Assembly: GCA_036924085.1 (NCBI GenBank)
Contig: JAVGWX010000009.1
Location: forward strand, 63,712,512-63,776,511
Direction of reading: 5' to 3'
DNA length: 64,000 bases
DNA from: Ariolimax columbianus
Taxonomy: Eukaryota; Mollusca; Gastropoda; Stylommatophora; Arionidae
Position numbers and translations under genes: made by a program. The notes below the pieces were generated by a model. That model ran no database searches. It saw only the letters and a list, made by a program, of their open reading frames with translations, and was not told where the DNA came from. Positions 1 to 64,000 of the stretch are shown in pieces (positions within the stretch are counted from its first letter, which is position 1; each line of letters opens with the position of its first letter).

Positions 1-540
1 CAACAGCATCAAAAACAACAACAGAAAGGACAACAATAACAACAACAGCAAAAACAACAACAGAAAGGACAACAATAACAACAGCATCAAAAACAACAAC
101 AGAAAGGACAACAATAACAACAACAGCAAAAACAACAACAGAAAGGACAACAATAACAACAACAGCAAAGACAACAACAGAAAGGACAACAATAACAACA
201 ACAGCAAAAACAACAACAGAAAGGACAACAATAACAACAGCATCAAAAACAACAACAGAAAGGACAACAATAACAACAACAGCAAAAACAACAACAGAAA
301 GGACAACAATAACAACAACAGCAAAAACAACAACAGAAAGGACAACAATAACAACAACAGCAAAAACAACAACAGAAAGGACAATGTTAACAACAACAGC
401 AAAGACAACAACAGAAAGGACAACAATAACAACAACAGCAAAAACAACAACAGAAAGGACAATAACAACAACAACAGCAAAAACAACAACCGAAAGGACA
501 ACAATAACAACAACAGCAAAGACAACAGAAACAAAATCCA
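1..540. repeat. 39-bp AAC-rich minisatellite
   Basis: The array repeats a unit of about 39 bp built from CAACAACAG, AAAGGACAACAATAAC and CAACAACAGCAAAAA blocks. Some units are shorter, where CATCAAAAA replaces part of the unit. There are about 14 units and the array starts before the window. It gives way to a GAA-rich stretch at 541-605. No coding function is seen. Confidence 0.9.
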
Positions 541-719
541 CAGCAGCAACAACTAGATAAAGAAGCAGAAGAAGAAGAAAAAAATGAATGAGAAGAAGAA
601 GAATAGATAAATGTGTTCTTCCTTAATCATTAAATAAGTTCACTTCTTTCTACGCGTGCAACAGTGATTAATGTGAGCAAGCAAAACGTTGCCAGCTCGT
701 CTTAAGGCCAGCTCGTCTT

Positions 720-1090
720 AATTCCTAGTACACAGTCGACCTGTACGTCTACAGGATCAGATGTTCCTGTGCGGATCCCAGCTCTAGTATGAACTGGGTG
801 TAGCCGGGAGAAGGATTTCCTGCTTAGCGGGCTAGGCTCGAGCAGCTTATTACTCCGCTGCGTTGAGTCAAGTGCCGAGGAAAGCGGTTTATCGATGTGC
901 GAGTTCATCTTAATACACTCAAAAACTAGAGAAAAGTAGACCCGCAGCCTGTTAGGTGTCGTCGATGCTGCTCTTAATAAACCACCTAACCATGGCCGGT
1001 GTTATGTCATGCCCCGCAGTCGCCTCTTACGAGTTGCTCTCTGTGGGGCAGTGGGGCTATTCTTGTTCTTGTCCTACACAAAGAGCATGG
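720..1090 (-). mobile_element. SINE-D copy
   Basis: This 370-bp segment matches the other SINE-D copies at 18121-18473, 23480-23865 and 42005-42650 over most of its length. Landmarks are GTCGACCTGTAC near one end, TAGCCGGGAGAAGGATTTCC, CAGCCTGTTAGG and a final TCCTACACAAAG. The strand is assigned from the ACTAAG-rich tail seen in other copies, which would lie near 720. Reading frames across it are shadows, not genes. Confidence 0.75.
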
Positions 1091-1269
1091 CGTGCCACTC
1101 ATCCTGCCGTGAAACTAGGGACTAATGTTGAGGAATATGCACACAAAAGTGAAAGTGTTGTTCTAAACAAGAATAGTCAAAGACGACGGCTGGTGCGTTT
1201 TGTTTTTGGTGTAATTTGGCAGTTTTGTCCAGTCCTAGATAATGGCCGGGATTGGTTGGATCACAAGAA

Positions 1270-1830
1270 CTAAACTACCCACAAAATACATGAAACAAAC
1301 TACCCACAAAATCATATGAAAAAAAATACCCACAAAATCACATGAAACAAACTACCCACAAAATCATATGAAACAAACTACCCACAAAATCATATGAAAC
1401 AAACTACCCACAAAATCACATGAAACAAACTACCCACAAAATCATATGAAACAAACTACCCACAAAATCATTTGAAACAAACTACCCACAAAATCACATG
1501 AAACAAACTACTCACAAAATCATATGAAACAAACTACCCTACAAAATCACATGATACAAGATACCCACAAAATCACATGAAAAAAACTAACCACAAAATC
1601 ACATGAAACAAACTACCCTACAAAATCACATGAAACAAACTATTCACAAAATCACATGAAACAAACTATTCACAAAATCACATGAAACAACCTACCCACA
1701 AAATTACATGAAACAAACTATTCACATAATCACATGAAACAAACTAACCACAAAATTACATTAAAAAAACTACACACAATATTACATGAAACAAACTCCC
1801 TACAAAATTGCATGACACAAACTACACACA
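1270..1830. repeat. 26-bp minisatellite
   Basis: About 21 tandem units of roughly 26 bp resemble AAACTACCCACAAAATCATATGAAAC. The centre is well conserved and the 3' units diverge, so the array is older towards 1830. No gene is supported inside it. Confidence 0.92.
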
Positions 1831-2205
1831 TGCGTACTACTAAAGATTGACTATTAGCTTTAGGCGGTATGGCATTAGGTACTGTTTTGACTGACTTAAC
1901 ACAAGGATTATAGTATTTCAGAAGATCATCATATTTAGGACTTTCCAAGTATGTCGAAAATACCGACTTAAGTGGGTTGTACATGTGTCTAGCAACCTCA
2001 TCATATCATAAACAATTCATATTGACACAGTCTCTCCTAATACTAAGACACAGGTTATCTTGTCACGCGGGCAGGTGTAACTGTGACACAACGCTTCAAT
2101 TGAAGGCGATTAAAATCATATTAGTGAGTACATACAAATATTTACGAAACAAAATACAAACGGTCGTTACAGAATAGAAAGATAACAAATTACTAGATAC
2201 TTGCT
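1831..2205. other. Stretch without a recognised gene
   Basis: A minus-strand open stretch of 84 codons (1730-1984) overlaps the end of the minisatellite and then AT-rich DNA. It matches no family I can recognise. I see no RNA gene or clear repeat here. Confidence 0.4.
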
Positions 2206-2685
2206 TATTTCCGTGTCCTAGGCACTTCGTCACACTTCATTCTTCCAGTATTCTGCCACATGGATTACTCTGTTACTGGCACTCATCAGGTCATCCATTC
2301 TACAACTCTCCGGGAGGTTTGGGCAGATCATCAGATGGTCCTGGTCTTGTGTTACTCCACATTTGCATGTTTTATCATTCCTGTATCCCCATCTTGTCAG
2401 GTCTTTCCTGCATTGTGATACACCAGTTTGAAGTCTATTAAGTGACTTCCATGTTGCGTAGGGCAGGAGATGTCCAGGCGCAGGTTACTCTCGTAACTCG
2501 ATCAAGGGGACCTGTGTTAGCTGTTTCCAACTTTCGATACGCCGTTTTCCAGGACTAGTATGTAGGGACTGGGTTAACTGTAAGAAACTTCGTCTTAAAT
2601 TTAGTCTTGCGCGTTGCACCTGATGTCCGAACATAGAGTGCCTTGGATCATTTACCTGTTTTTCTTTTTCTATCTCTAACACGAC
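2205..2685 (-). pseudogene. Non-LTR reverse transcriptase C-terminus, remnant
   Basis: Translated on the minus strand, 2485-2682 reads NDPRHSMFGHQVQRARLNL and then RRSFLQLTQSL. After a frame change, about 2490 down to 2215 reads WKSLNRLQTGVSQCRKDL, then RWGYRNDKTCKCGVTQDQ, HLMICPNLPESC and a final VAEYWKNEV. A conserved W-SLNRLRTG-RC segment followed by CxCG and H-x3-CP is the usual C-terminal end of many invertebrate LINE polyproteins, downstream of the RT domain. Only this tail is left, so it is a 5'-truncated, frameshifted relic. It is not clearly one of the other LINE families in this window. Confidence 0.75.
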
Positions 2686-2689
2686 AGTT

Positions 2690-3630
2690 CTTCGTATCTC
2701 TGGCGGGGCTATGCCTATTATGGGGTAAATTTTTCAGTTGGTGTAGGTTTTAGGCATCCAGTAACTATTACCAGATAAGTATAGTGAATTATTTTTAAAC
2801 AAGTTCACATTTGTGTGTACGGTGGAATGATACCATTAAGTGGCAGATGCATAACAGAAATAAAGATCAGGGCAAGATCATGGCGACTTTCAAGAGAAGA
2901 ACAAAACAGACACAAAGACTAGTGAGTAAGTATGTGACAATGGATCGGGTAGACAAACAGTGGGGTAGCATTTGGGCCCTCAATTTCGAAATGACATCGA
3001 AGTTATCATACCGTCTTAGAAAGGTTTGAGATCGCTGCTGAAGGGGGTGGTCATTATTCAGTCTGTTGTGTAATTACCATTATAAATTTGACGAGAACTA
3101 ATAACACATCAAGAAAGGAAAAAGGATGGAGGTTCCTTTCGTGAGAAAGCAACCTCATCAGCCACCATTTCGTGCTCACAACACAAGACGATTTGGCTAC
3201 AACGCACGAGGCAGATCGTTTGACGAGTGGATAGATGTCCTATGAGAAGTCGCACAACAACACTTGCTCACAACAACCCTCAGCACACTTTGCACAATAA
3301 AACACAATCCTTAAAAGCACAGGTGAAGGCAAAAATAAGTACAAGTAAACAAATATGCGTGGTTTGGCTACTCGCAATTAACTTGTTTCTGTCGGCTGTT
3401 TGCCTTCGAGCTCTTTTGTAACTGATCTATTTCATTGTTTTTCTAAATGTTTTTCCCATTTCTGCTTCTGCCCATCCGTATTGCTAATCAAATTTCTTTT
3501 TATCATCTTTATTAAAACGATTTACTTACTTATATTTTGTTATTCTTTTCTCTATGCTGTTTGTACAGGTCTTTCATATTTCCTTGTGCTGCAGTTTCCA
3601 GATTCTTTTCAGCTAAAACACAACTGCAAG
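2690..3630. other. Stretch without a recognised gene
   Basis: Unique-looking AT-rich DNA. Short open stretches on both strands (for example 2811-3029 and 3400-3684 plus) have no recognisable motif, and no SINE, tRNA-like head or tandem array is evident. Confidence 0.4.
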
Positions 3631-3634
3631 AACA

Positions 3635-3915
3635 ACGGTCATTCTAACAGACATACGACCGGATTCAAGCCCCAAACAAGATAGACTCCAACACGAAATA
3701 AAACGTAATATCGGTTGTGTCCAAAAAAAAAACGTATCTAGTCCTACAGTGGATTCTGGCATAATGTGGGATCCTTGGAAACGAGAAGGCAGATGAGCTC
3801 GTAAAACCCGAAAGTGGTAAAGCCACTGACCCAGATTGTGTTTCAGTAGAAGCATTCAAAGCAGACTTTGAAATTATAAAACGGGTTATTATACAAACTA
3901 ATAGGTAAGATTTAA
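3635..3915 (+). pseudogene. RNase H domain remnant of a non-LTR element
   Basis: The plus-strand translation from about 3738 reads VLQWILA, a stop, then CGILGNEKADELVKPES and VSVEAFKADFEIIKR. This matches the last motif of LINE RNase H domains (QWIPxHCGIxGNEKADxLAK). Just upstream, TTVILTDIRPDSS resembles the D-containing motif (VxLTDxxSALQ). One internal stop and an A-rich interruption near 3722-3732 show it is dead. The RT and endonuclease parts are absent. Confidence 0.7.
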
Positions 3916-4079
3916 GAGACATAAGAAATATAAGCAGCCTGAAAGGAATGGTGTGTAGTCAAGTTGCCAAAGAAGAGAGATCTGTAACAATCTATAAATT
4001 ATATAAGAATAATGTTATTATCTATTCCTATGAAAATATTGAACATGATCATACTAGAGAGGTTAAAAGAGGACATAGG

Positions 4080-4192
4080 GATTAAGAGGCTGAGCAGTGC
4101 ATGGACTGTAGTTGTCAGCGACCCAAAGTTAAGTGCTAGCGTCTGGGTTAGTGACCCAAAGCTGGCAAAACCATTCTCCACCTCCACCTCCT
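4080..4192 (+). mobile_element. SINE-B partial copy (head only)
   Basis: ATTAAGAGGCTGAGCAGTGCAT through CCACCTCCACC matches the head of the SINE-B copies at 15767-16109 and 62477-62832. An internal segment (GTTAGTGACCCAAAG) is altered. The 3' part is missing. Confidence 0.6.
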
Positions 4193-4334
4193 TTGGAAGA
4201 CATATTTTTACAATATGTGGAGCCATTCATATAAACATGTTATTAGATTAAATGCTGAAGCTAAACAACATGCAAAATATATGACATAATACTAACAAGC
4301 AACTAAAACTGAAGATCCTGAGAACATGCGTATT

Positions 4335-4765
4335 CCCTGTTCCAATGTACGGGTGCGAAACATGGACTATGACACAAGCAGCAAAAAAGAAAATTGGAGC
4401 GTTAAAAACAAAATGTTACAGAAAAATCCTAAAAATTCCTTGGATAAAGAAAGTGACAAATAAAACCATCCTAGAAGACCTGAATGTTGAAGAAAACTGG
4501 CCTATAAACAATGTTTTGTTTCGGAAATTGTATTTTTTCGGCCACATCAAACGCCATGACGGACTGAAAAGAGCTATCCTGCAGAGCATGGTACCTGGAA
4601 GGCGAAGGAGGTATCGACAAAGTAGAAGGTGGATACAAGATATCAATTAAACTCTAAACATGAACATGGAGCAGGCGGGAAGATTGACTGCAGAACGAGA
4701 TTCATTTCAGCTGCCTGTGATGAGAGCTACTTTATACAAAGGACATGCTACAAGATCATGATGAT
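4335..4765 (+). pseudogene. LINE-E reverse transcriptase C-terminus
   Basis: An open stretch of 101 codons (4345-4650) starts MYGCETWTMTQAAKKKIGAL, continues CYRKILKIPWIKKVTNKTIL and includes LYFFGHIKRHDGLKRAIL. These are the thumb and connection signatures (YGCETWT, R-ILxIxW, FGHIxRHD) of LINE RTs. After the TAA the same frame continues MNMEQAGRLTAERDSFQLPV up to HATRS, the normal C-terminal end of such proteins. An ATGATGATG-type tail follows at 4757-4766. A second copy lies at 29680-30035 minus. It is strongly 5'-truncated and carries a premature stop. Confidence 0.8.
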
Positions 4766-4897
4766 GAATGAGAATAAATGCAACTAGAGACAATTAGATT
4801 ACTTTGGGAGATACACTACTCCATGATGTGAAAACATTCATTTATATTTTTAGCAATACTAAGTAGGAGGTACAGATAAAGATATCAAATTTAGAAT

Positions 4898-5258
4898 TTG
4901 GCTTGACTTGGCTTCGTTAATTCTCAATCTCCCCCTACCAAACACTGAAAGGGCTTAAGTAGCAGAATGTAGTCCAGAGAACGGAATGCGTTGTGTCGTA
5001 GTTTACAGCTTGACTGCGATATGTGCACCTTTCGGTCCAACACATCCGACTTCAGCAGGCATTTTTTGAGTACCGGGTTAGCATTCCCTCTTCGATCCCT
5101 TCTCCTTAGCCAGTCTGCTCTGTTGCAGCCTGTTATCCAGGACCACCGCGTGGAGGTGTAGACGGGTCTTGGCAGCTCTGGTTCGCAGGCCCTGGCGCTA
5201 GCAGTCACCTATGGGTCGCTGACCACTGCAGCTCATGCGCTGCTCAGCATCTTGATCC
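4898..5258 (-). mobile_element. SINE-B full copy with target-site duplication
   Basis: A 361-bp element bounded by the 12-bp direct repeat CAAATTTAGAAT at 4886-4897 and 5259-5270. On the minus strand it starts near GGGATCAAGATGCTGAGCAG and ends ...GAACGAAGCCAAGTCAAGCC, so the 3' tail is an AAGCC-like repeat. Related copies are at 15767, 35108, 38880 and 62477. The variable-length duplication and simple tail indicate retroposition. A pol III A/B box pair is not obvious, so its small-RNA origin is unknown. Confidence 0.8.
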
Positions 5259-5269
5259 CAAATTTAGAA

Positions 5270-6485
5270 TACGAAATAAAGGACTCTGAAAGATGTAGAA
5301 CAACAATAAGAACAGCGAAAAAGGTGGAGACTTTCATAAATGGTTGCCTGTGCAGAATAGAGTGATTGAAGTAGTATGATAAATCCGCAAATGTGGAACT
5401 GTTGGTGGTGGGATGGGGGGATCGGGGCATCTATCAGTAAAACATAGCGTTAGAAAAAAGCGCTAGTGTTAGATAGGACACATATTACTGCCACAACATT
5501 AAAAACAGTCGCAGCTCTGGAATTCCCAAGGAAAGAGAAGTAGAGACAGACTAAAACAAACATAAAGAAGGGAGCTCAAGACAAACATAAATGATATAGT
5601 GAAGACGCAGACAGAGCTGGAACGGATGATCTAGCACAACAGTACTTGGCGCGTATTTCTTGAAGGTCTGTGCTCCACAGTGACTTGTTATGTTTTAATG
5701 ATTGATAAAGAAGTAAACAAGGTATGTAATGTGTTTCTACTACTACTACTACTACAACTACTACTTCTACTACTGTCACGCACACATTGTTGGCCTGGAA
5801 ATCTAGTACGCATGCCTGACAACAGATGGACACGTTGAATACCGTTTTAGTGCCCCTATGCCTGCACACATCCACGGACTGCCAACCTAAGCGGTGGCGA
5901 TATGGACTGACCGAAGACCTAGGCCCTCATTGGTAAACAAATGCAAACAATCAAACGCAAACATAGTGTTGTTGGATTCCTCGGATACGAGGCACACTTG
6001 CTGGACTGACGCCGAGGGTAATGTGATAATGTGAATTTTGTTTCTTCTGTCGATAGCTTTGTTGCCCGTCAACTTTTCTTTATGATTTATATTTCTCTAT
6101 GTTCTTTATTCGCGGGACTTGTATTTCGTACTTCTGATTGAAGAATCATGATTTGTGGGCTGATGGCCTCGCGGACAGTTCTCTTTATATTGTTTTGGTT
6201 ATATTACGTTACATTACGTGTAATGCTCATGATTTTCATCGCCAATTTATCAATGCATATCTTCCTTTGTTAGTTTGGTATTTGTGTTTTATTTTGGTGA
6301 TACCCACGCTCCTCAACCACAGGTCCAGACATTCTCGTTATATCAGAGAACGTCACCATATTAATGATGTTGAAGCTGCCTGAGATTAGTCCGGAGACGG
6401 TCTGAAACATAATGATGCTGCTGTTGTTGATGTTGTTGTTGTACTTGCTATTCGAAGCTAATCGAAGCTAAGCTGAGTTGAGTTA
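5270..6485. other. Stretch without a recognised gene
   Basis: Contains a short (CTA)n tract at 5738-5778 and several short open stretches without motifs (for example 5887-6072 minus and 6138-6383 plus). Nothing identifiable was found. Confidence 0.4.
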
Positions 6486-6494
6486 ATTATTGAT

Positions 6495-7175
6495 GATGTT
6501 TCTTGGTAGTGGGTTTACAGTGGTTCTGCTCACATCCCTAGCTCTGCCTAAAATGGTCAATCTGAGTTCTTCTGAATGTAGTGGAATATGAGCTTCATCA
6601 ATAAGTTCAACACTATGGACATTACAGTGTGGATACCGCCCTCTTTGGTTGTGCCAAACTCTATGGCTCTGTCTGTTATCAGGAGCACGAACATCAGGTG
6701 ATGCTGTCTTGGTCAGTTTGTTTCAATTAATCCTGATTACTTGGTCAGTTTGTTTCAATTAATCCTGATTACTTGGTCAGTTTGTTTCAATTAATCCTGA
6801 TTACTTGGTCAGTTTGTTTCAATTAATCCTGATTACTTGGTCAGTTTGTTTCAATTAATCCTGATTACTTGGTCAGTTTGTTTCAATTAATCCTGATTAC
6901 TTGGTTAGTTTGTTTCAATTAATCCTGATTACTTGGTCAGTTTGTTTCAATTAATCCTGATTACTTGGTCAGTTTGTTTCAATTAATCCTGATTACTTGG
7001 TCAGTTTGTTTCAATTAATCCTGATTACTTGGTCAGTTTGTTTCAATTAATCCTGATTACTTGGTCAGTTTGTTTCAATTAATCCTGATTACTTGGTCAG
7101 TTTGTTTCAATTAATCCTGATTACTTGGTCAGTTTGTTTCAATTAATCCTGATTACTTGGTCAGTTTGTTTCAAT
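6495..7175 (+). mobile_element. Repeat C copy with 32-bp array
   Basis: The head (GGTTCTGCTCACATCCCTAGC near 6520) resembles the repeat C head CTCACATCCCGAGC seen at 53935 and 44205. At 6705-7175 about 14 nearly identical units of TTGGTCAGTTTGTTTCAATT plus AATCCTGATTAC (32 bp) follow. The unit lines up with the 3' part of other repeat C copies (TTGGTCAGTATATTTTGCCTGACCCTGACTAC), so the array has grown at the same place in the element. One unit has GGTTAG instead of GGTCAG. Confidence 0.7.
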
Positions 7176-7187
7176 TACAAGAAGAAC

Positions 7188-7345
7188 ATGGTGAATGAAT
7201 GAAGGCGAATGAGAAGAAGTAAAAGAAGAAGATGATTAAGACGAAGAACAAGAAGAACAAAACGAAGAACAAGTAGAACGATGTGAACGAATGGAGGCGA
7301 ATGAGAAGAAGAAAAGCAGAAGAAGAAGAAGAAAAAGAATGATCG
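7188..7345. repeat. GAA-rich tract
   Basis: Imperfect GAAGAA, GAACAA and GAATGA repeats with two related blocks (GAATGGAGGCGAATGAGAAG near 7287 and GAATGAAGGCGAATGAGAAG near 7197, about 90 bp apart). No gene. Confidence 0.7.
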
Positions 7346-7504
7346 AAACGTCGCTACACTTGAATTACTGTTATTTGGCACAACTCATTTCTTGTTGTTC
7401 ACGTTGGTTGATGTTACCTTTTGTTATGTTAGCGTTATTTGATGTTATGTTATGTTTTGGAGAACTGACGCCACTACACTTTCCTTATTTGTTGATTTGC
7501 TAGT

Positions 7505-7620
7505 TCAGTATTGTTGTTATTTGTTGTGGCCGATGAAGGCCTATTGATCGTAACGTAGGTTTTGTTTGTAACTGACCATACCCATTTTTCAATTTTGATT
7601 AATGAACATTTTAAAAAAAA
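7505..7620 (+). repeat. Short dispersed repeat, copy 1
   Basis: GTTGTTATTTGTTG, GGCCTATTGATCGTAACGTA and CTGACCATACCCATTTTT recur at 56063-56235 with nearly the same spacing, although the second copy has about 20 extra bases. A weaker match (GATGAAGACCTTGTTGATGTAACG) is at 8520. The element type is unknown; it may be the end of a larger transposon. Confidence 0.6.
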
Positions 7621-7951
7621 TTTCATTTATTTTTTCCCATTACACTTAAGGCAGTACAATCTGTCAATAAAATTGCGTAGAGTATGGATATTGTAATATC
7701 TCGCTGGTTCTAAAAGCTTTCGATTCCCCATACCCCCTCCCCCCCCCACCCCCACCACCCCTACCACTCTCCAAACCCAAACGCCCCTGCTAGCTCGACA
7801 TCTCCCCCCCCCCCCCCACAAATAATTTCAAATTCCTACTGTCTAGAAATTGACGATTCATCAGCGTATTACAAATTTTAAATCTATCCATGTAGTTGTC
7901 TATTTTCATTTATTTACTTGTGTGTGCGTCCATGTTAACTTTTCATTTTCA

Positions 7952-8048
7952 AGAATACAAAGACCAATACAGTCAAGAATACAAAGACCAATACAGTCAA
8001 GAATACAAAGACCAATACAGTCAAGAATACAAAGACCAATACAGCTTT
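7952..8048. repeat. Four 24-bp tandem units
   Basis: CAAGAATACAAAGACCAATA plus CAGT is repeated four times without change. It is open in several frames (QEYKDQYS in one), but no gene context supports translation. Confidence 0.85.
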
Positions 8049-8730
8049 TACAAATGCCCCCAAGGACATGACGCTGCAAGATAGAACTTCCTGGCAAGGA
8101 AACCCATATATTCTAAACACACGGAACTTATAAGCCAAAACGAGTTTTGTCACAGCAAGATAAAAAGGTAAGTACAACACAAATCTATGACATACACCAC
8201 ATATCAGATAATACTATTTATCAATAACTGTGTTCTCGTGCACCTTATTGACTTTTTCTAAATACATTTTAGATTCGACGGTATAATAGATCAATGGTCG
8301 ATGAAAATATAAACATGTATGACTCAGTTACCGCATTAGAACAAAAACAATGCAAAGCCTCCCATTACAAGGCCTTCGCCAGGGACACAGGCAAAAGAAA
8401 ACTAATGAATTACTTCAGAAACAATGAGAATGATCTTGATAGAGGACGTAACACGACTTAAGGCCGCCTCCAGTATATTCTCCTAGTTGTTTGTTAGTAG
8501 TTTTCGTCTGTTTTCTCTCTGATGAAGACCTTGTTGATGTAACGTGGGTTTAATTTTGAACTGACATTTGTAGTTAATGTGTTCCTTCTTGTGGCTTATT
8601 AGGCTGGGGGAAGAGCAACTAGGGGATGTCCTGCCTCCAGGCTTTTCCATGTTACCATTTAGCCTACCCAGAAGTGCAAGACGTGCAATCTGCCTATGGC
8701 TGTGCTAACAGCCGTTAAGCTGGCTTTGTG
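8049..8730. other. Stretch without a recognised gene
   Basis: Contains a 55-codon plus-strand open stretch at 8294-8461 beginning MVDENINMYDSVTALEQKQ, without a recognisable domain. A fragment of the dispersed repeat of 7505 lies near 8520. Nothing else is supported. Confidence 0.35.
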
Positions 8731-8734
8731 TGAG

Positions 8735-9085
8735 GTCTTAACTTAACTTAACGTCTTTATACTGGCTTAGAAGACTGCAGATTCTGTATACAACCAGTTT
8801 CATTTACATTTCCTTGCTCTAAAAGATATGCGCATACAATATATTCTTGAATGCACTAATTGCCCATGCCTTCAGTACTACCCGTGGCAATGCTTTCCAA
8901 GCATTCACCACTCTCTGGCAAACAAATATTTCCTAAAATCTAATCTGGACCTTCCTTTAGTTAATTAGTAGCTATGCCGTCTTCTTCCTGTAGGTGGTTG
9001 TATTTTGTAAGACTTGTTAAAGTCTAATTCATGCGTCGCATTGATTACCTTATAAACCTGTATTAAGTCACCACATTTTCACATC
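8735..9085 (-). mobile_element. CR1-like LINE 3' end
   Basis: On the minus strand, with frameshifts, the translation gives TGRRRHSY-LTKGRSRLDFRK, YLFARE, then VVNAWKALPRVV and SAFKNIL. This is the C-terminal signature of CR1/L2-clade RTs (TRGHSxKLxxxRxRLDLRKxFFxxRVVxxWNxLPxxVV). The DNA ends in CAGTATAAAGACG and a (TTAAG)n tail, shared by the copies at 11600, 32340, 35540 and 38440. Severely 5'-truncated and dead. Confidence 0.75.
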
Positions 9086-9089
9086 CAGG

Positions 9090-10670
9090 AAGTATGTCAA
9101 CATATAAACTATTAGCAGTGCTAACAATCGGTAGATTGTGTAACTCTGTTAATATTGGATTGTGTATCTCGCCGTATCAATATACTTACACGAAAAGGTG
9201 ACATCTTCTTTCGTTGGTCACCTGCTAGGCCGTTATTCTTGCCCAATTAATGTCTATATAGTGTTCGTATTTCACCGTCAATCCATCTTTTTCTTAGTCT
9301 ACTTCTTGCTCGAAACCTTTGATGTCTGTCGCAGTTTTGGAGATATTCGTTTCAATTGCTCAAACCGTTTAATCTTCTGTTTCTTAATAGACAATATGAA
9401 ATATTGTTCCCACTTTATGTCGCATTTTGTTGCTTTTCTCGTGTCTCTTTTATTAATCATAGCCAGTTATTCGTTGTGTTGATGTAAGTATCCCTTATAT
9501 CTTATTTAACATGTTTCAAGCAACAGCGCTGTGCTTGATTTAGGGGCAATGTCTGACATAAAAAAAGAGAGTTGCTATAAATAAACTATTAATCACGTTT
9601 CTGTTTATCTCCATTAAAATGATTAGCTGTTTTAATAATACACATAACTGATATGCTACTTGCTTTTTTCTAGTTATTCATTTAATTTCCGATGCATTTT
9701 ACCTCCGTTTTTGTTAATACCTGCACAAGTTGTGTGATGTTCGTCCATCACATGTGATGAATACCATTCTATTTGTTCAACCGAGTGGAAAGCCTTTTCT
9801 CTTGCTGTGTACGCTGAAATGGGTAACTTGCGCAGTGATTTGGATTTAATTGAGGAGCAGCTGCGCCTTTTGTCAGCCTCATTCTCTGGTCCAGAGCTAA
9901 CTTTGGCCAGTGGCAAGATATTATCGAGACGACTAGAGATATCACAGGATGCAGATTTTTCCTTAGGGTTTACTCCCAAAGCCTGTCCCGTAAACAGGTA
10001 TCCCTCAAAGCAGGAAGGGGGGGGGGGGGGGTGGGGGGGGGTGACATCTATTGTTGTGTGTCTTGTTATTCCAATAACCGCAAGAGGTCGTAGGGACATC
10101 ACTCAGCGTGTGAGTGATGTCTTGAACATCTATCCAGGGCCGTGTTCTAGTCCACTATAGTCGTGTTTAAATTAAGTCATACCAAAACTGACACTGTCTG
10201 CAGCTAGGGGGAAGGGCGCCAATCTAGAGAAGTTCTGCATTGTGCAATAGACTGTGAAAATACGAAACAAGTTTAAGCGTAGTGCTAATGCATATAACCG
10301 ATGTCCAGGCCAGGATAATGGGAGGGAAGAAAAAACAAAAAAACTAACGAATTAACCAGTCCAGATGGAAAACAAAAATGTATTTTCGTGAACACAAGTG
10401 TAAGTAGTCGACTAGTGTGAATTCTAGGCAAATCCGTTACCTGGCGGCATCTATAATGAACTAAACTATCAGAGCAATTCAGACCCGTAGCTGCTCTTTC
10501 AAGGAAAAGAAGAACAGAAGAAAAATAAGAATTTATTACGGAAGATTTATTTGTTCCATCTGACATAAATAAACATTACAAAAAGTTGCTTTTGACATTT
10601 GACCATAAGTAGAGCACATTGTTTATCATCATATTAGCCAAACAATAATATACAGACTATCTCTGCCTTC
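9090..10670. other. Stretch without a recognised gene
   Basis: Mostly AT-rich unique-looking DNA with a poly-G run at 10017-10041. A 117-codon plus open stretch (9807-10160) and a 142-codon minus open stretch (9674-10102) overlap each other and run through the poly-G. Neither has a motif I recognise, so I do not call them genes. Confidence 0.4.
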
Positions 10671-10671
10671 G

Positions 10672-11115
10672 ATGATTGGAGCATGTTTACCGCATGGAAG
10701 ATAAGATGCTGCTAAAAGATATCTTCTACGGACAGCTGGCCATTGGAGCTAAAATAATCGGTCGTCCTACATTGCGATTCAAAGACGTAAGCGAGACGAT
10801 ATAAGGCCATGCGACATCCCACTTGAACGCCGGGAAACAATTGCTCGGGATCGAGCCGTTTTGAGGCAGTCATTCGTTAGCCGTCGATGCTTGCAGGGGC
10901 CTTCTGGCTGCAGAGAGAAGAGAAAGACTGAAAAGATCATAGGACACTCGGCATATCAGCCTCCTGAACATGGTAGCACGATCTGCGACATGGATTGTCA
11001 CTCACGGATCGGGCTTTACAGTTATTGTAAACTATGTCGAAATGCTGGAGATCGAGCTGGACAAAACACTGAGTGCGCTATGCGCATGCTCTACTGATTT
11101 CTGGACATCAAGAAT
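10672..11115 (+). pseudogene. RT-ZF family C-terminus, remnant
   Basis: Reads LEHVYRMEDKMLLKDIFYGQ then LAIGAKIIGRPTLRFKDV, the conserved LGHVxRMxDxRLPKxxLYGEL-GxRxxGRPxLRFKDV segment after the RT thumb. After stops and frame changes, 10980-11050 reads STICDMDCHSRIGLYSYCKL followed by CRN, a degraded C-terminal zinc finger of the form CxxC...SRIGL-S...C. A GATGATGATGA tail ends the copy at 11113-11123. It is related to 14205-14810 and 51030-53030. 5'-truncated and dead. Confidence 0.75.
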
Positions 11116-11289
11116 GATGATGATGAGTCAATCGAAATACGCAAAAACTAACTAGAAAAAAAAGCAGTTTGCAAAAACTGCAGCAAAACAAATTTGTTTC
11201 ACTATCTCCAAACACCGTATGTCGTTAACGACATTAAAGAGTTTCCGGTGTTTCTGGGTCATATCTTTAAACTTTCTTTCGAATAACAA

Positions 11290-11545
11290 TGTTCATGAAT
11301 GCTTCTGTCCCTCCACTTAACATAGCGACTTTTCGACAATTACAAACAATGTCTCCAGCGAACTTTCTTGAAGTAGTTGCGGTTCTCATGCGCAATGGTG
11401 ACACCCAGATGGCAGTACAAGTGCAATTATCTGTCTCCGTTATCTGGTCACATCTCACACAAACAGGACACGACCATGAAATAAAAGGTATGCAGGAGTG
11501 AAGTGGTTGAAGGACGAACTGCTACTGTGGATCTAATACACTTCT
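11290..11545 (+). pseudogene. Possible Tc1-like transposase N-terminal helix-turn-helix remnant
   Basis: The 70-codon open stretch contains RQLQTMSPANFLEVVAVLMR and then NGDTQMAVQVQLSVSVIWSH followed by LTQTGH. After a stop and frame change comes VVEGRTATVDLIH. The order ...VAxLxxGxTQxxVAxxLxVSxSVVSRLxxxxxxTG...xxGRxRATTxxxDRxI is that of Tc1-like N-terminal DNA-binding domains. The catalytic domain is absent and similarity is modest, so the call is tentative. Confidence 0.4.
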
Positions 11546-11599
11546 TTTTGTCCTCCTTCGTTTTCTTCTTTTGCTCCTCCTCGCCTCCTTCTTAATTTA

Positions 11600-11890
11600 A
11601 CAATGTTTTTATACTGGTTTAGAAGACTCTGCAGAGTTTGTATACAACCAGTTTCGTTTACATTCATTTGATCTAAAAATAACTATGCGCATCCAATCTA
11701 TTCTTAAATGCATTAATTGACTCTGCCTCCACTATTTTCTGAAGCAATGCAATCCAATAATCTCTCAAAATGTTTTCATGTCATCTAATCTGGATCTTTC
11801 ATTAATTAAATTGTAGCTACGACCCCTTGTTCTTGTAGGTGGTTGTATTTTGAAAACAATTTGTTTTAGTTTTCCTGTTCTGGTTCTTCG
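11600..11890 (-). mobile_element. CR1-like LINE 3' end
   Basis: The minus translation includes KIQPPTRTRGRSYNLINERS followed by RLDDMK, the conserved TRGxSxxLxxxRSRLD segment near the CR1 C-terminus. The nucleotide sequence around TATACTGGTTTAGAAGACTC matches the copy at 8735. Truncated and frameshifted; flanked by a poly-C run at 11901-11916. Confidence 0.72.
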
Positions 11891-11894
11891 TTTT

Positions 11895-12765
11895 ATTACA
11901 CCCCCCCCCCCCCCCCAACCCTTCATCTCCCTCTCTTTCCCCATTATCATCTTCTTCTTCTTGTCCCCTTTAACTCTATGTGAAGCATATGGTGGCCACT
12001 ACAGTACGCTCGCTCTCAAAAAGATTGTATCAAAACCCATCCGTACGTATTTACAATAGAGCCCACGAAAGGAGACTTCAGGTAGATTGTAATTAACACA
12101 GCAATCGGGTGTCCCCTGGAAACGACTTTTCAGTGAGCCAATGCTTTCACCCCCGAAGAACTACCAAATTATGAATCTTTAGACAGTACACTTGCTGATT
12201 GCAATCAACATTGGAAAAGCTCTCAAGACAATACCCAGACTACCAGATGATGTCACCAAAACATCTAGAAACATGCAATATGGATGACATGTTAAGAGTG
12301 AACGAAAAGTCAAACCACTTGGGCGGAAATTGTAAACAGCAGGAAACGGAAATTCGTACCGTCCTAAAACGTCAGCCTGACTTCGGTAGTGACGACAGTA
12401 CTTGTCAATAATAATTGCATCGTATCCGTGTGATAGGAATGCTAGGATTTTTACCAGGGTGATGACCCCACTCAAGTTCATGATGCGCTGCAGCAACCTG
12501 GTAAAAAAGTTGGAGGACAACGCTGTGATCGCCGTAGCAGCGAGCCTCAGTAGTAACTATGTATATGCTAAGGCGAAATGAACACGTCTACATTTTGCAG
12601 CACGCACGAAGATGCAGGATGAACCACTGTCAGAGAACATTCTTCAAGGGGGCAGAACTCAGAAGAAGTAGCTGCGAGGAAAATGTTGTTCATAAACTAT
12701 TCTAACCCATCCTTTCTGAACTTTTCAGTTGTTACTGTTGTAGTTGATGATGATGATGTTGTAAG
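11895..12765. other. Stretch without a recognised gene
   Basis: A poly-C run starts it. A 113-codon minus open stretch (12179-12520) and a 70-codon plus one (12199-12411) overlap and have no recognisable motif. Near 12770-12850, GTTAAGTGGCTAATCTCACA weakly resembles the repeat C head. Confidence 0.35.
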
Positions 12766-12919
12766 CCCAATATACTGAACTAATGTAACTATTCATGACG
12801 TTTCTTTGGTGGTGAGTTAAGTGGCTAATCTCACATCCTGGAGTGTAAATGAGAAGATGGTCCGAGATCTTTATGGTTGTAACGCAATGGACGGCTCTGC
12901 AGTAAACTCACCGCTATGA

Positions 12920-13145
12920 GAAGTTAAAGGATAAAGGTTAAAGGCGAGGGTTCGATATCATTGCCACGGGTTTCCCTATATGGCTCAGTCTCCCTCAGCA
13001 GAAAGGTATCCCCGCCTACTGAGAACATCACACAAAACACGAACTCCGTAGCTTTAGTGATGAACCCATGGATTTCCGGAAAAATTCGAACCCCGACCGT
13101 CTGAACACGAGGCAAACGCCTTGACCACTACGCCACAGAGACCCC
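12920..13145 (-). mobile_element. tRNA-derived SINE
   Basis: On the minus strand from about 13140 it reads CTCTGTGGCGTAGTGGTCAA, an A-box (TGGCGTAGTGG), and about 45 nt later CGGGGTTCGAATT, a B-box. The body is not tRNA, and this head is too degraded downstream to be a tRNA gene. This is the usual layout of tRNA-headed SINEs. Confidence 0.65.
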
Positions 13146-13268
13146 CTTGGGAAGTACCCGTGACGACTCCCACCTCGTTGGCCAGGCTGATATAGCACAA
13201 CATGTTGCCAGGAGCAGTACGATGACATGGGGTGGGATCTTCATCAGTATGTTTCACCCAACCATGAT
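13146..13268 (+). mobile_element. Repeat C partial copy
   Basis: CCACCTCGTTGGCCAGGCTG and TCAGTATGTTTCACC match the middle and distal part of the repeat C relative at 60510-60740. No minisatellite expansion here. Confidence 0.5.
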
Positions 13269-13269
13269 G

Positions 13270-13990
13270 TTACTTTTCTCATTCTTAACCTTACAGCCAT
13301 GGGAGGTCCTCTCGAAATAATGATCAGGTCTCAGAAACTACGTACAAATTACTCTACATATCAGCATAATTTAGTTTGATCAGTAACTGGTCAATAATCA
13401 ATCAATGTAGATGTTGTCTCCACAATGAAGGTAGACTGCAATGAATCTCCAACATTCTCTACCTCTCGCCCTGGTGATATACACAAACAGACTGTTGCTT
13501 GTCCATCATTTGATGTTATCCTCCAACTTTTAGCGCTCTGCCTCAACCACCATTCAACCTATCCCTCTAGTCTATTGTTTAACAAAAATAGCATGTTTTT
13601 TAATATGGTCAACAAATACTTGTTAAAAAAATATTACATACCCTCGTTCATTTTATAATGACCTACATGGATTCAAAAGTATTTGAACCAAGTATTTAAA
13701 GCAGACAAATATCAATCAAAAGAGAAAACAGAACATTTTTACACACACACCTTCCAATGTGCCTACCCAACTCCGGGGCCCATCAACAATCTCCGAAATA
13801 AATTTCATTGTCGGTGTTTGACCTCGGGATGAGGCGTGTTCAAATGAAACCGGACCAAACTGTGACAAGTGAACATATAATACGATGTTCATAATGACGT
13901 ATTTTCTGGTGTAAACAGCAAATACCAAGTCAAGTTTGCAAAATGTCATTATTTTCCGACTCATAGTTTCCTCAGCAAGCCGTCGAAAAC
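13270..13990. other. Stretch without a recognised gene
   Basis: AT-rich DNA with short motif-less open stretches (13425-13658 plus and 13716-13964 minus). No repeat family recognised. Confidence 0.4.
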
Positions 13991-13994
13991 ATGA

Positions 13995-14212
13995 TGTGAT
14001 GCGGAATCTATTCAGAGTTGATTCTGTTTCTAACAGCTGAAGGATGTCGGCCAGTTGACATTCATCACAGAATGCAGGCAGTGTTTAGTGACCAAAGTGT
14101 GTCGAAGACAACAGTCCAGAACTGGACAACGATGTTTAATGAAGGACGTGAGTTAACGAAAGATCTTCCGAGATCAGATCAGGCGCATATTGTTGCATTA
14201 ACTCACGTCCTC
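13995..14212 (+). pseudogene. Mariner/SETMAR-like helix-turn-helix remnant
   Basis: The open stretch from 14018 contains AEGCRPVDIHHRMQAVFSDQ, then SVSKTTVQNWTTMFNEGREL and DLPRSDQA. The N-terminal DNA-binding region of mariner transposases reads GxSxxEIHxRMxxVYGDxxxSxxxVxxWxxxFxxGRxxxxDxPRSGRP. The catalytic DDD domain is absent. At about 14205 the frame runs directly into an RT fragment (VLMYGSET), so the transposon piece has been fused to a LINE piece. A perfect 13-bp inverted repeat lies at the join. Confidence 0.65.
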
Positions 14213-14810
14213 ATGTATGGAAGCGAGACGTAGAACACTACACTAAACAGGAACTGCGGCTGAACACCTTTCACATGAGGTGTCTACGGCGTATATTAGG
14301 GATTGCGTGGCAAGATAGAGTGTCATATAATTCAGTCGTAAAAAGAACAAACACTCACAGCATGTACTCGATGTTGAGCCAGCGACGTCTACTGTGGTTG
14401 AGACATGTTTATCGCATAAAAGACGAGAGTTTGCCAAAGAATATCCTTTATGGACAGCTAGCCATTGGAGTTAGAAGAATCGGTCGTCCCATACTGCGAT
14501 TAAAGGACGTATGCAAGAGGGACATGAAGTCATGCGACATCCCATCCTAGGGCTGGGACGAAATTGCTCAGGATCGAGCTACCTGGAGACAGTCAATTGG
14601 AGGGGTATAGTGACTGCTGACGCTCGTAGATGCCTTCTGGCTGCAGAGAAAAGAGAACGACAAGAGATCAAAGAACAGCTAGGCAAGCCAGCCTCCTCAG
14701 TATGGCTGTATGATCTGTGGCAGGAACTGTCACTCGGGGATCGGCCTTTACAGCCGTACCAGACAGTGTCGAAATACAGGAGACAGAGCTGGACAAAACT
14801 TATAGGGACC
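14205..14810 (+). pseudogene. RT-ZF family C-terminus, remnant
   Basis: Begins with LMYGSET (RT thumb). 14275-14550 reads MRCLRRILGIAWQDRVSYNS, then LLWLRHVYRIKDESLPKNIL, YGQLAIGVRRIGRPIL and RLKDVCKRDMKSCDI. In another frame, 14707-14765 reads YGCMICGRNCHSGIGLYSR followed by TRQCRN, a C-terminal zinc finger (CxxC, CHSGIGLYS, C). Several frameshifts and the missing N-terminal RT half make it a dead, truncated copy. A TG-rich microsatellite begins directly at its 3' end. Confidence 0.78.
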
Positions 14811-14811
14811 A

Positions 14812-15235
14812 TTTATGTGTGTGTTTGTGTGTTTTTATGTTTGTGTTTGTGTGTGTGGTTGTGTGTATCTATGTTTGTGTTTGTGTGTTTATGTGTGTGT
14901 TTATGTGTGTTTATGTGTGTGTTTATGTGTGTTTATGTGTGTGTTTATGTGTGTGTTTATGTGAGTGTTTATGTGAGTCTTTGTCTATGTTTATGTTTGT
15001 GTTTGTGTGTGTTTATGTGTGTATTTATGTTTATGTGAGTATTTATGTGTATGTTTGTGTGTGTGTTTGTGTATTTATGTTTGTGTGTGTGTGTTAATGT
15101 GTGCGTGTTGGGGTTTTTGTGTGTGAATGTGAGTGTGTGTTTTTGTGTATATATTTGTATTTATGTGTATATGTGTGTGTTTATGTGTGTGTTTATGTGT
15201 GTATATGTATGTATGCGTGTGTATGTGTGTGCCCA
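14812..15235. repeat. TGTGTTTATG microsatellite
   Basis: A 420-bp imperfect tract of TGTGTG, TTTATG and TATGTG units, starting at the 3' end of an RT relic. Long valine/cysteine/tyrosine-rich open stretches across it come from composition only. Confidence 0.9.
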
Positions 15236-15753
15236 ATGGATATTCGCTGTTTTATATTTTGTTAACAGTTCATAGTGTCAGTTAGCACCGCTTTCTAATA
15301 ATTTCTTTATTCGGTTCTGTTTTTTTTAATCTGTAAAAAGGAAGCCATTCCCTTCTGGGGAACTATATTTCCGCTTTACTAACAGGTTTTTACATTTCAT
15401 GTTGTGAGGCTCCAAGATTAAACTCAATAAGTGATTTTGATTTCTGCAAGAGCAACAAGGATGGCTTCTAACAGGCCGCGGTTCTAACATTGCTCTCGTG
15501 TTACGGGTACCTATGCATGCCACAAAGCCCCGGATTTGACCGAAATTCACACTAGTTGACAGTTGACGCCTTACAATTGTGTCCACGGGACCGTGTTGTG
15601 GTTTTCCATTTTGGATTTATTAGTTCGTTGATTTTGTGTTGCTTTTTCTCCTCCGATTATCCTGTGATGGTCATCGGACTAGTAGAAACAAATTTGAAAC
15701 GATCAACTCAACTGGCCACTGATGCCCAAGAGATTATTATTAGTAGTAGTATT
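15236..15753. other. Stretch without a recognised gene
   Basis: No motif or repeat recognised apart from a short (AGT)n run at 15735-15752 next to the SINE-B insertion. Confidence 0.4.
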
Positions 15754-15766
15754 AATTCTAAATAGG

Positions 15767-16109
15767 GAATTAAGAGGCTGAGCAGCGCATGAGCTGCAGT
15801 GGTCAGCAACCCATAGCTGACTGCTAGCATTAGGGCCAGCGAACCAGAGCTGCCAAGACCCTTCTACACCTCCACGCGGTGATCCTGGAAAACAGGCTGC
15901 AACAGAGCAGACTGGCTAAGGCGAAGGGATCGAAGAGGGAATGCTAATCCGATACTCAAAAAATGCTTGCTGAAGTCGGTTGTGTTGGACCGAAACGTGC
16001 AAATATCGCAGTCAAGCTGTAAACTACGACACAACGCATTCCGTTCTCTGGACTACATTCTGCTACTTAAGCCCTTTCAGATTGAGAACGAACGAAGCCA
16101 AACCAAGCC
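15767..16109 (+). mobile_element. SINE-B full copy with target-site duplication
   Basis: A 343-bp element between two perfect 13-bp copies of AATTCTAAATAGG (15754-15766 and 16110-16122). Head ATTAAGAGGCTGAGCAGCGC; tail GAACGAACGAAGCCAAACCAAGCC. This is the best-preserved boundary pair of the family and sets its orientation. Confidence 0.88.
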
Positions 16110-16224
16110 AATTCTAAATAGGAATGAAAATTCAAGGAACGAAATGACAGCCGTCAGTAACATATAACTAACGGTTTGCATCGCGGTCAGCCAATTAGAT
16201 TTGTGCAAGATACTCGAATACCTT

Positions 16225-16430
16225 TGCTCTAGTGTTTGAATCTATTAAGATGGACTCGCACATCGGTTAACCACCATCCATAAGAGCTTGTCCCAACACA
16301 GCGGAGTATTAAGCTGCTCAAGCCTAGCCCGCTAAGCAGGAAACCCTTCTCCCGGCTACATCCAGCTCATACCAGACGTGGGACCTGCTCAGGAGCATCT
16401 GCCCATGTAGAAGTACCGGTCGACTTAGGC
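16225..16430 (+). mobile_element. SINE-D partial copy (3' part)
   Basis: TTTGCTCTAGTGTTTGAATC through AGTACCGGTCGACTTAGGCT matches the 3' half of SINE-D (compare 23670-23860). The tail ACTTAGGCTAAGAC keeps the family's ACTAAG motif. 5'-truncated. Confidence 0.75.
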
Positions 16431-16825
16431 TAAGACCCCAATACCGACCCCCCGACCCCCCGACCCCTTCCCACCCCAAAGAGACAGCAACCGAGCAAAT
16501 AGATGCGAGAGTAGCCATCAAAGAGAAGAAAAGCAAACCAGGTTTCAAAATTTTGCCACGTGCTAAAACTGGATCTGTCGGACTGAAAGGAGCATAAATC
16601 ACAATTTCGCTGTAAACCACGACACAGCGTTACAAAACGTCATTTTCAAAACGAATGAGGAAGGATAAAAAGAAGATGAAAGAGCAGGAGAAGAAGAAGA
16701 AGAAGAAGAAGAAGACAGGGGAGGGGGAGGAGATTCTTTCATTCTCGACTAGGAAATACTCGATACCACATAAAGAATACTTTCATAGACAAGATAAACC
16801 TGACAACAAGTAACTAACAGGTAGG
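16431..16825. other. Stretch without a recognised gene
   Basis: C-rich start (CCCCCGACCCC near 16447), then a short piece resembling SINE-B (CTGTAAACCACGACACAGCG near 16611) and a (GAA)n run at 16690-16715. No gene. Confidence 0.4.
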
Positions 16826-16829
16826 TTGG

Positions 16830-16968
16830 TCGCAGTAGGGGTAGTAGCAGTAGCAGTTGTAGTGATAGTAGTAGTAGTAGTAGAAGTAGTAGCAGTAGTA
16901 GTAATAGTAGTTGTTATAGCAGTAGTTTCAGTGGTAATAGCAGTTGTAATAGTATTAATGATAGCAGC

Positions 16969-17003
<35 letters not shown>

Positions 17004-17007
17004 CAGC

Positions 17008-17043
<36 letters not shown>

Positions 17044-17154
17044 TGTTGTTGTAGCAGTAGTCTCAGTGGTTATAGCAGTTGTAATAGTATTAATGATAGC
17101 AGCAGCAGTAGTAGTAGTAGTAGTAGTAGTTGTAGTAGTAGTAGTAGCAGCAGC

Positions 17155-17198
<44 letters not shown>

Positions 17199-17283
17199 AC
17201 GTAGTAGCAGTAGTAGTAATAGTAGTTGTTATAGCAGTAGTTTCAGTGGTAATAGCAGTTGTAATAGTATTAATGATAGCAGC

Positions 17284-17324
<41 letters not shown>

Positions 17325-17325
17325 C

Positions 17326-17356
<31 letters not shown>

Positions 17357-17594
17357 ATAGTAGTTGTTGTAGCAGTAGTCTCAGTGGTTATAGCAGTTGT
17401 AATAGTATTAATGATAGCAGCAGTAGTAGTAGTAGTAGTAGTAGTTGTAGTAGTAGTAGCAGCAGCAGCAGTAGTAGTAGTAGTAGTAGTAGTAGTACTA
17501 GTAGTAGTAGTAGTAGTAGTAGTACTAGTAGTAGTAGTAGTACTAGTAGTAGTAGTAGTAGTAGTACTAGTACTAGTAGTAGTAGTAGTAGTAC

Positions 17595-17641
<47 letters not shown>

Positions 17642-17692
17642 CTTGTTGTTGTTATTGTTGTTGTTATTGTTGCTGTTATTGTTGCATTGGAC
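16830..17692. repeat. Compound (AGT)n microsatellite with higher-order structure
   Basis: An 860-bp tract of AGT, AGC and TTG triplets. A non-simple block containing AGCAGTTGTAATAGTATTAA and GATAGCAGC recurs four times, near 16938, 17078, 17253 and 17388. The preceding bases alternate between TTTCAGTGGTAATAG and CTCAGTGGTTATAG, giving an A-B-A-B pattern with a period of about 315 bp. The polyvaline open frame is a composition artefact. Confidence 0.9.
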
Positions 17693-18106
17693 GTAGCAGC
17701 AACGACCCCAAACGTTTATGTAAATAATGGTTTTGGAACGGTTAATATAAAGCACACATCTTTTAGTTAGGCAGCACAAATTGTTTTTCACACTCTTCTA
17801 TAATATCGTCCTATTATCGCCATATCTTGTTATTATCTTTCGTTGTGTTTGTCCTGCAAGATAATGTTTGGATTTTCCGTCCAGGAAAATGTTTGAGAAT
17901 TACGACATTGGTTGGTTTTCTTATCCAATCAAATTCCATGTCTACTAAGTGTGTTCCTGCTTGATAAGCCTATATTCCAACAGTCTTGTTGTGCAACTTG
18001 TAAGGGGTCCTTTCATACTGCTTATCCCGGGGGCATGTACTGAAGTGGAAGAAAAAGCACTTCATTAAATTATTGTGAATGTCGCAAAAGCCGTGTAGGG
18101 TTGTGC
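17693..18106. other. Stretch without a recognised gene
   Basis: No motif, array or known repeat recognised between the triplet tract and the SINE-D target site. Confidence 0.4.
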
Positions 18107-18120
18107 ATGGTGCTGGGTTC

Positions 18121-18473
18121 TTAGTTCTTAGTCGATCTGTACTTCTACAGGCGCAGATGTCCCTGTGCAGGTTCCAACTATGGTATGAGCTGGATATAGC
18201 CGGGAGACGGATTTCCTGCTTTGCGGACTAGGCTTGAGCAGTTTAATACTCCCCTGTATTGGGTGGTTAACCGATGCGCGAGTTTATCTTAATAGATTCA
18301 AGCACTAGAGCAAAGTAGCACCGCAGCCTGTTAGGCGCCCTCTACGCTGCTTTAAAAAAACCACCTAAACATGGTCGATGTTATGCCATGTCACATAGTT
18401 AGTCGCTCTCTGTGAGGCAGTGGTGCTATTCTTGTCCTTGTCATACACAAAGACCCCGGCAGACCACTCGGTT
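18121..18473 (-). mobile_element. SINE-D copy with 14-bp target-site duplication
   Basis: A 353-bp element between two perfect copies of ATGGTGCTGGGTTC (18107-18120 and 18474-18487). It carries the family landmarks AGTCGATCTGTAC, TATAGCCGGGAGACGGATTT and AGCCTGTTAGGCGC. Tail sequence TTAGTTCTTAG at 18121-18131 is the complement of (CTAAGAA)n, placing the 3' end there. The long perfect duplication suggests a fairly young insertion. Confidence 0.88.
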
Positions 18474-18487
18474 ATGGTGCTGGGTTC

Positions 18488-18837
18488 ATCAAGTAAATCA
18501 AATTGCCACAGAAACCATTGATACAAGAGTGCATGCAAATAAGTTTACAAAGGTCAGTAGTAAAAGTAAGTGTTGACCCTGTGCTTCAGATTGGGTGATA
18601 AAAGATGTATAACTTGCAGCTTTGATGTAGGTGTATCAAAGGCTGTCTGAGCAAAACCAAAGAAAAGCCGTCGAATATAATGGAAAACATCGACATGTGT
18701 CTCTTAGTATTCAAATGACCATTACAACCGTTATTTAAAATAAAAGAATTAACGTGAGCAAGTCGTTGTTTCTTGGCAAATATCGGAAGTCATGCAAGCA
18801 GATGACTCCATACTGTTGTCCTGCCATTTCACAGAAT
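18488..18837. other. Stretch without a recognised gene
   Basis: No recognisable coding motif or repeat between SINE-D and the LINE-J 3' end. Confidence 0.35.
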
Positions 18838-20080
18838 CTGTTTCTGTTTCTAAGAATCGACGTCACTGCACTCCGGGCATACACATAGGTGCTCAGTCTC
18901 TCTCAGCAAATAGCGTAGGGTCTGGATGCTGATGGTCCCTGTAGCTCGCTAGGTTGTACACTCTCCTGCTCCGTCCTCTAATGTGCCATACCTCGTTTAA
19001 TGTCGAAACTTTGCAGCCTGTGGATTGCTGCTTCGTCTATTGCGGTGTCCTCATCCAGCAGGCGGTCATTGATTGATTTCAAAATGTCACTTCTATCCAT
19101 CACTAATGTGCACATTATGGAAGCTTGTGAAGCCAAGATATCATCTCTATCATTGCCCTGAACTCCAGCATGAGCATGACAGTAGATCCATGTCAGTCCT
19201 GGAGGTTTACAGCGTTAATAGCTGCTATCCACTCGTACCTAAGCCATCCCTTCTGTACCTTCTGAAGTACGGCTTGCGCGTCTGTCACGCTGACTGCCCT
19301 TGTTATATAAGTCTCAGATATCCATTTCAGTGCTGAGGTCACTGCTTCCGTCTCCATTCTCAAACTGGGGGTTATTGACATGTATGCCCTACTGAGCTTA
19401 GCAACGATCTCTCCTATCACTCTAGCCGAGAAACCCCAGCCTGATTTCCCACTGCGCACGACTGATCCGTCGGTGTATATGACAGCTTCACTCTCCTGTG
19501 TGTTCTCAGTTATCAGTTGATTTATCTCGTGCTCTGCTCTCTCGTTGCTCCGTTCTCTGCATTCCTTTCCTAAGGTTATGATGACTCTCTGGTACTCTAT
19601 CATTCTATCACCAGTGTAGACCCATTCTACCTCTTTGGCTATCGTCTCAGCTGGAGTGACGTGTCCGATTGTTGTCTCATTCTGTGCCATCCATGACGAC
19701 CCTCTTTTGATTCTTGATTCCTTGATGTCTGAGAAACTACTTTACAGAGGGCGCCGCGTGTCTGTGCTGTGGCACGCATATAGACTTTGACGTGCCAGTT
19801 TATGTCTGGATGTCTCTGATAACAATCCCAACATGTACCGCATCATCACCATCGGGGTATCTCAATTGCAGCCTAGAACCAGTCGCATACCTTTATTCTG
19901 GACTCGTTCCAACCTTTCAATGTTCTTGATAGTGTGAGAATGCCAAGTCCATTATCGATTACAGACAACACGACCTGACGAAATAGGATGAACAGGAGGC
20001 GTTGTTTCAAGTTGGCACCATCCATGGTCTTGAGTGTTCCTAACCCTCGCTTACATCTTTGTACGTTATGGTCAGCATAG
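18838..20080 (-). pseudogene. LINE-J partial copy: RT thumb and RNase H
   Basis: The minus translation starts near 20075 with VQRCKRGLGTLKTMDGANLK and FILFRQVVLSVIDNGLGI (RT thumb). 19690-19193 encodes the RNase H region: EAVIYTDGSVVRSGKSGWGF, METEAVTSALKWIS and a D-containing VTDAQAVLQKVQKGWLRYEW. The copy continues to the shared 3' end, the complement of GATTCTTAGAAACAGAAACA, at about 18838. The same region in the plus copy at 23995-25690 is about 90% similar by eye. Frameshifts near 19740-19870 and loss of the RT catalytic half make it dead. Confidence 0.85.
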
Positions 20081-20760
20081 CTATACAAAATACATAAAGC
20101 GAAATTGAAATGTTGGAATAAAAAGAGATCAAAAACATAATAAGCGAAATAACAAGATTGTACATACAAACCAAGTCAAGTCAAAAAAACAGATAAAAAA
20201 TGGCTATTTTAAAATAAATAAATGAAATATGAGCTTCAAAGACTTTTATTATTGCACTTATATTGTCCTTCTTTAACATAATTCCAACCAATATTGATAC
20301 ATTTTTCCCATCGTTTTATTAGTACACCAAAACATGTAGCATAGAAGTCTTTTGTCTGCTGTCTCTACCCCACTTGCACTTCACGTTTCTTCTCTTCGTC
20401 ATCTGCGAAAGGAAAACATCTTCTTTCGAAGTGGAATCATGCATTATGCTGTATACTAAACCAAGCGAACAACCTATTACTATGCAGCGCTTTACGCGAC
20501 AAACACTTGCTACCGTAAACATAAATCATTTCCTTATAAATATCATTTGCAGAAAGTCATTATATAAAAACAAAAGACGCAGCACAACGGCATGCACCTC
20601 TATAGTGAATTTCGCCAATGAATTGACGGTCCATCACAAGGATCTTTTTTCTTAGTGTGTTGCCATGTAGGTATCATATGTCGGATGTAGTACTCCATCA
20701 TCTCTCTCTGTCATCCTTTCTGAACTACATGGTCTGTCATCGGTGTTTCGAATGGTTAAC
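20081..20760. other. Stretch without a recognised gene
   Basis: AT-rich. Overlapping open stretches on both strands (20319-20522 minus and 20374-20655 plus) have no recognisable motif. Confidence 0.35.
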
Positions 20761-20764
20761 CTGT

Positions 20765-21037
20765 GGCAGAAATTTATTTATTTATTTTTTTGCGTTCGTC
20801 TTATTTTTTTAATCCTCAAGGCGGTGTTCGTTGCACTGTGATTTTTATTTTATTTTGCGCCTGTCGGACCAGTGCATCCGACTTCAGCATACAGTTTATG
20901 TATGGTTCTGCTTCCTCCTGCATTTTCTAAGGGTTTGCTTCCCCGAGGTAACGGCCGGTGTTGTGATGGGGATCGAATCCAGCACCTTCTGCTTGAGAGC
21001 CGTGTCACTTAACCACTAGCCCACGCCGTCCCTGGCA
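20765..21037 (-). mobile_element. SINE-G copy (tRNA-headed)
   Basis: The minus strand begins GGACGGCGTGGGCTAGTGGT, with A-box TGGGCTAGTGG, then about 40 nt later GGTGCTGGATTCGATCCCCA, a clear B-box. The body contains GGTAACGGCCGGTG... in complement and ends in a T/A-rich tail (complement of TTTATTTATTTATTTTTT). A second copy is nested in SINE-D at 42190-42452. Confidence 0.85.
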
Positions 21038-21720
21038 GAAAATCTTTGATATCATCTTTGCGTCATTTCTTAAATATCATTTTAGGGAAGACACCCCCCC
21101 CCCCCCCCCCACCCCTCCCCGATGTTGTCTCAGCGTTAGATCCACGGTGAGTTTTTGAAGTGATGCACGCACGTCTTGTTCTCCGCTGGTTCTCTACTGC
21201 TTGCTATGGACCATGTTTCGCTATCATAGCAGTGCAAATGGACTTATGTGTCAAAAATAAATGCATATAGTCTTTTGCTGCGTCTATGGCTGTTTAAATT
21301 GAGTTGAACACCGCCCACCCTGCTCGTCGACCTTTGGTAATATCGGGTTTCAAGTTATTCTTCATATTGAGAAGCCTTCTATGGACGTTATATTTAGGAG
21401 CGCAGGGTTGGGTTCTCCAAAACACGAACACATTCGTTTCGTTTTTAAAAGGGAGAATAATGTCAGATGCGTTGTCAAACTGGTAAGGAATAAATTCGAT
21501 TACCTACCTTTGATGTCTTCGAAAGAACTAGTGACTACACACATTCTTGAATAATATTCTATTCTACTTTATTCTTTGGAAGCAGATACTATTTATATAC
21601 ACCAGACATTACCGATTCTCTGTGGTGTTCACAATGAGACATTCCCTGCGCACTCTAATCTCCATTTCATCTAAGACTCTTTGAGGGATTGTTCATTTCA
21701 ATTTTATTTATTCGTTTGTC
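21038..21720. other. Stretch without a recognised gene
   Basis: A poly-C run at 21092-21110. No coding motif seen. Confidence 0.4.
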
Positions 21721-21879
21721 CTATTGCTCTTGCTGGCAAACGTCGCAGAAAGGCAGAATGCGTAGATTTCTTGTTATCGTCAGATGAAAGGCTTGTGCTG
21801 TCGTTAGGTGTAACTTCCTGAGTGTGTAAGAGGTAATCTCGATCCACCTACGACGAGGTCGGCCCCTTGCTATCTCTGT

Positions 21880-22015
21880 AAAAGTAAAGTAAAGTAAAGT
21901 ATCCCATAGCATTACTGCTGTAGGGGTGTGAGGTGTTAGCGATCTCACATTTCAAAGGCTCGGCTATATGAGGGCGGTAGCCATCTCCTCTCCCTCGCCG
22001 CTTTTACTTCTGACT
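21880..22015. mobile_element. Short repeat with AAAGT tail inside LINE-F
   Basis: AAAGTAAAGTAAAGTAAAGT at about 21879-21899 is followed by about 110 bp of GC-richer sequence (CTCACATTTCAAAGGCTCGG). It separates two coding parts of the LINE-F relic, so it is probably an inserted SINE-like element with a pentanucleotide tail. No second full copy is in the window. Confidence 0.5.
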
Positions 22016-22536
22016 AAATTACTAAATCACATCATTTTGTGGGGCGTCAATTGTATGCACTAAATGGGTTGTTACCCACTTTCTGCCCTAGTGTAGTATT
22101 GCGGATTCCGCCACGATTTGTCTTTCCGGCTGCACTTCTCACAGCTCTGGATATTACTCTTATGTGTTTCTTGTAAGGATCAAGATTGACATTGGTAACA
22201 CAATGTAGTAATAAATAATGCATTTATCAGCCTTCTCTTAATTGAAAGAGGCACTCAATGATGTTTTGTAAACGGTACAATTTGATAGTGGACACAGTTC
22301 GCCTTCTGAATTCTGTGAATTGTCTCTCTGTTCCCTCTATCGTCATCAGTGAACATATTACCTGGGTATTTGAACTCCCTTTCTTGTTTGATGCTTTTGT
22401 CACTGCTGTGGAAAATTCTATGTACGTGTTTTTTTTCGTTATCATCAAAGTCTCTGTCTTGTCTGTGTTGTTCTTCATGTCATATTCGCCACGAACTGAG
22501 AGAAGTTAGGTGGTCTTGCATGTCTTCTTCATGTTG

Positions 22537-22912
22537 GTAAAACATGACCTGATCATCAGCAAACAACAGTGTAAAACATGACCTGATCACCGAAAAACAA
22601 CAGTGTAAAACATGACCTGATCATCGACAAACAACAGTGTAAAATACGATCTGATCACCGACAAACAACAGTGTAAAACACGATCTGATCACCGACAAAC
22701 AACAGTGTAAAACACGATCTGATCACCGACAAACAACAGTGTAAAACACGACCTGATCACCGACAAACAGCAGTGTAAAACACGGCCTGATCATCGACAA
22801 ACAACAGTGTAAAACACGACCTGATCATCGACAAACAACAGTGTAAAACATGACCTGATCATCGACAAACAACAGTGTAACACACGACCTGATCATCGAC
22901 AAACAACAGTTC
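22537..22912. repeat. 34-bp minisatellite derived from an RT catalytic motif
   Basis: About 11 tandem units of GTAAAACATGACCTGATCAT plus CGACAAACAACAGT (34 bp). On the minus strand the first unit reads CTG TTG TTT GCT GAT GAT CAG in frame, that is LLFADDQ, the catalytic RT motif of the surrounding LINE-F copy. The repeat is therefore an internal amplification of the LINE, not a separate insertion. The unit is not a multiple of three. Confidence 0.88.
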
Positions 22913-23050
22913 AATTTAAGGACTCCTCGTGGGGGTTAGCCAAATGTGTAACTTTATCCATATAAAATATGAATAAAAGGGAAAAAAGAACACATCCCTG
23001 TCATACAGCACTGGAAACCAATCTGTTTGTGCTGCACTTTCGTTGCACTC

Positions 23051-23478
23051 ATTTCAATATCTGAGATAACAATTGTTCAAACCTGAACAACACACATTTT
23101 TAAAGACTCTAAGAACGAAAGAAAATGAAACCGGCCTTTACTACAAGTAATGGCTACACAGTATGCGTGCCTATGTCTTTGAATTAGAAATACCTTTTAA
23201 ATGATAATTTCCGTTCTCCTTAAAAAAAACAGGGTGACGCGATGCGAAAACTAGAGCTCTGAATGATGACGTGATCCTGAGACAGCCAGACATGGGAATC
23301 AAATATATTTTTTTTTAAAGATCCCGTCACGCCGTGCGGCGCATAGGACATATGGTGTTATGCCCATATTATTTTGTAACCCACGGCACTTAGTGGATGA
23401 TGTGGTCAGCATCACGCCGGCCGCCTTTACTTCCCGGACTCAACCAGTACCCATTTAAGGCTGGGTCGACCCGGGAGC
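23051..23478. other. Stretch without a recognised gene
   Basis: AT-rich with poly-A and poly-T runs. No recognisable motif. Confidence 0.35.
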
Positions 23479-23479
23479 T

Positions 23480-23865
23480 GTTGCGGTCTAAAAAAAACAT
23501 TTCCGGTGTCTTTGTGTATGACAAGAGCAGGAATAGCACAATTGCCTCACAGAGAGCATGCCGTATGAGGTGACTAACTGTGTGACATGGCATAACACCG
23601 GTCATGGTTAGGTGGTATGTTTAGAGCAACATAGATGGCGCCTAACAGGCTGCGGTTCTACTTTACTCTAGTGCTTGAGCCTATTCAGATGAACTCGCAC
23701 ATCGGTTAACCACCCAACGCAGAGGAGTATTACGCTGCTCAAGCCTATCCCGCTAAGCTGGAAATCATTCTCCCGGCTATATCTAGCTCATAACACAGCT
23801 GGGACCTGCACAGGGGCATCTGCCCCTGTAGAAGTACAGGTCGACTAAGAACTAAGATCACATTT
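23480..23865 (+). mobile_element. SINE-D full copy
   Basis: From TTCCGGTGTCTTTGTGTATG to GTCGACTAAGAACTAAG, with the family landmarks in order (GGCATAACACCGG, CAGGCTGCGG, GGTTAACCACCC, GCTCAAGCC). The 3' tail of repeated CTAAGAA defines the orientation for the family. Confidence 0.85.
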
Positions 23866-23994
23866 TTCATAAATGCATTTATGTATATGTATGTGTGTAT
23901 ATATGTACTGACAATCAACAAGAACTATTTCCTTTGAGCTGATGATATATAGTTTTCGGATATAAACAGTTTATCAATCATCCAGATTTTTCCT

Positions 23995-25690
23995 ATTTTG
24001 CGTGAGATCGTGGACATCAGAACCGAGTCGAATATGTCCAGGACTGCCTCAAGGGTCTCCGCTCTCACCGGTGCTGTTCAACATTTACACAGTAAAAGTG
24101 ACCAATATTCAACCCACAGACAGGGCGAACGTTGACATTTGCCGATGACATCCTAACGTACAGGACTGCCTCAGACAGGCAAGAGTAGGTCAAAGACATC
24201 CAGGAAACCTTGCAAGCAATATCACAGTGTTGCGGCTACTCAAGCTCCAAGACCAATCCGAACAAGGCCTGCATGATGTGGTGCTCTTTGAATAATTCCA
24301 TAGTAAAGGCTGAACTCCCGGGCATAACTTTTGATGGTTGCACCATTGACAGGTGCGACAGGTTGAATTACCTCGGAGTGACTTTTGATCGCAGTCTTTC
24401 CTATAACTGCAATATTGACCACATCGTACAAAGATGCAAGAGAAGGTTACGAGCACTCAAGACCATGCCTGCTGCCGACTTGGAACAACGCTTCATGTTC
24501 ATCCTATTTCGTCAGGTCGTGTTGTCTGTCATCGATTACGGATTAGACATCCTCACATTATCAAGAACACAGTGTGAAAGGTTGGAACGCATCCAGAATA
24601 AAGGTATGCTACTGGTTCTGGGATGCACTAGAAATACCCCGATTGTGATGATGGGGTACATGTTGGGATTGTTATCGGTGACATCCAGACATAAACTGGA
24701 ACAAGTCAAAGCCTATATGCGTGTCACCACAGACACGCGGCGCCCTCTGCAGAGCAGTATCTCAGACATCAAGGGATCAAGAATCAAGAGAGGGTCATCA
24801 TGGATGGCACAGGCTGAGACAACAATCGGACACGTCACTCCAGCTGAGACGATGGCTAAAGAGGTAGAATGGGTCCACACTGGTAATAGAATGATAGAGT
24901 ACCAGAGAGTCATCATAACCTTAGGAAAGGAATGCAGAGAACGGAGCAAAGAGAGAGCAGAGCACGAGGTATATCAGCTGATAGCTGAGAACACCCAGGA
25001 GAGTGAAGCTGTCATATACACCGACGGATCAGTCGTGCGCAGTGGGACATCAGGCTGGGATTTCTCGACTAGAGTGAGAGGACAGATCGTTGCTGAGCGC
25101 AGTAGAGCATACATGTCAATAACTCCCAGTATTAGAACGGAGACGGAAGCAGTGACCTCAGCACTGAAATGGATATCTGAGACTTATATAACAAAGACAG
25201 TCATCGTGACATTTGCGCAAGCCGTACTTCAGAAAGTACAGAAGGGATGGCTTAGGTACTAGTGGATAGCTGCTGTTGAGGCCTCAAACCTCCAGGCGCT
25301 GACCTGGATCTACTGTCCTGCTCATGCCGGGGTTCAGGGCAAGGGAACTTTTGACATCTTGGCTTCACAATCTCCCATCATGGGCACATTAGTGATGGAT
25401 AGAAGGGATATTTTGAAATCAATCAATGACCGCCTGCTGGATGAGGACACCGCAAAAGATGAAGCAGCAATCCACAGACTGCAAAGTTTGGACATTAAAC
25501 GAGGTTCGAGAGGAGTGGGGCACATTAAGAGGACGGCGCAGGAGAGTGTACAACCAGCGAGCTACATGGACCATCATCATCCATACCTTACTCCATTTGA
25601 TGAGAGCGAGAGAGAGAGAGAGAGAGAGAGAGACTGAGCACCTATGGGTACGCCCGGAGTACAGTGACCTCGATTCTTAGAAACAGAAAC
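23995..25690 (+). pseudogene. LINE-J: reverse transcriptase-RNase H, broken
   Basis: Starts inside the RT domain: 24035-24150 reads GLPQGSPLSPVLFNIYT and TFADDILTYRTASDRQE, followed by a TAG at 24186-24188. The same frame continues with LGVTFDRSLSYNCNIDHIV and FILFRQVVLSVIDYGLDI. RNase H follows with EAVIYTDGSVVRSGTSGWDF, TETEAVTSALKWIS and VTFAQAVLQKVQKGWLRY, then a TAG at 25260-25262 where the sister copy has E. After it the frame goes on with WIYCPAHAGVQGKGTFDILA. The second acidic residue (D in VTDAQAV) has become F. A (GA)n run at 25608-25633 sits near the C-terminus and the copy ends at GATTCTTAGAAACAGAAACA. Endonuclease and N-terminal RT are absent. Confidence 0.88.
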
Positions 25691-26197
25691 ATACATACAA
25701 GGAAGTATAATGCAGTCATTAATCTGGTATTACAAGTATATATTTATATATACGAGAAGTATATACATTTTACTTCTGTCAAGGTGCAATTTAGCTTCCT
25801 TCTTCCTTCTCGTACATAGACACAAACATACACGCATAGACACACATATATGAAGAGATACTTGTGCAGCAAAACCTTGTCTCTGGAACTGTAGAAAAGA
25901 GTTCTTGGATGCTGCGTGGAACCAGTACTCACATATGGCAAGGAATTTTGAACAGACAGCGAGCAAACATATATCTTTGAAAGCAACGAGCGGAGATGTG
26001 GTTTTGCAGAAGAATGTTGCGGATCATATGGGCTGCAAGGAAGACTATAGATACAATACTCGAACAGGCACAAACACAAAGACATTGCAAAGGACGGAAC
26101 AAGGCAGCTATCCTTCTCTGGCCTTGCTTTGAGAAGAGGCGTTTTGGAGCACGTTGTGACAACCGGAAAAATAGCAGGAAAAAAAGACAGGACGGCT

Positions 26198-26236
<39 letters not shown>

Positions 26237-26394
26237 GGAGGGGAAAAGAGAGAGAGAGAAGATGTTGGAACGCTTGAGAGAATGTCACGACGAGAATCAA
26301 CAACAGAGTTGGTAAACGGCACACGTGATAGTAGTGGATGGAGGTCCATGATAGCCAACGTCAACCGACAAAGCACCTGATGATGATGATATAT
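25691..26394. other. Stretch without a recognised gene, with (GA)n
   Basis: A (GA)n tract lies at 26201-26262. Long open frames on both strands through this region are driven by the GA tract and have no domain. GATGATGATGATATAT at 26380-26396 leads into the TGTA tract and may be the tail of a decayed retroelement. Confidence 0.4.
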
Positions 26395-26396
26395 TT

Positions 26397-27139
26397 ATAT
26401 CATGTATGTGTGTATGTGTGTACGTGTGTATGTGTGTGTGTACGTGTGTATGTGTGTACGTGTGTATGTGTGTATGTGTGTACGTGTGTATGTGTGTATG
26501 TGTGTACGTGTGTATGTGTGTTCGTGTATATGTATGTATGTGTGTATGTGTATATGTGTGCGTGTGTATGTGTGTATGTGTGTATGTGTGTACGTGTGTA
26601 TGTTTGTACGTGTGTATGTATGTATGTGTGTACGTGTGTATGTGTGTATGTGTGTACGTGTATGTATGTATGTATGTATGTATGTATGTATGTATGTATG
26701 TATGTATGTATGTATGTATGTATGTATGTGTGTATGAATGAATGTATGTGTGTATGTATGTGTGTATGTATGTGTGTATGTATGTATGTATGAATATATG
26801 TATGTATGCGTGTATGTATGTGTGTATGTATGTATGTGTGTATGTATGTATGTATGTGTGTATGTATGTACGTATGTATGTGTATATGTATGTATGCATG
26901 TATGTATGTATGTATGTATGTATGTATGTATGTGTATGTATGTATGTATGTCTGTGTGTATGTATGTGTGTGTGTATGTATGTATGTTTGTGTATGTATG
27001 TATGTATGTATGTATGTATGTATGTATGTATGTATAGATATATGTATAGCTGTATGAATAAATGTATGAACGTATGTATGTATAAATGTATGCATGTATG
27101 TATGTATGTTTGTATGTATGTATGTATGTATGTATGTAT
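26397..27139. repeat. TGTA / TGTGTACG microsatellite
   Basis: About 740 bp of TGTATGTG, TGTGTACG and (TATG)n units. The left half is GTGTACGTGTGTATGTGTGT-like and the right half mostly (TATG)n. Long MYVC-rich and HTYI-rich open frames on both strands are artefacts of the repeat. Confidence 0.95.
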
Positions 27140-27261
27140 GTCTGGAGGGTCGCTGTAGTCAAGAGGTTAAGGCACTCGTCTCTCACAGTTATGAACGGAA
27201 AATATGGCCGATCGAATCTCGCAAGTTTCAAGAGACCACTGGCCTCACTTGATGTAAGATG
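27139..27261 (+). mobile_element. tRNA-headed SINE fragment
   Basis: GGTCGCTGTAGTCAAGAGGT includes an A-box-like stretch; about 45 nt later GCCGATCGAATCTCGCAAG is a B-box-like stretch. Only the head and about 50 bp of body are left before the LINE-A fragment begins. Confidence 0.5.
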
Positions 27262-28134
27262 CTCTTCTGGTGCCATATTGATGTTGTAGTGCCCCTTTTA
27301 CTATTCACTAATGTCCGTATGCCTATCTGCTGGGACATCAATGTGGTTTGCTCTGGCATAATGTTCAACAAAGGCTTTTGCTGCTTTTTTTCCAGTGAGC
27401 ATGTTGTCACCCTGTTTGATTGTAATTTGTTTGTTGATGGAGTTTCGTCATTCATGGCTATAACTAGCTTCCATAGTTTGTTCCCTTCTTTGTCTAAATT
27501 GGGACTTTCTGTTTTGTTTTTCCAGCTCTCTCTTGCTGTTTGGTTTAGAGTGTATTTGTATTTCGCCGTGGCGGCTTTGAGGGCGATATTTGCCTCCATA
27601 GATTATTCTTGCTCTGCCATGTTCCTAGCATTTGTGACTGCGTCTTCCGCTTTCTGCAAGTCATCATTCCAATAGGGCTTATAATTTTTCCTTGCCCCTC
27701 TTGGGATAGTTTCAGTGGCAGCTTGCATTATTGCTTTGCTTAGGCTTTCCACCATGGGCTTCATTTTGTTATTCCGTGTGTTGATGGTTTCACATAGCCC
27801 ATCTGTCAGGCTTGCAAATCTGTCCCAGTCGGCTCGTTTGTAATTCCAACGTGGGAGCGGTTTTGTTTCCTGTGGGCCTACTACCATATCAACTTCTAGC
27901 CTAATTGGCCTGTGGTCGCTACCTGCCAATTGGTTTAACACCTGGCGGTCTATTTTATGGTGAATGTCCACCGTGGAAAAGGCCAAATCTGGAGTCGAGG
28001 TGGTATGCCATGTTCTAGAATAGAAGCTAGGGCTATCCTCCGGCCTATTGATTAGATAGAGATTTATGTATATCTCCCAATCTTCCACTTCGTCACCTCT
28101 GATGTCTGTGTCCGAGTATCCCCATCTCTGTACG
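27262..28134 (-). pseudogene. LINE-A fragment: endonuclease C-terminus and linker
   Basis: Minus-strand frames encode the end of an APE-type endonuclease (STPDLAFSTVDIHHKID, then QLAGSDHRPIRLEVDM) followed by the linker MKPMVESLSKAIMQAATETI and YWNDDLQKAEDAVTNARNM. These are nearly identical to 47200-48100 of the LINE-A copy, so they belong to one family. The catalytic SDH is present, but the N-terminal half and the RT are absent. A frameshift lies near 27600. It abuts LINE-F coding DNA at 28134/28135. Confidence 0.88.
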
Positions 28135-29345
28135 GGAATTCAAATACCTCGGTAGTCTATTTACTGATGACGGCAGAGTGGACAGAGAGATTTCACATAG
28201 AATTCAGAAATCGAATTGTGTCCACCTTCAAATTGCATCAATTTTTAAACATCCTAGAGTGCTTCTTTCAACTAAGAGGAGGCTTATAAATATACTATTT
28301 ATTCTTAAATTGTGTTACCACTGTTAATCTTAATCCTTACTAACTACCCATATGAGTAAAATCCATAGATGTGAGATGCGCAGTGTGAGAAGTGCAGCCG
28401 GAAAGACAATCCGTGACCGAATCCGCAACACCACGCTGGAGCGGACAGTGGGGACAAACCCAGTTAGTATCTACATTGACTCTCAACAAATCAGATAGTT
28501 TTGTCATTTAGCCAGAATGCATTATGACCAGGGGCGGAAGGCGAGTCACTGGCACCTTAAAACCAGTAGTTTTGGGCGGATGAAAGCCTAAAAAGGATGT
28601 TCATCTAGGAAAAGGAAAACTCTGATTTCAAACTATCTGAAGCCTTGCAGATACGATACTGGCGTATCGTGCTGGGTTTTGTCAGAAGTGGCTGTGCAAC
28701 CTGTTTTCTTATAACTCTGAAAATTGTTCTGCAGCCACCAAACCTGACAACTGACTATGTGTGAAGGAGCACACTCAATAGAATACAATGCCTTATCTTA
28801 GAGCGAGGAAAGACAACTTCAACTGAGTGTTGTGCCGGGCAGACCAGGCCCTTAACCTTGGTTGGCGGCTGGTCTAAGAGCGAAACCCCGACAGGCGAAC
28901 AGATAGAGCATTGCTCTGCTGATCCGGCAGCTTCTGCAGCTTGCCTTGTTCCAAATGTATTGGTATCACCTTTCTCTTAGGGCAAACAAGGCAGACCAAG
29001 AGGAGGGACCATACTGCATAGGCAACACATGGTCTCTATATTTCTGCCCGGGCTTTGTGCTAATACCAGAATACTATCGTCTGACAAGACGAAAAAAGTC
29101 AACGATGATGATTATGACCAGCCTGCATCAAAAGCATATCTTATGCAGGTCTTCGGGCAACGAGTAAAAAGCAGACTTCGACGTTGATGGACCGAGGAAG
29201 TCTCTGACACTCTCAGGAAGTTACACCTAACGATAGCACAAGCATCCCACTTGGAGATAACAAGAAATCTACGCTTCTCACCTCTCTGCGACGCCGTATG
29301 GTAAGAGCAGTAGGACAAAAGACGAAGAAGAAGAAGAAGAAAAAG
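28135..29345 (+). pseudogene. LINE-F RT C-terminus, interrupted by a 579-bp insertion
   Basis: 28138-28330 encodes EFKYLGSLFTDDGRVDREIS, IQKSNCVHLQI and RRLINILFILKLCYH (RT thumb). 28370-28520 gives RCEMRSVRSAAGKTIRDRIR, then NTTLERTVGTNPVSIYID and FCHLARMHYDQ. The frame is then interrupted at 28532-29110 and resumes with PASKAYLMQVFGQRVKSRLR, EEVSDTLRKLHLTIAQA and ITRNLRFSPLCDAVW, ending in a (GAA)n-rich tail at 29319-29362. Internal stops and a frame change show it is dead. Confidence 0.85.
28532..29110 (+). mobile_element. Retroposed insertion inside LINE-F, with 11-bp duplication
   Basis: A 579-bp segment flanked by perfect copies of ATTATGACCAG (28521-28531 and 29111-29121). Removing it plus one duplicate restores the RT reading ARMHYDQPASKAYLMQ. 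It starts GGGCGGAAGGCGAGTCACTG and ends AAAAAAGTCAACGATGATG, a short A-rich/GATG tail, so it was probably inserted by a LINE-type mechanism in plus orientation. Body sequence unrecognised; no coding motif. Confidence 0.82.
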
Positions 29346-29362
29346 AAAAAGAAGAAAAAGAA

Positions 29363-29675
29363 AAATATCGTGTATATATTGAAGTCATGCACTCGATACC
29401 AGGGTTTTGTTGATTTTATTTAGAATAATCTGTGATTTACAATTCTTGAGTAAGTCGAGAATGTTGGGTGTGGATATCTGAAAACGGTTGTAACAGCGTT
29501 ATCAGCTAGTGGTAACACCCAGTACCATATTTTCTGTCATTGATGACGTTATAGTGATGGCCTAAATAGCAACGTACACAAGGAAGAAGCGTCCGATGAC
29601 GTCTAAAATTCAATACCTAAAAACATATCGTGTTTTCCTACCTCCACTCATCAGTCAAACTAATGTTAACATCAT
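29363..29675. other. Stretch without a recognised gene
   Basis: No recognisable motif or repeat between the LINE-F tail and the LINE-E tail. Confidence 0.35.
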
Positions 29676-29679
29676 CATC

Positions 29680-30035
29680 ATGTAGCATGTCACGTCGCTG
29701 AACGTCGCTCTTATGACAGCCGATCTGTAAGACAATCGATCCATGGCCAGCTCTTCCGCTTTTGTCACTGTCAATCCCAGAGCCTATATAATGTTCCTAG
29801 TCCATCTTCTCCACTTTCTGCGTTTGCCTCCTTTGCCATACACCATGTCGTCCAGTAACGTTTTCACAAGGTCCTTGACACGTTTGATGTTTTACCAAAG
29901 TATGTTAATTTCCTAATGCGTTATGTTGTTTACTAGCCAATATTATTATTTATAGAGCTTCTGTAGGTTTTTGCCTTTGTATGTTTCACTATCCATGGTA
30001 TTTTGAGTATCCTACTGTAGTAGTTTAGCTCGAAC
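29680..30035 (-). pseudogene. LINE-E RT C-terminus
   Basis: The minus strand begins LNYYSRILKIPWIVKHTKAK at about 30033, the same block as CYRKILKIPWIKKVTNKTI in the copy at 4335. It continues LLDDMVYGKGGKRRKWRRW and AEELAMDRLSYRSAVIRATF, ending in an ATGATGATG tail at about 29668-29680. It is immediately joined to the (GAA)n tail of a LINE-A fragment, which probably inserted into it. Confidence 0.72.
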
Positions 30036-30418
30036 AATTCTTCTTCTTCTTCTTCTTCTTCGTACGCAGTCAGACAGTAACCATTATTTTTTTCGAAAAA
30101 AGCGGCGGTCATCCTGAGGCTGTCGCCACTGCCATATAACTTGTCTTGCAGTTCCACTGGTGATGGCCACATCTGCTCTCTCTGATCCTCGTATGTCGGG
30201 CAGTTCTGCAGCAGATGTTCAGCGGTCATTTTACCGGTACCGCACGGGCATTCGTCGGTACCACCTATCTTCAATTTGTTGAATAGGTGGTACCTCAGTC
30301 TATTGTGGCCAGTGCGAAGTCTGGAGACCACGACCTGCTCTCTTCGGTTCAACTGGTAATAGGCATAGTTTTTGGTGTAACCAGTATGTTCGGTTTCCCA
30401 TTTGGTCATGTATCTGGC
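30036..30418 (-). pseudogene. LINE-A 3' end fragment with (GAA)n tail
   Basis: The minus translation reads YMTKWETEHTGYTKN, QLNRREQVVVSRLRTGHNRL, then YHLFNKLKIGGTDECPCGTG and KMTAEHLLQNCPTYEDQ, nearly identical to the LINE-A copy at 44834-45180. This is the conserved CxCG...AEHLLxxCP region downstream of RNase H. The element ends in (GAA)n, seen as TTC repeats at 30038-30061. 5'-truncated at about 30418. Confidence 0.88.
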
Positions 30419-30734
30419 GCTCGAAGAATTCAATCTTCATCCGCAGGTTTTATGTAGTTGACCATCTCTCGCATCTATACATTACCAACCAGGAAGATGC
30501 AAGTTGTCGGAATCTTTATTTTTGTAATTGTGTTTGTGTTTAGTCATACGTTTTTTTAAAAAATTTTAGTTAAACTATGTAGTACTGTGGACATTCTTTT
30601 CCTTAATTCGTATTGCATTCTCCTTGGAAAACTTGGAATCCTGGTAATCAAATAGGTATGTAAATGTTTGTTGCCAGGTAACCGAAGGCTTTAGCTATAC
30701 GTAGTAGGTATTTTAAACTTCCTGCAGCATACTA

Positions 30735-31004
30735 TGCCTGGGGGAAGGTACAGATAATCTTGGTAGATTTTTAACTTGAATTTTTTAAATTTTGTTCGGA
30801 CAGTGGCCGTTAAGCCTGCTCTTTTCGATATCTAACTGCCAAAGAATTTGTGTCGTGCTCCGCGTTGAATGCTGGAGTCCGATTTCATTATCTAGAGATC
30901 ATGGGAATTTTTACTAGAAGATCAACTTGAAAAAATCACGGTTTCCACCGTGATTCGAACCCACGACCTCCGGCACCCGAGGCGGACACCTTACCTCGAG
31001 AACA
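30735..31004 (-). mobile_element. SINE-V copy (tRNA-headed)
   Basis: The minus strand starts CTCGAGGTAAGGTGTCCGCC, then GGAGGTCGTGGGTTCGAATC (B-box). The body is shared with 36241-36475: TTGATCTTCTAGTAAAAATT, GAAAAGAGCAGGCTTAACGG and the end CTACCAAGATTATCTGTACC. The mid-body between 30840 and 30900 differs more from the other copy. Confidence 0.85.
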
Positions 31005-31742
31005 ACTCCATTGCTGCTTATAGTCGAGCCAATATATTCCAAACTCACGATGTTCTGAACTCTTTGCTTCTATCTGATAACTTTAGACCTGTTTGCTCCA
31101 TGTCAGTGGTCATTGTCTTACTCATGCCGGTGTATATCAATATATTTTATTACATACTGTATTGTTTAACCGACTGAATCATTCTAATTCTCATTTATGA
31201 ACTCCTTTTAATGAACTCATTTTGATGTCTTCATCTGTGTTTTGTTTGTTTGTCTAGTCCCAGACAAAGACCATTTTTATGTCGAAACTTCGTACATGTC
31301 TGTATTTGTTTTCGTATAACATTGTATGTAAACCTTGTTTGTATTTCAGACACTACTGGTGCATTTAAGCAATATTACATTACGTATTGCGTATGAACCT
31401 GGAAGTAACTATATTTGTTAGCAGTTTTATATGAAGGATAATTATTCACAAGAGTTCTCATTCGTATCACGTGTTGATGAGTCATTGCTTATGTCACAGC
31501 TCGAAGTATGTTAGAAAAACTAACCTGGAAATGCCATTACTTCACTTGTCTCTCTTCCTCCTAGGTTTTTGACCAATTGTTAACACAATAGCCAGTTGTT
31601 GTTGCTGTTGAAAGCCCACAAATAGTAGGTCTACTCTTTTGTACGCCCAGAACAGGACGTTAACCCATTACCTCCTAACATGCCTATCAAATATTTAGTT
31701 AAGAAACCATAACTATTATTTTCCTGGATGTATTCTTTCACT
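31005..31742. other. Stretch without a recognised gene
   Basis: AT-rich. No domain, tRNA-like head or array recognised. Confidence 0.35.
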
Positions 31743-31746
31743 TGTC

Positions 31747-31895
<149 letters not shown>

Positions 31896-32075
31896 GTGGA
31901 ATTCGTTCACATATGACGCCACGTAGTGAGGGTATGAGAGGGGTCGAGAGATCCAATTTATTGTTTTTATGATTAAAGGGAATTGAAGAAATATGACCTC
32001 ACACAATCAATTTATCGTCTTCAATTTTAAAGTAAATTTATTAATAGTAAAAGCACCATTAATATGTGCATATGC
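31896..32075. other. Stretch without a recognised gene
   Basis: AT-rich flank between the CTAT tract and a SINE. Nothing recognised. Confidence 0.35.
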
Positions 32076-32079
32076 TATT

Positions 32080-32338
32080 TTCTACAAGTGATTGCGCAGT
32101 AGTTAGTGCACTGGTGTTCCAGCCAAGCGAGCAGGCTTCAATCCCCAGTTGGTGCAGGATTTATTTTAGATCCTGTAGTCGATTGACTTACCGCAGAAAT
32201 TGGGAACCAGAAACAATCTTGCGAGTAAAGGCGACCGGCGCGATACTGCCTACAGCACCCCTTATGTTCCATGGGCCACCAAATAATATGGGCCATATTT
32301 CCCATAAGTCGCGTGGCGTTAAAATGGATCTAAACTTT
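32080..32338 (+). mobile_element. tRNA-headed SINE
   Basis: TTGCGCAGTAGTTAGTGCAC (A-box-like) is followed about 35 nt later by AGGCTTCAATCCCCAGTTG (B-box-like). A body of about 200 bp ends GTTAAAATGGATCTAAAC and a short T-run. Single copy in the window. Confidence 0.6.
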
Positions 32339-32339
32339 T

Positions 32340-32520
32340 TTAACTTAATATCTTTATACTGATTTAGAAGACACAGCGGAGTCTGTATTCGATCAGTTTC
32401 TTTTACTTCCCTTGTTATAAAAACTATGCGTATTCAATCTACACTTGAATGCATTAATTGACCCTGCCTCCACTATTTCCAGTGACAATGCATTCCAAGC
32501 ATTCACCACATAATTTCATA
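32340..32520 (-). mobile_element. CR1-like LINE 3' end
   Basis: TATACTGATTTAGAAGACAC through TGCATTCCAAGCATTCACCA matches the copies at 8735 and 11600. The minus translation carries the AWNALS...SVNAFK region near the RT C-terminus. Truncated. Confidence 0.7.
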
Positions 32521-32798
32521 CCGTGAAATCCCAATGTGAACGTTTGGGACGAATGTAAAAATGCAGCGTGTCGTAGATGCGCCATCGTGAATATGCGATA
32601 CATGTTTAGGCTTCATGGATTCACACTGGCGATCACACGTCGTTTTCACACATTGACAGGGAATACATCAAACAGAGAAATTGGAAAACACCGAATTCGA
32701 ATGTGAACAGCTGTAGTACTGTTGGCGAGAATGATGTGGCAAATACCGATGAATTTGTGTGGCAAGGTGAGAAGAGATAGTGCTTCTCTGCTGGATTT
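32521..32798. other. Stretch without a recognised gene
   Basis: No motif or repeat recognised. Confidence 0.35.
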
Positions 32799-33120
32799 CA
32801 AGGTAATAATGCTGAGGACCTGAGTGGTGAATTCATGACAATAACTTCAGTTCAAGGTAATGATGCTGACGATCTGAGGGGTGAATTCATGACAATAACT
32901 TCAGTTCAAGGTAATGATGCTGACGATCTGAGGGGTGAATTCGTGACAATAACTTCAGTCCAAGGTAATGAAGCCGAGGAGATGTGGTGAATTCATAACA
33001 AAAGCTTCAGTCTAAGGTAATGATGCCTGCGAGCCGAGTGATGAATTGGTGACAATAGCTTCAGTCTAAGGTAATAATGCCGGCGAGCTGAGTTGTGAAT
33101 TCATGACAATAGCTTCCGGT
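32799..33120. repeat. 54-bp minisatellite
   Basis: About six units of CAAGGTAATGATGCTGACGA plus TCTGAGGGGTGAATTCATGA plus CAATAACTTCAGTT. Left units are nearly identical; units after 32950 diverge. Confidence 0.88.
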
Positions 33121-33500
33121 ATGAGGTTGAAGATTGTTGCGATGACCTAAGCTCTGAAGCGGTTATCATAGATCTCTTAAATAAGAACAGTTGTCGAATC
33201 CGACTCTGAATTCTCGCAAACGGAAATAATAGAAGTTCTTGATATGACATGACTATATAGTGGACATATAGGCATCGAACCTTCAGGAACGTAAGTGTAT
33301 CCTTGTCATGCTTGGTTTGATAGCAATGGGCGAGATAACGTCTTCGTCACAAAAATGCACATAGTGGGGACTTTGGATATAGATATGTGTGACAGTATGT
33401 GGACGATAAATGATCGAATGGTTGGACATTGCAATTGATGAACTGCACGATAGAATACCGAATTTTGAAATCAATCGTGGGTCGAGCATTGAGGGCTGAC
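33121..33500. other. Stretch without a recognised gene
   Basis: A 68-codon minus open stretch (33283-33489) has no known motif. Nothing else is recognised. Confidence 0.35.
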
Positions 33501-33504
33501 TGAG

Positions 33505-33690
33505 TGAGCAAAGCAGAGTATGTACATGTCTGATCTATATGTTTTGATGGACCCTGACTAACATGTCTGATCTATATGTTTTGCTGGACCCTGACTAACA
33601 TGTCTGATCTATATATTTTCCCTGACCCTGACTAACATGTCTGATCAGCATATTTTGCCGGACCAGACGTTAGTCTTTCTCCCCACAAAG
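33505..33690 (+). mobile_element. Repeat C 3' part with 37-bp array
   Basis: About four 37-bp units (CTGATCTATATGTTTTGCTG plus GACCCTGACTAACATGT) followed by the conserved end GACCAGACGTTAGTCTTTC. The head is absent, so this is a 5'-truncated copy. Confidence 0.8.
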
Positions 33691-34105
33691 AAGAACTGAT
33701 AGGGAGCATAGCAGAATATGTACAGCTGACGAGTTATTTCAGTGGTCAGTGTCTACCTTCTTATTCATGTGTGGAGTGAGGGAAGACTACCATTAGGCCA
33801 CGTCAAACATCCTGAACAAGACCTCTACCTCTCATCCTCGCTGTCGACTCAAGGTTACAACTGCAGATAATTGAAGTTGATCTACCATCTCGTCCCAAGA
33901 AGTACAAGACAACCACTACATCTGGCCCCTTTATGGAAAGTCTGTATCCGAGCATTCACAGTGGTGGATTCATAACAAAAGTTTAACATGATGATGTTGC
34001 TAGCCCAGCACACAACTCTCTTTAATCGTATTGTGTGGTATGAATGAAAGATTACATGCAGTGGTCCTTTATTTAAAACCCTGGCATCAGGCCGGTGGAT
34101 TCAAT
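33691..34105. other. Stretch without a recognised gene
   Basis: No recognisable coding motif or repeat. Confidence 0.35.
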
Positions 34106-34109
34106 CAAA

Positions 34110-34395
34110 CAAGGACCCGTCACGTCGAATGACCATGTCCATGCTCACATATGATGACCGCGTCTCAGACGGCCTTCAGCTCTGTGGGGGATTGGGAGTG
34201 AGGGAGGGGGCGGTTTTAGCCAGATGTTGCGAGGGCGTCTCCGAGAATGTCTCCAGGATGAGCACGGCCTCATCTTCCCCTTCCTCACCCGCACAGTCTG
34301 CGGAGCATCTCGTGGGCTGGGACTTCCTGGGGGAACGGATATGGCGGGAAACGTGACCGAAGAGAGAGAGGTGACGGCGATCAATCGATGAGGCA
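34110..34395 (-). pseudogene. Possible RT C-terminal remnant
   Basis: The minus translation contains DRRHLSLFGHVSRHIRS and, in another frame, SWRHSRRRPRNIWLKPP. The order FGHVxRx...GRPRxxWL is the usual connection segment of LINE proteins. The remainder is scrambled by frameshifts and the family is unclear. Confidence 0.4.
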
Positions 34396-34399
34396 ATCA

Positions 34400-35095
34400 A
34401 TACCTACAAGTTGAGTACGTTTAATTACTATGGATTTCAATAGATTATTTTGCTCCCTTTTGTTTTTCCTCATTTTGTTTCTGCTTGTTTCACTAACCTT
34501 GTTATCTTTATACTATATTTATCAGCGTTTTATCTGTGGATCATATGGCCCTTTACTAGAGAGACAAGAATATGCCCACTTTAGCCTACTATACGTGACA
34601 TCAAAATATCACTAAGTAAGATTCTGTATGGAACTGGAAAACTCCTCATGCGAAGCAACAAATTTCACGTAAACCATTTATGCAAGATCTCAGAAATACT
34701 TTGACGAACTCATCCTGTAAGTAGATCAACTGTAGTAGCTGTCCTATGTTCCCAAAGGAGTTATAAAGGACATTTGCTTACCTTTTCTGTCATCACTTTT
34801 ACTTCCATGTCGGTTTATGTTTTTCTATGCATGTCGGTTTATGGTTTTCTGTGCATGTCGGTTTTGATTCAGGTTTTCTGTTGGCCTGTTGCTTGGAGTT
34901 AATCAAAACAATTTCATGTTTATCATGTCATTAACTTTTATTTTTTTCTAGAGGTGCCCCTAACTCCATTTGAAGCAGCCCGTTGACCGATATTTTGTAT
35001 CAGTATTTTGCAGTCGCAAATCTAGTCTATTTTTACAATTAGAACTCTTAAACGGTGTGTACTGTTGTCGTACTACACAGGTCATGTCGAGCAGT
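34400..35095. other. Stretch without a gene; short triple repeat
   Basis: 34803-34870 has three units of CATGTCGGTTTATGTTTTTC-like sequence (about 28 bp). Otherwise AT-rich without motifs. Confidence 0.45.
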
Positions 35096-35107
35096 CAAGT
35101 GTCAGTT

Positions 35108-35250
35108 AGATTTGGCGTGGCTTCATTCGTTCTCAATCTCCCGCTACCAAACCCTGAAAGGGCTTAAGTAGCAGAATGTAGTCCAGAGAACGGAATGCGT
35201 TGTGTCTTAGTCTACATCCGACTTCAGTAAGCTGCTCAGCATCTTGATAC
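35108..35250 (-). mobile_element. SINE-B copy with internal deletion and target-site duplication
   Basis: Flanked by perfect CAAGTGTCAGTT at 35096-35107 and 35251-35262. Only 143 bp remain: the 3' part, then a jump from GTGTCTTAGTCTAC to ATCCGACTTCAGTAAGCTGC, losing about 200 bp of the body. Because the duplication encloses the deleted form, the deletion occurred before, during or after insertion without touching the ends. Confidence 0.85.
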
Positions 35251-35262
35251 CAAGTGTCAGTT

Positions 35263-35535
35263 TGAGTTTCAAGTACAAAAAATACAGAACAGATCTCAAA
35301 AGACAAGTTTTCCTAGAACTAACATGCTAATCATGTCCCACAATTATACTAAAGCCCAGAACTTAATGAGTCTTAAGAGTTACAAAAATATCGTGGGATT
35401 CCAGATTTATGGTTATGAAGTAAGACATAATAAGTGGTCTTCGGTGTCTACAATAGAAATAGAGAAGAATTTTAGATGATTTATTTCAGGGTTATAAATT
35501 AATTAATGGAAGGATATCAAGTTTTTAGGGGTACA
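35263..35535. other. Stretch without a clear gene
   Basis: AT-rich; may be the decayed upstream part of the CR1-like copy at 35540, but no motif could be confirmed. Confidence 0.35.
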
Positions 35536-35539
35536 ACCG

Positions 35540-35815
35540 GCTACAAGAACAAGAACAAGAACAAGAACAAGAAGACACAGTTTCAAATTGCTTAAAGACA
35601 GTTCCAGATTGAATAATAAGAAATATGTTTTTACTGGTGAATGGTGAATTATTGGAATGCATTGCCACATGAAGTGGTATAGGCAGGGTCAGTTAATGTA
35701 TTCAAAAATAAATTGAATACTCACAGTTATTTTTAGTTTAGTATCGGCGGAGTGGGATAAACTGGTTGTATACAGACTCCGTCGAGCCTTCTAAACCGGT
35801 ATTCTGAACTTAAGT
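35540..35815 (+). mobile_element. CR1-like LINE 3' end
   Basis: A (CAAGAA)n run at 35542-35570, then HSFKLLKDSSRLNNKKYVFT, YWNALPHEVV and SVNVFKNKLNTHSY in shifting frames. This is the CR1/L2 C-terminal pattern. It ends CTTCTAAACCGGTATTCTGAACTTAAG. Confidence 0.75.
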
Positions 35816-36118
35816 AAAGCGTCCAAATGGGGCAGTGATTGCGGAATACATGACTCATATGCCTCATAGCCTCCCATGCCCAAGTTTCCCTCAATTTATT
35901 GTTGGTGAATCCTGCTATATTCAGTAATCTTGCCAAAGGTTGAGTTTTGACCCCAGGGCGAAACGTGCAGCATACTCATCCACAGAACAGATTCTGAAGA
36001 CTGAGTTACCAGAACAAGAGGCACACAAATAGTCATGGTAGCATGCAACTCGCCCAACCTTTTGTATTTCTACACAAAGATCGGGACCTCACTTGTAGAC
36101 GTAAAACGAAAATACGTG
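35816..36118. other. Stretch without a recognised gene
   Basis: No coding motif or repeat recognised. Confidence 0.35.
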
Positions 36119-36240
36119 GCGAAGAAGAAGAAGAAGAAGACGAAGAAAAAGATAATGATGATGAAGAGGAGAAATAATAATAATAATAATAATAATAATA
36201 AGAAGAAGAAGAAGAAGAAAACGAAGAAGAACAACAACAA
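36119..36240. repeat. (AAG)n-(AAT)n-(AAG)n-(AAC)n tract
   Basis: Compound triplet repeat directly upstream of the SINE-V head. Open frames of polylysine, polyasparagine or polyserine are artefacts. Confidence 0.92.
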
Positions 36241-36476
36241 CAGTGGTCTCGAGACAAGGTGCCTCTGGTGTCGGAGGTCGCGGGTTCGAATCGCGGTGGA
36301 CAATGAGATTTTTTTTTCCCTTTGATCTTCTGGTAAAAATTCCTCTGGTCTCTGGGTAGCGAGATCTGACTCCCGTGTTTAGTGTTGAAAAGATATCGAA
36401 AAGAGTAGGCTTAACGGCCGCTGCCTCAAAAAAATTTTTGCTAAAAATCTACCAAATCATTATTTGTACCTCCCAC
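36241..36476 (+). mobile_element. SINE-V copy (tRNA-headed)
   Basis: GTGGTCTCGAGACAAGGTGC, then GGAGGTCGCGGGTTCGAATC (B-box) and a body matching 30735-31004: TTGATCTTCTGGTAAAAATT, GAAAAGAGTAGGCTTAACGG, and the end CTACCAAATCATTATTTGTACC. The pre-B-box head is shorter than in the other copy. Confidence 0.86.
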
Positions 36477-36590
36477 CAGGTGGTTTGTTAAGAGCAGCAT
36501 ATATATGGTGCCTAACAGACTGCGGCTCTACTTAGCTCTACTGTTTGAGTCTATCAAGATGGATTCGCATATCACTTAAACCATCCTCCA
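36477..36590 (+). mobile_element. SINE-D internal fragment
   Basis: GGTGGTTTGTTAAGAGCAGC through ATGGATTCGCATATC matches the middle of SINE-D (compare 42130-42190 and 42460-42500). Both ends are missing. Confidence 0.65.
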
Positions 36591-36595
36591 AAAAA

Positions 36596-36718
36596 CTGGT
36601 TATATACAGACTCTGCAGAGTCTTCTAAACCAGTATAAAGACGTTGCAGAGTCTTCTAAACCAGTATAAAGACGTTGCAGAGTCTTCTAAACCAGTATAA
36701 AGACGTTGCAGTTCTGAA
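36596..36718 (+). repeat. Triplicated CR1-like 3' tail
   Basis: GCAGAGTCTTCTAAACCAGT plus ATAAAGACGTT (31 bp) is repeated three times after TGGTTATATACAGACTC. The unit is the last part of the CR1-like 3' end, amplified in tandem. Confidence 0.8.
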
Positions 36719-37347
36719 GGAGGCCAAGTGACGGGTTGCAGTTGCTTTTCTTACATATCGAGCGTGCTGATGAAAGTGTACCGGGAACCTCTATGCGGTT
36801 GTGCTATGCTTGGCTTCATCTGCGCGTCACTCGCTACTACGAGGATCAGCTCGATCACTCAATTCGTTCGCCTGGCTGCCATGAAAACAGCCCGTTTCCA
36901 AATAAGGATGCGAGGAAGCCGAGGTGAGTTTCTTGGCCAGTATATTTTGCCTGACCCTGTCTAACATCTCTGATCAGTATATTTTGCCTGACCCTGTCTA
37001 ACATGTCTGGTCAGTATATTTTGCCTGACCCTGTCTAACATGTCTGATCAGTATATTTTGTCTGACCCTGTCTAACATGTCTGATCAGTATATTTTGTCT
37101 GACCCTGTCTAACATGTCTGATCAGTATATTTTGTCTGACCCTGTCTAACATGTCTGATCAGTATATTTTGTCTGACCCTGTCTAACATATCTGATCAGT
37201 ATATTTTGCCTGACCCTGTCTAACATGTCTGATCAGTATATTTTGCCTGACCTTGTCTAACATGTCTGATCAGTATATTTTGCCTGACCCTGTCTAACAT
37301 GTCTGATCAGTTCATTTTGACTGACCAGATGTTAATTTTCCTTCCCG
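36719..37347 (+). mobile_element. Repeat C copy with 37-bp array
   Basis: Head and body from GGAGGCCAAGTGACGGGTTG, TGCTATGCTTGGCTTCATCT and AACAGCCCGTTTCCA to GAGGAAGCCGAGGTGAG. Then about ten 37-bp units (CAGTATATTTTGCCTGACCC plus TGTCTAACATGTCTGAT) at 36940-37320, and the conserved end TGACCAGATGTTAATTTTCC. The two 63-78-codon open frames in the body are not genes. Confidence 0.85.
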
Positions 37348-37735
37348 TATAAAGACGTTAAATTAAGTTAAAAATAGCAAGAACAACAGCAAATAGTTCT
37401 AACAGGGGAAAGATGTCTTAATCTCAATCCATCATGGCACAACAACTTAAGAAATGCAGACAATGCTAACAAACGTGTCCACAGACATTGTCAATCAACT
37501 AGGCCACAGAAATCAACATCATATAAAAGAACATGGTCACGATTCAAGAAAAAGCTATCACGTTCTAAATATAAAACCAACAAGTTGTCAATAACTAAGG
37601 TTGAACTGAGCATGGTCTAGTCATATGTAGGTAAAATATCACTTACAAAACCAAAACAATATTGCTGAATTTGTTATCATGAGAATATAAAATTTCACTT
37701 TCAGCATTTGCTCTTTCAATTGTCGTGATGCATGC
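37348..37735. other. Stretch without a recognised gene
   Basis: Begins TATAAAGACGTTAAATTAAG, which resembles a CR1-like 3' tail. The rest has no recognisable motif. Confidence 0.4.
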
Positions 37736-37918
37736 ACACCAATGGAATGTTTACCAACATAATGTAAACCAACAATGTTCGTGGTGCACACCATTGTAAT
37801 GTTTACCAACATAATGTAAACCAACAATGTTCATGGCGCACACCAACAGAAAGTTTACCAACATAATGTGAACCAACAATGTTTGTTGTGCGCACCAACA
37901 GAATGTTTACCACAATGT
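37736..37918. repeat. 52-bp minisatellite
   Basis: Three full units and one partial unit of CACCAATGGAATGTTTACCA plus ACATAATGTAAACCAACAAT plus GTTCGTGGTGCA, with substitutions. Confidence 0.85.
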
Positions 37919-38435
37919 GCATGCATTTTCTTGTGTGGCTGTCTCGCCATATTCCTTCTCGAAGGTGTCACCTATTTCTATTGTTCTATTTATTCTTGTG
38001 TCCCATTTGTATTTAATTTTGTCGACGTTTGATTGTATTACTGTGTGTATATATATTTATTTATTTATTTTTTTTATTATTTTTTTTTATATAAACATAT
38101 AATAAAAAGAAAGGAAGTAGAGAGAAATGGTGGAGGGAGGGGGGTATGAGAAAGAGAGAGAGAGATGGAGAGAGAGAGAGAGACCTGAATGTGTACATAA
38201 TACAGTGAACAAACTCAATAGTCTATGAAATAGCACATTTTCCTAAAAAAACAATAACTGGAAAAACCATAATTATCCACATCTTTCTAGGAAAAGCAAT
38301 CAGCATATAAATGTAGGTCACGCTGACAGTGGTAGTCAAATCACATCCAAGCACATGTTACCATACCTTGTAGGTGTGCCAGTGTTAAGAGACCATTGCA
38401 AATAGCGTGTCTTTTACAGAACGTCACTTTTTACA
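37919..38435. other. Stretch without a gene; AT and GA tracts
   Basis: TTTATT/AT-rich tract at 38048-38105 and (GA)n at 38150-38185. No gene recognised. Confidence 0.45.
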
Positions 38436-38439
38436 GCCG

Positions 38440-38690
38440 CCCGAAGGCTAATATTAGATAATAGGAAATATTTTATTTAGCAAGAGAGTGGTGAATGCAC
38501 AGAATGCATTGCCTCAAGATGTTTTGAAGGCAGGGTCAGTTAATGCATTAAAAAATAAATTGGCTGCTCATAGTTATTGTAAGCACTGGTGGAGTGGGAT
38601 AAACTGATTGTAAACAGACTCTGTAAAGCCTTTAAAACCAATATAATGAAGTTAAGTTAAGTTAAGTTAAGATAGGTTAAGTGACGATAT
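38440..38690 (+). mobile_element. CR1-like LINE 3' end with (TTAAG)n tail
   Basis: RVVNAQNALPQDVLKAGSVN and ALKNKLAAHSYCKHWWSGIN (with stops near the end) are typical of the last residues of CR1/L2 RTs. The copy ends CCAATATAATGAAGTTAAG followed by four or five TTAAG units. This copy shows the family tail most clearly. Confidence 0.78.
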
Positions 38691-38879
38691 TTTAACCGGT
38701 AAGCCAGACAATGGGGACTCAGACTCCATTTGTTCTTCGAATTAAAAACGTGTTACAGGCATGTGTCCCTATTATGAGAACAGTAGAACACGTTCTCCAT
38801 GTCTGTCAACGCCATGAGAGCGGCACAATAGCTGCATGTCTCTCACCAGCCCCTCTCCTTCTTCTTCTCCTTCTTCTTC

Positions 38880-39035
38880 GTTCTCAATCGCCTGCTACCA
38901 AGCAATGAAAAGGGCTTTGCAAGTAGCAGGATGTTGTCTGGAGAACTGAATGCGTTGTGTCCGTTGTGTCGTAGTTTACAGCTTAACTGCGAAATTTGCA
39001 CCTTTCGATCCGACACATCCGACTTCAGCAGACCA
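38880..39035 (-). mobile_element. SINE-B partial copy (3' part)
   Basis: GTTCTCAATCGCCTGCTACC through CGACACATCCGACTTCAGCA matches 4920-5070. The head is missing. A CTTCTTCTTCGTTCTCAAT junction replaces the usual tail. Confidence 0.75.
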
Positions 39036-39039
39036 ACTC

Positions 39040-40075
39040 CGCTGAAAAGACCAACTGTAAGGTGATGAGATAAACCTTATTTATACAGTCAAGTGTCAAG
39101 TAGGACGAATAATAGTTGTATAATTATTGTATCCATGTCATGATGGTCAACTGTTTTGTATTATTTTATTTCCGATATCATCCTTTGCAATTTTCTGCAA
39201 AATTGCAGGTTTATTGTGTTTAGCTTTCCACTTTATATATACCTGTGGTCATCAAGAGACTGGGCTTCTGTAGGGCTGCCCAAGGTGTAGTGATGTCGAG
39301 TCTACTTAGCATAACTTAACAATCTTTCCAGTTGGCCATTTACTCGCCTAAGATAGAATAAAAACATGTTTGTTCTTCTTATTAATCGCTCATCATCTGC
39401 ACCTGGGGTTGTAGCTGTCCTTTTTTTTAACAAGTTTCTGTTTAAATTCACTTGACTGTTATTTGTGAATACTTCTATTTCTACTATTTTAACCAACTTC
39501 TCCATAAGAGAACTGAAATATTGCACACTGCATCCACTAGTGTGACCTGTCAAATTTTGATGAAACCTCAAATGCAAAGAAATCAAAAAGTGAATACACC
39601 AATTCAGAAAAGAAAGGCCAAAAATATTTTGTTTAACTCTCTTGGTCTGAAAAAAAAAAACAGGTCTTAGTATAACTAAAACGTGTTCAGAAAAATATAG
39701 TTATTACAAAATATTTATTTGTTTTTATATAATTGCAAAGGAGTATGGAAACAAACAGGTGACTCGTCTCCTGTTTTCTTGTATGATGAAAATGGAGCAC
39801 CTCCTTTTAGGCTCCGTGCGGGCCATTAACAAGAATTTCTTTACCTTTATCATTTTTGCCTGAACAGCGACTCACGGTCTGATTTTTTAAATTCTAACTG
39901 CCAATGATTGCTTTACTTACACGGCGTATGTGTGGAAAATCGGATTTTATCATCCATCTCAAATAGGACAAGATGTCGATCTAACCACCTTTGAGACCAC
40001 ATGACAATTGAAATTTGTGGGATTTTAAAATCCACCGCTACGTGCCTCAGTTCATTTGTTTGAGGTTGGTTGGTT
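39040..40075. other. Stretch without a gene; possible old SINE-V
   Basis: 39880-39970 (TCTAACTGCCAATGATTGCT, GGAAAATCGGATTTTATCAT) weakly resembles the middle of SINE-V on the minus strand. Open stretches at 39302-39586 minus and 39452-39670 plus have no motif. GGTTGGTTGGTT lies at 40066-40098. Confidence 0.35.
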
Positions 40076-40109
40076 GTTCGTTGGTTGGTTGGTTGCTAAT
40101 GCCCATAAT

Positions 40110-40432
40110 GGGTTGGTAACCTTTTTGTGCGCTATGAAAAGGACGGAACTTGTGGCAGTCTGCAGTAGCAAATGAGCGTGCTGATGAAGTGGACCGGGGT
40201 CCTCCAGGCAGTTGTACAATGCTTGGCTTCATATGTGTGTCACTCACTACTACTATCACATCGAACCTCACCTTGTTAGCCAGACTGTTGTCCTCGACAA
40301 CAGCCCGTTTCCAGGACGACCAACGAGGAGATCAGGTGAGGGTCTTGGCCAGTATAATTCTCCTGAACCCGGCAGACATTGTCTGATCAGTGTGTTGTGC
40401 CTGACCAAACGTTAGCCTCGCCGTCCCTTGTT
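40110..40432 (+). mobile_element. Repeat C copy, unexpanded
   Basis: GGGTTGGTAACCTTTTTGTG, CCTCCAGGCAGTTGTACAAT, AACAGCCCGTTTCCAGGACG and GGTGAGGGTCTTGGCCAGTA in order. Only about two divergent 37-bp units follow (GTGTTGTGCCTGACC), then ACCAAACGTTAGCC. It shows the element before or without array growth. Confidence 0.78.
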
Positions 40433-40539
40433 TCTTGAGAGGCGAGCCCCTAGCCTTGCAGCAAAAGCGGCTCCCGCAAATTTGTTACATCATTATATTT
40501 CCATCCTTTTAATACCTGTTTACTGTCATACGACATTTT

Positions 40540-40738
40540 TCCCATTTGCTGCGGTAGTCGACGGGTTTTGAAGGCTGAGGCCTCTTCGCCACTGCTGTCT
40601 CCACGTCGTGTGCTGGCTATGTTTGTTTATTTCACCCCCAACAGAAAAACAACATATGCCATACCGAGGATTCGAACCGCTGCCCCTCTTGTCGGCAGGC
40701 AGGCCTCGAACCCATTCGGTCATACCCCATCCTTTATA
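40540..40738 (-). mobile_element. tRNA-headed SINE
   Basis: The minus strand from about 40735 reads GGATGGGGTATGACCGAATG (A-box-like) and about 45 nt later GGCAGCGGTTCGAATCCTCG (strong B-box), followed by a body ending near TTTGAAG...CCGCAGCAAATGGG. Too divergent downstream to be a tRNA gene. Confidence 0.68.
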
Positions 40739-40974
40739 TTCAAATAATATTCAAAATTTCCAGAACCTCATGAGCAGGCTTGATAAGGTAGTCCGAGAGA
40801 AGACATTTTGTCAGGGTTGACGTATTGTACACCTTATTGTTCTAGGTATAATATTCTCATGAACTGCATTTCATTCACTAACAGTAAGGCTGGTACTAAT
40901 TTACAATTGGGTCGACTGGAGGTCCTAGAAAACGGAGATGGTAGGTAGCTGCGACGTCAGATGCTGGCATTACT

Positions 40975-41130
40975 CCAATCCGGTGGTGCTGTTCGTCCAT
41001 CGTAATCGATGAGTATCACTTTGTCAGCATTAACTGTAAACTGTTCTCATGTCAGCATTCACTGTAAACTGTTCGCATAAGTTCGAAGATGGCTAAATAA
41101 GCCAATATGAGCCTTGAATTGTCTGTTAAA
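40975..41130 (-). pseudogene. RT-ZF family 3' end: zinc finger remnant
   Basis: The minus translation reads CTKFNRQFKAHIGLFSHLRT followed by YANS. This is the C-terminal C2H2 finger pattern of the RT-ZF family (compare FRARIGLFGHMRTH at 51090-51165) with the first Cys pair and last His damaged. Then comes the 3' UTR motif ATCGATTACGATGGACGAAC, matching CATCGACAACGATGGACAGC at 51040-51060. Confidence 0.6.
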
Positions 41131-41134
41131 CTTT

Positions 41135-42000
41135 GTACAGGGAATTCAGGTAATATGACTAAGCTTAGGCAACTAAATGTTGAAAACAAATTATGTGACG
41201 GAAGAGAAATGAAATTAAAACTAAAAGTAACTTCAGAATTTGAAGGTTGGGCTTGAAAGATACCTGGTTCAGAACTAATGCAACACTACGTGTCAATAAC
41301 ACTTGTTGACAACAGGTTCAGGGAGAAACAAAATTGTTTTTCCAGGAAAAGGTATTTTGATTCGCAACAAAACCGGTTTTCTGTTGTTGGTAAATCGGTT
41401 AATGAATGTAATGTATGCGCACCGGAAGTCAGAAACGAAAAATTAGGGGAGAGAAACAGGGTCAAAATAGAAAATAAGGTGATAACGAACCAATCAGCAA
41501 GTTTATTTAGGTTTTTAGCTGGTTTTTTAGATAATAAATATAGCTATTGAACTGGGCATAATTATGAAAGTCATTTTTTTTTAAACCTTTCCTCATCCCT
41601 CCCCCTCATCGCCATTGTTTTTCAATCCGTCCATGTGTGTTTTGGTCGACCTCTACTTCTCTTGCACTGAAGATTCCAGAACAGAGACTGCCTTGTAAAG
41701 CTATCATCTTGTTTTCATTATGGGTTCCCTATCCAACGTCAGCATTTCCTCCTCACTTCATGTTCCATTGATACCAGTCTGGTTTTTGTAATTGATCGTA
41801 TCATACCATTCAACCTCTCTATTCTGCTCAGGTAGTATGTATCTTTTTGAATGTTGTTTTTGATGTTCAGCGTGTTTCAGGGTCGTGCAATAGAACGGAT
41901 ATTACATCCGAGTGAAATGTTTTTAATGGTTTTTTCTTACATTTTTACTTATTTTTACATTAATATCCGTACCTGATATTTTGTCTAAAATGCTACTAAT
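41135..42000. other. Stretch without a recognised gene
   Basis: A 90-codon plus open stretch (41278-41550) starts MQHYVSITLVDNRFREKQN; it has no domain I recognise and no flanking gene context. The rest is AT-rich. Confidence 0.4.
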
Positions 42001-42004
42001 ATAT

Positions 42005-42650
42005 ACGAGTCTCGAGTGATTTCCGGGGTCTATGTGTATGACAAGAACAATAATAGCACCACTGCCCCAAAGAGAGAATGTCATAAGAGACGACTGGCTG
42101 TGTGACATGGCATAACACCGGCCATGGCTAGATGGTTTGTTAAGAGCAGCATAGATGGCGCCTAACAGGCTGCGGGTCTATTTTTCTATAGGTTTTTTTT
42201 TCTTTTTTTTTGCTTTCGCCTTATTTCTCTAATCCCCAAGGCGGTGTGGTGTGCGTTGCACTGTGGTTTTTATTTTTGCGCCTGTCAGCCTAGTGCATCC
42301 GACTGGAGTATGCATTTTTTGAAAGGGTCTGCTTCCTCCTGCATTTTCTTATGGTTTGCTTCCCCGGGGTAACGGCCGGTGCGGCTATGGGGATCGAACC
42401 CAGCACCTTCGGATTGTGAGCTGTCACTCAACCACCAGCCGACACCGTCCGCCACTTTGCTCTGGTGTTTGAGTCTATTAAGATGGACGCGCACATCAGT
42501 TAACCACCCTCCATAGTGGAGTAATAAGCTGCTCAAACCTAGCCTGCTAATCAGAAATCCTTCTCCTGCTACATCCAGCTCATACCAGAGATGGGACCTG
42601 CACTGAGGTTTATGCCACTATAGAAGTACTGGTCGACTAAGACTAAGACT
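42005..42650 (+). mobile_element. SINE-D copy interrupted by SINE-G
   Basis: Starts GATTTCCGGGGTCTATGTGT and continues GGCATAACACCGGCCATGGC, GCGCCTAACAGGCTGCGG. It is broken by SINE-G at 42190-42452, then resumes CACTTTGCTCTGGTGTTTGA and ends GGTCGACTAAGACTAAGACT. Nesting shows SINE-G jumped after this SINE-D. Confidence 0.87.
42190..42452 (-). mobile_element. SINE-G copy nested in SINE-D
   Basis: The minus strand begins CGGACGGTGTCGGCTGGTGG (A-box TCGGCTGGTGG), then GGTGCTGGGTTCGATCCCCA (B-box) and a body matching 20765-21037. It ends in an A-rich tail, complement of TTTTTTTTCTTTTTTTTTTT. Confidence 0.88.
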
Positions 42651-42885
42651 ACGATATTTGAATGATTGCACATCTTGTAAGAGTATATCTAACAACAAAT
42701 TGGAATGTTGTTAGTTGCATTTATTGTTATAATTTTTTTTGTTTTATATGTGTATTTTCGGTTTCAATTTATGTGACCTTAAATCATGCTTCCACAACCA
42801 AAGGCAAAGGCCGCCGTCCATCGTAGACGATGATGGCATAATTAATTTTGCTAGCGGTATGTTTAGTAAGGATTAACTGCGCTAC
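42651..42885. other. Stretch without a recognised gene
   Basis: AT-rich; GTCCATCGTAGACGATGATG near 42817 resembles the RT-ZF 3' UTR motif but is too short to call. Confidence 0.35.
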
Positions 42886-42887
42886 TT

Positions 42888-43078
42888 TTTATCCTCACTC
42901 TCTCGTCTCGTGCCACCCGATCCCAGTGGCAAGTCAAGGACAAGATTACTAGGGAGCGACTACGAGATGCAGGGGACACCACGTCAAGTACCCGTGAAAA
43001 AGATGGCGGAGTTCAGAGTCGAACCCACACCACCTGATCACGTGGCCGGCGGCTTGACCACTTCGCCACGGAATGCTT
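42888..43078 (-). mobile_element. tRNA-headed SINE
   Basis: The minus strand from about 43075 reads CCGTGGCGAAGTGGTCAAGC (A-box TGGCGAAGTGG) and about 40 nt later GTGTGGGTTCGACTCTGAAC (B-box). The body (CTTGACGTGGTGTCCCCTGC) is single-copy in the window. It directly abuts an RT relic at 43080. Confidence 0.68.
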
Positions 43079-43079
43079 C

Positions 43080-43830
43080 CACAACCATAACGGTTGATAT
43101 CAAGCTACAGGTGAAATCTCTACAAAATGTCCAACACTACACATACCTAGGATGCAAAATGACACAAGATGGAGATGCAACAAAAGAAATTGACACTAGA
43201 ATTGCTTTGGCGGCGTGCGCCTTTAATCAGCTCACCAACATCTGGAAATCAACGACACTGAGCAAACATACTAAGCTCAGACTATTCAACTCAGTCGTAA
43301 TATCAGTCCTGACATATGGATGTGAAAGCCGGAAGACAACAAAAGCACTGGAAAACAAATTAAGTATCTTTGAAAATCAATGTTTCAGAAAATTATTGAA
43401 TATACACTGGGACCAATTCCTATCTAATGACTCGATAAGAACAGAGACAAATCAACTATACGATAGGACCAGGCATACCTAATGACTCGATAAGAACAGA
43501 GACAAATCAACTATACGATAGGACCAGACATAACTAATGACTCGATAAGAACAGAGACAAATCAAATTTACGTGTCGACCGTCATCAGGAAAAGAACGAT
43601 GGACATACATCGGACTTGTCCTTAGAATGAACAACAACCGTCTTCCATTGTAAGCACTTGAATGGACAGAAACCACAGGACCCAAGGAACCACAGGACCC
43701 AAGGAACCACAGGACCCAAGGAACCATTCAGAAAAACAATCATCCAATAGGACTCAACCATGGCCATCTGTAGTTTAGTAGATAACCATGGCTCGACTAT
43801 GGTTCTCAGCACCATATAAGATGTAAAAAC
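43080..43830 (+). pseudogene. LINE RT C-terminal half with internal duplications
   Basis: Open from 43080 to 43482: LQNVQHYTYLGCKMTQDGDA, TRIALAACAFNQLTNIWKST, LFNSVVISVLTYGCES and NQCFRKLLNIHWDQFLSND (RT thumb). A 55-bp block is repeated about 2.5 times at 43425-43570 and breaks the frame. Beyond it, RRWTYIGLVLRMNNNRLP, ALEWTETTGPKEPQDPRN and IQKNNHPIGLNHGHL match the RMxxxRxPxxALxWxxxGxRxxGRPxxxWRRxIxxE connection. A 17-bp unit (CCACAGGACCCAAGGAA) is tripled there. Confidence 0.78.
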
Positions 43831-44172
43831 AGGACGTCACACCGTTCCAACTGCAGATCATATGTTTCTGCCTTATGCACCATATTTGGCACGCAAAGAA
43901 CATAGATAGAAAGATAGATAGATTCTAGCATTGGTATATTATTTTGCATCTGTTCAGCTTATAGGAACAGTCGTTGGTAAAGTCCAGATCATCAAGTGTT
44001 ATCAATGTCCCCGAATTCCATCCTTGTTGGCTAATGTTGTCTTCATAATATTACTAATAGCAAGTAGAAATTGGAATGGTGATAAGAGACATCCCTGTCG
44101 CATACCAGTTCTTATCTCAAAGGACTCAGAGAGCTTGCCTTAGTGTTTTTGTTGAATGCGAACAACACGTGT
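43831..44172. other. Stretch without a recognised gene
   Basis: Within it, 44030-44140 on the minus strand resembles the GMRQGC region of an RT (complement of GGTGATAAGAGACATCCCTG), but not well enough for a call. No gene. Confidence 0.35.
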
Positions 44173-44175
44173 AAG

Positions 44176-44562
44176 TAGGATTACTCTTTCGTGCTACCAG
44201 AAAAAGGCGTTAAGTCGCGGGTTGTCGTAAGTTTCCTCACATCCCGAGCGTGTCGCTCACCACTATGGGGATCACGTCGATCCCTCACCTCGTTAGCCAT
44301 GCTATCATGAAAACAGCCCGTTTCCAGGAAGGGCTGTGAGGAAGCCGAGGTGAGGGTCTTGGTCAGTATATTTTGCCTGACCCTGACTACCATGTCTGAC
44401 GAGTATGTTGTGCCTGACCCTGACTACCATGTCTGATGAGTATGTTGTGCCTGACCCTGACTACCATGTCTGATGAGTATGTTGTGCCTGATCCTGACTA
44501 CCATGTATGATGAGTATGTTGTGCCTGGCCAGACCTTAGTCATCCTTCCCGGCCCTAGGGTA
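44176..44562 (+). mobile_element. Repeat C copy with 37-bp array
   Basis: Head ATTACTCTTTCGTGCTACC, GGCGTTAAGTCGCGGGTTGT and CTCACATCCCGAGCGTG; body AACAGCCCGTTTCCAGGAAG and GGAAGCCGAGGTGAGGGTCT. Then about five 37-bp units (GAGTATGTTGTGCCTGACCC plus TGACTACCATGTCTGAT) at 44364-44535 and the end GGCCAGACCTTAGTCATCC. Confidence 0.86.
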
Positions 44563-44577
44563 GAACTATACATTGCA

Positions 44578-44792
44578 TATCTTATCTTCTTCTTCTTCCT
44601 TTGTCCTACTGCCGTTGCCATTCGGCATCGCAGAGAGGCGGGATGCGTGAATGATTTTTTGTTTAGCGTATCTTATTGGTTTAATACATTATGTTAGTCA
44701 ACTTTAGTGGACTTCATACTGCCTGCGAAACTCCCAAAGTGATTTGTCTTCTATGCTGTCAAATGTTTTTTAGTACTCCCCAAATCCGATAT
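44578..44792 (-). pseudogene. LINE-F relic, downstream half (host of the chimera)
   Basis: The minus strand from 44792 encodes TFDSIEDKSLWEFRRQYEV, the RT motif A region (consensus AFDSIDRxSLWxLLRxYGIP) with an upstream stop. From 44655 to 44578 comes the extreme 3' end of LINE-F (CATCCCGCCTCTCTGCGATG, GGACAAAGGAAGAAGAAG), as at 29280-29330, so the middle of the element is deleted. Its upstream half is on the far side of the composite, at 50696-50900. Confidence 0.78.
44781..44792. repeat. Target-site duplication of the chimera, left copy
   Basis: CAAATCCGATAT, matching CAAATTCGATAT at 50696-50707 in 11 of 12 positions. It directly abuts the complement of the (GAA)n tail. Confidence 0.8.
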
Positions 44793-44833
44793 CTTCTTCT
44801 TCTTCTTCATCGTACGCAGTCAGACAGTAACCA

Positions 44834-47414
44834 TTATTTTTCGAAAAAAGGGGCGGTCATCCTGAGGCTGTCGACACTGCCATAGAAGTTGTCTTGTAGT
44901 CCCACTGGTGATGGCCACATCTGCTCTCTCTGATCCTCGTATGTCGAGCAGTTCTGCAGCAGATGCTCAGCGGTCATTTTACCGGTACCGCACGGGCATT
45001 CGTCGGTACCACCTATCTTCAATTTGTTGAATAGGTGGTACCTCAGTCTATTGTTGCTAGTGCGAAGTCTGAAGACAACGACCTGCTCTCGTCTGTTCAA
45101 CTGGTAATAGGCATCGTTTTTGGTGTAGCCGGTATGTTCAGTTTCCCATTTGGTCATGTATCTGGCTTTAATAAGCCGTTTTGACTCTTCGTACGTCATT
45201 CTGGTATATGTTTGTGGTAGTCTTGCACCTTCTTTTGCCAGTCTGTCTGCCTCCTCGTTGCCTTGGATGTTGCAGTGTGATGGGACCCACTGTACCACTA
45301 CCCTTTTTGGTTCGGACTACAGGCATAGTTGACAGAGTACTGCTCTTAAGTCATTAAGCTCAGTGTTTTTCTGGCTTTTTAGCGCTGTGACTACGGCGAG
45401 AGCATCTGTAAGCAGGACTGTACGGCTTTCATTTTCTTTATGTGTCACCATTTCTTCCACTGCCGCCCTCAGTGCCTCTGCCTCCGCTCTGAAATTGCTT
45501 ATGTACTTACCAGTAGCGAATGACAGTGCTATTTTTCTGCCATTTGGTAGGTTCAGGAATGCTCCTGCCCCTCCGTTCTGTGTAGTGTTTGTTACAGAAC
45601 CGTCGGTGTATGCATGCGTCCAGTCCATGCTTGGGTAGTTTTTCGATATAAAGCTTAGTGTAATATCTCTCCTTTCTTTTTCAGTCTGGCAGTTTTTCTT
45701 TCCAATACCTGGTATATTTTCTACCACCTCTGGAAATATATCCTGCCTCCAGTTAGGTTTTCGTGCAGTAGTGATGGGCTTTGGTGTTGTTAGTGCGTCT
45801 ATGGGATCTTCGTGCATCTTTGCTTTGGCTATTTCTACAAAGTTTCTTCGCTATAGTTTCCCATTTCCCAAATTGTTTAGTCTCTGGTGCATTGGGTGGT
45901 CAGTCAGTCTTCGGAGTTTCTCTGACTGCAGCTGGGCTCTGCAGTCTCTTTTATCGGTCATGGGTTGCAGCTTTGTAACCTTTTCAAGTTCTACAATTGG
46001 CGTTGACTTCATGCCTCCAGTTATAACTCTCATGGCTTGATTTTGAAGTTTGTTAACTTTATCGAAGTTCGCCTTTGCTGCTGTTGTCCATGACACAATG
46101 CCATACTCGAAAACTGGTCTCACTCTTCCAGTGTACAGTTTCTTTAGTATACTTTCGTCTGCTCCCCAGCGTGTGCCAGCAAGTTTCCTCGTGATTGCCA
46201 TTCTTTTTCTGGCTCTCATTCGGTTTCTATCGATCTGACTTTTCCATGCCATGCGCCGATCAAATGTGACTCCCAGATAGTTTGGGTTGTCGTTTGGCTG
46301 CAGGAATTTGCCATTTAGACTTAATTTGGTATTTTGGGGCTTGATTGAAAGCGAAAATTTGTACATGTGGTTTTCTCCTCGTTTATTTTGACCAGCCATG
46401 AGTTCGCCCACTCTTCCAGCGATGTTAGGGCCTGCTGCATCCGATTTCTTGCTATGGTGAGATTCTTTTCAGAGGTCCACATAGCCAGATCGTCTGCAAA
46501 CATTGAGCTATGGACTCTTCTTGGTATATTCTCTGTAATGTCGTTTATATATACCAGGAAGAGTGTGGGTGACAGTACTCCCCCTTGGGGTACTCCCTGC
46601 TCGAGTGTCACCTTTTTGCTCATCTGCCCTTGTACTTGGACTCTGGCCGTTCTTTGTTTGAGGTAGTGGTTGATCCACTTGTACATTCTCCCACAAACTT
46701 CACTTCTCCTTAGCTTGACTCAAGTCCGTCTTTCCAGACTTTGTCAAATGCCTTTTCCAGGTCCACCCAAACCGCTACTGTGTGTTTCTGTGCCTGGTAG
46801 GCATCTTCTATTTCCTGGGATATGAGAATGACCTGGTCCTCAGTGGATCTGTGTTGTCTAAAGCCGGCTTGCTGTGGAATTAGTATTCGTTTTTCTTCCA
46901 GATGCCACATTAGTCTGGTGTTTATCATACGTTCCATCAGTTTGCCGACACAGCTCAGTAGGCTGATAGGCCTGTATCCATTTGGATCTGTTTTGTCCTT
47001 TCCTTTCTTTGGTACTGGTACAAGTACTGCGTCTTTCCATTCCTGGGCTACAATTCCCCTTTTCCAACTTTCGTTCAGGACCGATAGCAGTTTCCTCTTC
47101 GCTGTTTGGCCCAGCCCCATCAGCATTTCGTTTGTTATCCCGTCTTTTCCGGGAGATTTCCTTTTCTTTAGTGTTCTCATGGCCTCTTCCATTTCACACA
47201 TTGTTAATTTGGCCATCATATGCTCTTCTGGTGCCGTATTGATGTTGTCGTGCCTCTTTTGCTCTTCACTAATGTCTGTATGCCTATTTGCAGGGACCTC
47301 GATGTGGTTTGCTTTGGCATAGTGTTCTACAAAAGCGTTTTGCGGCTTTTTAGCCAGAGAGCAAGTTTTTGCCCTGCTTGATAGTAATTTGTTTGTTTGA
47401 AGGGGTTTCGTCAT
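44834..47414 (-). pseudogene. LINE-A ORF2, RT and RNase H part
   Basis: RT: GYRPISLLSCVGKLMERMIN, QQAGFRQHRSTEDQV, VWVDLEKAFDKVWKDGL, GVPQGGVLSPTLFLVYINDI, SSMFADDLAMWTSEKN (catalytic FADD intact) and NYLGVTFDRRMAWKSQID. RNase H: HAYTDGSVTNTTQNGGAGAF (D), NFRAEAEALRAAVEEM (E), LLTDALAVVTALKS (D) and QWVPSHCNIQGNEEADRLAK. C-terminal CxCG...AEHLLQNC follows. Breaks: frame changes near 47395, 46710 and 46350; in-frame TAG at 45851-45853 and at 45317-45319. The endonuclease-RT-RNase H order places it among I-superclade-like LINEs; exact clade is not determined. Confidence 0.9.
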
Positions 47415-48657
47415 TCATGGCTCTGACTAGCTGCCATAGCTTGTAACCTTCTTTGTCTAGGTTGAGGCTTTCGGTTTTGTTTTTCCAGCTCTCTCTTGCT
47501 GTTTGGTTTAGAGTGTATTTGTATTTCGCCGTGGCGGCTTTGAGGGCGATATTTGCCTCCATAGATTGTTCTCGCTCTGCCATGTTCCTAGCATTTGTGA
47601 CTGCATCTTCCGCTTTCTGCAACTCATCATTCCAATAGAGCTTATAGTTTTTCCTAGCCCCTCTTGGGATGGTTTCAGTGGCGGCTTGCATTATTGCCTT
47701 GCTTAGGCTTTCCACCATGGGCTTCATTTTGTTGTTTCGCGTGTTGATGGTTTCACACAGCCCCTCTGTCAGGATTGCAAATCTGTCCCAGTCGGCTCGT
47801 TTGTAATTCCAACGTGGGAGCGGTTTTGTTTCCTGTCGGCCTACTTCCATATCAATGTCTAGCCTGATCGGCCTGTGGTCGCTACCTGCCAGTTGGTTTA
47901 GCACCTGGCGGTCAATTTTATGGGGTATGTCCTGTGTGGAGAAGGCCAAATCTGGAGTCGAGGTGGTATGCCATGTTCTAGAATAGAAACTAGGGCTATC
48001 CTCCGGCCTATTGATTAGGGAGAGATTTGTGTCTATCTCCCAATCTTCCACTTCGTCACCCCTGCTGTCTGTGTCCGAGTATCCCCATCTCTCTGAGTGG
48101 CTGTTGAAGTCTCCAACTACTATGCAGTTGGAGTCTTTGACGTCCATACTCGAGAGCGATAGGTCTTTATTTGGTGGTCCGTACAGATTGAAAATGCGGA
48201 GCTTCGTCTCTTGAGCCATTATGTCAACTCCTACAATTTCTGCTTGTCCGGTGTGATTGACAGATACCGCGCTACTCGGTATGCAGTTTCGGGTCAGTAT
48301 CAGGACCCCTTCATTGTGACCTTCTCTATCGAGACGGAAGGTCTGGTATCCTCTGATTGAGAATTTATGGTTATTGTTGAGGTGCGTTTCCTGGATACAT
48401 GCCACGTCAATCTTACCTTCATGCAGGTGATGTGTTAGGGAAAGCTTTTTGTTAACGACACCCTCCGCATTCCACTGTAGTATTTTGAGAGTCTTGAGTT
48501 TTTGGTCAATAAGAGTTGCCCCATAGCCATGTGCCTTGACTCCACGACACATGGGTGGGTGAACACCAGTAGTCAAGGGTGGGCCCCTTCGAGGCGTGAG
48601 TACTGTCATCATACTGCGATTTACACACTGTTTCGTTAGGCTTGTGGCCCCGTGCAT
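47350..48657 (-). CDS. LINE-A ORF2, endonuclease part (open, 435 codons)
   Basis: An APE-type endonuclease in one open frame: KTLKILQWNAEGVVNKKLS (N), IDVACIQETHL (E of QET), GVLILTRN, IFNLYGPPN (Y), CIVVGDFNSHSERWGY (D and N of GDFN), STPDLAFS and LAGSDHRPIRLDI (D and H of SDH). All expected catalytic residues are visible. The start at 48657 is only the first Met; the true translation start may be different. The C-terminal part is a linker to the RT, reached through a frameshift near 47395, so the full protein cannot be made from this copy. In complete elements it nicks target DNA for target-primed reverse transcription. Confidence 0.85.
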   Translation of the reverse strand: MHGATSLTKQCVNRSMMTVLTPRRGPPLTTGVHPPMCRGVKAHGYGATLIDQKLKTLKILQWNAEGVVNKKLSLTHHLHEGKIDVACIQETHLNNNHKFSIRGYQTFRLDREGHNEGVLILTRNCIPSSAVSVNHTGQAEIVGVDIMAQETKLRIFNLYGPPNKDLSLSSMDVKDSNCIVVGDFNSHSERWGYSDTDSRGDEVEDWEIDTNLSLINRPEDSPSFYSRTWHTTSTPDLAFSTQDIPHKIDRQVLNQLAGSDHRPIRLDIDMEVGRQETKPLPRWNYKRADWDRFAILTEGLCETINTRNNKMKPMVESLSKAIMQAATETIPRGARKNYKLYWNDELQKAEDAVTNARNMAEREQSMEANIALKAATAKYKYTLNQTARESWKNKTESLNLDKEGYKLWQLVRAMNDETPSNKQITIKQGKNLLSG

Positions 48658-49269
48658 CCGATTTCAACAGGCGTTTCTGTAGGGATGCCCTCCTTAGCCT
48701 TTGACTGTCCTCAGCATATCTGCAAGGCAGCAGTTGTTTGTGATCAGAGTTGTCTTTCTTATGGAAGTTGTCTTACCAGACTAACGAGTCTTCACTACTC
48801 GTGTCTATAGGGTGCGGTGATGATATTTGAGATGATATATGATATGGACTGGTTTACCCGGAAGAGAGGCAGTCCAGTGTGTCTGTATCCCAGGATCGTC
48901 ACGTCCTGCCAGAAACGTAGCATTTGCATGTGAGTGGGGTATCTCTTTGCTCCCTTTATTTTCTTGGCTTCTATGCAGGAATGGTACGCCTAGCATTCCC
49001 CGCCACCTGGGATATTGACACAGTGGGGCAGGTGTGCAATGTTCGATAGTCTGCATCTCTTCTGCGTCCATTGGTATGGCTGATAGCGTGCAGAGGTAGA
49101 GATCGAAGCAGAAGTGCATTTAACCAGGGGACAAGCCTGGTAATGTCACGGAGATGTTCGCCTGGTTTGCAGACATATCTCGTGGTCAAGGAATGAGTCT
49201 CGACAGTTCACAGTGAGGTGGCTGCTCTACTGTTTTCGACACCCCGACCAAGAACTAAGTCTTATGTTG
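48658..49269 (-). other. LINE-A upstream part, fused to 18S
   Basis: 612 bp between the 18S breakpoint and the endonuclease frame. A 104-codon open stretch (48805-49119 minus) shows no CCHC knuckle or other ORF1 feature. So the copy either has a 5' UTR but no ORF1 here, or was 5'-truncated before fusion. No second copy is in the window for comparison. Confidence 0.6.
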
Positions 49270-50036
49270 CAGGCCGAGGCCTGCTTTGAACACTCTAATT
49301 TTTTCAAAGTAAACACACCGGCCACCCAGGACGCTCAGTAAGAGCACCCGTGGGAGAGAGCCGGCAGACGGTAGGGCAGGAGACAACGGGCAGTGAACCG
49401 GCGCGAGCCAGACCGCTCGCCTGCGCCTGAGATCCAACTACAAGCTTTTTAACTGCAACAACTTTAATATACACTATTGGAGCTGGAATTACCGCGGCTG
49501 CTGGCACCAGACTTGCCCTCCAATAGAACCTCGTTAAAGGGTTTAAAGTGTACTCATTCCAATTACGGGGCCTCGAAAGAGTCCCGTATTGTTATTTTTC
49601 GTCACTACCTTCCCGTGCCGGGAGTGGGTAAGTTGCGCCCCTGCTGCCTTCCTTGGATGTTACAAACATGGTAGGCATGTCACGTACCATCGACATTTGA
49701 TAGGGCAGACATTTGAAAGATGCGTCGCCGGCACATGAGGCCATGCGATCAGCACAAAGTTATCCAGAGTCACCAGTGGGGACGCCGCAACCCCGCGAGG
49801 GGAAACGATGATTGGTTTTGAACTAATAAAAGCGCTCTTTCCGCGAGGGTCGGAGCTTGGTAAGCATGTATTAGCTCTAGAATTGCCACAGTTATCCAAG
49901 TAGGATCGTGTCATCTAAGGAACCTCGACTGATTTAATGAGCCATTCGCGGTTTCACCGTGAGACAGTGTGAACTTAGACATGCATGGCTTAATGTTTGA
50001 GACAAGCATATGACTACTGGCAGGATCAACCAGATA
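49270..50036 (-). rRNA. 18S rRNA, 5' part only (about 767 nt)
   Basis: The minus strand starts TATCTGGTTGATCCTGCCAG, the canonical 18S 5' end, and continues with AGTCATATGCTTGTCTCAA. Also seen in complement are CAGCAGCCGCGGTAATTCC, the 530-loop region, and the run TTTACTTTGAAAAAATTAGA to GTTCAAAGCAGGCC. The match stops after GGCCTG at 49270, about 40% into a normal 18S gene, and LINE-A sequence follows. The V4-type variable segment (49290-49430) fits a mollusc by general appearance. It cannot give a functional 18S because about 60% of the gene is missing and it is not followed by ITS1 or 28S. Confidence 0.93.
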
Positions 50037-50695
50037 TCTGTCGGAGACGTACGTACCGCACACACCGGTCGGCTGAGGACGGATGTGTAAAAAGCCTCCT
50101 GGGACGGCCGCAGGGACCGACTGACGAACGGACGGATGGTTGTTCCCCCCCCCCCGTCCCTCACTCCGTCGACCTAGGACCACCTGACAGGGGCCCCTAC
50201 ACACACCAGACGACCGACCGACGAGGCTCGCTCGAGGAGGGATGGCAGCGCTCTGTGCAGAACGGATCCCAACGACCCCGGCGATGAATTTCACTGGGAC
50301 TAGATACAATTTGGCCTGCCGGCCTGCCGGCCTGCCCTTCTCCCAAGGGTTGGTCCCCGGGAGAACACAGGGCCTTCAGGCACGATTCCTGCTTTGCATT
50401 TGCCGGTCACAAGCTCTTTGCGAGAGTCTGACTACCAGCGAGAAGCGAACTGTCGAGCTTTGCTATAAGCCTTAGATAAATCACCACCGACTGAAAACGT
50501 TTCTCGATACGGACCAGAGCAGCGCACCTCGGCGGAGGAGACGCCAAAAAAAAAACCGCATCCCGATTCCTCTACGGAGAAAGGCGAGCAAGCGTTTTCG
50601 GCAAGCTCGCGCTATCGCTCTGCCTGGCGGGACTGAGATCGCTTTACGAACACTGGCTGAGATTGAATCGCGGCGGCGAGACAACTACCCCAGAT
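50037..50695 (-). other. 5' external transcribed spacer (pre-rRNA leader)
   Basis: GC-rich sequence (CGGCCGGCCTGCCGGCCTGC-like near 50320, poly-G run complement at 50146-50155) directly upstream of the 18S 5' end on the same strand, unlike the AT-rich surroundings. It ends exactly where the 12-bp direct repeat begins. Position and composition support 5'ETS; its start at 50695 may be at or near the Pol I start site. Confidence 0.75.
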
Positions 50696-50707
50696 CAAAT
50701 TCGATAT
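50696..50707. repeat. Target-site duplication of the chimera, right copy
   Basis: CAAATTCGATAT, partner of CAAATCCGATAT at 44781-44792. It sits at the boundary between the GC-rich ETS and AT-rich LINE-F coding DNA. Confidence 0.8.
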
Positions 50708-50900
50708 AAAGCAGTGAAGTTCAATTTGACAATTTGTTCAACTATTATTTTGAGTGTAGGTCTATTGTCTGCACATGGCCTTAGTTGTCGAAATTTGGCC
50801 TGTTCTTGTCTGTGCTGTTTGTCTATGGTCTCTTTTAACCTTTCTAGTTTGATCCTGTTCAATAAGTTCTAAGACAATGATAATAACATTATTTCTCTAT
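50696..50900 (-). pseudogene. LINE-F relic, upstream half (host of the chimera)
   Basis: The minus translation reads LERLKETIDKQHRQEQAKFR, then PCADNRPTLKIIVEQI and KLNFTALY. This resembles the LLxRLKxxIDxxLRxEQAGFRxxRSCxDQIxTLRxIxEQxxEWxxxLYxxF block just before RT motif A. Motif A (TFDSIED) follows directly at 44792 on the other side of the composite, with a one-base frame difference. So the chimera landed inside this RT. Confidence 0.75.
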
Positions 50901-51080
50901 ATTTTGTTGTTCAGTTCAATTTCCATCTTCACATCGAATGTTGGCTATAAGGAATCTCCAATGTCCTCTGTCTCTTGCCTTGATGGTACTATTTGATACA
51001 GACTTTTCCCTGTCGATCTGTTGATGTTAATAATAATAGCTGTCCATCGTTGTCGATGAGGACCGCCGACATCATCCTTG

Positions 51081-51175
51081 TCACAAATTTCCATGTTGGG
51101 TGTGGGTGCGCATGTGGCCGAACAGGCCAATACGTGCACGAAAACATCTGCTACATATCGGGCACACGAGGTTTG
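51081..51175 (-). pseudogene. C-terminal C2H2 zinc finger of the RT-ZF LINE
   Basis: Out of frame with the RT, it reads TNLVCPICSRCFRARIGLFG followed by HMRTHTQHGNL and a stop. C-x2-C-x12-H-x3-H is a perfect C2H2 finger. Stops and a frame change separate it from the RT frame, so in this copy it cannot be part of the protein. The same finger type is seen at 14707, 10985 and 41060. Confidence 0.78.
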
Positions 51176-51350
51176 TAGAAGGTGATTGTGTTCCCGCATT
51201 TCAGAATTTCCGGGTCTCGCGTCTGCTCTGGACTTTCAAAACACGGTCGTCTTCGCCGGTAGCTACACTCAATTTGACTGCGCTTCTCCAGTCATATCTG
51301 GAGACATTCCCAGGTGTCGATGTCTATCTGGCAACTTTTCAATTAGACCT

Positions 51351-53021
51351 TCAGACCGTCTTTAAATCGTTTCTTTGGGCGCCTCTCTCGCGCCATCCCT
51401 CTCCCAGCTCGCCGTAGAGAAGCTTCTTTGGGAGCCGCTCGTCTGACATACGAACGATGTGTTCGGCCCATCCTAATCGTGCTTTTTCTAGCAGTGCATG
51501 GATGCTGGGTATGTTAGCCCTCGAAAGAACCTCGATGTCAGTGACAGGATCTGGCCATCGGATGTGGAATATTCGCCTCAGGCAACCTGTGTGGAAGTGG
51601 TTTAACCTCCTTGCATGTCCAGAGTATACAGTCCAGCTTTCGCAAGCGTATAGTAGGGTTGGAATGATGGTTGCACGGTAGACTTTGAGTTTGGTCTTGA
51701 CGCTGATGCCATGACGTGCCCAGACCATCGAGCGCATTTTACCAAAGGCTGTGCTGGCCTTTGCTATTCTGCTTGCCACCTCATCGTCTAGGCTGACAGA
51801 TCTCGACAGCGTGCTGCCCAGATATGTGAATTTGTCTACGACATTTAGCGTCTGCCCGCTGACTGTAGTCTCTGGTTTTGTGTACGGCATGCTTGGTGCT
51901 GGTTGGTACATGAACTCTGTTTTTTTGGCATTTATGGTCAGGCCAAAATTGTCGCATGCGGCAGAGAGCCGGTCCATTCCAACCTGCATGTTCAGTTCTG
52001 AGTAGCTCATTAGATTGCAGTCGTCAGCAAATACAAGTTCCCTGATTATGTCGCCAGCCACTTTGGTTTTGGCCTTCGTTCTTCTGGGATTGAGTAACTT
52101 GCCATCTGTGCGGTACTTTATAGGTATTCCAAGCTCCAGTGATCTGGAAGTGTCTGTCATTGTGGCCGCGAACATCATGCTGAACAAGGTCGAGGCGAGT
52201 ACACATTCTTGTTTTACTCCGTTTGATACTAGAAATGTTTTAGAGATTGCACCGCTGTCCAGTACACGAGCACACATGCCTTTGTGTAGCTGTTTCACCG
52301 TGGTTATGAACTTGTTGGGGCAGCCAATCTTGGACATCATCATCCACAACCCTCCTCTGTTTACTGTATCAAATGCTTTTGTCAAATCAATAAATGTGGT
52401 GTACAAAGCCTGATTTTGTTCCCGACACTTCTCTTGTACTTGGCGAGCGGCAAAAATCATGTCCACTCTTCCTCTTCGGGCTCTGAACCCGCATTGGCTT
52501 TCTGGGAGATGGTGGCTTTGTTCAAGGTGTTTGTTGAGCCTGTTTAGCAGTAAGCGCGCTAGGATCTTGCCTGCTACGGAGAGTAGTGATATTCCACGAT
52601 GATTGTCGCATTCCTGACGGTTGCCTTTTCTTTTGTACAGGTGAACGATTGAGGCGTCCTTTAGCTCCTGCGGAATTTTTCCTTCAGCCCACATGTGGCA
52701 GAAGAGTTCAGTGATCCTTCTAGTGAGGGATGGGCCAGCTGTCTTATATATCTCTGCTGGTATTGCATCCGCTCTTGGAGCTTTTCCTATAGATAGTGAA
52801 CTGGTTGCCCTGTCGACTTCTTCCTCAGTGATGACATCATCTAACGCCAGGTTCAGTTCTACCTGCGGCATTCGCCGGATGGCCTCCTCATTTATGGACG
52901 ATGGGTGGTTTAGTATTTTGCAGAAGTGGTCTGCCCATTTGTCTAGAATCTGAACCTTATCTGTTGATGTTACACTCCCAATAATTGCGTTGTTTACCTC
53001 CGGCGTGTTTACCCTCTGCAT
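51351..53021 (-). CDS. Reverse transcriptase open frame of the RT-ZF LINE (556 codons)
   Basis: RT blocks in order: GKAPRADAIPAEIYK (about residue 78), LKDASIVHLYKRKGNRQECD, NHRGISLLSVAGKILARLLL, LPESQCGFRARRGRVDMIF, YTTFIDLTKAFDTVNRGGLW (motif A), VSNGVKQECVLASTLFSMMF, IRELVFADDCNLMSYSELN (catalytic FADD intact, about residue 320) and FTYLGSTLSRSVSLDDEV. The thumb has LLYACESWTVYSGHARRL and the connection LGWAEHIVRMSDERLPKKLL plus YGEL. No RNase H. The long intact frame suggests a younger insertion than the other LINEs. RTE-type affinity is plausible; the clade is not proven. It would synthesise cDNA at a nicked target in complete elements. Confidence 0.88.
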   Translation of the reverse strand: MQRVNTPEVNNAIIGSVTSTDKVQILDKWADHFCKILNHPSSINEEAIRRMPQVELNLALDDVITEEEVDRATSSLSIGKAPRADAIPAEIYKTAGPSLTRRITELFCHMWAEGKIPQELKDASIVHLYKRKGNRQECDNHRGISLLSVAGKILARLLLNRLNKHLEQSHHLPESQCGFRARRGRVDMIFAARQVQEKCREQNQALYTTFIDLTKAFDTVNRGGLWMMMSKIGCPNKFITTVKQLHKGMCARVLDSGAISKTFLVSNGVKQECVLASTLFSMMFAATMTDTSRSLELGIPIKYRTDGKLLNPRRTKAKTKVAGDIIRELVFADDCNLMSYSELNMQVGMDRLSAACDNFGLTINAKKTEFMYQPAPSMPYTKPETTVSGQTLNVVDKFTYLGSTLSRSVSLDDEVASRIAKASTAFGKMRSMVWARHGISVKTKLKVYRATIIPTLLYACESWTVYSGHARRLNHFHTGCLRRIFHIRWPDPVTDIEVLSRANIPSIHALLEKARLGWAEHIVRMSDERLPKKLLYGELGEGWRERGAQRNDLKTV

Positions 53022-53030
53022 TGCCTTTCA

Positions 53031-53148
53031 GTTTTGTTTTCAACAAGCATGTCTTTTGATGTCGCTAATATATCTTCACTGTGACTCTAATTTCGTTTAT
53101 CATTTATCTTTGCATCCCTAATTTCTCAAAGACTTTTTACTTTGTTTT
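53031..53148. other. Short AT-rich flank
   Basis: AT-rich DNA between the LINE 5' truncation point and a minisatellite. Nothing recognised. Confidence 0.4.
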
Positions 53149-53149
53149 T

Positions 53150-53350
53150 ACTTTTGTATCCACACTTGAGATGCATTCATTCTCTCTTTCAACTGTTTGT
53201 TCGTGTCCACACTTGAGATGTATTCATTCTCTCTTTCAACTGTTTGTTCGTGTCTACACTTGAGAGGCATTCATTCTCTCTTTCAACGATTCGTGTCTAC
53301 ACTTCAGATGCATTCATTCTCTCTTTCAACTGTTTGTTCGTGGCCACATT
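53150..53350. repeat. 47-bp minisatellite
   Basis: About four units of TGTCCACACTTGAGATGCAT plus TCATTCTCTCTTTCAACTGT plus TTGTTCG; the third unit is shortened. Confidence 0.88.
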
Positions 53351-53439
53351 TCTAGGCCATATGTTAATGATTAGCAAACAGAACACTTGACCGTTCTCAT
53401 TTTCAATATGTGACTTGTTATGGTGTCAATGCATGACTG

Positions 53440-53770
53440 ATGTTGGTAAAAACAATTTTACAAGCATCCATCATGGGTACATTAGTTATGGATAGGAGTG
53501 ACATTTTGAAATCAACCAATGACCGCCTGTTAGATGAGGACACCGCAATAGATGAAGCAGCTATCCACAGACTGCAAAATTTCAATATTAAACGATGCTC
53601 GATCTGAGTAGGGCACATGAAAGGAAGGAGCAGGAGAGTACAACCAGCGAGCTACAGGGACCATCAGCATCCAGACTCTGCACCATTTTCTGAGAGAAAC
53701 TGAGCACCTATTGGTATCCCCGGAGTGCAGTGTGGTCGATTCTTAAAAACAGAAACAAATAGAAATTGAG
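53440..53770 (+). pseudogene. LINE-J 3' end fragment
   Basis: CATCATGGGTACATTAGTTA and ACCGCCTGTTAGATGAGGAC match 25375-25450, and the copy ends GATTCTTAAAAACAGAAACA at 53739-53758. It encodes the remains of the C-terminal DRxDILKSxNDRLLDEDTA region. Severely 5'-truncated. Confidence 0.85.
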
Positions 53771-53920
53771 TTATTTCGATTCTGTTTTTCATTTTTACTT
53801 AACATCTTTTTACCTCCGTTATTATATTTACAAGATAAGAGGAACCCTTAACTTGTCCAAGCGTTTCATCGTCTTTGTTTTATCTGTAGGGTTGTTGTTT
53901 GCGAGTGCACACAATGAGAA

Positions 53921-54185
53921 GGTTACTCTTTTGTGCTCCCTGAAAAGGGCGTTAAGTGGCGGGTTGCAGTAGCTTACCTCACATCCCGAGCATGCTCATG
54001 AAGGTGGACGGGGTCCTCCAGGCGGTTGTGCTATGTTTGGCTTTATCTACGTATTACTCACTACGGGGATCATGTAGATCATTCACCTCGTTAGTCAGGC
54101 TGCATGAAAACAGCCCGCTTCCAGTGAGGGCTACTAGGAAGCCGAGGTGAGGGTCTTGGCCAGTATGTTTAGTTAGTCTTACCCC
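53921..54185 (+). mobile_element. Repeat C copy without array
   Basis: GGTTACTCTTTTGTGCTCCC, GGCGTTAAGTGGCGGGTTGC, CTCACATCCCGAGCATGC, TGTGCTATGTTTGGCTTTAT, AACAGCCCGCTTCCAGTGAG and GGTGAGGGTCTTGGCCAGTA. It stops at CAGTATGTTTAG, just where the array begins in other copies. Confidence 0.8.
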
Positions 54186-54189
54186 CTAT

Positions 54190-55475
54190 CAGTTGGGTAA
54201 GATCCAAGTCTACTTTGCTAATTATCGACATTTTTGCTTTCAGTGTTAATATCCAATCCAAATGTACTTCACTTATAATCTTTACTTCAATCACCAATTC
54301 CGGTAGTTCTTTTTCCATTCAGCTAGCAGAACTATCTCATTCGCTTACCTGAGATTATTGATTTACACTTCATAGATAATGAGTCTTAACCATTCCCCTA
54401 TTTTTTTAGAAAATGTGTTCTGTGTAAATGTTAAATGAGCAAGGGAACAGCATGCTTACTTGTCGCTCAGCTCTTTTCACATCGAAACATGGCGAGTGTA
54501 GTCTGCCAGATCTTACAGTAATAGTTTGCTCCAAGTTAAGGTTACTATGTATTCTTGTATCTTTTTCATCCATACCTATGTTTTTTTTCTTCAAATATGC
54601 AATTAATTTTTGACCTCAAGACTCTGTCAAAAAACCTTTCATCTAATGCTATAAGTCTCAAAGTTTGTTTATTTGTACATCTTACGACGCCATAACTCGC
54701 GAATGGAAAGACATGTCGAATTTGTAGATCGGCGCATCTAATTTCAAATTCATGTGTTGTTCCCTTCACGAGCTATAGGCATAATATGGTTGCATAAAGA
54801 ATATTATTTACCGGCAAAACGAAGAACATGTCACAATTTGCTTTTTTCAAATTGCGCTGGCGTGACCTTTAAATCTGCGAATCGTTCTTCGCCCGTAAAA
54901 AGGTAAGTCTTTTATTCCTTCTTCAATACACAATTTAAATCTAAAGTATGTGGGTATGTTGAATGTAGAAGAGATTGCGGAGTGATGCATCATGAATACA
55001 GTGTGAGTGAGGGTAGACGTGGACTACGAGCTGGACGCAAGGTCTTAGACCTCTCGGGTTCATTCCTTCTATTTATTGCATGAAACATGATGGATTCATT
55101 TGAACTTTCACGAATTGTATGTATTAAAAAAATATATCTTTCCTGCCAAGTCGGGTACTAAAATTAGAAGTCCATAAATCAAATATAAATGTTTTTTGGA
55201 CTTCTATATATTTCTGCGCGAGTCCTTACACAGAATATTGTTTGTCTTCATACAACACTAACTAATTGTCTTTCTGTTGTGTAATTTGTCCATGACTTTA
55301 ATCCTGCATTGCAATACCATTTTAGCAAAATCGCACTGGCTGTACACTGTTTATAAATTAATATTAAGGATTGTGCAACCTAATATAATTCATAGGCTAT
55401 GTTGAGGTCCTTGCTATATAAGTTAATTCTAGGGAAGTAAATAAAAGATCGTTATAATACCGATGTGACCTCACG
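54190..55475. other. Stretch without a recognised gene
   Basis: AT-rich. Short open stretches (54406-54594 minus, 54428-54613 plus, 54566-54769 minus) overlap one another and have no motif. No array or SINE seen. Confidence 0.4.
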
Positions 55476-55477
55476 CT

Positions 55478-55800
55478 GGTCAAGTAAATATGGCCTATCA
55501 GCATAAGCCCTGTGACATTGGCCAAGTAAATATGACCTATCACGTGTAACCCGTCACGCTGGTCAAGTAGATATGACCTATCACTTTTAACCCGCTACGC
55601 TGGTCAAGTAAATATGACCTATCACTTTTACCCCGTCACGCTGGTCAAGTAAATGTGATATATCCCTTTTAACCAGTCACACTGGGAAGGTGGTATCACC
55701 TATTACCCCACTCCCCGTGACGTTGGTAAAGTTAATATGACCTATACACGTGACGTTGTCAAGTAAATTTGACCTATTCCCCGTGACCTAACCCCCTCTC
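55478..55800. repeat. 41-bp minisatellite
   Basis: About seven units of GTCACGCTGGTCAAGTAAAT plus ATGACCTATCACTTTTAACC plus C, with decay towards 55800. It is followed by a poly-C run at 55813-55827. Confidence 0.87.
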
Positions 55801-55827
55801 TAATATTAACCTCCCCCCCCCCCCCCC

Positions 55828-56060
55828 CTTCCCGCTTATATCACCTTCTTTTTGTTCTCTCACTTGGATCACTATTTGGCAGTTTCCATATTTGGCCACC
55901 GCTGGCTAATCCGGCGCATTCCCCCTCACTTCTCACGCTCTCCTGGCCACCTTATTTGACCGTTTGCCCCTTCATATTCAGTCAAGCATCTGACCCAACC
56001 GGTCGCTTAGACAGACTGGGTCTACTATCCGATAAAAATACCATATTTTCCTTATGTTGA
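55828..56060. other. Stretch without a recognised gene
   Basis: C/T-rich, with no motif recognised. Confidence 0.35.
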
Positions 56061-56062
56061 TT

Positions 56063-56240
56063 TGTTAGTTTAGTATTGTTGTTATTTGTTGTCCCTGATT
56101 AAGGCCTATTGGTCGTAACGTAGGTTTTGTATGTGTTCTCGTCTCGGTGCGGTATCTGACCATACCCATTTTTAAATTTTGATTAAACAACCTTAATCAA
56201 CTTTTACATGTTTTTTCATTTTTATTTTTTTCCCATTAAG
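56063..56240 (+). repeat. Short dispersed repeat, copy 2
   Basis: GTTGTTATTTGTTG, AAGGCCTATTGGTCGTAACG and CTGACCATACCCATTTTTAA match 7505-7620. It contains an extra block (TCTCGTCTCGGTGCGGTAT) absent from copy 1. Confidence 0.6.
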
Positions 56241-57062
56241 GACATAAAGCAGAGGCTTGAGGAGAATATCGCACAAAGTAGAGCTAGTGAAGGTCCCACC
56301 ATTTATTTGTCGTGCTTAATAATACAGAAGAATCATTTTGTCTTGAACAGTTACAATTTATGAAAAAATTAATTAGCGTCTGACTTTATAAAATTAGTTT
56401 TTCTGCAGCTTTTCGTCTGTGGAAGTCCAAATGTCCCGGTATTAAGCTATATTGTTTATAATTTTTTTTTATCGCTGCTTCACGAGCCGGAAATTCCCAT
56501 CAACTTATTTTACTGGAATAGTCGATTTCGTGGAAACTTAAAAATTCGGAGTAAACTAGTTCAATACAATGTTGTTCAGTAGCTAGTTATTACCTTGCAG
56601 TATTACGATCCTAGAAAAAAATGCGAGTTCAATGTCTAACCCATTATCGTAGTTGTCAGAGACAAGCGTTGTTGACAGTTTAGATGAAGCTCATTTCTTT
56701 CTTTACTGCAGGAAAGTACATCAGCGTGTATGTTTGTTGTTTTTATATACATTTGAATTATTTGTTACAAATTTGTATTTCCTTAAACTGGATTAATCAA
56801 TGCTATAATGTTTTCAAAGTAGTGAACTTAAGAAAATGTATTTTTGGTTGAGGAAAATGTTATGTGAAGGGTATTAATACGTTTCCAGTTATTTTGTTTC
56901 TTATCGCAAACAGTCTCTGGGTCGACCCAGCCTTAAAAAATGTTGGTACCAGAGTAATTGTGGGAAACGACGGCAAGATTCTGACTACGTCACTTCTTAG
57001 TACCGTTGGTGTTTTACCAAAAGTGATCACATTTTCTCGTGCAACCTCTGATACACACACCT
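56241..57062. other. Stretch without a recognised gene
   Basis: AT-rich. The 72-codon plus open stretch at 56864-57082 has a hydrophobic start but no identified domain, and its mirror on the minus strand is equally open. Confidence 0.4.
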
Positions 57063-57064
57063 AC

Positions 57065-57165
57065 ATACTTATGTACATTTGAGAGCGTCTGTGAGGGTAC
57101 ATTTGAGAGCGTCTGTGAGGGTACATTTGAGAGCGTAGCGTCTGGGTGTATACATTTGAAAGCGT
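57065..57165. repeat. 24-bp minisatellite, left array
   Basis: About four units of GTACATTTGAGAGCGTCTGT plus GAGG, the same unit as at 58487-58702 and in the same orientation. Confidence 0.85.
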
Positions 57166-58762
57166 CTAGGATCCGGTTGATTTGATGGAGCTCTGCCGCA
57201 GACGGTAAAGGAGTCTGCTCTATTCTATTGCACTCTACACTCACTCTAAACAAATACAAGTAACACTAAACAAAAACACAATACAACATTTTATTTAATA
57301 AAAAAACACTGCCAACTATAAACTCTCTAAAAACTTAAATTCTTTCTTTGTATACGTCACGATACCCTTCTTCTTCTAGTCTGGTCTGCTAATCTGGTCT
57401 CCTAATCTGGTTTTCTGATCTGCTCTCCTAAACTCGTCTGCTAATCTGGACTGCTGCGATCGAACTTAATTGCGAATTGCCGCTGATGGTAAAGTTAGTA
57501 GGTTCTGAACCCAGGTGATTACGTCCGCGGTCTTGTTCCTCTTGTCAGCGGTAACATTAAAGTGGTCTCAACGTGGTCAGAATAGGCTGCATCAAATCTG
57601 ATCTATGAGATCATTAGAAAACTGTCTCTAGCTGCGACTGACGACTTACATTCACGTAATCAAGGTGATGTCGACGTGATAAATGTGACTGCGTCAATAT
57701 GCTAAGTGGGATGACTGGAAGACTGCCTCTCTCTGTCGTCTAAATCTCAACTCAAATCTGCCTTACTCTGTCACCTGCTCTCCACTGAGCGTCTCGTTTG
57801 AAAGTACCTCTGTCCATGAAGTGAAGTGTTCTATCTTTGTCTCTGAAGTGAAATGTTCTCTCTCGGTGGTTCTCAACTCAAATCTGCCTCACTCTGACGT
57901 CTGCTCTCCACTGAGGGTGTCTCTCGAAAGTGTTCTCATCTAATCTCTAAAGTCAAGTCTTTTCTCTTACCCGCCTACACTCCACTGAGCGTCTCTTTCG
58001 AATGTCTTCTCCAGTAATGATCTAAGTCCACCGCTCTCCGCGGCCTATCTCATGTAATCTCTTCTCAAGTAATACTCCTCTCGTCTCTGTGCCGATATTT
58101 ATATTCGATCTACTCCCAGATCACGTGATTTTCAAAACCGCCCGCGTTTTTGTCCGTCTGCTTTCTATTATACCCCATCATATTCGCATGTTTTCCAGAC
58201 GACGCGAGATTGTCGGCCGCAACAAGTCTACGTGTCACTAGCCAATATCGTTCCAGGTTTTAACACTGCCTGAAACTTACGTCGTGTTCGATTTGATTGT
58301 TCAAATTCTGGCCGGGATGAGTTCAGCTGCACGTGCTTCTCGCGAAGAAGAAAGAAAAAATATGGCTGTCTAAGCTCTTACCATGTTTCTTCCAACTGTT
58401 ACATGTTAAAACATGTCTAAGCACCTACCTATTATTGGTCTAAGCTCCTACCTATATATTGTCTGTACAGCTAAGATCTGTTACAAGTGTACATTTGAGA
58501 GCGTCTGGGTGGGTACATTTGAAAGCGTCTATGAGTGTACATTTGAGAACGTCTGGGAATGTACATTTCAGCGCGTCTGTGAATGTACATTTCAGAGCCT
58601 CTGAGGGTGTACATTTGAGAGCGTCTGTGAGTGTACATTTGAAAAAGTCTGGGATTGTACATTTAAGAGAGTCTGGATAAGTACATTTGAGAGCGTCTGA
58701 GTGACAGACAAATATTTGTCTCTCGCGGGAAAGACGACCACGTTCAATCCACAGTCGTGACA
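57166..58762 (-). other. LTR-like region between two matching arrays
   Basis: On the minus strand it starts TGTCACGACTGTGGATTG at 58762 (TG start) and contains a perfect palindrome GACAAATATTTGTC (58707-58720). It then has the 24-bp array, a TATA-like GAATATAAATAT at 58095-58106 and a polyadenylation-like AATAAA at 57290-57295. Internal CT-rich blocks near 57770, 57885 and 57965 (CTCCACTGAGCGTCTC) are repeated. This order would suit an LTR or a transposon promoter end, but no gag-pol, primer site or target duplication was found, so the identity is open. Confidence 0.3.
58487..58702. repeat. 24-bp minisatellite, right array
   Basis: Nine units of GTACATTTGAGAGCGTCTGT plus GAGT-like sequence. 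Because the unit is 24 bp, all frames show octapeptide repeats (for example DALKCTFP on minus and CTFESVWE on plus). Confidence 0.9.
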
Positions 58763-59098
58763 AACTCCTGTATAATATGCTCTAAATTGGCAAATGATTT
58801 ACATCTAAAAGGGGCAAGATGACATGGAAGGCAGCTGGTTAGCCCAAATGTCGAAAAACAAAAGAGCTAGTATAATGAAGTTTCTAATTCATTATCCCGG
58901 TAACTGTCACGTAACTACAGCCATTTTTTGTTACTGTTACCTATCCACATAAACATACTTGCGTATGTGAGTTCGAATGTCACCATTTAATAGCTACAAA
59001 GGGTGAAATACAGTGAACATTGATTGATGAAGTGTTTTGTACAAAAATAACACAAACAGATAACTCCATATTTAATGAAAGCCTCGCCAGAAACCAGA
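58763..59098. other. Stretch without a recognised gene
   Basis: No motif recognised; leads into the GTT tract. Confidence 0.35.
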
Positions 59099-59099
59099 C

Positions 59100-60480
59100 A
59101 TTTGTTGTTGCTGTTGATCTTATTGTTGTTGTTGCTGTTGCTCTTGTTGTTGTTGTTGCTGTTACTATGTTGCTGTTGCTCTTGTTGTTGTTGCTGTTGA
59201 TCTTATTGTTGTTGTTGCTGTTGCTCTTGTTGTTGTTGCTGTTGATCTTATTGTTGTTGTTGCTGTTGATCTTATTGTTGTTGTTGCTGTTGATCTTATT
59301 GTTGTTGTTGCTGTTGATCTTATTGTTGTTGTTGCTGTTGCTCTTGTTGTTGTTGTTGCTGTTACTATGTTGCTGTTGCTCTTGTTGTTGTTGCTGTTGA
59401 TCTTATTGTTGTTGTTGCTGTTGATCTTATTGTTGTTGTTGCTGTTGATCTTATTGTTGTTGTTGCTGTTGATCTTATTGTTGTTGTTGCTGTTGATCTT
59501 ATTGTTGTTGTTGCTGTTGATCTTATTGTTGTTGTTGCTGTTGATCTTATTGTTGTTGTTGCTGTTGATCTTATTGTTGTTGTTGCTGTTGATCTTATTG
59601 TTGTTGTTGCTGTTGATCTTATTGTTGTTGTTGCTGTTGCTCTTGTTGTTGTTGTTGCTGTTACTATGTTGCTGTTGCTCTTGTTGTTGTTGCTGTTGAT
59701 CTTATTGTTGTTGTTGCTGTTGATCTTATTGTTGTTGTTGCTGTTGATCTTATTGTTGTTGTTGCTGTTGATCTTATTGTTGTTGTTGCTGTTGATCTTA
59801 TTGTTGTTGTTGCTGTTGATCTTATTGTTGTTGTTGCTGTTACTATGTTGCTGTTGCTCTTGTTGTTGTTGCTGTTGCTTTTAGTCTTCTTGTTGTTGCT
59901 TTTGTTTGCAGTTATTCTCGTTGTTGTTGTTGCTGTTACTCTTGCTGTTGATGTTGGTATTGTTGCTCGTGTTTGCTGTTACTCTTGTTACTCGTGTTGA
60001 TTTTGTTGCTCTTGTTGTTACTCTTGTTGTTCCTGTTGCTGTTGTTGTTGTTCTTGTTTTCTGTTACTCTTCTTGTTGCTGTTATTGTTGTTGCTGTTAC
60101 TCTTGTTGTTATTGTTGTCGATACTCTTGTTGTTGTTGTTGCTGGTACTCTTGTTGTTGCTCGTGTTGCTGTTGTTGTTGGCGTGGCACTTGTTTGCTGT
60201 TGCTCTTGTTGTTGTTGTTCTTGTTGATGTCACTCTTGTTGATGTTGTTGTTCGTGTTGTGTTACTATTGTTGTCGGTGCTGATGTTGTTGTTTGTGTTA
60301 TGTTACTATTGTTGTTGGTGTTGATGTTGTTGATCGTGGTATGTTACTATTGTTGTTGGTGTTGATGTTGTTGATCGTGGTATGTTACTATTGTTGTTGG
60401 TGTTGATGTTGTTGGTGTTGTTGATATGGCTGCTCTTGCTTGGTGTTACTCTTGTTGTTGTTGCTCTTGTTGCAGTTGCT
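59100..60480. repeat. Long GTT/GCT-rich minisatellite complex
   Basis: About 1.4 kb. 59190-59850 is mostly a 24-bp unit (TTGTTGTTGCTGTTGATCTT plus ATTG) interrupted by a recurring block with GTTACTATGTTGCTGTTGCT at about 59160, 59362, 59661 and 59840. 60250-60425 has three units of about 45 bp with TGATCGTGGTATGTTACTAT. Polyleucine frames are artefacts. Confidence 0.93.
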
Positions 60481-60509
60481 GTTCATAGCTGCGTGTGCTG
60501 AATTGAGTA

Positions 60510-60742
60510 AATTCTTGAATTCTCTTTGGTATCAGGTTACAGTGATTCTTTTTACATCCCGAGGCTCACTTGAGAACGCTGGCCATTGTCCCACTTGCTG
60601 GAGTATAATCCGCGGTAAGCCCAGTACTACCTCGTTGGCCAGGCTGCTGTGACACGGTCATCTTTTAGGAACTATAGAAAGACATGAGGTGTGGGCTGTT
60701 AATCAATATGTTTCACCTGTTCTTGGCGCCAGTCTTGGTGCT
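60510..60742 (+). mobile_element. Repeat C relative, divergent
   Basis: AGGTTACAGTGATTCTTTTT, ACATCCCGAGGCTCA, CTACCTCGTTGGCCAGGCTG and ATCAATATGTTTCACC follow the repeat C order but with many differences. Shares its 3' version with 13146-13268. No array. Confidence 0.55.
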
Positions 60743-61165
60743 AAACAACAGAAGTACAACCAAGCTCCTCTGATGGTCATTTACTGAATCGTTTGTTCTC
60801 GCCCTCTTTCATGCCTCCAACCCGATAACCTCAAAATGTCCATAAAGCTCCATAAAATATCACAACTAATTATTTTAAATACGCAAAATGCACTACCACT
60901 AACATATTTCAAGATGGAAAGAGATGTTTTTCTTACTCGAGGTATCTGCGTGGCCGTTGTGATATTCATTCATGTTGGGTACAGATTCCTTGCTATAGAC
61001 ATTACAGCTTCGATTGCATTATGTGAACATATTGACGATTCAATTGATAACCATTACGAAAATATGAATTATTGCCCAAATAGTATCGTTTCATATATAA
61101 TTTCCACATAATTAAATTATTATTTTTTAATTGACACTTGAAGGGACATAATTACTTATCAACTT
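60743..61165. other. Stretch without a recognised gene
   Basis: A 91-codon plus open stretch (60836-61111) starts MSIKLHKISQLIILNTQNAL; no domain recognised and no gene context. Confidence 0.4.
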
Positions 61166-61167
61166 TG

Positions 61168-61540
61168 GGTATCTTCTTCTTCTTCCTCGTTCATCTTCAG
61201 ACCTCAACTTCAATTACTCTAACGAAGGCAGCAGTCGAGTCAAAGCTCTGTACGCTTCCGTACAGCTTCTCGTAGAAGGACACTGGCTGTTGCCAAATGC
61301 TACTTCTTTTGTCAGTAAACAGTGGACAGGACTGCAAAATATGTTCCGCCTTCATGGGGGCTGTGCCGCAGGCACAAAGGTCTGTAGTTTCAATCTTGAA
61401 CTTGTTGTACAGATGGCATCTAAGTCTGTTGTGACCTGTGCGTAGTCGGAGAATTATCACCTGGTCTCGCGTGGAGAGTTGATGGTAGGCATCGTCTGAT
61501 ATGTGGCCCAAATATTTTTGGGAAACTAATTTGGAGATGC
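61168..61540 (-). pseudogene. LINE-A relative, 3' end fragment
   Basis: The minus translation reads KYLGHISDDAYHQLSTRDQV, LRLRTGHNRLRCHLYNKFKI, ETTDLCACGTAPMKAEHILQ and SCPLFTDKRSSIWQQP. It follows LINE-A (RLRTGHNRLRYHLFNKLKI, CPCGTGKMTAEHLLQNCP) block by block but is clearly a different subfamily. The copy ends in a (GAA)n-type tail (TTC repeats at 61171-61186). 5'-truncated. Confidence 0.83.
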
Positions 61541-61552
61541 CCTCTATTCCTC

Positions 61553-61625
61553 TCTCTTTCTCTCTCTCTCTCTCTATCTCTATCTCTCTCTCTCTTACTC
61601 CTGTCTCTCTCCATCTTTCACTCTC
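61553..61625. repeat. (TC)n microsatellite
   Basis: CT/TC dinucleotide tract with ATCTCT interruptions, between two LINE 3' fragments. Confidence 0.95.
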
Positions 61626-61639
61626 TTACATACAAATGT

Positions 61640-62150
61640 ATATGTTTCTGTTTATAAGAAGCCACGTCACTGCACTCCGGACATACACATAGGTGCTCAG
61701 TCTCTCTCAGCAAACGGAGCAGGGTCTGGATGCTGATTGTCCCTGTAGCTCGCTGGTTGTACACTCCCCTGCTCCGTCCTCGCATGCGCCCCACTCCGCT
61801 CGAACCTCGTTTGATGTCAAAACGTTTCAGTCTGTGGGTTGCTGATTCATCTAATTCGGTATCCTCATCCAACAGACGGTCGTTGATTGATTTTTAAATG
61901 TCACTTCTATTCATCACTAACGTGCACATGATGGGAGCATGTGAAGCCAAGATGTCAACTCTTTCGCTTCACTGAACCGCAGAATGACTACAACAGTAGA
62001 TCTAGGTCAACCTAAAGAGGTATGAGGCATCAACAGCTACAATCCACTCGTACATCAGCCATCCCTTCTGTACATTCGGAAGTACTGCCCGGCCCGTCAG
62101 TCGCTAAGATAGCCTTGTTAAGTGGGTCTCAGATAGCCATCTGAACGCTG
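61640..62150 (-). pseudogene. LINE-J 3' end fragment
   Basis: Complement of the shared 3' end at 61640-61665 (TTTCTGTTTATAAGAAGCC), then the C-terminal coding part (minus: DEDTELDESATHRLKRFDIK, RGSSGVGRMRG). It extends to about 62150, where TATGTATGTCTCGCATCCC follows. Frameshifted and truncated inside RNase H. Confidence 0.82.
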
Positions 62151-62194
62151 AGTATATATGTATGTCTCGCATCCCTTTTGGCAGGGGGACCAAG

Positions 62195-62268
62195 TGGACT
62201 CAAGGTAAGGTGTTCGCCTCGGGTGCTGGAGGTCGCAGGTTTTTTCACCTACAAAAAAATATGAAACA
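62195..62268 (+). mobile_element. SINE-V head fragment
   Basis: CTCAAGGTAAGGTGTTCGCC and GGGTGCTGGAGGTCGCAGGT match the SINE-V head up to the B-box, where TTCGAATC has become TTTTTTCA. Body lost. Confidence 0.65.
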
Positions 62269-62468
62269 AAGGAGGTCGCACCTCCCCCACTAGATCTAAC
62301 GACATATGTGGACTGATGATAGACAGATAGACAGATCCATTATGGCAAGCATCACGTATATCGATATTTAGGTTTACGTGCTATCCAACACATCTCGATA
62401 ATTTCGACCTGGTTGTCCCCTATTTTGTATGACCTTCTCCAAATTCCCGGGGAAAATGTAATCATTAT
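62269..62468. other. Stretch without a recognised gene
   Basis: GATAGACAGATAGACAGAT short tetranucleotide run at 62317-62336; nothing else recognised. Confidence 0.35.
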
Positions 62469-62476
62469 ATTATTCA

Positions 62477-62836
62477 GGATCAAGATGCTGAGCAGCGCAT
62501 GACCTGCACCGGTCAGAGACCCATAGCTGACTGCTAGCGTCAGGGCCAGCGAACCAGAACTGCCAAGATCCTTCTACACCTCCACGGGGTGATCCTGGAT
62601 AACAGGCTGCAACAGAGCACACTGGTTAAGGTGAAGGGATCGAAAAGGGAATGCTAACCTGGTACTCAAAAAATGCTTGCTGAAGTCGGATGTGTTGGAC
62701 CGAAAGGTGAAATTATCGCAGTCAAGCTGTAAACTACGACACAACGCATTCCGTTCTCTTGACTTCATCCTGCTTCTTAGGCCCGTGTCAGTGTTTCATA
62801 GCGCGTGATTGAGAACGAACGAAGCCAAGCCATTGC
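62477..62836 (+). mobile_element. SINE-B full copy with target-site duplication
   Basis: Flanked by ATTATTCA at 62469-62476 and 62837-62844. Head GGATCAAGATGCTGAGCAGC, tail GAACGAACGAAGCCAAGCC. The duplication is shorter (8 bp) than in other copies. Confidence 0.8.
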
Positions 62837-62844
62837 ATTATTCA

Positions 62845-63000
62845 CGTTTAACACGTTAGAGGTGTTTTAATAACTTTCATTCGTAGCCACCGGCTACTTC
62901 ACACTGAGCAGCTATTTTGGTTTGCGTGAATAACCAGGTGTATTGTTAGGAGATGAACGTATTCTAAACTCCTGGGGGTACATTTTTAGTAGCTAACGTG
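62845..63000. other. Short stretch without a recognised gene
   Basis: AT-rich; nothing recognised. Confidence 0.35.
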
Positions 63001-63004
63001 CATT

Positions 63005-63232
63005 GATTATGTGGCTGATTGGCACAGTGGTAGGGCACTCGCTTTTCCTAGTAAAGGTACAGGGTTCAACTCTCGCTACCGGCAGCTCCAGTATAGCAAG
63101 CTATAAATGGTTACCTATCTAACGGCTAGGAAACGAACAGAGCAGCGGAGTTGGAACTGGGCCACCCCACCTCACAAAGTTGTGGCTTAACAGAACGAAG
63201 AATCTAACACTTCACCCCTGATGACAGTGTCT
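63005..63232 (+). mobile_element. tRNA-headed SINE
   Basis: GTGGCTGATTGGCACAGTGG (A-box TTGGCACAGTGG) and about 35 nt later GTACAGGGTTCAACTCTCGC (B-box). A body of about 150 bp follows. The acceptor-stem complement is missing, so it is not a tRNA gene. Confidence 0.68.
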
Positions 63233-63545
63233 GCTGTGCGATTACCTTTACCTTTCTTTGCGTGCATTAACATTAGATATAAGACTGTGTTCTTCTCTAG
63301 AGAGATACATTTTTAGTGGCATAAGTGTGCTCTACTTCTTTTCGCGAATTCCCGTTATCCATTCGGCGTCCTGTTATGAAGATATATCTAGAACGAGCCT
63401 TACTGTGTATCCTAGGCACAGTAGCATTCACTGACACCAATACTTTCGCAAGCCACCTTTTACGTTGTCGGCCTTTGACCGTTGTATCTAAACAGATCTG
63501 CAACTCAACAACAACGGTGATAGGACAGCGAGAACGGTTCATGTT
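63233..63545. other. Stretch without a recognised gene
   Basis: Overlapping open stretches on both strands (63297-63542 minus, 63325-63552 plus) have no recognisable motif. Confidence 0.35.
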
Positions 63546-63549
63546 CGCG

Positions 63550-63682
63550 TGAGGTCAATAACAAACTTGTACTCATTTACAACTGGGAGGACTTGATCGT
63601 GACATGACTAGATGAACACACTCCATCATCTCTGCTGTGAAAGGCAAACGCTCTATCCGAGAAGTTGTGATAGTTTATGTGG
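63550..63682 (-). mobile_element. Possible tRNA-headed SINE fragment
   Basis: The minus strand from about 63675 reads CTCGGATAGAGCGTTTGCCT and later GATGGAGTGTGTTCATC (degenerate B-box). AAACTTGTACTCATTTACAA resembles 40895-40912, which suggests a shared body. Confidence 0.35.
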
Positions 63683-64000
63683 ATGTAGTTGCAACAAGTT
63701 GAAGTATTGATTCTGTTTTTTTTTTTGTGGTAAATAACCAATATTTAATGCTGATCACTATATTCCGTGCACTTGACTTGGTCAAGTCCTTATCATTTTT
63801 ACGGTCATTTCGTTTCTCGTGACAACACCGTGTAACTTGTTACTTGTAATCCTGGTATTCAATCAGACATTGACCCCGGGATATAGAAGCTTGCTAGAAA
63901 GAACGCTAGACTATTCTATCCGCTGACGTCCTATTGGCCTGGTTTTAGCCAAACCTTCGGTCTCCGATAAACTGTCTTATACAGCCATTCCAGTGAACTT
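63683..64000. other. Stretch without a recognised gene
   Basis: A poly-T run at 63715-63727; otherwise nothing recognised up to the window end. Confidence 0.35.

Follow-up and report, generated by a model that had tools for sequence, protein, structure and literature searches.

Several non-LTR elements make their home in ribosomal RNA genes, R1 being an rDNA-resident example and R7 one inserted in 18S, and read-through by RNA polymerase I (Pol I) is held to supply such residents, which stay confined to rDNA; SIDEs, in turn, are non-autonomous retroposons derived from R2. PMC7650587 describes how R2-type elements obtain their RNA through Pol I co-transcription and how that RNA is freed by self-cleaving ribozyme activity, and PMC5035012 places R8 in 18S genes. 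PMC13174262 reports 28S/L1 chimeras of 50-482 nt (n = 18), 83% of them in sense, as well as duplications in 5S/L1 chimeras, and cites SINE28, an rRNA-derived SINE; the term '18S rRNA' has no occurrence in its main text. For a family that joins the 5' external transcribed spacer (5'ETS), 18S and a LINE, as detailed here, we found no prior report in the open-licence literature, which does not prove absence.

The window, a stretch of 64,000 nucleotides from the genome of Ariolimax columbianus, holds one such unit, composed as follows.

44793-50695, minus strand: whole retro-inserted unit, 5'ETS plus 18S plus LINE plus (GAA)n, between target-site duplications 11/12 identical
44781-44792, strand not applicable: target-site duplication at the LINE tail, CAAATCCGATAT, read directly
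50696-50707, strand not applicable: target-site duplication at the ETS end, CAAATTCGATAT, read directly, 11/12 identical to CAAATCCGATAT
50034-50695, minus strand: 5'ETS-derived head, aligning to rDNA unit L102 from L102 position 470
49273-50033, minus strand: 18S rRNA nt 1-819 minus 55 nt (nt 376-430), by Rfam and the genome's own rDNA
49179-49272, minus strand: stretch derived from the 3' end of 28S rRNA (RF02543 positions 3302-3395)
48630-49269, minus strand: LINE leader part that the non-autonomous partners also have (LINE positions 1 to ~640)
47350-48663, minus strand: LINE-A endonuclease region (PF14529, PF03372)
46710-47414, minus strand: LINE-A reverse transcriptase, 5' part, frame broken (RVT_1)
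44834-45850, minus strand: LINE-A RNase H region and C-terminus, with a stop between two open stretches
44793-44817, minus strand: 3' end GCGTACGAT(GAA)n, an ending also present in the non-autonomous partners

The first-pass annotation had proposed that the ETS-18S-LINE block was inserted as one unit between direct repeats, and the repeats at the LINE tail and the ETS end, 11/12 identical and flanking the block exactly, bear this out. The head, whose first base (50695) is the start common to the dispersed family, comprises 662 nt upstream of 18S with 0.894 identity to the real 5'ETS, and the adjoining Rfam match (SSU_rRNA_eukarya, 50033 to 49170, minus strand) scores 462.7 bits. Alignment of 49270-50695 to rDNA upholds an ETS and 18S origin and the start of 18S, but not the gapless extent of the 'first ~767 nt': against the genome's own rDNA the stretch covers nt 1-819, less 55 nt missing internally (a 76-nt deletion taken from the Rfam alignment was dropped), and the join placed at 18S nt ~767 falls at nt 819 of the real gene. 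Relative to the family, the window copy lacks ~1.2 kb between 18S nt 819 and LINE position 1 in addition to the 55 nt, and its 18S/LINE join is a deleted version of the family join. LINE-A is of the EN-RT-RNase H type, with all three domains present on the minus strand in broken frames (EN, PF14529 and PF03372; RVT_1; RNase_H), and the species-named relatives of its endonuclease region are gastropods. The 28S-like stretch, absent from the first-pass annotation and overlapped by the leader part at 48630-49269, scores 25.5 bits (E 8.6e-4), under the RF02543 gathering score of 50. About 400 nt of 28S-like DNA occur in five of six loci scanned (L010, L024, L027 and L030, 3007-3399; L003, 3005-3399), and the window stretch is the remainder of this older layer, of which relatives with fuller leaders keep more. 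A literature search with strings of the stretch returned no title on rDNA, and a search of viral contigs for the ETS/18S junction pattern gave no matches.

The window copy seems to have inserted into another LINE. Its flanks, which we take, partly from familiar LINE motifs, to be LINE-F, read by eye as LNRIKLERLKETIDKQ...KIIVEQIVKLNFT / LYIxFGEY*KTFDSIEDKSLW and are continuous across one repeat copy given a 1-nt slip just upstream. To that extent the earlier view of a host reverse transcriptase split by the unit stands; Pfam (no families), a protein search (one candidate, no match) and tblastx within the window (no further LINE-F copy) lent it no support. That the flanks are adjacent parts of one LINE-F rests on the reading, the known LINE motifs and the repeat.

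The rRNA-headed LINE of the window belongs to a dispersed family. In the 2.29-Gb assembly, 40 places were scored out of 4168 first-look candidates and all 40 match, which rules out the single, one-off chimera first envisaged; 36 of them, window included, begin at query base 1. Among copies whose upstream flank was read, 32/33 (again including the window copy) start at one nucleotide, the A of ATCTGGGG. Family copies on 18 contigs share this start nucleotide and (GAA)n tails but have flanks and duplications of their own, and the strict target specificity of R-type elements is absent, dispersed copies occupying many contigs with differing flanks. No flank pair out of 528 was alike at E 1e-3 (plus strand). 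By eye, the pairs L062/L065 and L005/L056 resemble each other near the insertion. The family join sets 18S nt 1237 against the LINE leader, and further ETS-18S-LINE joins do exist genome-wide: of the 100 loci in hand of at least 200 nt, 43 have this join, allowing up to 3 mismatches in 30 (L004 and L039 being one copy). Not all copies carry the head: among 29 other LINE copies retrieved through their 5' region, 12 have no 18S stretch longer than 150 nt in the 1.5 kb upstream.

Non-autonomous partners possess the LINE-A leader and tail, with shared GCGTACGATGAAGAAG endings, and in the manner of SINEs have a 3' end in common with their partner LINE. A complete partner, L039, measures ~3.55 kb, with an ETS plus 18S head and a LINE-A tail; inside its leader lies an older version of the family join (83% identical over 141 nt). 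Target-site duplications accompany the 3' tail, as expected of LINE insertion, in the window (one autonomous copy) and in 7/7 partners with enough 3' sequence (L039, L076, L078, L080, L082, L083 and L084), six more copies falling short of this. The six script-tested copies share exact words of 12, 12, 7, 13, 12 and 9 nt, while 132 mismatched pairs reach no more than 8 nt; L080, with 7 nt exact (11/12 by eye), therefore falls within the control. A pre-rRNA head such as theirs is normally transcribed by Pol I.

Comparison with current rDNA suggests that the heads follow functional rDNA. Three young dispersed copies were read; over 1875 nt they match rDNA at 99.95, 99.89 and 100% identity, and all three keep the family join. 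In 10 older copies, 49 ETS substitutions are fixed in at least 9/10 within ~633 nt (7.7%), clustering near nt 100-150 and 300-350, while the same copies have no fixed change across ~850 nt of 18S; their 18S divergence is 0.5-1.5% in seven and 3.3 and 4.6% in two, one copy being unusable. The 49 fixed ETS differences are large relative to an 18S divergence of 0.5-1.5%, a point against the read-through account given below. With the real ETS as query, the 40 scored matches (of 1454 candidates) are all 100% identical, 25 of them on chromosome-size contigs, and none of these 25 lies at any of the 4 chromosomal TATATT-linked sites.

Within rDNA arrays the family-start base is preceded by one constant sequence, and for this reason the A of ATCTGGGG is probably the Pol I start. 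TATATT plus the start occurs 122 times, with 96 of 100 places listed on small contigs (C50 and above), often 12.15-12.3 kb apart or at multiples thereof. One array unit on C67 contains a resident copy, L109, which has the TATATT-linked start and, further on, 18S positions 1673-1875 at 100% identity followed by the LINE leader. Across this join it shares 99.1% identity over 351 nt with dispersed L106, whose head is 99.95% identical to today's rDNA. L109 is the sole resident unit read, at its start and from 18S position 1673 through its 5' join, its 3' junction being masked (N); the span between the start and position 1673 is 26 nt shorter than coordinates predict. The 5' join expected of residence by insertion would also result if gene conversion had carried the sequence of a dispersed copy into rDNA. 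Apparent 18S ends in two C67 units (1886 and 1904) are mask edges, and position 2632 in ITS1, at first sight an end common to several copies, is likewise the edge of a masked reference stretch.

Flanks of 33 dispersed copies yield a target motif (T in 21/33 at -15, T in 26/33 at -14, A or G in 29/33 at -12), by which, with columns picked after viewing the flanks, the main join (18S nt 1237; position 1875) ranks 5 of 2612 rDNA positions. Other joins rank 226 (1834, L041), 1867 (about 2047, L042), 1448 (2283, L046), 166 (2595, L044), 402 (2625, L096), 780 (2029, L045) and 2282, or 18 after a 2-nt shift (2374, L043). L047 and L048 (2031, rank 66) join 18S to ATCTGGGG, that is, a head added onto another head's start, and L049 (2032, rank 82) is joined to 18S 1567. 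Joins off the motif need template switching or some recombination. Several joins are seen, as independent template switches would produce, but the main one is shared and present in an rDNA unit.

We consider it likely that the window unit, decayed and with internal deletions, belongs to a retroposon family with founders in rDNA, in which a LINE lodged in 18S was read through by Pol I and retroposed whole. LINE-A would nick TTTGACTCAACACGG in an 18S gene and insert by target-primed reverse transcription, a 12-nt duplication, GACTCAACACGG (nt 1226-1237), leaving the join ...ACACGG|CCAACACTG. Pol I would begin at ATCTGGGG and transcribe the 5'ETS, 18S nt 1-1237 and then the element, whose leader, unlike that of R2, would stay uncut; the enzyme would copy the entire transcript from the (GAA)n end to the 5' end, so that the Pol I start becomes the first base of new copies genome-wide. 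The same route would give rise to the non-autonomous partners, which share head and tail, and the window copy, apparently inserted into another LINE, would since have lost ~1.2 kb and 55 nt relative to the family. We infer Pol I transcription from 5' ends at the rDNA start alone; the start site, the order of steps and the 3' junction in rDNA are likewise reconstructed. The LINE family most likely bears an rRNA head because it resided in rRNA genes and was copied along with them.

An alternative that we regard as unlikely, the other of the two mechanisms offered initially, is that the LINE's enzyme, once it arrives at the element's 18S-like leader, jumps to pre-rRNA, which is abundant, and copies this as far as the 5' end. 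Such a switch at each insertion would supply a new rRNA head every time and would account for the common start, heads of current rDNA and varied joins, those of L047, L048 and L049 included; U6/L1 and 28S/L1 chimeras offer a precedent, the 28S/L1 ones being mostly in sense (PMC13174262). The leader, moreover, holds older 18S-like DNA ending at the join position, and homology-guided switching therefore also predicts the main join. It does not predict that this join should fall at the target motif or occur in an rDNA unit (L109), and the heads here reach ~1.9 kb and begin at the rDNA start in 32/33 copies read. Read-through from an 18S-lodged LINE is better supported, given that L109 carries the join, the join lies at the target motif and young heads match current rDNA.

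The main join's recurrence, the existence of leader subfamilies and the common ETS type of older copies would also suit one dispersed master that acquired ETS-18S by an ancient fusion and then spread in the ordinary way of LINE/SINE families, its rRNA-derived head fixed. This is very improbable: fixed changes number 0 in 18S against 49 in ETS, copies with ETS identical to today's rDNA have the same join, heads stop at several 18S positions, and a head from +1 without upstream DNA would require of a master outside rDNA another promoter. Least credible of all is that the assembly is at fault, or that pieces of rDNA moved beside LINEs at the DNA level; rDNA arrays are difficult to assemble and the rDNA contigs small and partly masked, but copies on 18 contigs share one single-nucleotide start amid differing flanks, (GAA)n tails and private duplications.

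Beyond read-through from 18S-lodged founders, we find the case evenly balanced for a broader reading of the rDNA array as a transcription hub, where a loose-target LINE with founders in 18S would gain Pol I RNA and be exported with a pre-rRNA head. Dispersed copies are without the rDNA promoter, so activity would hinge on re-entry into 18S, and the heads would be dated 5'ETS fossils. The read-through product itself appears dispersed here, its 5' end marking the rRNA transcription start at single-base resolution in many independent copies. If true, the family would document pre-rRNA 5' ends and the evolution of the 5'ETS in natural copies, would supply such genomes with 18S pseudogenes that matter for 18S barcoding and rDNA assembly, and would offer a LINE intermediate between site-specific and free existence that can be tested.

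Like R1, R2, R7 and R8, the family described here would insert in rRNA genes and draw its RNA from Pol I read-through, as its sequences suggest; unlike those elements, it has many dispersed copies at TTNRA-type sites used genome-wide, an rRNA leader attached back to the transcription start, and non-autonomous partners. With the LINE-1 chimeras (U6/L1, 28S/L1) it shares rRNA placed 5' of the LINE, mostly in sense, within one insertion, whereas the 28S parts of 50-482 nt described there are replaced by 5'ETS plus 18S from the transcription start, in many copies, on an EN-RT-RNase H LINE. Its partners, finally, resemble SINE28, as cited in PMC13174262, and SIDEs in being non-autonomous retroposons with rRNA-derived parts, and differ from both in the length of L039 and in its combination of an ETS plus 18S head with a LINE-A tail.

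The unit described in the first-pass annotation, a minus-strand block of 5'ETS, 18S, LINE-A and (GAA)n at 44793-50695 lodged, it seems, in another LINE, is present as claimed, with direct repeats on both sides. The features of the window that concern us are as follows:

44781-44792 and 50696-50707: direct repeats of the unit, 12 nt, one mismatch
50033 to 49170, minus strand: 18S rRNA (Rfam)
27259-28129: further LINE-A fragment, 91% identical to the window copy
30042-30418: further LINE-A fragment, 94% identical to the window copy

The window LINE encodes endonuclease, reverse transcriptase and RNase H domains in broken frames. Among the best 120 of 202 protein relatives considered, most without a species name, the named ones are all gastropods (Arion, Littorina, Elysia, Pomacea, Aplysia, Batillaria, Candidula). 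Just upstream of the host flank, the minus strand at 51351-53027 holds a 558-aa open frame with RVT_1, which belongs to another LINE.

That the window chimera is an accident was rejected, as an ETS-18S search of its own assembly (2.29 Gb, 401 contigs) revealed a family. All 40 scored places, on 18 contigs and with the window counted, match the ETS-18S query, 36 of them from query base 1, and all 40 scored for the LINE 5' region match as well (39 at 96-97%, the window itself at 100%); these were drawn from 4168 and 3597 first-look places, respectively, which are candidates and not confirmed copies. An 18S stretch longer than 150 nt lies within 1.5 kb upstream of the LINE in 17 of 29 loci (L010-L038, the window apart); it is absent from the other 12, and headless-looking LINE copies therefore exist. 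In copies whose 18S extends beyond nt 819, some 1.2 kb lies between that nucleotide and the point in the LINE where the window copy has its join; SSU matches occur in all six loci scanned, with a 28S-like stretch of ~400 nt in five (L036 is the exception). From this gap and these matches we deduce a usual order of 5'ETS, then 18S nt 1-1237, then a diverged layer of greater age that resembles 18S in some parts and 28S in others, and last the LINE. Compared with its relatives and with rDNA, the window copy is without ~1.2 kb of this leader and 55 nt inside the 18S; its 28S 3'-end match between 18S and LINE, sub-threshold in a permissive Rfam scan, is borne out by the longer, above-threshold matches of the relatives. 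The first-pass annotation had proposed a genome search for further ETS-18S-LINE joins, and a shared join, from rDNA position 1875 (18S nt 1237) to the LINE leader, was found, allowing up to 3 mismatches in 30, in 43 of 100 loci of at least 200 nt (L004 and L039 being one copy). Some copies also have LINE-A pieces nested, in sense orientation, within their leader or 18S head (L074 215-1760, L088 617-1499).

Two mechanisms had been offered for such chimeras, and the one we consider most likely is that this LINE sits in 18S genes, where Pol I transcribes it along with the rRNA, and that it spreads without losing its rRNA head. LINE-A would insert into 18S genes, Pol I would transcribe rRNA head and lodged LINE together, and new copies would disperse with the head still joined. 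The other, in which template switching by the LINE enzyme onto pre-rRNA makes the heads, seems less likely as the main route and is retained as the chief rival. One 18S-lodged copy appears to be at hand: a unit on the rDNA contig C67 measures 18,554 bp start to start against the common 12,150, and has a start preceded by TATATT, as in rDNA units, 18S 1673-1875 at 100% and LINE leader from exactly 1875 (it was read from 1673 on; the part before is 26 nt shorter than the coordinates predict). Over 351 nt across the join it is 99.1% identical to a young dispersed copy, L106. Several further units or unit runs on C67, C50, C86 and C190 exceed multiples of the usual spacing by 3-7 kb, suggesting further insertions. 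Of the rDNA-contig stretches sought for joins or a 3' junction, L111, L113-L118 and L120-L123 are wholly N and L110, L112 and L119 partly N, and L124 is DNA like neither reference.

The position of the join bears on the same question. In 33 flanks the preferred target has T at -15 (21/33), T at -14 (26/33) and A or G at -12 (29/33), and with this motif, built from dispersed copies only and with columns chosen after inspecting those flanks, the 1875 join ranks fifth among 2612 positions of ETS-18S-ITS1. The 12 nt preceding it, GACTCAACACGG, would be the target-site duplication, and begin with GA, as do several observed duplications. Further along, the L039 leader contains an older version of the 1875 join, 83% identical over 141 nt, suggesting earlier use of this site in 18S. 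Other joins rank lower: 66 at 2031 (L047, L048), 82 at 2032 (L049), 780 at the adjoining 2029 (L045), 166, 226, 402, 1448 and 1867 at 2595, 1834, 2625, 2283 and ~2047, and 2282 at 2374 unless shifted by 2 nt. For the ones off the motif we would invoke template switching or recombination. Stacked heads occur near position 1592 (sense) in L047 and L048, where 18S nt 1393 directly abuts a second ATCTGGGG start, and in L049 18S nt 1394 is joined to 18S nt ~929.

The 5' end of the family is nearly constant. The DNA upstream was read in 33 copies (L001, the window, to L008, L040, L041, L050-L069, L106-L108), among which truncated copies are under-represented because the copies were picked from best hits. 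The match starts at one nucleotide, the A of ATCTGGGG, in 32 of them, base changes within ATCTGGGG allowed, and 2 nt later in L058. None of the 528 flank pairs match at E 1e-3 on the plus strand; by eye, those of L062/L065 and L005/L056 resemble each other close to the insertion, and related repeats may be the reason. Genuine rDNA lies on small contigs. Identity is 100% between the C222 unit (L102) and both the unit next to it (L104, 601 nt) and one on C50 (L105, 786 nt), and the L102 sequence goes on upstream of the family start. TATATT directly precedes the start 122 times in the assembly; of the first 100 in contig order, 96 are on small contigs (C50 and above) and the remaining 4 on contigs of chromosome size. 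Neighboring sites on five contigs are often 12.15-12.3 kb, or a multiple of this, apart; irregular spacings are found mainly on C67, whose one reverse site was left out. We infer that the common start base is probably the Pol I start.

The heads themselves derive from functional rDNA. When ten older copies (L001-L008, L040, L041) are compared with the rDNA unit in an alignment, 49 differences are fixed, in nine or all ten of them, over ~633 nt of ETS and none over ~850 nt of 18S, whereas a head drifting in a master LINE should change in both alike. Their 18S divergence is 0.5-1.5% in seven, and 3.3 and 4.6% in L003 and L001 (L040 was not usable); a fixed ETS difference of 7.7%, clustered at nt 100-150 (13) and 300-350 (12), set against the 0.5-1.5%, disfavors a simple clock. 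Today's ETS as query gave 40 scored matches (of 1454 candidates), each of them 100% over 638 nt. Fifteen lie on rDNA contigs; the other 25 are on contigs of chromosome size, and no TATATT-linked site is among these 25. Three of these 25 were read, and are 99.95, 99.89 and 100% identical to rDNA over 1875 nt, each with the join of ACTCAACACGG to CCAACACTG found in old copies. Exact 18S 3' ends were also seen at 33 readable places in the assembly, mostly on chromosome-size contigs, and in several of 12 loci fetched (L090-L101) the end is part of a longer 18S-ITS1 head that is joined to LINE leader.

Non-autonomous partners share the GCGTACGATGAAGAAG ending with LINE-A. L039 is a complete one of ~3.55 kb, ETS-18S-leader-(GAA)3 with GATTACAAAT on both sides. 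Among 12 sisters with paired flanks, a duplication is present in all six with enough 3' sequence (L070, L072, L073, L077, L081 and L086 end at or in the tail); exact shared words are 12, 12, 7, 13, 12 and 9 nt, where 132 mismatched pairs gave no word longer than 8, and the 7-nt word, of L080, falls within this control range, with 11 of 12 nt agreeing by eye. A single fetched stretch, L040, holds the autonomous chain from the start through 18S with a deletion, join and leader to LINE position 3909, its 3' end not being found within that stretch. L041 is unlike the others: its ETS-18S runs to rDNA position 1834, followed by other DNA (1904-2690) with its own (GAA)4 tract, not LINE-A, and a duplication was looked for and not found.

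Up to and including transcription, the working of this LINE, as we reconstruct it, would resemble that of the rDNA-resident R elements. It differs from them in not being site-specific and in retaining its rRNA head, and for both reasons we do not class it as an R element.
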